IMG/VR virus record: IMGVR_UViG_3300032242_002537
Location: 1-29,226 of that record
Reading direction: 5' to 3' (one strand)
Length of the DNA: 29,226 nt
Source of the DNA: a virus
This document shows, piece by piece, positions 1 through 29,226 of the stretch (its first letter is position 1; every line of letters begins with the position of its first letter). The position numbers were made by a program, and so were the translations under genes. The notes beneath the pieces are model-generated. The model was not told the DNA's origin and did not search any database. It saw only the letters and a program-made list of their open reading frames with translations.

Positions 1-1
1 G

Positions 2-718
2 CAAGATCTCAAGAACATGAACGGCCTTGATATCGACTCTGAATTAACAAACGCTATGTCGTATGAAATTCAGGCCGAAATCGACCGTGAAATGGTTATC
101 AGAATGATCCAAGTATGTCTCAACGCAGGTAACCCAAATGGATACACATTCTGGTACGCACAATCCGCTGACGCACGTTGGTTGGGTGAGCGTAACAGGG
201 ACTTCTACTCCAAGGTAATTGTCGAGGCTAACCGCATCGCAATTCGTAACCGCAGAGGTAGTGCTAACTTCGTTATCGCTACTCCTCGTGTTTGCGCAAT
301 CCTTGAGATGCTCCCTGAATTCCAGTGGATGCCAGTAAACGGCAACGTAAACACACAACCAACAGGCATTGCCAAAGTTGGTACATTAGGTGGACGTTTC
401 CAAGTTTACCGCGACACTAGAACAGATTCACAGTATCTTAGTAATCAGCGCACCAAAGGTGAGCTTGAATATGCATTGCTTGGCTACAAGGGAACTGAAT
501 ACTATGATACAGGTATCGTATACTGTCCTTACATCCCAGTTATGATCCAGCGCACAATTGGTCCTAACGACTTTGCTCCTAGAGTAGGTCTTATGACTCG
601 TTACGGCGTTGTCGATCACATCTTCGGTGCAAACTTATACTACCACATTATCATAGTTAAGGGTCTTGGAGCTACAGGTTTCCCCGGCAACGCCGCAGGA
701 AACGTAAGCTACCTCTAA
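2..718 (+). CDS. 23: Major capsid protein, gp23-like (5' end missing)
   Basis: This is the C-terminal part of a T4-type major capsid protein, which forms the hexamers of the phage head. The reading frame is open to the left edge, so the real start lies outside the window and the first in-frame ATG at 17 is internal. Recognisable gp23-family elements are the helical segment around QDLKNMNGLDIDSELT, the block RIAIRNRRGSANFVIATPRV, the stretch LLGYKGTEYYDTGIVYCPYI, and the terminal RVGLMTRYGV...YYHIIIVKGLG, which matches the usual gp23 ending. The gene is much richer in G+C (about 40-47% in sampled lines) than the rest of the window, probably because its codon choice suits very high expression. 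It ends 24 bases before a strong hairpin terminator. Family assignment is by recognised pattern, not by alignment. Confidence 0.93.
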   Translation, partial: QDLKNMNGLDIDSELTNAMSYEIQAEIDREMVIRMIQVCLNAGNPNGYTFWYAQSADARWLGERNRDFYSKVIVEANRIAIRNRRGSANFVIATPRVCAILEMLPEFQWMPVNGNVNTQPTGIAKVGTLGGRFQVYRDTRTDSQYLSNQRTKGELEYALLGYKGTEYYDTGIVYCPYIPVMIQRTIGPNDFAPRVGLMTRYGVVDHIFGANLYYHIIIVKGLGATGFPGNAAGNVSYL

Positions 719-741
719 GTCTAACCACTCAGAAAAAAATC

Positions 742-778
742 GCCATATCCCGATTGCTAGGGGTATGGCACTTTTTTT
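742..778 (+). terminator. Rho-independent terminator after the capsid gene, probably bidirectional
   Basis: A 10-bp stem (GCCATATCCC at 742-751 with GGGGTATGGC at 760-769, one G-T wobble) closes an 8-base loop and is followed by seven T at 772-778. Seven A at 733-739 on the 5' side give a T-run on the other strand, so the same hairpin could stop transcription arriving from the minus-strand gene at 903-1388. Confidence 0.88.
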
Positions 779-838
779 GCCTTGATATCATTACAAAACC
801 TCTGCACTTATTAATAAATGTATAGGAATTGTAAAGAC

Positions 839-861
839 AAAAAAAAATGACATATATGTCA
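839..861 (-). terminator. Terminator-like palindrome and T-run after the minus-strand gp16-like gene
   Basis: Read on the minus strand, the perfect 14-bp palindrome TGACATATATGTCA (848-861) is followed by nine T (complement of A at 839-847). It can fold as a 5-bp stem with a TATA loop. The stem is AT-rich and weak, so termination may be partial. It is also the first of three tandem dyads, so a protein-binding role is an alternative. Confidence 0.5.
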
Positions 862-901
862 ACAAATGACTATATATGCCAATTTTTTGATTTATTTGTC
901 A
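848..901. repeat. Three tandem imperfect dyads, TGAC-N6/7-GYCA type
   Basis: Dyads lie at 848-861 (perfect palindrome TGACATATATGTCA), 867-881 (TGACTATATATGCCA) and 888-901 (TGATTTATTTGTCA). Unit starts are 19 and 21 bases apart. The right half-sites GTCAA, GCCAA, GTCAA begin at 858, 878 and 898, exactly 20 bp apart, about two helical turns. They fill the space between the capsid terminator and the 3' end of the gp16-like gene. Regular phasing of dyads suggests iterated protein-binding sites; the protein is unknown. Confidence 0.5.
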
Positions 902-902
902 A

Positions 903-1388
903 TTAATGCTTTTCAAAATCAGCATCAACAATTTCACCAACAACTTTTTTAGTAGGTTTATCAAACAATTGCTTCATAACCTCATCACGAGTAGCAATTA
1001 AAACATTAGTAGTATTTGGAATTAATGGACGATTAATATTTGCTTCAATTTCCATTTTTTTAATTTCTACATTTGATTTATTAACTTTGTTTTGAATATT
1101 AATCTTATTCAATTGATCAAGAGCTTTTGTAGCTGAATTTATGAGTTGAGATAAAGCAGCAATCTCTCTTGGGTCACTACCAGTTAAAACATTATCTTTA
1201 AGGGATTGTACAGCACCCAATGTAGACTCTACAAGCTCTGCTGACTTCTTATAAACATATTCCCCTACATTTTCATCATTTACATTTTCAACATTAACAG
1301 GCTCAGATTTACGAACAACTGGTGCTATCTCTTCTGCTTTTAATTCCTGTATAATTGAATCTATTTCACTTGTATTATTGCTTGACAT
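903..1388 (-). CDS. 16: Probable small terminase subunit, gp16-like
   Basis: This encodes a 161-residue acidic, helix-rich protein read from ATG at 1388. An upstream in-frame ATG at 1430 is rejected because it would overlap the divergent small gene at 1418 and cross the putative promoter. In T4-like phages gp16 recognises DNA for packaging and stimulates the large terminase. The layout fits that family: a disordered acidic N-terminus, a central helical hairpin around SDPREIAALSQLINSATKAL (compare the DSPR..E......L sequence of gp16 proteins), a Lys/Asn-rich coiled region, and a C-terminal NVLIATRDEVMKQLF segment like the short strand-plus-helix tail of cyanophage gp16 proteins. The assignment rests on pattern memory and length. 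It faces the capsid gene, whereas T4 has gene 16 on the same strand as its late genes. Confidence 0.55.
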   Translation of the reverse strand: MSSNNTSEIDSIIQELKAEEIAPVVRKSEPVNVENVNDENVGEYVYKKSAELVESTLGAVQSLKDNVLTGSDPREIAALSQLINSATKALDQLNKINIQNKVNKSNVEIKKMEIEANINRPLIPNTTNVLIATRDEVMKQLFDKPTKKVVGEIVDADFEKH

Positions 1389-1390
1389 GG

Positions 1391-1402
1391 TAAATATACT
1401 TA
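1391..1402. promoter_or_regulatory. Overlapping divergent late-promoter-like elements
   Basis: The 12 bases TAAATATACTTA read as TAAATATACT on the plus strand and TAAGTATATT on the minus strand. Both resemble the T4 late promoter core and its flank (TATAAATACT). The minus-strand copy (1395-1402) sits 6 nt before the ATG at 1388. The plus-strand copy (1391-1398) sits 19 nt before the ATG at 1418. Only 29 bases separate the two start codons, so both promoters must fit here. Confidence 0.5.
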
Positions 1403-1417
1403 CTAATATATTATTAT

Positions 1418-1591
1418 ATGACAACAACAATTACAGTTAATGGTGTAAATTACACAATCCCAAGTGATAAGTTACAACATATTATATCTTTATTACAAGC
1501 TTATAGGGTTACAGAAAATAACCAACAACAAGTCAGAGAAGTCTTAACGAGCCACCCTAACAATGATGGTAGGGTATTGATTAACGGTTGA
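1418..1591 (+). CDS. Small protein of unknown function, 57 residues
   Basis: A short open frame runs from ATG at 1418 to TGA at 1589-1591, filling the space between the divergent gp16-like gene and gp44. The product begins MTTTITVNGVNYTIP, which looks like a beta-hairpin. It continues with a helical segment (SDKLQHIISLLQAYR) and ends REVLTSHPNNDGRVLING. It has no membrane segment or cysteines. The codon pattern is normal for the window and it occupies an otherwise empty gap, which supports it being real. No homologue is recognised. The stop overlaps the start of a possible sigma70-like -35 box used for gp44. Confidence 0.6.
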   Translation: MTTTITVNGVNYTIPSDKLQHIISLLQAYRVTENNQQQVREVLTSHPNNDGRVLING

Positions 1592-1622
1592 CAATAGCCT
1601 CCTCCTAGTTTACCATACTAGG
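1588..1622 (+). promoter_or_regulatory. Possible promoter and/or hairpin operator at the gp44 start
   Basis: TTGACA at 1588-1593, a 17-base spacer, and TACCAT at 1611-1616 give a fair sigma70-type promoter whose start site would fall close to the gp44 ATG at 1623. The same bases contain an inverted repeat CCTAGT (1604-1609), 7-base loop, ACTAGG (1617-1622). It extends by one more pair into the A of the start codon and, after a mismatch, three more pairs. It could be a translational hairpin if transcription starts further upstream, or a DNA operator if the mRNA is leaderless. Confidence 0.4.
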
Positions 1623-2564
1623 ATGAGCAGTTTGTATAATCAGTTATGGGTGCAGAAATATGCACCAAAAACATTGGATGATATTGTATTGTCTGATGAC
1701 AATAGGGATTTCTTTTCCAAAATAAACGAAGATACTCCTCATTTACTTCTGTATGGAAATCCCGGTACAGGTAAGACAACTCTAGCTAAAATCATTGTAA
1801 ATAATATTTTAAAGTGTCAGTATTTGTATATTAATGCTTCTGATGAGAATGGCGTTGATACTATTAGAAATAAGGTTACTTCTTTTTCTCAAACTCGTTC
1901 ATTAGATGGTAAGAAGAAAGTTATTATCCTTGATGAGTTCTGTGGTACTACAGGAGAGGCTCAAAGGATTCTTCGTAACATTATGGAAGAATATGCATCT
2001 TCTACTAGGTTTATATTAACCGCTAATTATATTAATCGTGTTATTGAGCCTATACAATCCAGATGTTTATTGTTTAATTTGGTTCCCAAACTGGATCAAA
2101 CTGTATCCAGATGTTTTTACATTTTGAAACAGGAGAATATAAAGATAGAAGTAGAATCTCAAGTTGATTTTGCAAAGTATATTAAAAATAACTTTCCCGA
2201 CATGAGAAGGATTATTAATGATCTGCAAAGATTCTCAGTTACAGGTACTTTATTAATTAAAGAGAATGATCAAATTAGGAATTATGCCAATACTATATTT
2301 GATAGTTTGATTTCAAAGAAATCAGTGATTGATATCAGGAAATTTGTAATTCAAGAAGAGAGAAACTTTGCATCTGATTATCAAAAATTACTTAAAGAGA
2401 TATTTGATATTGTTTATATAAGTTCTTTAAAAGATGACGTTAAGAAAGGTATAATGCTCGAAGTAGGAGAGCATATGTATAGAGATAACTTTGTGATGGA
2501 TCACGAGATCAATTTTTTCTGTTGCCTTTTGGCAATTGAGAAATTAATCGTTTCTCTTACTTAA
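1623..2564 (+). CDS. 44: Sliding-clamp loader ATPase, gp44-like
   Basis: This AAA+ protein of 313 residues (T4 gp44 has 319) loads the sliding clamp onto primer-template DNA during phage replication. Visible motifs are the N-terminal LWVQKYAPKTLDDIVL typical of clamp-loader subunits (8-23), Walker A GNPGTGKT (45-52), Walker B VIILDEF (100-106), sensor-1 region FILTANY (130-136), and the SRC motif with its arginine finger (146-148) in EPIQSRC. The Walker B box reads DEFC rather than the DEAD of cellular clamp loaders. A helical collar domain follows. The partner subunit gp62 is not seen in the window. The 3' end overlaps the convergent gene at 2544 by 21 bases. The start at 1623 gives the expected family N-terminus; the three bases before it are AGG, too close to act as a normal SD. 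Confidence 0.93.
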   Translation: MSSLYNQLWVQKYAPKTLDDIVLSDDNRDFFSKINEDTPHLLLYGNPGTGKTTLAKIIVNNILKCQYLYINASDENGVDTIRNKVTSFSQTRSLDGKKKVIILDEFCGTTGEAQRILRNIMEEYASSTRFILTANYINRVIEPIQSRCLLFNLVPKLDQTVSRCFYILKQENIKIEVESQVDFAKYIKNNFPDMRRIINDLQRFSVTGTLLIKENDQIRNYANTIFDSLISKKSVIDIRKFVIQEERNFASDYQKLLKEIFDIVYISSLKDDVKKGIMLEVGEHMYRDNFVMDHEINFFCCLLAIEKLIVSLT

Positions 2565-3131
2565 TTTTAACTTCTGAGGTGCATTAAACTTTGCAGCTTT
2601 TGCGGGAGAAGCGGGAATTGATGTATTCTTCTTAGGAGTTTCATCATCTTGTGGATGATTATTATACATATCTTGATTAGAAGCTAATTCAGGTAATGTA
2701 GCCTTATAATATTCATAAGGATTTGGTACACCTTGAACTGGAGGAAGATTTGTACCAAAGTGAAGAACTTCAATGTGATTCATATCACCGGGGACAGTAA
2801 ATTCGGAAACTTCAGTTGGTGCTGAAACTGTTCTTGGGTCCATCTTCAAGAGAAGGAAACAATCACCAGCACCTGCATTGTCATTAGCATCCTTTACATC
2901 TTGCATTGAACCATGTCCTAAAACTCTTTTAATGAAAAAGAAATATTGACGATCCATTAAAGATTTTATCCATTCGCTAAAAATGGTATCATTACCATAA
3001 TGTTGTTTAAAATAAGGGGAATTCAAGAAACTTGGCTTTAAACGCACAGGTGCGCCTTCTCTGAAGCCACCATTGGAATAATGGGAGAAAGCAGTTTCTA
3101 ATAGTGTTTCGAATTTATTGAACTTAGACAT
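2544..3131 (-). CDS. Conserved T4-like phage protein of unknown function, 195 residues
   Basis: The product has an N-terminal MSKFNKFETLLETAFSHY helix, then a GGFREGAPVRLKP segment and a mixed alpha/beta region. This is followed by FTVPGDMNHIEVLHFGTNLPP and a Pro/Lys/Ala-rich, probably disordered C-terminus ending KLKLSKRND. From memory, uncharacterised proteins of T4-like marine phages share a layout of short N-terminal helix, a GGF.x.G..V.L segment, then VP...-NLPP and a basic tail, so this is probably a conserved phage protein of unknown role. I cannot verify that without a search. The start at 3131 follows TAAGTATT by 9 nt. Its 3' end overlaps gp44 on the opposite strand, with no terminator visible between them. 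Confidence 0.75.
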   Translation of the reverse strand: MSKFNKFETLLETAFSHYSNGGFREGAPVRLKPSFLNSPYFKQHYGNDTIFSEWIKSLMDRQYFFFIKRVLGHGSMQDVKDANDNAGAGDCFLLLKMDPRTVSAPTEVSEFTVPGDMNHIEVLHFGTNLPPVQGVPNPYEYYKATLPELASNQDMYNNHPQDDETPKKNTSIPASPAKAAKFNAPQKLKLSKRND

Positions 3132-3140
3132 GTTGATATC

Positions 3141-3148
3141 AATACTTA
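3141..3148 (-). promoter_or_regulatory. Late-promoter-like TAAGTATT before the minus-strand gene
   Basis: TAAGTATT on the minus strand ends 9 nt before the ATG at 3131. A perfect T4 late core TATAAATA also occurs on the minus strand at 3188-3195, about 57 nt upstream of the same ATG, so this gene has two candidate late promoters. Confidence 0.5.
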
Positions 3149-3183
3149 CATTTACTTATCTCAATTTAAACAGATTTTTAACA

Positions 3184-3191
3184 TAAGTATT
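3184..3191 (+). promoter_or_regulatory. Late-promoter-like TAAGTATT before gp25
   Basis: TAAGTATT lies 6 nt before the gp25 ATG at 3198. If positioned as in T4 late promoters, transcription would start within a few bases of the ATG. No SD sequence is present. Confidence 0.55.
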
Positions 3192-3197
3192 TATATA

Positions 3198-3704
3198 ATG
3201 GCAGTCATAGATTTAAACAATTTAATAAGACCAAAACAAAAAAATAATCCAATTACACAGGTGTCTCAAGTTGTTTTGGTGGAAGATCCAATTTATACTG
3301 ATTTGCATTTAGATTTAGAACAGTCTAAAAGTATAGGTCTTGGTACAAATGCCGTAGGTGCAAGTGATATTATAGTTGATAATGATTTAAAAGCGATTGA
3401 AAATTCACTAAGAAATATTTTTACAACTAAAAAAGGACAAAAAATATTAAATCCGGATTTTGGATATTCTTTAGAACAATATCTTTTTACAGCCATAAGT
3501 GATGCTAATGGTAAATCTATAGGTAATGAAATATTAAATGGAATTACTAAATATGAACCAAGAGTGAATGTATCAAATATTTTAGTCACTCCTTATGTGG
3601 ATCAAAATTTATATTATATTGCAGTTTATTATACTATTCTGGAAATCAGAAAACAAAATATAATAAACATTATTGCAAAACTAGGAGGACAAGTCCTCAT
3701 ATAA
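3198..3704 (+). CDS. 25: Baseplate wedge protein, gp25-like (GPW_gp25 family)
   Basis: gp25 is a small lysozyme-like-fold component of the inner baseplate wedge and sheath-initiation region of contractile tails. It binds gp6. The diagnostic features are a helix around LKAIENSLRNIFTTKKGQ (64-81), then KILNPDFGYSLEQYLF (82-97) with the conserved PDFG, then an amphipathic helix and two C-terminal strands (VNVSNILVTPYV and LYYIAVYYTI). At 168 residues it is longer than T4 gp25 (132) because of about 45 extra N-terminal residues of low complexity. It sits 15 bases before the gp6-like gene, the same pairing seen in many contractile tails. It appears to open a transcription unit running to 8727. Confidence 0.92.
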   Translation: MAVIDLNNLIRPKQKNNPITQVSQVVLVEDPIYTDLHLDLEQSKSIGLGTNAVGASDIIVDNDLKAIENSLRNIFTTKKGQKILNPDFGYSLEQYLFTAISDANGKSIGNEILNGITKYEPRVNVSNILVTPYVDQNLYYIAVYYTILEIRKQNIINIIAKLGGQVLI

Positions 3705-3719
3705 AGGATAATTATTACA

Positions 3720-5522
3720 ATGGCAACTAACAGTGATCCACTTTTTAATAAAAATTCCTATGTGTCTTTTGATGGTACAAGTATCAATGATTTAATAATA
3801 AACAGATTAAATCAAAATGAAATTTTTACAGATCAAAATTATCAAGGTTCTAACTTATCATCACTCTTGGATGTGATAAGTTATACTTTTAGTACGCTTC
3901 TTTATTATCTCAATAAAACATCATCTGAAACAATGTTCTCTGAAGCTCAAATATATGAGAATATGAACAGAATAGTAAAACTTTTAAATTATAACCCAAA
4001 AGGAAAATTAACACAATCAGTTGCATTTACTATAAGAGCAGCATTATATCCTAATAATTATGTAATACCTCGTTATTCTTATTTAAAAGTTGGAGGTACT
4101 GCTTTTTCTTTTGTAAAAGATATATATTTTTCATATTTGGATAATTCTATAATTGATATTCAAAATCCTGATTTTGATTTATTCTTATACCAAGGTCAAT
4201 TTGAAGAATATCCAATTTATACTGCACTTGGTTCATCAAATGAAGTTTTATTTTTAAATCTTGGTGAAACTACATATATTGATCACAATAACATTGATGT
4301 ATATGTAAAACTTGCAAATACAAATACATGGGAAAAATGGAAAAGAAGTGAAAATTTATTTTTAAATAAAGCTTCTGATAAAACTTTTGAAGTTAGATAT
4401 AATCCAAATAAAAATTATGAAATAAAATTTGGGGATGATATTAATGGTAAACAATTAAAAACAGGAGATAGTGTTTTGGTTTATTATTTAAAAATAGATC
4501 CAACAACATCAACAATAGCAGCTGATACTCTCAATAAAACAAAAATTGTGGTTTATAATAGCGTTAATTATTCATCAATTTTTAATGATACTAAAGAATA
4601 TCCTTCAATTTTATTAGATAACACAACAATTAATAATGTAACAATAAATAACAATTATCCATCTAATTCTTATACCGATGAAGAAAGTGTTGATGATATA
4701 AGAAAAAATGCACCAAAAAGTTTTTCATATCAACAAAGATTAGTAACTGCAAATGATTTTAAAAATTATATATTAGATAATTTTTCAAATATTTTAACAG
4801 ATTGTCATGTGGTAAATAACGACGATTATCTTAAAGGGCACATTAAATATCTTTATGATATTGGTATCAAATCACCGCAGTTAGATAATACAATATTATA
4901 CAATCAAATTAAATTTTCAAATAGTTGTAATTTTAATAATGTTTATGCATATTTGGTTCCTTTGAATGATTCACAGCAATATATTTCTTCTGCACAAAAA
5001 GAATTAGTTATAAATGAAGTTGAATCGCAAAAAATAATGACTAGTGAATTAGTTCCTATGGACCCGGTTAATATGCTTTTTGATTTTTATGTAAAATCAC
5101 CAACATCAAATCCAAATATAGATGATTTATATTATAATTCTCTTGTTATATATAAAACACCTAATGCAAGACAATCATCATCAGGTATTATCAACAATGT
5201 TATCGAATTAATAACAAACACGTTTAGTAAGAAAAATATAAAATTAGGTCAATTTATAGATATATCTCAATTAGCATCAAATATTGTTAATTTAGATGGC
5301 GTTGATAGGATAGAGACATATAGAAGTGATACTGATACATATGTTGATGGATTGTCATTCTTAGTTTGGAATCAATCTTATCCAACACTAGATGTATCAG
5401 TACATGGGTATAATTTTGAACTTCAACATTTTCAATATGCTAGATTTAACAATATAACAAATTTAATAAATAAAATAAAAGTTATAGAACCAACTGGCAT
5501 TATACAAATAACTGATTACTAA
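3720..5522 (+). CDS. 6: Baseplate wedge protein, gp6-like (baseplate J family)
   Basis: gp6 homologues form the iris-like core of the wedge that dilates when the tail contracts. The 600-residue product (T4 gp6 is 660) begins with the family's N-terminal layout: a NLSSLLDVISYTFSTLLYYL helix region, then ERxL-like EAQIYENMNRIVKLLNYNPKG. The central baseplate-J signature is clear at about residues 320-352: DEESVDDIRKNAPKSF followed by QRLVTANDFKNYI. A second J-like region (VYAYLVPLN... and a C-terminal NLDGVDRIETYR) completes the fold. An AAAGGA-like stretch about 12 nt upstream of the ATG is a weak SD candidate, one of few in the window. The next gene starts one base after its stop. Confidence 0.92.
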   Translation: MATNSDPLFNKNSYVSFDGTSINDLIINRLNQNEIFTDQNYQGSNLSSLLDVISYTFSTLLYYLNKTSSETMFSEAQIYENMNRIVKLLNYNPKGKLTQSVAFTIRAALYPNNYVIPRYSYLKVGGTAFSFVKDIYFSYLDNSIIDIQNPDFDLFLYQGQFEEYPIYTALGSSNEVLFLNLGETTYIDHNNIDVYVKLANTNTWEKWKRSENLFLNKASDKTFEVRYNPNKNYEIKFGDDINGKQLKTGDSVLVYYLKIDPTTSTIAADTLNKTKIVVYNSVNYSSIFNDTKEYPSILLDNTTINNVTINNNYPSNSYTDEESVDDIRKNAPKSFSYQQRLVTANDFKNYILDNFSNILTDCHVVNNDDYLKGHIKYLYDIGIKSPQLDNTILYNQIKFSNSCNFNNVYAYLVPLNDSQQYISSAQKELVINEVESQKIMTSELVPMDPVNMLFDFYVKSPTSNPNIDDLYYNSLVIYKTPNARQSSSGIINNVIELITNTFSKKNIKLGQFIDISQLASNIVNLDGVDRIETYRSDTDTYVDGLSFLVWNQSYPTLDVSVHGYNFELQHFQYARFNNITNLINKIKVIEPTGIIQITDY

Positions 5523-5523
5523 T

Positions 5524-8500
5524 ATGCAAGCACTACCGCTTCCATCATTATTAAATGAATCAATTTATTTTGATTATGCACCACCTCCAACATTTGCGGG
5601 TCATATAAATAAACATCCATTTAAAGTTATTATAACATCATCAACCGATGATAAACATGTTATAAATTTAACTTCTAAATATTCAAAATCATATAATCCA
5701 CAAACTAATATTTCAAAATGGTCTTTTCTTAGAACAGAAAATCGATTTTTAGATTTAAGTGGAAATCAAATAGAATCAGTTGTTACAAATGATACTCCCA
5801 TATACATAGGATCTGATAATAATTTAAATAATGTAAGTGGTAATTTTATAGGTGTAAGTGGTTATGCGGAATTTTATTTTGTGGATGATATCTACAATTA
5901 TGATTTTGCATTTAAAGATGAAAAATATACAACAATAGTTGCAGTACTACAAACAAGCGGTGTTAATTATTTTAATAATGCTTCGCAGCATATTCAATCA
6001 TCTAGATATAGTAATAGCAAAGCAATTGCGTATCAACCTCATATTTTCCATTATAGAGATCCTGATTATATAAAAATATCAGAAAATGGAATAAGAGAAT
6101 TTATCAATCCTCGTTGGGCAGCAGCTGATCAACATGTAATTTTTACTTTTAATTGGAATGAACAATACAGTCAATTATATTATGATGGTAACGAAGTAAC
6201 TCCATTTAAATTTAATTCTAATTTTAATAAATCCTTACCATCAAATACAAATCAAGATACTATTGGTATAAAAGCACAATTAATATTAGATCCTAATTTA
6301 TATGAAAATAAAGAAAATACAATTAAAGCTTATTTTCCAAAAGATAAAATAGATATAACATATAAAAACAATGATCAATATTTGTCACCCGGCTATTGTA
6401 AAACTCTTTTTAATGTTAATAATAGATCAACCGCTAATGTTGTATTAACTGCATCTTCGGAATTTTATTCTCCCGATACTAAAGGTAACATGTATACGCC
6501 TAAAATGTGGCTTTCTAATCCACATGCTGGTGTAGTAGGTATAGTTGAATATAATTTCCCTTTAAATTATAATTTAGAAAATAAATCTTTATTAAAAGCT
6601 CAAATTTATAATTTTAACGTACCTATTGTATATAAACCAAATTTTGCAAATGATAGTTTTGCTACTACAGGATTTCATGGTATAAACAGCATAGCAGTAT
6701 TACCTGCTCCTGATTATTCAGCTTGGATGATTGATGGTGAATTAAATTATCTTTATAAATTTGGATCAAAAGGTCAATTACTATCAGCTATAGATTTAGT
6801 AAAATTAGTATCAGATAATAATCTTGGATTTTTAGTATATGATCAAGTATCACCTACATCTTTGGTTCTTGATGGACAGAAAAATCTTTGGATTACTTTA
6901 TATGATAGTAATTTTGTTTTAAACTTAGATAAGGATGGAAATTATATCGGAGCTTTGAGTTTATTAAATAACGTACCTGAAATATCTTATAATGATCCAC
7001 CTGATATAAACCAAGATTGGTATGAAAAAAATCAAACATATCCAAATGAAGAAAATATAGAAAATTTCGTAGAACCCACAATATTGGATACCGATAGTCA
7101 AAATAATATATGGGTTACATATTCAAATTATGCTAGTGGTTATCTTTTAAAGTTTGATTATAATAATAATATATTACAAACAATAAGCTATCCTGTATGT
7201 GCATGTCCTCAAGATATAATAGTTGATAATCAAGATAATATATGGGTAGCATTATCAAATGATATATGGAGATCGATAGGTTGGATAGAAAAAAGAGATA
7301 CAAGTGGTAATCTTTTAAGCTCTTTCAATAATATTATGGGAGTTAATGAACTCACATTGGATTTAAATCAAAACTTATGGTTTACATATAGTTACGGTAG
7401 AATTGGTTATATTGATAATATAACAGGTGAAGTTTTAACATTTAATGTTTTAGATAATAGCGATAACTCAAAATACGCACAAAGTCCAAATGTTACAACC
7501 CCAAATATTAATACGGATGAAACTGCATTAGAAGGTATAACATGCGATTTAAAAGGTTATTTATATGTTGTAAACTCTGTAGAAAATCAAATTTACATTT
7601 ATAACACAAATACAAAACAATATGTGGATAAAATTTATGTAAACCCACAAGGATTTACTTTTTTCACAAGAACTGAAAATGGGGAAACTGAAATAGAATA
7701 CAATCAATGGGAAAAATCATTACAAGCTCATGGTGATTGGATGGGTACAAGATGGATTAATAAATATTATAAAAAAGATTCAACTTATAAAATAAATCTT
7801 TCCGGTATTTCATGTTCTCTTGAATTTATAGCTTTAACTTCCAAAAATTTTGCACCTCAACATTCATTATTAGCCAATACTTTTTATAAATACATTGAAA
7901 CTAATTTCTTTTCAAAAATTATAGTAACACCTAAAAGCACATCAGAGCCTATAATCATAAGCGATAAACTTGATATTTTTAAAGTTAATGAACATTATGA
8001 TTTGGCGGCTCAGATGAAATCATATGCTATAACACCTACTTTATTTGAAAGTACTTTCTTATTTGATAAGTTTTTACCATCAATATATGGATTTTATCCA
8101 TATGACCATCAAGATTTTGGAGTTTCTGGATATGAAAAAATAGCAAATTTTGTTTTAAATCATTCTGACATAGATACATGTGAAATTGACAAATTATATA
8201 GCATGTCGGATGCTACTAACACAGAAACAAGTGATTATCTTTTAAATTATCCATCTGAAATAAAAAGATTAATGGATATTGTATCAATCAATCAATCAAA
8301 ACTTTGGGGATCTGTTCAAAAAAATCAAAATTATTTTAAACAACCCGGTCCTGATGGATCTTTTAATAAAGGTAAATTATTAACAACTTCCTATACAGTT
8401 ACAGCTGGAAATCCTATCATATTAAAAACAAAATCATTAGAAAAATATGAATTAATTCAAACTGGTAAAATAATAAACTTGGAAAAATATCCATTATCAG

Positions 8501-8727
8501 TTTTGGCTGATAGTAAAAAATTAGGTAGTGATTGGTCTGCTTATTATGAATTTTATGAATTTATACCAACCGATAATAACAATTATTCAAATAATGTTAT
8601 AGATTGGAATAATCCTCAAACAACAATTACAGAAAAATTGACAAGTGCATTTGATTGGATTGGTGATGAAAAAATGATAGATAAGATGTTTTCATATGAA
8701 TTTTATACTGGTTTAGGTATTTTTTAA
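5524..8727 (+). CDS. Large baseplate/tail protein with a six-bladed NHL/Vgb-like beta-propeller
   Basis: This 1067-residue protein directly follows gp6, the position T4 uses for gp7 (1032 residues), so it may be the positional equivalent; sequence similarity to gp7 is not claimed. Residues about 385-710 carry six repeats of a propeller blade with a (D/N)xxxNLWIT or NNIWVT strand and a following ...GY/KFD..G strand. Examples are QKNLWITLYDSNF, QNNIWVTYSNYAS, QDNIWVALSNDIW, QNLWFTYSYGRIG and GYLYVVNSVENQI. This is like NHL or streptogramin-lyase (Vgb) propellers. The N-terminal third is beta-rich and starts PLPSLLNESIYFDY. The C-terminal region (LPSIYGFYPYDHQDFG ... IDWNNPQTTITEKL) looks like a conserved anchoring domain. 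It has no signal peptide or membrane segment. The propeller may bind a partner or a host glycan. Confidence 0.75.
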   Translation: MQALPLPSLLNESIYFDYAPPPTFAGHINKHPFKVIITSSTDDKHVINLTSKYSKSYNPQTNISKWSFLRTENRFLDLSGNQIESVVTNDTPIYIGSDNNLNNVSGNFIGVSGYAEFYFVDDIYNYDFAFKDEKYTTIVAVLQTSGVNYFNNASQHIQSSRYSNSKAIAYQPHIFHYRDPDYIKISENGIREFINPRWAAADQHVIFTFNWNEQYSQLYYDGNEVTPFKFNSNFNKSLPSNTNQDTIGIKAQLILDPNLYENKENTIKAYFPKDKIDITYKNNDQYLSPGYCKTLFNVNNRSTANVVLTASSEFYSPDTKGNMYTPKMWLSNPHAGVVGIVEYNFPLNYNLENKSLLKAQIYNFNVPIVYKPNFANDSFATTGFHGINSIAVLPAPDYSAWMIDGELNYLYKFGSKGQLLSAIDLVKLVSDNNLGFLVYDQVSPTSLVLDGQKNLWITLYDSNFVLNLDKDGNYIGALSLLNNVPEISYNDPPDINQDWYEKNQTYPNEENIENFVEPTILDTDSQNNIWVTYSNYASGYLLKFDYNNNILQTISYPVCACPQDIIVDNQDNIWVALSNDIWRSIGWIEKRDTSGNLLSSFNNIMGVNELTLDLNQNLWFTYSYGRIGYIDNITGEVLTFNVLDNSDNSKYAQSPNVTTPNINTDETALEGITCDLKGYLYVVNSVENQIYIYNTNTKQYVDKIYVNPQGFTFFTRTENGETEIEYNQWEKSLQAHGDWMGTRWINKYYKKDSTYKINLSGISCSLEFIALTSKNFAPQHSLLANTFYKYIETNFFSKIIVTPKSTSEPIIISDKLDIFKVNEHYDLAAQMKSYAITPTLFESTFLFDKFLPSIYGFYPYDHQDFGVSGYEKIANFVLNHSDIDTCEIDKLYSMSDATNTETSDYLLNYPSEIKRLMDIVSINQSKLWGSVQKNQNYFKQPGPDGSFNKGKLLTTSYTVTAGNPIILKTKSLEKYELIQTGKIINLEKYPLSVLADSKKLGSDWSAYYEFYEFIPTDNNNYSNNVIDWNNPQTTITEKLTSAFDWIGDEKMIDKMFSYEFYTGLGIF

Positions 8728-8751
8728 AGCTTGTAAAACAGTTTTTTAACC

Positions 8752-8759
8752 TAAATATT
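8752..8759 (+). promoter_or_regulatory. Late-promoter-like TAAATATT
   Basis: TAAATATT ends 7 nt before the ATG at 8767, inside the 39-base gap after the preceding gene. No SD is visible. It marks the probable start of a unit covering 8767-14654. Confidence 0.55.
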
Positions 8760-8766
8760 AAAGTAC

Positions 8767-11700
8767 ATGTCACAAGCAACGCCAGTATTCGATATAGCCA
8801 TAAATGGTAGTTATCCAAATGAATCTCATACGATAACCCCTAGAACTGATTCACCGTTTATAGCCAGCAATCCTTTTCCGGATGTAATCAACAATTGGAG
8901 CGGATTTTGGCCTGATTTTGGTTGGATATCAATGGGAAATTACATAAATTATGTTAGAAATCCATTAAATCAAGTAATAGATTATTACGATGCTAATACG
9001 GCATATTCTAGTTTTTTTGCATATGAAAATACTGATTATGATCCAATGTCACATCTTTTCAATGATAGTATTGTAGTAAATCCAAATGCTAAAATTATAT
9101 ACATACAAAGACCCACAGCAGTTCAATTTAAATATAATTCTATATTACATTTTAATATATCTACAATAAGACAAACTTTTAAAACACCTTATGAATTTAA
9201 TTTATTTTATATAAATTTAAATGGTGTTAATTCTCAACCATCTTATGGATATTTATTATATCCAAATAGAATATTTTTAAACCCCAAAACAGTATTATAT
9301 AATAGCAATACAAAAAAATGGACATTGACTACAAATGTAAAAATTATTACAAGTTCAACGGTTAATATATTTGAATCTTCAAACATAGAACAAGATGCTT
9401 TTATTGCTCATAGAAATTATATTAATAATATTCCTAATTTAGTCGATATACCAATTGATTTAAATTCTAATTATTTAAATTTTGAAATATATTCAACTAG
9501 AACAAAGACAAATTATCCAATAGTTAATTTCACAACAGGTAATGAGGGTTCAACCAATTCTACATTAGAAAACGATATTGCATATATAAATCCCGATACT
9601 ACATTTATATCTTTCAGTTCGTCTTTTGTTGAAATAACTTCTAATCAAATATATTCATTAACTCAAAATAAAATTAATAGTGAATATTTAAACATTTCAC
9701 AATATTTCAGTCCATCTTATGTTGTAAAATATAATCCTACTGTTAATAATGTTCAAACTTTTCAATTAGTGCAACAAGCATTAAATCCCAGTACTACTAA
9801 TTTTAATTCCATTCCTTATGTACCATTATCAGATGCAAGTAATTGTATATTAAGTGCTAGTATTAATTTGAAAAATAGTGTTTTTAATTTTTATAATAAT
9901 TACACTGCTGCATCTTTAAAATTTCCAATTGGTTCTTATTTAGGTTTAAATTATATCGCACATTGCAATAAAATGCAAACCACTTCACAAGATACATCAG
10001 CTACTCTTACTGGTTTTACAATAAATGGAAACAGTCCAACAAATTATTATGATCCTCAAACGGTCAGTTATGTTAATAATTCGGATATAGTATGGGAAAC
10101 AACATCACCACCGCATTGTTATTCTTATGTAATTAAATTAAAAGATACAAGTAATACGAATTATCTAGATAGTAATTATCTTACTTTTTATGTTAAATCT
10201 TCTGTCGTAAATTCAAATACAAACACAGTAACATTATCAACATTTATAACTTCTGATTTTAATGCATTAAGTTATGGGTTTTCTTATGATAATACTGTTA
10301 ATAATCCTACTGATTATTTAACTTATAAAATAATAAGCACATCTTTACCATCAATTGATGAATTTTTAGATCCAAACAATATTAATTGTACATATGGTCC
10401 AAATAATGCATCTTATGATTTAAAAAATTCACAATCAGTACCAGCGTATTTGGGTAAAGATCTTACAATAAATTATATTGGTACTAGTTATCAGGGTGTT
10501 TCTTTTACAATACAAGCATCATTAAATACAACATCGGGTCAAATAGATACATTTCAACCAACTTATGTTAAATTTGGAGTACCTGATGCTTTAACTGGTA
10601 ATCCTTTATCCATTAATATATTAAACGAACAGTCAAATTCAATAACAATTGATTCTTCATTTAATAATAATACTTCATCTTGGCCTTTCAGAAATTTACT
10701 TGATAGTCATATATCTTGGTTTTTTGAACCAAATAATACACCAGATGTGACAATAACAGCTATTGATGCAGATGGAAAATATATTCAAAATATAACTCCT
10801 TATGAATCTGTATATTTTACCGATACAAGTTGGAGGATTAAAGTAGAGGGTTATGGTCCAGAAACTCTTACTATAAAATTATCTTCAGAAAAATATAATG
10901 AAGTTGCTTTTGTAAAAACAAATCCAAATTTATATGATTTAGCAGGTGCATCTTTAAAGGTTATTCCTACATATTTTAATAATGCAGATTTAACAAGAAC
11001 AATACAATTACAAGGAAAAGTATTATACAGTAATAAAATATATAATATACCCAAAAATATACCAATATATTGGACTTGGGAATATGATACTGATACAAAT
11101 CCCAATACTCAACCTATATCTGTTACTCAAATTTTAAATTCTAATCGTGAGTATTCATACAAATCAAATGTTAAAGCATCTTTATTAAGTGCAATACAAC
11201 TTAATGTAACACCGGGATATTCAAAAATTAAACCAACAGTTCATAATGTTAAAGCTATAATCAGTACAGATATCACTACACCAACTATTAGTGGGTATTA
11301 TCAATTTGATGTTGATGATTTTCCAGATTCAAGCATTTTTAATGCTGATTTTACAACTTACTATAGAAATTTTATAGATATTTCAGATTTTCAAATTGCA
11401 AATACACGAAAAAAATTAAATACAATTACAAGACCTACTGAATCTGATTTAGATTTAACTCTTATTGCAAACAATGACGTATTACCTTTAATTAAAAATA
11501 AAACCACTAATTGGAGTTTAAATGATTCTATTATTGCTAATTCAGTTAATACATATGATTTAGATTTAAATGATTATTCTTTATCAGAATTTGTATCATA
11601 TGGAATTCCTATATCTTCTGCTAAAATTACTTTAACTGTAAATGGCATTGCTCCAAATTGGACAAGTGCACATAATGTAAGTTCAATTACTAATTTTTAT

Positions 11701-12609
11701 ATACTAAGTTCAATTGATTTTTACAAACCATTACAGTTTATAATTTATCCTGAATATGCATGGATTGGTTCTGATAAAACACATGCAACTTTATTAAGCA
11801 CAGATCCATCATTACCTTCATATTTTACTAATTCCTATAGACCTTCAGCTTATGGTAATAAAATTTCTAACAGTCAAACTTTTTGGGTATCAGCTAACAA
11901 AATATGTTTTAGTGAATATCTTTATCAAAATTTACAAAATTATATAATATCCGAAACTGTATCAGCTTATGATTTAATAGATATAAAATATAATCCTTAT
12001 GATTTATATTCATCAGTCGGCATACCAATAACATTAAATGCATATAATGATACTTTTTATCCAGAAAATTTACCAATAGATTATAAAATTAAAAAAACAT
12101 TTTCAGATGGGCGTTCTAAATTAATTAATGAAAAATATACAATAAGTTCAAAAACAATTGAGTTTTTACCACCCACAAATAATTTACATGATAATTTCTT
12201 TTTATCACCTGTTATATTACCGTATGATTATATTGTTTTAAATTTTACACCAAATCAAACGCATATAGATCTTGATGTAAATAATAAAATTTCAATAACA
12301 CAAGATTTAAATACTCTCCCTTTAAATTCACCTTCAATTGCTGCTGGAGGAACAGTAACTTATTATTTATCAAGTAATTTTTGGACAGTAAGTGCTCAAG
12401 TTCCAGCGGTTAATGGTACTTATGACTTATTTACTTTACAATTGGGAGATCCCGCTATTCCTTTAAATTCAGGAGAATTGGGATTAGATAATTTTTATCT
12501 TTATGCTAAAACAAATATAATTCAACAAATACCACCGAGTACTTTTGATAAATATACTATAACACAATATCCAAAAGAAAGAAATCTTTGGAAATCTATA
12601 ACAGTATGA
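8767..12609 (+). CDS. Giant tail/baseplate protein of unknown family, 1280 residues
   Basis: This is the largest gene in the window. The product is extremely rich in Asn, Ser, Thr, Tyr and Ile, nearly free of cysteine, and appears almost wholly beta-stranded. Stretches such as TPDVTITAIDADGKYIQNI, IPIYWTWEYDTDTNPNTQP and ITLNAYNDTFYPENLPIDY look like successive Ig-like or PKD-like sandwich domains, although no strict repeat is evident. The N-terminal region (NWSGFWPDFGWISMGNYIN) is aromatic-rich and may dock to the baseplate. No enzyme motif is seen. Its stop overlaps the next ATG (ATGA), so the two are likely translated together and their products probably assemble together. It could be a long tail-fibre shaft or a baseplate-outer component. 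The family is not recognised. Confidence 0.7.
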   Translation: MSQATPVFDIAINGSYPNESHTITPRTDSPFIASNPFPDVINNWSGFWPDFGWISMGNYINYVRNPLNQVIDYYDANTAYSSFFAYENTDYDPMSHLFNDSIVVNPNAKIIYIQRPTAVQFKYNSILHFNISTIRQTFKTPYEFNLFYINLNGVNSQPSYGYLLYPNRIFLNPKTVLYNSNTKKWTLTTNVKIITSSTVNIFESSNIEQDAFIAHRNYINNIPNLVDIPIDLNSNYLNFEIYSTRTKTNYPIVNFTTGNEGSTNSTLENDIAYINPDTTFISFSSSFVEITSNQIYSLTQNKINSEYLNISQYFSPSYVVKYNPTVNNVQTFQLVQQALNPSTTNFNSIPYVPLSDASNCILSASINLKNSVFNFYNNYTAASLKFPIGSYLGLNYIAHCNKMQTTSQDTSATLTGFTINGNSPTNYYDPQTVSYVNNSDIVWETTSPPHCYSYVIKLKDTSNTNYLDSNYLTFYVKSSVVNSNTNTVTLSTFITSDFNALSYGFSYDNTVNNPTDYLTYKIISTSLPSIDEFLDPNNINCTYGPNNASYDLKNSQSVPAYLGKDLTINYIGTSYQGVSFTIQASLNTTSGQIDTFQPTYVKFGVPDALTGNPLSINILNEQSNSITIDSSFNNNTSSWPFRNLLDSHISWFFEPNNTPDVTITAIDADGKYIQNITPYESVYFTDTSWRIKVEGYGPETLTIKLSSEKYNEVAFVKTNPNLYDLAGASLKVIPTYFNNADLTRTIQLQGKVLYSNKIYNIPKNIPIYWTWEYDTDTNPNTQPISVTQILNSNREYSYKSNVKASLLSAIQLNVTPGYSKIKPTVHNVKAIISTDITTPTISGYYQFDVDDFPDSSIFNADFTTYYRNFIDISDFQIANTRKKLNTITRPTESDLDLTLIANNDVLPLIKNKTTNWSLNDSIIANSVNTYDLDLNDYSLSEFVSYGIPISSAKITLTVNGIAPNWTSAHNVSSITNFYILSSIDFYKPLQFIIYPEYAWIGSDKTHATLLSTDPSLPSYFTNSYRPSAYGNKISNSQTFWVSANKICFSEYLYQNLQNYIISETVSAYDLIDIKYNPYDLYSSVGIPITLNAYNDTFYPENLPIDYKIKKTFSDGRSKLINEKYTISSKTIEFLPPTNNLHDNFFLSPVILPYDYIVLNFTPNQTHIDLDVNNKISITQDLNTLPLNSPSIAAGGTVTYYLSSNFWTVSAQVPAVNGTYDLFTLQLGDPAIPLNSGELGLDNFYLYAKTNIIQQIPPSTFDKYTITQYPKERNLWKSITV

Positions 12610-14654
12610 GCGTAATAATTAATGGAAATACATATTTAGATGCTTTTAGTAATACTAAAAGACAACAATATTACATGTCAACTTATTATAGTTTAGTTAA
12701 TGATAAAGTTACAATAGAATATAAAAATCCAATAGTTGATAATAAAAATCCTGATTTTAAAATTGATTATTATTGGACAGATTTTGGTACTGGAGATCCA
12801 TTAATACTATCTTCTCCAACTGATGTATTATCTACTAAATATATTGATCCGGGCACATATTATATTTCATATTCAGCTGTTTATAATAACGGTGCAACAT
12901 ACCCATATGTAACTAAAGAACCATTTATCGTAAAACCTGAATGGACTATATATGATCAAAATAATATAAGATTAAATGAAGAGATAAATTTAACTTTACC
13001 TTATACATTAGAACAAATAAATATTCAACCTAATGAATGGGGAGTCGAGGATATATTCAATACTTCAATTTATAGATTACAAGATTGTTTAGATTATCTT
13101 ATATCAAATACACAAACAATTAACACTTATGCTCCTACTATATATTTTGGTTGGTTAGGTAATAATGCGGGAAATCTAGCTTCTGGTATAAAATGGTTTA
13201 CACAATCTTACAATTATCAATATGTTAATCGTACCGACTTAGCTACAACTGGAGGCACTTCTTATTTTACAAATGTAATTGATGCAAAAGAATTTGATGA
13301 TTATCTATTTGTATTAGATAATAATCAATTAAGAATTTTTGAAAATAAAGCTGTTCCCAAAGAAATTATTTTTTCAAATACTACTCAATTATTAACATTT
13401 TTAATAAATCCAATTTCATTGGATATAACTTATTCTGATACAGGATATACTGCTTTTATCGCTGATCAAATATCTAATAATGTTTACAAATTAAACATAA
13501 ATATTGATAAAAAAGATATAAACATACAACTTTTTATAGGTGGATTTGGCTCACTATTGGATCATAATAGTTTTAATTCACCATTACAAGTCTGTTATAG
13601 TAATGATAACGTTTATGTTTTAGATTACAATAATTATGGTATAAAACAATATAATATTGATTTAAACTGGATTTATACATATAGTATAAATGATTTTATA
13701 AATGATAAACCTATAAGCATAGCTGCTCATAATAATGGTTTAATATATGTATTAACAGAACAATATAATGTTTATATATTTGATAATAAATCAAATGACG
13801 TGTTTGAAAAAATACCAGTTTACCAAGCACAAGATAAATCGGGATTAAGTAAAATTTCTTTTAGTGAAAATGGTGATTTCTTTTTTATATTAACTGAACA
13901 AAATGTTTACAAATATTCAATATCAGGTTCATATATAACAACTTTATCTATTCCTAAAAAATCAAATATTATTTATAGTAATATTAAAAAAGGTAAAAAT
14001 GGTTCAATTTTATTGACATCAGCAAATTGCATATTAAAATGTCAAGATGTTTTAGAAATATTTAAATTAGGTGAAGGTTTAGCATATCAATATTGGACAA
14101 AAGATCAATTAAAAGTTCATAGTAAAGAATTTACTTCTGATATTGTATACAATCGTGCATTAGTTAGAATGACAAATAATATTAAAAATTTTAGAGATAC
14201 TCTTAATGCTAAATTTATATTAGCCACTGAACATACACAAAGTAATGTTATAACATATTTTTCATATCTACCTATAAATGTTTCAGATAGACCTGTATTT
14301 TCTAGTGATATTGAAAATGAAAATATAGGAGTTGGTGTTAATGAATTACATGTACCACAAGTTTTTAATAAAGAATTCAAAAAAATTTATGATGCTCTTC
14401 TTCAATTAAATGATTTTTTAGCTATACATAACTATACGGTTAATAACGAAGATTGTAAAAGTTCATTCTGTTGGTCTTGGGATGCTATGTCATGTTATAA
14501 CCTATCTTTACCAGTTATAAAAACATGTAAAATTAATCCTATAAGTTATTATGAGTTAAAATTAAATCAAACTGGAAATATAGTATACGCTCCTAATACA
14601 ACTTGGGGATCAGCTATTTCAAAATGCTGTCAAAAAGACATTCAATCGGTATAA
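12606..14654 (+). CDS. PKD-like plus beta-propeller tail protein
   Basis: The start is placed at the ATG overlapping the previous stop (ATGA at 12606-12609), giving 682 residues. An in-frame ATG 18 bases upstream is less likely. Residues about 1-115 resemble a PKD sandwich (IDYYWTDFGTGDP ... IDPGTYYISYSAVY). Residues about 220-490 form repeating propeller strands such as DDYLFVLDNNQLRIF, GYTAFIADQISNNVYKL, DNVYVLDYNNYGIKQY, GLIYVLTEQYNVYIF and GDFFFILTEQNVYKY, an NHL-like arrangement. A C-terminal domain holds a cysteine cluster (CKSSFCWSWDAMSC, KTCK, KCC) that could bind metal or form disulfides. It is the second propeller protein in this tail module. It is probably a virion structural protein; a receptor-binding role is inference. 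Confidence 0.72.
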   Translation: MSVIINGNTYLDAFSNTKRQQYYMSTYYSLVNDKVTIEYKNPIVDNKNPDFKIDYYWTDFGTGDPLILSSPTDVLSTKYIDPGTYYISYSAVYNNGATYPYVTKEPFIVKPEWTIYDQNNIRLNEEINLTLPYTLEQINIQPNEWGVEDIFNTSIYRLQDCLDYLISNTQTINTYAPTIYFGWLGNNAGNLASGIKWFTQSYNYQYVNRTDLATTGGTSYFTNVIDAKEFDDYLFVLDNNQLRIFENKAVPKEIIFSNTTQLLTFLINPISLDITYSDTGYTAFIADQISNNVYKLNINIDKKDINIQLFIGGFGSLLDHNSFNSPLQVCYSNDNVYVLDYNNYGIKQYNIDLNWIYTYSINDFINDKPISIAAHNNGLIYVLTEQYNVYIFDNKSNDVFEKIPVYQAQDKSGLSKISFSENGDFFFILTEQNVYKYSISGSYITTLSIPKKSNIIYSNIKKGKNGSILLTSANCILKCQDVLEIFKLGEGLAYQYWTKDQLKVHSKEFTSDIVYNRALVRMTNNIKNFRDTLNAKFILATEHTQSNVITYFSYLPINVSDRPVFSSDIENENIGVGVNELHVPQVFNKEFKKIYDALLQLNDFLAIHNYTVNNEDCKSSFCWSWDAMSCYNLSLPVIKTCKINPISYYELKLNQTGNIVYAPNTTWGSAISKCCQKDIQSV

Positions 14655-14659
14655 GTATT
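14652..14659 (+). promoter_or_regulatory. Late-promoter-like TAAGTATT overlapping the preceding stop
   Basis: TAAGTATT overlaps the TAA stop of the 12606 gene and lies 62 nt upstream of the ATG at 14722. Unlike the other copies in the window, it would give a real 5' leader of about 58 nt. Confidence 0.45.
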
Positions 14660-14678
14660 AATACAATTCAATACTAGT

Positions 14679-14706
14679 AACCAGTAATGGTTCCTGATAA
14701 CATCAG
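14679..14706 (+). promoter_or_regulatory. Two small stem-loops in the leader of the repeat-fibre gene
   Basis: AACCA-GTAA-TGGTT (14679-14692) and CTGAT-AAC-ATCAG (14694-14706) are adjacent 5-bp hairpins in the 62-base leader. They lack a following T-run, so they are not terminators. They could stabilise the mRNA or affect translation of the downstream gene. Confidence 0.35.
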
Positions 14707-14721
14707 AGGCTTGAGAATAAT

Positions 14722-17334
14722 ATGAGTAATAGATTCCATTCAAAATTTCACAGACAAAACCATCACACCTACATAAGTCCCACAAACCCGGATGCAGGTC
14801 ATGATCCTATAGCTAGTCCCGAACAACCTTTTTATGGTGATTTTGTTTTAAAAGGTGCTTTAAGTTGCGTAGCTTCACCTAGTGCCGTTGCTGGTTATTT
14901 TTATTCCGATAACACAGCTTTATGCGCAATAGCAGGTCAAACGGGACAATACATTTATAGTTATGGTGATATAGGTCTTGAAGTTTATAGTTCACAATCA
15001 ACTGCAATTACGGCTTATGGGCCATATTACGGTGCTAATATAAGATCAAATGTTTTTGGTATAAATGTATATGGCGGTCAATATGGAGTTAATACATCTT
15101 CACTAGTTTATGGCATAAGCTCATATGGAGGAAATATAGCTGGTGCTTTCTATAGTCCAATATACGGTATAAATTCTTATGGTGGACAAACAGCTGGTAA
15201 TTTTTACAGTCCACAGGTCTCATTGTCTGCTTTCGGTGGATTATATGGAGCAGATATATATTCACCTAATTATGGTATAAATTCTTACGGTGGTAACGCA
15301 GCTGGTAAATTCTATAGTCCACAGGTCTCATTATCATCTTATGGTGGACAAACAGCTGGTAATTTTTACAGTCCACAGGTCTCATTATCATCTTATGGTG
15401 GAGTTATTGGTCTTAATGTATATTCACCTTTAACAGCTATTAATTCTTATGGTGGACAAGTTGCTGCATTATTAAAAAGTCCAGTTGTTTCACTTTCAAC
15501 TGGAGGTGGAGGTGTCAATAGATTTGATAGTAGAGTTGGTATATTTAGAACACCACTATCTAGTTATCCAACATCACCAAATATTGTATTAGATGTTAAT
15601 GGTAATTCTTATTTTGATGGTAGTCTTACAATTACAGGTGATTTATCTACATTCGGTAATTTATCATATCTTGATACTATTGTATATACTACAAGTTCAT
15701 TAAGAGTTGTTAACCACACAGCATCTGCTGGTGGTACATTTATACAATATGGTACAGATTACCCAACACTAGTTTGTTATGATGGAGATGATATAACAAC
15801 TTCATCATTCACAGTTTTAAATAAAAAAGTTGGTATTAATGTAGATTCACCAACAAATACATTTACAGTTAATAGTCCTATAACAATTAATGATCTTTCA
15901 GTTGGTGCACAATACGCTATTGCTCTTAATAATAATGGTGGCACTAATGGCGATCTTGCATTTGGTAGCGATAGTACAAATTCATATATACAATCCTTTA
16001 ACAGTAAACCATTACAATTAAACAACATTGGAACAAATAATGTAATAATAGGTAAAAATGGAGCTAAAGTTGGTATTGGTACAAATACACCCAATTCGAC
16101 TTTAACTGTTAGTGGTGATATCAGTGCAAGTAGCAATTTATTATCTCAACGTGAAACATTAGATAATACTTCAAATTTATTTATTGGTAATGATGCAATT
16201 TTAACAATTAATGGAAAAGCAAATCAATCCGCATATTTAAGTCTTAAAAACACATATGCTGGTGTTTCTGCGTCTAGCGACATTTCAATTTATAACGATG
16301 GATCAAATTATATGGACTTGGGTATTGCAAGTTCTACATATAATGGAAATTTATATAGTCCTAAATTTAATATTGTAAAAGCTAACGATTCTTATATCTA
16401 TAATACAACTTCAAATCTTGTAATTGGTACAGGAGCTACAGGTGATTTAGTATTTTTCAGTGGTGGTACATTAAGCGGAACTAATGCACAGAATGGTAAC
16501 GAGAAAATGAGAATGACATCGGGTGGTAATATAGGTATTGGTACATCTACACCTAACGTAGCTCTTACAATTATAGGCGATATCAGTGCAAGCAATAATA
16601 TATCAACACAGGTATTATCAGCTTATGAATTAAAATTACAGCATCCAACACCCAATGATGGTAATAATCCAAAATTCTTTATTGGTGAAATTGGAGATGG
16701 TGTAACAGCAGGAACAATATTGGGATCTGCATCAGGATTTAATATAGGATATGATGAAGTTCAAAATAAATTCAATATATCAACTATATTTGGATCTGTA
16801 AATCCTTTAACAGGATTAGTTATCGATCAAAATGCTAATGTAGGTATTGGTACAACTACTCCTAATGTACCTCTTACTGTATCCGGACAAATAAGTGCAG
16901 CTGGATCAATAACCGCATTAAGTGGTGTCTATACTATTGGTAACCCCGTTGGCGTTATTCCTGTAACAATAAAAACAACAGGTTTTAATTTCTTAGGTGC
17001 TGCTGGTAGTTCTCAAACCTTATATACAGTTCCTCCGAATTATACTTTTGTAGCAAGTACTTGGTCAATACTAATAACACAAGCAGCGGGAACATATTCA
17101 TCTGGAACAATGCCTAATATAACTATTGCCAATAATGCTGGATCAGGACTAGCAGCACCGATGACATTAAGAAGTACAACCTATGCAGCAGGTAATACGG
17201 ATTTAGCATATACTTTTGGAGGTCTTCAAAATTCTTCTACAGATATTGTAAAAGTAAAAGTTTCAGTAATAGGAACACAAACAGGTATTACAACATTAGT
17301 TGGCACTGTTATTGTTCATGGTTATTTGGTATAA
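14722..17334 (+). CDS. Tail fibre with ten 18-residue repeats and VGIGT motifs
   Basis: This 870-residue protein has three visible parts. The N-terminal 80 residues are His-rich at first (FHSKFHRQNHHT) and are probably the attachment end. Residues 82-261 are ten back-to-back 18-residue repeats with consensus GGxxAGxFYSPxxSLSSY, expected to form a beta-solenoid shaft. Residues about 262-730 contain four fibre modules marked VGINVDSPTNTFTV, VGIGTNTPNSTLTV, IGIGTSTPNVALTI and VGIGTTTPNVPLTV, three followed by GDISAS or GQISAA, a motif common in phage fibres. The last ~120 residues (from about VIPVTIKTTGFNFLGAAG) form a beta-rich tip with no S74-type intramolecular chaperone. Role: probable host-recognition fibre. 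It appears to be a single-gene transcription unit with its own leader. Confidence 0.85.
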   Translation: MSNRFHSKFHRQNHHTYISPTNPDAGHDPIASPEQPFYGDFVLKGALSCVASPSAVAGYFYSDNTALCAIAGQTGQYIYSYGDIGLEVYSSQSTAITAYGPYYGANIRSNVFGINVYGGQYGVNTSSLVYGISSYGGNIAGAFYSPIYGINSYGGQTAGNFYSPQVSLSAFGGLYGADIYSPNYGINSYGGNAAGKFYSPQVSLSSYGGQTAGNFYSPQVSLSSYGGVIGLNVYSPLTAINSYGGQVAALLKSPVVSLSTGGGGVNRFDSRVGIFRTPLSSYPTSPNIVLDVNGNSYFDGSLTITGDLSTFGNLSYLDTIVYTTSSLRVVNHTASAGGTFIQYGTDYPTLVCYDGDDITTSSFTVLNKKVGINVDSPTNTFTVNSPITINDLSVGAQYAIALNNNGGTNGDLAFGSDSTNSYIQSFNSKPLQLNNIGTNNVIIGKNGAKVGIGTNTPNSTLTVSGDISASSNLLSQRETLDNTSNLFIGNDAILTINGKANQSAYLSLKNTYAGVSASSDISIYNDGSNYMDLGIASSTYNGNLYSPKFNIVKANDSYIYNTTSNLVIGTGATGDLVFFSGGTLSGTNAQNGNEKMRMTSGGNIGIGTSTPNVALTIIGDISASNNISTQVLSAYELKLQHPTPNDGNNPKFFIGEIGDGVTAGTILGSASGFNIGYDEVQNKFNISTIFGSVNPLTGLVIDQNANVGIGTTTPNVPLTVSGQISAAGSITALSGVYTIGNPVGVIPVTIKTTGFNFLGAAGSSQTLYTVPPNYTFVASTWSILITQAAGTYSSGTMPNITIANNAGSGLAAPMTLRSTTYAAGNTDLAYTFGGLQNSSTDIVKVKVSVIGTQTGITTLVGTVIVHGYLV
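14965..15504 (+). repeat. Ten in-frame 54-bp repeats coding for 18-residue units
   Basis: The ten units are all exactly 18 residues, with no insertions. The best match is GGQTAGNFYSPQVSLSSY. At DNA level a 50-base segment at 15175-15224 recurs identically at 15337-15386, and the units at 15301 and 15355 are nearly identical neighbours. This indicates recent unit duplication or conversion. A further degenerate unit may precede it around residues 54-71. Confidence 0.9.
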
Positions 17335-17361
17335 TATCGTTGGATTTTAGTCTTTTTGCAT

Positions 17362-17369
17362 TAAATATT
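17362..17369 (+). promoter_or_regulatory. Late-promoter-like TAAATATT before the protease cassette
   Basis: TAAATATT ends only 4 nt before the ATG at 17374. A transcript starting there would be leaderless or nearly so. It probably drives the three tightly packed genes to 20235. Confidence 0.55.
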
Positions 17370-17373
17370 AATA

Positions 17374-18048
17374 ATGCTACCTTCATCCGTAACAAGTAAG
17401 ATTCTCAATTTAGACGCTTTGAACAGAGATGTCGTTATATCTGATGTTTTTGCACCTTTCACTCTTACATTAGATCCTAGAAATGTTACTTTTTATGAAA
17501 AAGTGAGAAAAATTGAATATATTTGGGGAGATGGTACAATTGATATTGTAAACTATGAACCTAATATATTACTTAATAATAGTTTACCATATCCAAATGA
17601 AATTGGAAACCCTTTAAACTATCCTAAAACTAAACAATTTTATTCTAAAGACTTAAAGTTATCAGTTTATAATGTTATTATAAAATTTTATTGTTTTACA
17701 AATACAGATCCTTATATTTTTACAGTTACTTTAAATTTAAAAAATCCTGATATTGATTATGGAAATAATAATTTTTTTGATGAAATACATTTAGTAAAAA
17801 CAAGAATGTATGGTGCTGATGATAAAATACTTTATGTTTTTCAATCTCAAAATAATGATTATTTTTTAATGTCAAATGTCGATTGGAAATTAAAACCAGT
17901 TGATCCTGTTACCGTCGAATCATTAAGTAGACCTTATAGGATATTTAATCCATTTGAAACAAAATTTATTACTAATAGTGGTATAAGAGCAACACCATAT
18001 TACAAAAATGTACCAATAACTCTTGATAATCCACCCACAATCACATGA
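17374..18048 (+). CDS. PKD-like small tail protein of unknown function
   Basis: This is a 224-residue beta-rich protein. Residues about 25-130 have a PKD-like layout: FAPFTLTLDPRNVTFYEKV, then IEYIWGDGTIDIVNY with the GDG turn typical of PKD domains, then LKLSVYNVIIKFYC and FTVTLNLKNP. The C-terminal half contains YGADDKILYVFQSQNNDYF and ends near a Pro-rich segment. It has no signal peptide or membrane segment. Its stop overlaps the next start as ATGA, showing translational coupling to the Thr/Pro-rich protein and then the protease. The domain call is tentative; the operon context indicates a tail or fibre-associated protein. Confidence 0.6.
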   Translation: MLPSSVTSKILNLDALNRDVVISDVFAPFTLTLDPRNVTFYEKVRKIEYIWGDGTIDIVNYEPNILLNNSLPYPNEIGNPLNYPKTKQFYSKDLKLSVYNVIIKFYCFTNTDPYIFTVTLNLKNPDIDYGNNNFFDEIHLVKTRMYGADDKILYVFQSQNNDYFLMSNVDWKLKPVDPVTVESLSRPYRIFNPFETKFITNSGIRATPYYKNVPITLDNPPTIT

Positions 18049-18920
18049 ACTTCTATAAAGAAACAACTTATAATGGAGAACTCTGGCTAAGAGATACTAA
18101 TGATAATGTGGTATCTGCTAATAGTTATCTATCCGCTATATATGAAAAATATAACACATTTAACGATATATTTCAATTTAGTTTTTATGGTGATTTAGCA
18201 TTAAATATAATTAAAAAATTTGATGTTTTTTATGATTGTTTTTTAATTCAAACAAATAATGGTTTTATTTTTGAAAAATATAAAGTTCAAGATTTATCAA
18301 TTGTACCATTCACTCAAATAAACAATTATTATAGAAATTCTTATTTAGATTATTGGTTTGATGAAACAAAAAAGAAAGTTTATTTTATAACAAAAAACGA
18401 GACAGATTTTAGTTTACCTGAACCTCAAAATAATAAAGCTTATGTTAAACTTGCATTTACTTTTAATGTATTTGATATAAAAACTGGAAAAATTTCTATT
18501 TTAATGAATGAATTATTAAATTTTAATTTATTTAATCCAATTAATCTTTCAAAATCAAATGGAATATTTGAAGATCCTAAATTAACATATAATCCTGATA
18601 CTAATAATTTTAATATATCAGTTATCATAAGAAATGATGTTAATGAAATGGGGTTATTGAGTATTAATCTTAATGAATTTGAAATAAAAGAAGTTAATTC
18701 ATTTATACCCTTTGGAACATTAGCATTACCAGAAGAAATTATTGCTCCAACTGCAACACCAACTCCAACACCCACTGTTACTCAATTTTTAACACCAACA
18801 CCTACTCCGACACCTACAATAACAAATTCTAGTACTCCAATACCCTCACAAACACCTACCCCTACAAGTACACCACCAGCAACCCAAGCTGTTAGGACGT
18901 TATATATAAGTTTTGAATAA
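18045..18920 (+). CDS. Tail-associated protein with a Thr/Pro-rich C-terminal stalk
   Basis: This 291-residue product is coupled to the upstream gene by an ATGA overlap. Residues 1 to about 230 are an unrecognised, mainly beta domain with Tyr/Phe/Asn-rich strands (FYGDLALNIIKKFDVFYDCF, KVYFITKNETDF). Residues about 233-282 are a Thr/Pro stalk (TPTPTPTVTQ, TPTPTPTPTITNSSTPIP, QTPTPTSTPP) and the protein ends VRTLYISFE. Such stalks act as extended linkers and are candidate O-glycosylation or protease-accessible sites. A related Thr/Pro tract occurs in the fibre starting at 26021. The next gene, a serine protease, begins one base after this stop. Confidence 0.65.
   Translation: MNFYKETTYNGELWLRDTNDNVVSANSYLSAIYEKYNTFNDIFQFSFYGDLALNIIKKFDVFYDCFLIQTNNGFIFEKYKVQDLSIVPFTQINNYYRNSYLDYWFDETKKKVYFITKNETDFSLPEPQNNKAYVKLAFTFNVFDIKTGKISILMNELLNFNLFNPINLSKSNGIFEDPKLTYNPDTNNFNISVIIRNDVNEMGLLSINLNEFEIKEVNSFIPFGTLALPEEIIAPTATPTPTPTVTQFLTPTPTPTPTITNSSTPIPSQTPTPTSTPPATQAVRTLYISFE
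18744..18890 (+). repeat. Thr/Pro low-complexity repeat tract
   Basis: Degenerate ACA/CCA/CCT/ACT codon repeats encode about 49 residues, mostly TP dipeptides. Short identical blocks (for example CTCCGACACC and CCTACAATAAC) recur in the tract at 29037-29226, pointing to a shared origin. Confidence 0.75.
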
Positions 18921-18921
18921 T

Positions 18922-20235
18922 ATGAATGATTTACAAGAAAATATAAGACAAACTCTTTTGAATGCACCTAGTGGCGTACACTCTATATTTTATGGTGTTA
19001 AGAAAAAAAATGGTATAAAGACTGATGAATTCTCGTTAATTCATTTTGTAGAAAAAAAACTTCCACTATCTGCATTACCAGTAGATCAAATTATTCCAAA
19101 TAACATAATACTTGATGATGTAAAGTATAAAACGGATGTTGTACAAGTTGCAAAATTCCAAACAAATCAATGTTATAATTTAAATGATCCAGCTATTACT
19201 TATTTAAACACCAAGCATAGACCTCTATCAGGAGGTCTTGTAATAAGCGATCTTGCACGTTGGACAGAAATTTCTGCTAATCATTTTCATAATTATATTG
19301 GAACTTTAGGATTTATTGCAGTTGATAAGGTGGATAATACATTAGTTGGTGTTACAAATAATCACGTTGCTATAAAAGATGCATTCAATACATCAGAAAG
19401 AAATACATCTGGTGAAATTTTTAATATATATAGTCCTTTAGTTTTTCAATCTTCTTTTCCAAATGGATTTAATGCTACATTAAATCAATCAATTCTACAA
19501 TATAATAAAGGTGGTTCTTTTGATTTTATAGTTGATTCAATAGGAAGACCAAAAAGATACGCCGCTCTTAGTATAACAAATACAAATTATGTAGATGCAG
19601 CTTTAATAACAATAAATCAAGGAACAGTTAATTCTTCATCTACATCACAAGCCGAATTAGCAAATACACATGCAATGCCTTTTGCTACAACTAATGAAAT
19701 TAATACAGTATTAAATTCTGTAATTGGATCAATTCCCATATATAGTGTAGGTAGAACTACTGGTCCTAAAGGTATAAATTGTCCATTAGAAATAACAGGA
19801 GTGGGATCTATATCTATTACATATAATAAACAAGGAAGCAATCAAGTTGTTATTTTATCGGATGTTATATCTTATAGTTTTATAGATAATTCAAATTTAC
19901 CAATTTATCATGGTGATTCAGGTTCCGCTGTTATTGGTAATTTTAATGGTACTAATAAAATATTAGGCTTGGCTTTTGCAGGTGATACAAATGCTGAAAC
20001 TGATCCAATTCCTACTAGTACACATGGTGTTTTATGTAGAATAGATCATATAGCTAGTATTTTAAATATATCAGCATGGGACGGTAGTAGTAAAGCTTAT
20101 ACATCTCCTTCTCAAGATAGCATATCAACTATAGTGAGACCTGCAAATGATACCAGACAGAGTATTACATACAATGGTAAAACTTATTACCAAGCAGGTT
20201 TAATAAAAACCAGAGAGTCAACTACAAATATCTAA
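18922..20235 (+). CDS. Trypsin-fold serine protease in the tail gene cluster
   Basis: The start is taken at ATG 18922; a TTG-initiated frame from 18913 is less likely. The 437-residue protein has all elements of a chymotrypsin-like protease: His148 in GVTNNHVA, Asp225 in NYVDAALITI, and Ser333 in HGDSGSAVIG. The conserved SVGRTTGPKG strand pair (275-284) precedes the serine and GLAFAG (349-354) follows it. The N-terminal domain (VEKKLP...IPNNIILDDVKYKTDVVQV) matches the lead-in of bacterial trypsin-like proteases of the type related to plant Nal1. No secretion signal is present, so the enzyme is probably cytoplasmic in the infected cell or carried on the virion. It is the third gene of a coupled PKD-like/Thr-Pro/protease set. 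Substrate unknown: fibre maturation, host surface protein cleavage, or host takeover are all possible. Confidence 0.88.
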   Translation: MNDLQENIRQTLLNAPSGVHSIFYGVKKKNGIKTDEFSLIHFVEKKLPLSALPVDQIIPNNIILDDVKYKTDVVQVAKFQTNQCYNLNDPAITYLNTKHRPLSGGLVISDLARWTEISANHFHNYIGTLGFIAVDKVDNTLVGVTNNHVAIKDAFNTSERNTSGEIFNIYSPLVFQSSFPNGFNATLNQSILQYNKGGSFDFIVDSIGRPKRYAALSITNTNYVDAALITINQGTVNSSSTSQAELANTHAMPFATTNEINTVLNSVIGSIPIYSVGRTTGPKGINCPLEITGVGSISITYNKQGSNQVVILSDVISYSFIDNSNLPIYHGDSGSAVIGNFNGTNKILGLAFAGDTNAETDPIPTSTHGVLCRIDHIASILNISAWDGSSKAYTSPSQDSISTIVRPANDTRQSITYNGKTYYQAGLIKTRESTTNI

Positions 20236-20265
20236 AATATTATTAGAAATTGTAGACATAAAGAA

Positions 20266-20273
20266 TAAATATT
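20266..20273 (+). promoter_or_regulatory. Late-promoter-like TAAATATT
   Basis: TAAATATT ends 4 nt before the ATG at 20278 with no SD. It probably starts the unit 20278-26007. Confidence 0.55.
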
Positions 20274-20277
20274 ATAA

Positions 20278-22671
20278 ATGTCCTATACAAGAATTAGAGA
20301 ATTACCACAGGGTGGAAGAGAAGTCGGTCACTCCGTAGATGTAAATAACGATCAATTAGTATTAGAACAAGATATAACTAGGCAGATAACTCCTCTTAGT
20401 TTTCTTTCTAATAGTATTGCTCAATTAGACAAATATACAAATTCATGGTCTTCTATACCACCTAAAGAGACTGCAACAAATGTTGGTATAGCTTTTTCTG
20501 ATTTTGGTGCAGCTAATACTACTAATTTAACAGTTAAAACATTGATGGATTATATCAATCATAATCTCAATGTGGTCAATCAAGTTTATTATGTAAACAG
20601 TGGTGGTGAAGATACTAATGATTGTGCAGAAAGAGGAAGAAATATACAATTGCCTTTTAAAACAATTAATTACGCAGCTAAAGTAATATCAGATGCAATA
20701 GCTGGCGATTATTACAATCAAAATGATCCAAATTTGGTTCCTGATCCAATAACAACACCACTTAGAAAACAATATACTATCATGGTATCAAGTGGTGATT
20801 ATACTGAATATAATCCTATATACTTGCCACCTAACACTTCACTTATTGGTGACAATTTAAGAAGAACTACGATCAGACCACAAAACCCATATCTTGATTT
20901 ATTTTGGGTTGATAGTGCAAATTATATTTGGGGTTTTACATTCAGAGATCTTAAAGAACCAGCTTCTGCTGTTGCATATCCAATCTCAACAGTTATAGCT
21001 TATCCAGACGGAGGTGGAGCAGAAAAAAAATTAAAGTATGCTGCATCTGATTTTAAAGGTAAAAGAAAATCTTGGGTAAGAGACTCTTATGATAATGCAT
21101 ATAAAGGCACATCAGGTGGAAATGGTATAAATACAATAGTCATACCAAGTAAAAGACCTTATATATATGTAAGTCCTTATATTCAAGGTTGTACATCATA
21201 TAATATTTCGTCAAGAATGCCAAAACCGGGACCAAATAAAAGTGTACTTGACGAAGAGAATAATGTATTATTACCATCAACATGGACATCTGAAGGAGGA
21301 ACTTATGGTGATCTTGCCCCCGATCCTATTACTGGTGCACCCGGCGTACGTCCTCCAGATGATGCTGGTTGTGGTTTAAGAATTGATGGTCAATTAGTAC
21401 AAGGTTACTTCAGAAGTATGGTACTTGATTCATTTACACAAGTTAATCAAGGTGGTAAGGGAGTTTATATATTAAATCATGGATATGCACAACTAGTCAG
21501 TATCTTTACTATTGCTACATCACAAGGTGTAGTTTGCGAAGATGGTGGCACATGCTCAATTAGTACTTCTAATTCAACATTTGGGCTATCAGGTCTTGTT
21601 GCAACAGGTAAATCATATTCTCCAGTTTTACAAGGTAATTTTGTAATACCTAATGAGGGTAAATTTACTTTGCCAAGTACAGATGCTTTCCCTTACGGTT
21701 ATACTACAGGTGGTAACTTATTTACTATAAATAACGTATCACCTCTTCCTGTTAAATATGATGGTGATGATGTTACAGATACAGAAATCCCAATGTATGT
21801 AGCAGCTAATCCTTATGCAACTCTTTGTTTTACAGTAGGTGATGATAAACCTTGGGATACAGGTAATGGAATGTCCGGTCCGGGTTATTTAATGGAAACT
21901 CATATAAGTCCTCTTATAAATAGAAAAGATTCTAATGATCAACCTATATATCAAGTAAAATTATTCTATATAGAACAGGGTGCCCCAGTACCAAGTTTAA
22001 GTGGTGGTAAACCTGATATTAATAAATTTGGTAATAATAATTTAGATTATAAATATTATCATGATCGTAATTTATCAATTCCAAATGCACCGGAAAATCC
22101 AACATCACCTCTTCCTTGGGATATTCAGTTAAGTTATAATTTAGGACTTGATTTGACAAAAGTAATTCCATTTTCTGGTTTTGATGCTAATGATAATAAA
22201 ATAAATTTTAATGATGGTGTTGCTATAACATATTATTCCGATGCTTTGGGAACTATACCTATAACAAATCAAAATGATTATATACGACATTTGATAAATC
22301 AAAATGGAGTAAATTCAAATCTTGATGCAACTATAAATTTTACTAATGCTCCTGTTAAATTCTACGCTAGAAGTGTAATTGAAACTGGTTCCCATACTTT
22401 TGAATATATGGGAACGGGAACCAGAATGAAATATGCTATTCCTGCTTTTGGTGGTGTTACAAATAATTCAAATGAAGCTATATCTGATGGTCAAAATGAT
22501 GCATATGGTAATAAACCGGGTATTGTATTTTTTACAAGTTCCAATGAATTAGGTAATTTTAAAGTTGGAACTGATTTTACAATCGTTCAAAGTACAGGAA
22601 CAATTCAAGGTGAAACATTTAATAGAGCAATTTTAACATTAGTTACCCCATTGACGATTGTTCTAGAGTAA
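20278..22671 (+). CDS. Virion structural protein with pectate-lyase-like beta-helix, of the cyanomyovirus type
   Basis: This is a 797-residue structural protein. The N-terminus begins TRIRELP, common in phage tail proteins. Residues about 103-450 are a right-handed beta-helix: VYYVNSGGEDTNDC with a PFKTINYAAKVISDA helix cap, PPNTSLIGDNLRRTTIRPQ, ANYIWGFTFRDL, and GYAQLVSIFTIATSQGVVCE followed by GGTCSISTSNSTFGLSGLVA. These blocks strongly resemble large structural proteins of cyanophage T4-like viruses. The C-terminus (SHTFEYMGTGTRMKYAIP ... GIVFFTSSNELGNFKVGTDF ... ILTLVTPLTIVLE) is also of that type. No lyase catalytic set is identified. Likely a tail or baseplate appendage. It is well conserved compared with the poorly recognised giant genes upstream. 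Confidence 0.85.
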   Translation: MSYTRIRELPQGGREVGHSVDVNNDQLVLEQDITRQITPLSFLSNSIAQLDKYTNSWSSIPPKETATNVGIAFSDFGAANTTNLTVKTLMDYINHNLNVVNQVYYVNSGGEDTNDCAERGRNIQLPFKTINYAAKVISDAIAGDYYNQNDPNLVPDPITTPLRKQYTIMVSSGDYTEYNPIYLPPNTSLIGDNLRRTTIRPQNPYLDLFWVDSANYIWGFTFRDLKEPASAVAYPISTVIAYPDGGGAEKKLKYAASDFKGKRKSWVRDSYDNAYKGTSGGNGINTIVIPSKRPYIYVSPYIQGCTSYNISSRMPKPGPNKSVLDEENNVLLPSTWTSEGGTYGDLAPDPITGAPGVRPPDDAGCGLRIDGQLVQGYFRSMVLDSFTQVNQGGKGVYILNHGYAQLVSIFTIATSQGVVCEDGGTCSISTSNSTFGLSGLVATGKSYSPVLQGNFVIPNEGKFTLPSTDAFPYGYTTGGNLFTINNVSPLPVKYDGDDVTDTEIPMYVAANPYATLCFTVGDDKPWDTGNGMSGPGYLMETHISPLINRKDSNDQPIYQVKLFYIEQGAPVPSLSGGKPDINKFGNNNLDYKYYHDRNLSIPNAPENPTSPLPWDIQLSYNLGLDLTKVIPFSGFDANDNKINFNDGVAITYYSDALGTIPITNQNDYIRHLINQNGVNSNLDATINFTNAPVKFYARSVIETGSHTFEYMGTGTRMKYAIPAFGGVTNNSNEAISDGQNDAYGNKPGIVFFTSSNELGNFKVGTDFTIVQSTGTIQGETFNRAILTLVTPLTIVLE

Positions 22672-22686
22672 GTAATATATAATACT

Positions 22687-23124
22687 ATGGCATCAAAAAT
22701 ACCTTTAAATTACTTTAGAAGAATATCAGTACCCAGTTTAAAAACTGTTTATAATGGAGTTTATGACAACGGAATCATAGTTGATCCTTTAGGTAGTAAC
22801 ACTCAAGCTGTTGCTAATCGATCAATTTATGAAACACCATTTGATCGTGCTTCTGTAATTATATCAGCATTAATTTGTAATAAAACAGCATCACCTAGAA
22901 CAGTTTCTGCTGCATTGTCAACAAGAGCAACTCCTGTTACAAATGCATCTAATGATAAAGTTGAGTTTGTAAATAATTTTTCAATAGCACCTTATGATAC
23001 TGTTAATATTGTTGTTAATAAACTTGTACTAGGACAATATGATAATCTTTTTGTATGGGCGGATGCTGATAGTTCTTTAAACTTAACACTCTCTATATTA
23101 GAAACAGTTAATAAACCTTCATAA
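22687..23124 (+). CDS. Small beta-sandwich structural protein
   Basis: The 145-residue protein has alternating strands: ASVIISALICNKTASPRTVSAAL, then NNFSIAPYDTVNIVVNKLVL and NLFVWADADSSLNLTLSILE. This is the pattern of short phage structural proteins in which an AIISSIxVxN strand is followed by a constant-offset Ig-like sandwich. The start MASKIPLNYFRR is typical of the group. It lies 15 bases after the beta-helix gene, with an imperfect late-promoter-like TAAGTAAT (22669-22676) overlapping the upstream stop, and 18 bases before the fibre gene. It may decorate or connect the neighbouring appendage. Role not established. Confidence 0.65.
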   Translation: MASKIPLNYFRRISVPSLKTVYNGVYDNGIIVDPLGSNTQAVANRSIYETPFDRASVIISALICNKTASPRTVSAALSTRATPVTNASNDKVEFVNNFSIAPYDTVNIVVNKLVLGQYDNLFVWADADSSLNLTLSILETVNKPS

Positions 23125-23142
23125 CCTAACCGTTTGACATAA

Positions 23143-25710
23143 ATGCAGACGAATCCTCCATCAGTAGGCAATATTGTTAAACTAAACCCACTGGGTTCAG
23201 CTTTAGAAAGTTTTGCTTATACTGGAGGATATATAACATTAAAAGGAGCAGAACCTAGTTTAGGGTTACCTTCTGGTTATACTTTAACATCTCCTAATTC
23301 AGTTTATTACTTTCCAGTAATAGCTATATCTGATAGTTATGGTAATTCCAGAAGATATACTGGTAAAGATAGTCTTGTTCTTGTAAATAAAAATTTAGGT
23401 TATAATAATACAAATCCTACATTCAACGTAGATATAAGCGGTAATTTTCATGCATTAAGTGCATATATACCAAATCTTTCAGCTTTATATATCGTTCCTG
23501 CTGAAAATTCAGATAAAATATATTTTAATGCAAATAAAGTTATTTTTAATAGTGATTTATATACAAATAATAATACATTTATAAATAAATTAACAGCAAA
23601 TGAGATTTATACCGAATATTTAAATGCTAATAATAAAGTAGAACAAAATACAATTATAAACATTTATCAATTAACTGGTGCTTATGTTAATCATGATGTT
23701 GTAATAGCAGGTAATCTTACTTCGACAAATGTATTTGCAACAAGTTCAATAATAACTCCATTTTTATCTGCTACTTCTGCGTTATTCACATCTTTAACAT
23801 CTAATTATGTCACAATAAATCAATCATTAAGCGTTGGTAATAACGTATATGCTAAAAATATTTTTGGACAAGTTGATTTAGATCCATTCAGTCAGTTATA
23901 CTATAATAATAGTTCTCAATTATCAATTGGCACTAATAACCAATATGTATTTGCAGTTAGACCTTCGGATGCATATTCGACTGATAATATAAGTGTACCT
24001 AGAACAGTTAATGGTGATTGGGATAGTAATTATGGACAAATAAAAGAAGATGGTAATGTATTAAGACCATATTTTAAAACACTCCAAGCAGTTTTTGATT
24101 ATGTTTATTATAATGGTTTAATCGGTAGAGATTTATATATTTGGATAGATGAAGATATAATTGAAGGAGAAGATAAACCTAATTTATTTGCTATTGATAG
24201 AAGTGGTCAATATGCAGGATGTACTACAACAGGAAATTTAACTGCTGCATATTATAGCACAGAATGGCTCGGTTCTAATTATCCTTCATTAACAGCAGCT
24301 GGAATGCTTGGCGGTGATTTCATTTGGTCTCTTAATAAAAATGCTGATATAAATGGACAATTTTCTTATCTCAATATACCTGCTATAGATTTTTTAAGCA
24401 TTGGTATATACGGTAGAACCGAAATTGGTTCTTTTACATATACAGATGGAAGTAAATACTATTCAACTTGGAGACCTTTTAATGCACCACCAAGAAAAAT
24501 TTCATTTAGAACTTATGTTTGTGCAAATTCAGCATTAAATTTTGGATCTTTTAATGATACAACAGTTGCACAGTTATCAACTTGGAATACTGTCACTACA
24601 AAATCACTAGTTCAAGGTCGTCAAGTTCAATTTAATCACAAAAATAATTTAAATATCAGTAATATATGTTTTGAATTTAATACAAATGCAATTGATTCAA
24701 CAGGTTTAGTTTTTTATGACGGTACAACTACAGTATCAAATTTAACTATATCGCTTTTAGGTACAGGTATATATACATATGGTGCATTGGTAATAGATTC
24801 TGAAGCTGTTTATTTTCGTGCTTGTGGTACAACTTTAGCAGATCCTATTTTCTTTACATTGAATCCAGATAATACATTAAGATGGAATACATGGAATCAA
24901 AATGGTTATAAATATTCAGATTCAAATTATTTCCCCGGTTATGGATTAGCTATTGTAGGTAATCCTTTTGAAAGTTCCCCTACGATTGTAAATTTTGGTC
25001 CTAATACTGCTTATACTGGTTTAATAAATGCAAATAATGGTGCAACTTTTGATAAAATAGATTATGGAACTTCTAGAGTAATAGGTAGAAATTCATTTAT
25101 ACAATCAAGTTTAATATTAGATGGTAAATTTAACGCAAATGCACTTTTTCAATTAGGTGATAATGCTACAATTCAAAGCAGTGAACAAATTTATAGAACT
25201 AATAATTTTAAATTAAGTTCTAAACAAATAAAAGCAAATAATACATCGGTAAATAATGTACCACCAACTTATAAATTAGAAATTTATGATGATCCAAAAA
25301 GTAAAGTAAATTTTAAATTTATAAATTATGCTGGATCTTTTGCAAAACTCTCTTATAATACATGTGGATTTACACCTTGGACTTTTTCATTAAACGAACC
25401 AGCCATTAGAGTAGATCAAAATACAATTTTTAGCAAAGATAATGGCGACATATCAGATTTAAATTATAAATTTGTTTATCCTAAAGTTGGAACACCATAT
25501 ATTGATTTATTATATGCCATTAATACAATAGGTCATTTAAACATATTAATACCTTCAAATTATAATACTTCATCAACATTGTATTACACAGATTACGGTT
25601 CATTGCCAAATTATGATAGCCCTAATGCATATAGACTTAGATCACCAATTTTTAATTATGGCAATAATAACATTTATACCTTGAATTTTTATACATCCAG
25701 CAGTAGATAA
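23143..25710 (+). CDS. Tail fibre/tailspike-like protein, paralogue of the gene at 26021
   Basis: This 855-residue protein shares its architecture with the gene at 26021. Residues about 50-125 are an N-terminal module (YYFPVIAISDSYGNSRRYTG ... FNVDISGNFHALSAYIPNLS) also present in the paralogue. A coiled, strand-rich shaft follows to about 265. From about 272 (RPSDAYSTDN) begins a beta-helix-like region with the LRPYFKTLQAVFDYVYYNG cap and repeated strands (NLNISNICFEFNTNAIDSTG, TVSNLTISLLGTGIYTYGA). The identical segment YFPGYGLAIVGNP sits near 595 in this protein and near 750 in the paralogue. Its C-terminus lacks the Thr/Pro stalk of the paralogue. No SD or late-promoter motif precedes it, so it is probably co-transcribed from 20266. 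Likely host-binding appendage; enzymatic activity not evident. Confidence 0.8.
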   Translation: MQTNPPSVGNIVKLNPLGSALESFAYTGGYITLKGAEPSLGLPSGYTLTSPNSVYYFPVIAISDSYGNSRRYTGKDSLVLVNKNLGYNNTNPTFNVDISGNFHALSAYIPNLSALYIVPAENSDKIYFNANKVIFNSDLYTNNNTFINKLTANEIYTEYLNANNKVEQNTIINIYQLTGAYVNHDVVIAGNLTSTNVFATSSIITPFLSATSALFTSLTSNYVTINQSLSVGNNVYAKNIFGQVDLDPFSQLYYNNSSQLSIGTNNQYVFAVRPSDAYSTDNISVPRTVNGDWDSNYGQIKEDGNVLRPYFKTLQAVFDYVYYNGLIGRDLYIWIDEDIIEGEDKPNLFAIDRSGQYAGCTTTGNLTAAYYSTEWLGSNYPSLTAAGMLGGDFIWSLNKNADINGQFSYLNIPAIDFLSIGIYGRTEIGSFTYTDGSKYYSTWRPFNAPPRKISFRTYVCANSALNFGSFNDTTVAQLSTWNTVTTKSLVQGRQVQFNHKNNLNISNICFEFNTNAIDSTGLVFYDGTTTVSNLTISLLGTGIYTYGALVIDSEAVYFRACGTTLADPIFFTLNPDNTLRWNTWNQNGYKYSDSNYFPGYGLAIVGNPFESSPTIVNFGPNTAYTGLINANNGATFDKIDYGTSRVIGRNSFIQSSLILDGKFNANALFQLGDNATIQSSEQIYRTNNFKLSSKQIKANNTSVNNVPPTYKLEIYDDPKSKVNFKFINYAGSFAKLSYNTCGFTPWTFSLNEPAIRVDQNTIFSKDNGDISDLNYKFVYPKVGTPYIDLLYAINTIGHLNILIPSNYNTSSTLYYTDYGSLPNYDSPNAYRLRSPIFNYGNNNIYTLNFYTSSSR
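24926..24966 (+). repeat. 41-bp exact repeat, copy 1 (fibre paralogues)
   Basis: These 41 bases are identical to 28269-28309, encoding YFPGYGLAIVGNP plus flanking bases. The surrounding protein sequences have diverged strongly. Confidence 0.9.
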
Positions 25711-25713
25711 TAT

Positions 25714-26007
25714 ATGAACATTACAAACATTATAGATAAAAATAATATATATGAAAATAGGCTTATCTCGCCGCCTTTATTCGATACAAGTTTTGCTCAA
25801 CCTAATGTAAAAACCGAAGAAGATTTTTACAATGAATTAAGAGCACAAAGAAATCAACTTTTATCTGAAACCGATTGGACAATGTTACTAGATGTTCCTA
25901 TTTCTAAAGAAAAAAGACAAGAATATGTCATATATAGGCAACAACTTAGAGATTTACCTTTAAACTCAACTCCAAATAATTTAACTTGGCCTACGATACC
26001 TAGTTAA
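25714..26007 (+). CDS. Tail fibre assembly chaperone (Phage_tail_APC type)
   Basis: This 97-residue protein ends in the well-known short domain of phage tail assembly chaperones: ELRAQRNQLLSETDWTMLLD, VPISKEKRQEYVIYRQQLRD and LPLNSTPNNLTWPTIP. That is the RNxLLxxTDWTxLxD-VPLS-WxxYRQxLRD-WPxxP pattern. Such proteins assist folding or attachment of fibres encoded next to them and are often absent from the final virion. It sits 3 bases after the first paralogous fibre and 13 bases before the second, so it may serve both. The N-terminal 35 residues (NITNIIDKNNIYENRLISPP) are specific to this phage and may bind the fibre tips. Confidence 0.88.
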   Translation: MNITNIIDKNNIYENRLISPPLFDTSFAQPNVKTEEDFYNELRAQRNQLLSETDWTMLLDVPISKEKRQEYVIYRQQLRDLPLNSTPNNLTWPTIPS

Positions 26008-26015
26008 TAAGTATT
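26008..26015 (+). promoter_or_regulatory. Late-promoter-like TAAGTATT before the second fibre paralogue
   Basis: TAAGTATT lies 5 nt before the ATG at 26021, within the 13-base gap after the chaperone gene. The second fibre could therefore be transcribed separately from the first. Confidence 0.5.
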
Positions 26016-26020
26016 AACTA

Positions 26021-29000
26021 ATGGATACGGAGTTAATACCACTAAGTGAGGAGGTAAAGTTAAGATCGTTAACGGCAAACGATATTAATTTTCTTGCTTA
26101 TGTTGAAAACTTCATAGAACTTCCAATAGTAGAACCTTCTTTAGGTATACCTGATGGTACAACTACAACAAATCCATTAAGTTCTTATTATCTTCCAATA
26201 CATGCTATAAGTGATAGCTATGGTACATCTAGAAGATTCACAGGTTCGGATGCACTATTTTTATCTGGTGGAAAATTAAGTTATAATAATAGTAAACCTA
26301 CTTTTAGTTTTGACGTTTCAGGTAATTTAAGAGCTTTAAGTGCATATTTTCCAGTATTATCAACATCTGGATTTTATGGTAATAATACAAATTTTAACAA
26401 TTTTAATGTTGTTCAAATAAATGCAGATCTTTCAGCTAATAAAGCTTATATAAAATCATTATATTCAGATTCTTTATTTGTTACAAATTTAACAGCATTA
26501 TCTACTAGATATGATTATTACAATGTTCCTTCTACATCTGCAAATAAGGTATTTTCATCCATAACTTGGAACGTTACCGCTGGTGGTACTGTTTCTGCAA
26601 AAAATATAAAAGATATAAATTCTCTAATATCTCCTTTTGTATTTTCGGATTCTTCTTTTTTTAATAGTTTAACCGCTGATTATTTAACAGTTAAAAATGA
26701 TTTAAATCATGGTAGCACTAATATATTCTATAATAATTTTTCTACAAATAATTTTAAATTAAAATGGAATACGGATCGTTTAAGCGTTTCTGCTATTTCA
26801 ACAATAACAGCACCAGATAATACAAATAATGTTTGGAAGATTATAGAAAATAATCAAAATGAACAACATTTATTATACCAATCTGTTGATAATATCCAAG
26901 TCGGAGATGTATATACTTTGTCAGTATATGCAAAAGCAGCAGAAAGATTCCATTTAACCCTTGTAGCTTGGGGTCAACCATATGCTATTTTTAATTTAAA
27001 CACAGGTCAAATTTCACAAATTAGTGGAACTTCTAATATATGTTCAATGCAAGATGTTGGTAATGGATGGTGGCGTTGTGTTGTAACGTTTACAAAAACA
27101 AATACTCAACCTTGGGTTTATATTGGCACAAACACTGGAACTGGTTCTAATTTTTATCAAGGAAATGGTACTTCAGGTTTATATATTTGGGGTGCACAAC
27201 TTGAAAAAAATTCCTCTGCAAGTCCATATAGCGGTTATAGTACAAATTTAAGTTTATCCGCAAATCATTTATATGGTAAACTTAGCATAGATCCAAATGT
27301 AGGTTTTAATTATCAGAATAATTTATTAAGTGTAAGTCTATCGGGAAATTATTTCTTTGGAGTTAAACCATCAGATAGTCATTCTACTGATGATATTAAC
27401 ATACAAAGAACATTAATAGGTTCTTGGGATAATAATCATAATGAAATTTTACCAGTTTGTAAACCTTATTTTAAGAATATACAACAAATAATCACATATG
27501 CCCAAAACAAAGGTTTATATGGTGAAAATTTAAATATTCTTATTTACGATGATATTCAACCCAATAATACAAATTCAGATGGAACATATTCAAATGTTGG
27601 ATGTACATATTCTGGTAATTTAACTGGTGCTTATTTTCCAACAAATCAATTACCCCCTGCACTCACAGCCGCTAATATATTTGGTGGAGACTTTTTTTGG
27701 AATGCTTCTAGTGTAGCAGATGTTAATGGTGCTTTTTATTATATATTTTTTTATAGTTTAAACTTCACAAATGTTAATTTGGTGGGTATGTATGAAATTG
27801 GAACTAAAATAAATCCAACTCAAAAGAAAGAATATACATATAAAAAACCATTTAATTATTCACCAAGAAAAATAATATTCAGAACTCATATATCCACAAA
27901 TAAAAATCTTGCATTTGGTGATTTTGGTCAACCTAGTGATTGGAATAATTGCAAAGTAGACTCAGCAGTTTATGGTAGACAATTTGCAACTGATGCTCAT
28001 GATACTGATGTAAATTTACAAAATTTATGTTTTGAATTTGATACAAATACAAACGATTCAACTGGATTAATTTTTTATTCTGGTAAAAACTATCTTAGTA
28101 ATATAACAATAGCTAGTTTAGGATATGGTAACTATGCTTATGGTGCAATTCAAGCTTGGCCTCGTTCTAAAGTTTATATCTGTGGTGTCAATCAAATTGA
28201 TCCATATGCATTAACCAGTACTTTAAATTATAAAAAATGGACTACCTTAAAAGGAGCAACTGGTCCTGATTATTTCCCCGGTTATGGATTAGCTATTGTA
28301 GGTAATCCTAAATCTAGAGGTATACCAACATGGTATCCAAATCAATTTTTATGGGCTAATAGAGGAAATATCACATTTATGGATTTTAATGTGAATAGAC
28401 AAATTGGTAGATCATCATATCTCAATTCTTCTATCATATTAGATAATAATTTTAGTTCTTATAGTTTTTATAAATTAAATGAACATGCTAAAATTTATTC
28501 AAACAATTATATATTCAGAACAAATAATTTTATATTAAGCTCTTTAGCATGGGGGCAAACAAATGGTATTAAATATTTTGGTGCTAATAATAATAGAGAT
28601 TTTTATTATGTACAATTTAACGAATCATTTTCAACTTTTGTTCCCCATTTTTTTCCTATAGTTTCTTGGACATTTAAGGATACTGATAATTTACAATATT
28701 ATCCATATAGTTATAATAGTAATCATTTTACTGTTGATTATGGAACTCATGATGCATCTTATAAAATTGATGCTACAACAAAAACAATTGATCTATCAGG
28801 AATGGTTGACAATTCTACTTATATTAATAATACATTACAGAGAAATGTAATTGTACCTAGTACTTATAGTGATAATACAAAATTATATAACTATGTTGGT
28901 CCTTATGATTTACCTGTTTATGATGATATAGGTATATATCAATTAAAATCACCAGTAGATTCTGGCGTATATACAGCATATACTCTTAATTATTATTCAG

Positions 29001-29226
29001 AAGGGGATTCTACTATATCTAATCCAACTATATATCAGACTCCAACTCCAACCCAAACAATAACTCAAACTAATACAAATACACCAACACCAACTATATC
29101 CTATTCGGTTACTCCGACACCAACTCCTACAATAACTAATACAAATACACCAACAGTTACTCCTACATATACACCAACTCCTACAATAACTAATACAAAT
29201 ACACCAACATCAACACCTACATATAC
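26021..29226 (+). CDS. Tail fibre with inserted jelly-roll module and Thr/Pro stalk (3' end missing)
   Basis: The frame is open from ATG 26021 to the window edge, over 1068 codons. The N-terminal module (YYLPIHAISDSYGTSRRFTG ... FSFDVSGNLRALSAYFPVLS) and the beta-helix region from VKPSDSHSTDDI onward, with PYFKNIQQIITYAQNKG, match the fibre at 23143. Residues about 238-410 are absent from that paralogue. They form a phage-fibre jelly-roll (concanavalin/CBM-like) domain, marked YTLSVYAKAAERFHLTLVAW, GNGWWRCVVTFTKTN and GNGTSGLYIWGAQLEKN. The last visible 60 residues are Thr/Pro repeats with an 18-residue period, TPTPTITNTNTPTVTPTY. Probably a host-binding fibre whose stalk carries a tip beyond the window. 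The insertion of a carbohydrate-binding-type module suggests altered receptor range. Confidence 0.85.
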   Translation, partial: MDTELIPLSEEVKLRSLTANDINFLAYVENFIELPIVEPSLGIPDGTTTTNPLSSYYLPIHAISDSYGTSRRFTGSDALFLSGGKLSYNNSKPTFSFDVSGNLRALSAYFPVLSTSGFYGNNTNFNNFNVVQINADLSANKAYIKSLYSDSLFVTNLTALSTRYDYYNVPSTSANKVFSSITWNVTAGGTVSAKNIKDINSLISPFVFSDSSFFNSLTADYLTVKNDLNHGSTNIFYNNFSTNNFKLKWNTDRLSVSAISTITAPDNTNNVWKIIENNQNEQHLLYQSVDNIQVGDVYTLSVYAKAAERFHLTLVAWGQPYAIFNLNTGQISQISGTSNICSMQDVGNGWWRCVVTFTKTNTQPWVYIGTNTGTGSNFYQGNGTSGLYIWGAQLEKNSSASPYSGYSTNLSLSANHLYGKLSIDPNVGFNYQNNLLSVSLSGNYFFGVKPSDSHSTDDINIQRTLIGSWDNNHNEILPVCKPYFKNIQQIITYAQNKGLYGENLNILIYDDIQPNNTNSDGTYSNVGCTYSGNLTGAYFPTNQLPPALTAANIFGGDFFWNASSVADVNGAFYYIFFYSLNFTNVNLVGMYEIGTKINPTQKKEYTYKKPFNYSPRKIIFRTHISTNKNLAFGDFGQPSDWNNCKVDSAVYGRQFATDAHDTDVNLQNLCFEFDTNTNDSTGLIFYSGKNYLSNITIASLGYGNYAYGAIQAWPRSKVYICGVNQIDPYALTSTLNYKKWTTLKGATGPDYFPGYGLAIVGNPKSRGIPTWYPNQFLWANRGNITFMDFNVNRQIGRSSYLNSSIILDNNFSSYSFYKLNEHAKIYSNNYIFRTNNFILSSLAWGQTNGIKYFGANNNRDFYYVQFNESFSTFVPHFFPIVSWTFKDTDNLQYYPYSYNSNHFTVDYGTHDASYKIDATTKTIDLSGMVDNSTYINNTLQRNVIVPSTYSDNTKLYNYVGPYDLPVYDDIGIYQLKSPVDSGVYTAYTLNYYSEGDSTISNPTIYQTPTPTQTITQTNTNTPTPTISYSVTPTPTPTITNTNTPTVTPTYTPTPTITNTNTPTSTPTY
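28269..28309 (+). repeat. 41-bp exact repeat, copy 2 (fibre paralogues)
   Basis: Identical to 24926-24966; flanking bases differ on both sides immediately. Confidence 0.9.
29037..29226 (+). repeat. Thr/Pro repeat tract with a 54-bp tandem unit, cut by the window edge
   Basis: Near-identical 54-base units start at 29117 and 29171, and the first two bases of a third lie at 29225. Each codes for TPTPTITNTNTPTxTPTY. More degenerate Thr/Pro sequence precedes them from 29037. Array length cannot be judged because the window ends inside it. Confidence 0.85.

Follow-up and report, generated by a model that had tools for sequence, protein, structure and literature searches.

Why would a gene for a complete trypsin-fold protease lie among the tail-fibre genes of a T4-like phage? 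The gene in question occupies positions 18922..20235 (+ strand) of a viral contig of 29,226 nucleotides (IMG/VR record IMGVR_UViG_3300032242_002537), the whole of which was analysed and is referred to here as the window. The serine protease familiar from T4-like phages is the prohead protease gp21, which differs from the window enzyme in both fold and locus. The two had already been set apart in a preliminary description made from the sequence alone, and this distinction was upheld, as no match of the window protease to the gp21 family was found in Pfam or PHROGs. The T4-like setting proposed there was likewise borne out: gp23 (the major head protein), a clamp loader, gp25 and gp6 are all encoded on the 29-kb window, tail-fibre families were matched in a PHROG search, and the neighbours of the protease are fibre-like. 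Among the phage records searched, the nearest relatives of the gp6 gene and of the fibre gene directly 3' of the protease (20278..22671, + strand; 797 aa; PHROG tail fibre families, E 1.6e-47) were those of cyanophages.

The protease, its fold and its relatives

The protease reading frame is open through 20235 from either an ATG at 18922, one base beyond the stop of the preceding gene, or an in-frame TTG at 18913, which would add three amino acids; residues were counted from the ATG, giving a protein of 437 aa. The catalytic residues named in the preliminary description were confirmed in the translation, at His148 (codon 19363..19365, + strand, in TNNHV), Asp225 (19594..19596, + strand, in NYVDAAL, or VDAALI) and Ser333 (19918..19920, + strand, in HGDSGSAV), and their order, together with the GDSGS motif, is that of the PA clan. 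Asp and Ser were invariant in all 57 distinct relatives covering both sites, and neither had formed part of the search pattern. The His was present in 56/56 covered relatives, a count that is biased because NNH did form part of that pattern. Invariance of the Asp and Ser over very divergent relatives argues for retained catalysis. It also bears on the alternative that the protein is a structural or receptor-binding fibre cap, in which catalysis would be incidental or serve self-processing only. Such a cap would suit the position in a fibre-tip slot described below, tip proteins often being binders, but a pure binder would have no need of catalytic residues conserved over such distances, and we consider this explanation improbable.

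On its own, the window protease gave no Pfam, NCBIfam or PDB sequence match, and its comparison with 50,697 phage records returned no match, even at E 1. The sole matching phage family was PHROG 20754, 'protease' (E 1e-12, residues 7-362), a family with no described role; the window protein is one of its divergent members, and a plasmid relative (L004) matched it at full length. An AlphaFold2 model built from 45 relatives (mean pLDDT 82.5, pTM 0.88) had rice NARROW LEAF 1 (NAL1) as its best PDB structural match in Foldseek, with almost all of the chain aligned (E 3e-14; TM-scores as high as 0.59 by query and 0.71 by target), followed by alpha-lytic protease, both matches indicating a double beta-barrel fold. 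The best match among predicted viral structures was an uncharacterised protein of Virus NIOZ-UU157 (E 1.4e-35). The family profile also found NAL1 by sequence (E 1e-4), across the N-terminal domain up to the catalytic His. The Pfam family NAL1_N stayed below its cut-off, with 24.0 against 27 bits for the L038 protein, a sub-threshold match for the plasmid relative and no hit for the window protein alone. As modelled, the protease is a chymotrypsin-fold (PA clan) enzyme and, by fold, NAL1-like, with the Pfam NAL1_N threshold unreached. The earlier claim of a complete trypsin-fold protease among fibre genes thus gained support from the PHROG match, from the fold matches to NAL1 and alpha-lytic protease and from the fibre-like neighbours; Pfam, one of the checks proposed with it, gave no match for the window protein alone.

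NAL1 assembles as a hexamer. Rice NAL1 and maize ZmNAL1a, both plant trypsin-like serine proteases, share with the window protein the fold over almost the whole length and the GDSGS motif; unlike them (about 16% identity), the phage enzyme carries additional sequence at its C-terminus and is encoded in a phage fibre locus. The relationship would set the plant NAL1 family, which is of agricultural interest, inside a larger microbial and viral family. Within plant cells, NAL1 degrades TOPLESS-type corepressors (PMC12915138).

The protease family was opened up through homologs on plasmids and then a motif alignment. Starting from weak plasmid hits, clear relatives were reached on a Clostridiaceae plasmid and in an uncultured phage of 484 kb. 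The same route led to Aeropyrum coil-shaped virus (Spiraviridae), whose putative serine protease shares the GTLG, NxHV, GRT and GDSGS motifs but lies in another genome context, that of an archaeal virus, with no tailed stalk gene just upstream. The search with the motif alignment returned 88 viral contigs. Every one of the 80 that were retained encodes a relative, which gives at least 80 carriers in IMG/VR, and, a few at contig ends aside, nearly all of the proteins are full length. These contigs, the PHROG 20754 match and the invariant Asp and Ser put the assignment beyond chance. Since neither the window protease nor those of L008, L021 and L071, used as queries, found a relative in the phage records, the carriers appear to be uncultured viruses. 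With gp23 encoded on just 7 of 50 carrier contigs, most of which are fragments, the gene seems to occur beyond the T4-like phages as well, and a T4-like context was dropped as a general rule. Related genes were also found on plasmids, in Halomonas and in Methanosarcina acetivorans; a scan of genome contigs with a narrower alignment returned Halomonas only. The protease tree has long branches, and the exact position of the window protein in it is unsure. The related protease gene of Halomonas litopenaei (L092:7560-8696) is without the extra C-terminal region.

The upstream stalk protein and its C-terminal tail

In almost all distinct loci a same-strand gene lies directly upstream of the protease, whose product measures 93 to 2338 aa and is frequently rich in Thr, Ser or Pro, and in 48 of 50 loci the gap between the two genes is -7 to 34 bases. 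In the window this gene (18045..18920, + strand; 291 aa) encodes an N-terminal domain (residues 1-226), a Pro/Thr-rich stalk and a C-terminal tail, and its product terminates in ...AVRTLYISFE*. The tail RTLYISFE (18894..18917, + strand) is a putative docking tag. The pattern T-[IVLM]-[FYW]-x-x-[FWLY], 1-7 residues from the C-terminus, was found in 46 of the 50 upstream proteins and in 1 of 749 other ORFs from the same loci; the Fisher p of about 1e-68 is overstated, because related loci were counted and the pattern had been derived from the very loci being scored. When the proteases were clustered at 70% identity, the tail was present in 23 of 27 clusters, and at 50% in 6 of 9. Its Thr was the sole invariant column in an unguided alignment of 37 upstream proteins, and the tail is borne by at least three groups of upstream proteins with no similarity detected between them, besides the window's own. 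The tail was missing in 4 of the 50 loci, among them L068 with a near match, PLIETVFLYIPNN. First and second codon positions of the tail are fixed and third positions vary, indicating that selection acts on the peptide; an RNA or translation signal was ruled out on the same pattern.

An earlier suggestion, that the protease is associated with the virion or with fibres, is strongly suggested by how the locus is built in about 50 relatives, as well as by fused forms. In L008, L086, L088, L089, L091 and others, the protease stands at the N-terminal end of a longer protein with Ser/Thr stalks; in L008 and related loci it is also fused to additional domains, and the L008 protease is flanked by head/virion structural genes and a tail-fibre gene. 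Two proteases are encoded in L038, the first with a PT stalk and ending in the tail-like GPFTSFVTFESYNC immediately before the second. Across the loci, most proteins neighbouring the protease have no family assignment, and the assigned genes downstream of it mostly encode tail or virion proteins. The tail-collar Pfam family gave no match in downstream genes at its cut-off and is not claimed as a marker for them. In L013 and L016 (8347-10915) tandem protease genes occur, the first without stalk or tail.

The pairing of tail and protease in dozens of uncultured viruses suggests an enzyme mounted on the virus. It might also be read as the mark of an assembly protease, for which the tail would be a substrate or recognition site and which would trim or mature stalk or fibre proteins with no need to be present on the virion. 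A conserved C-terminal peptide with aromatic residues, encoded beside a chymotrypsin-fold enzyme, might just as well mark where that enzyme cuts, and the stalk and protease genes are immediately adjacent. Cleavage there, however, would remove merely the 1-7 residues past the motif, the fusion of the protease to stalks and extra domains in several relatives suits a displayed enzyme better, and two sibling contigs, L094 and L096, make homologous stalk proteins with a fused tip domain and no protease. A role in assembly is therefore judged rather unlikely. As for direct contact between the two partners, the L034 tail and protease, read through the stop codon and modelled as a single chain with AlphaFold2, gave a disordered tail (residues 1-32, pLDDT < 50), a model that neither favours docking nor rules it out.

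The preliminary description had missed that the enzyme belongs to a NAL1-like family, widespread in uncultured viruses, with a conserved C-terminal tail on the gene directly upstream. No description of such a phage protease or tail was found in the literature searched, which covered few subscription journals.

Exchange of tail and protease for fused tip domains

The two sibling contigs have the window's gene order of gp6, stalk gene and tail fibre, and the protease is absent from both, the tail fibre gene (in the place homologous to 20278..22671) directly following the stalk gene. Their stalk proteins align with that of the window over residues 1-226 only, after which comes a PTPT stalk; in L094 this is followed by a fused C-terminal Gly_rich_2 domain (E 3.6e-17) and in L096 by a fused C-terminal domain of no recognised family. 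The counterpart in the window consists of a PTPT stalk, the RTLYISFE tail and a separate protease gene, so that tail and protease substitute for the fused tip domain. By this comparison of gene content, the pair occupies an exchangeable tip slot of the fibre. Within the window's phage group the protease is an exchangeable module, swapped into that slot and not inserted at random. L094:12689-14398 encodes a 569-aa homolog of the product of the window gene at 17374-18048. This homolog has a PT stalk of its own, followed by IDTLYTSF and by a fused domain without a Pfam hit, in which FYELGRNFW recalls a metallopeptidase. The tail motif may link stalks to fused domains too.

Absence of the gene from close, syntenic relatives also raises the prospect of a stray host-derived protease gene that happens to lie among fibre genes and acts inside the cell, for instance against host regulators or defence proteins, and plays no part in the virion. 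Relatives on plasmids, in Halomonas and in Methanosarcina acetivorans would fit such an origin, as would the distant copy of the 484-kb phage, placed among non-structural genes. The phage subfamily nevertheless keeps its place directly after a tailed stalk gene in many divergent loci, most assigned downstream neighbours are tail or virion proteins, and a stray gene is accordingly considered very improbable. The preliminary description had treated sporadic insertion in neighbouring phages as evidence against a virion role and had proposed a survey of related phages. That survey found the family widespread in uncultured viruses after a tailed stalk gene and missing from L094 and L096; the presence of the gene is in this sense sporadic, but by exchange at the fibre tip. 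Of the two activities it had offered, digestion of host surface proteins fits better than stalk trimming, as the protease stands in the slot of the siblings' fused tip domains.

A proposed fibre-tip enzyme

Most enzymes known from phage fibres and spikes degrade polysaccharides. The reading that we prefer, with a probability of about 0.5, is that of a virion-borne NAL1-like protease at the fibre tip, held in trans by the stalk tail and cutting a host surface protein. The upstream stalk protein would be the fibre, anchored by its N-terminal domain and continued by a Pro/Thr stalk into a short, beta-strand-like C-terminal tail, here RTLYISFE. To this tail the protease would bind non-covalently, as the detachable tip of a fibre on the virion surface. 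At adsorption the displayed protease would cut a host surface protein, and a receptor would be exposed or released. Presence on the virion, physical docking and a host-surface substrate are the parts of this proposal that we infer. As one of its components, the product of 18922-20235 would be an active protease. A broader version is advanced a little more tentatively, namely a portable two-part system in which the tail, on unrelated fibre stalks, specifically captures the NAL1-like protease from the next gene, so that proteolytic tips could be swapped in trans.

The proposed docking would resemble that of gp38, the adhesin of T2-type phages, a separate protein at the tip of the gp37 fibre (PMC12892980). 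Like the protease, gp38 is encoded directly after its carrier fibre protein and is interchangeable between phages; unlike it, gp38 is a non-enzymatic, glycine-rich binder, and no sequence relation between the two was found. In place of the polyglycine II sandwich of gp38, the protease has a chymotrypsin fold and is therefore not a member of the gp38 family. If the proposal is true, a widespread and conserved fibre-tip protease points to protein receptors or coats as targets of many uncultured viruses. The tail and its protease also suggest a natural tag-and-capture pair, open to testing and use at the bench.

Two further observations were made. At L045:6980-11902 the upstream protein has no tail, though it is homologous to those of L026, L035 and L042, and the L045 protease is extended by a long additional region at its C-terminus; the trans arrangement may have been lost here. 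Three very large proteins of the window without a PHROG family (5524-8727, 8767-12609 and 14722-17334) are kept in the sibling contigs L093-L096 at about 40-70% identity.
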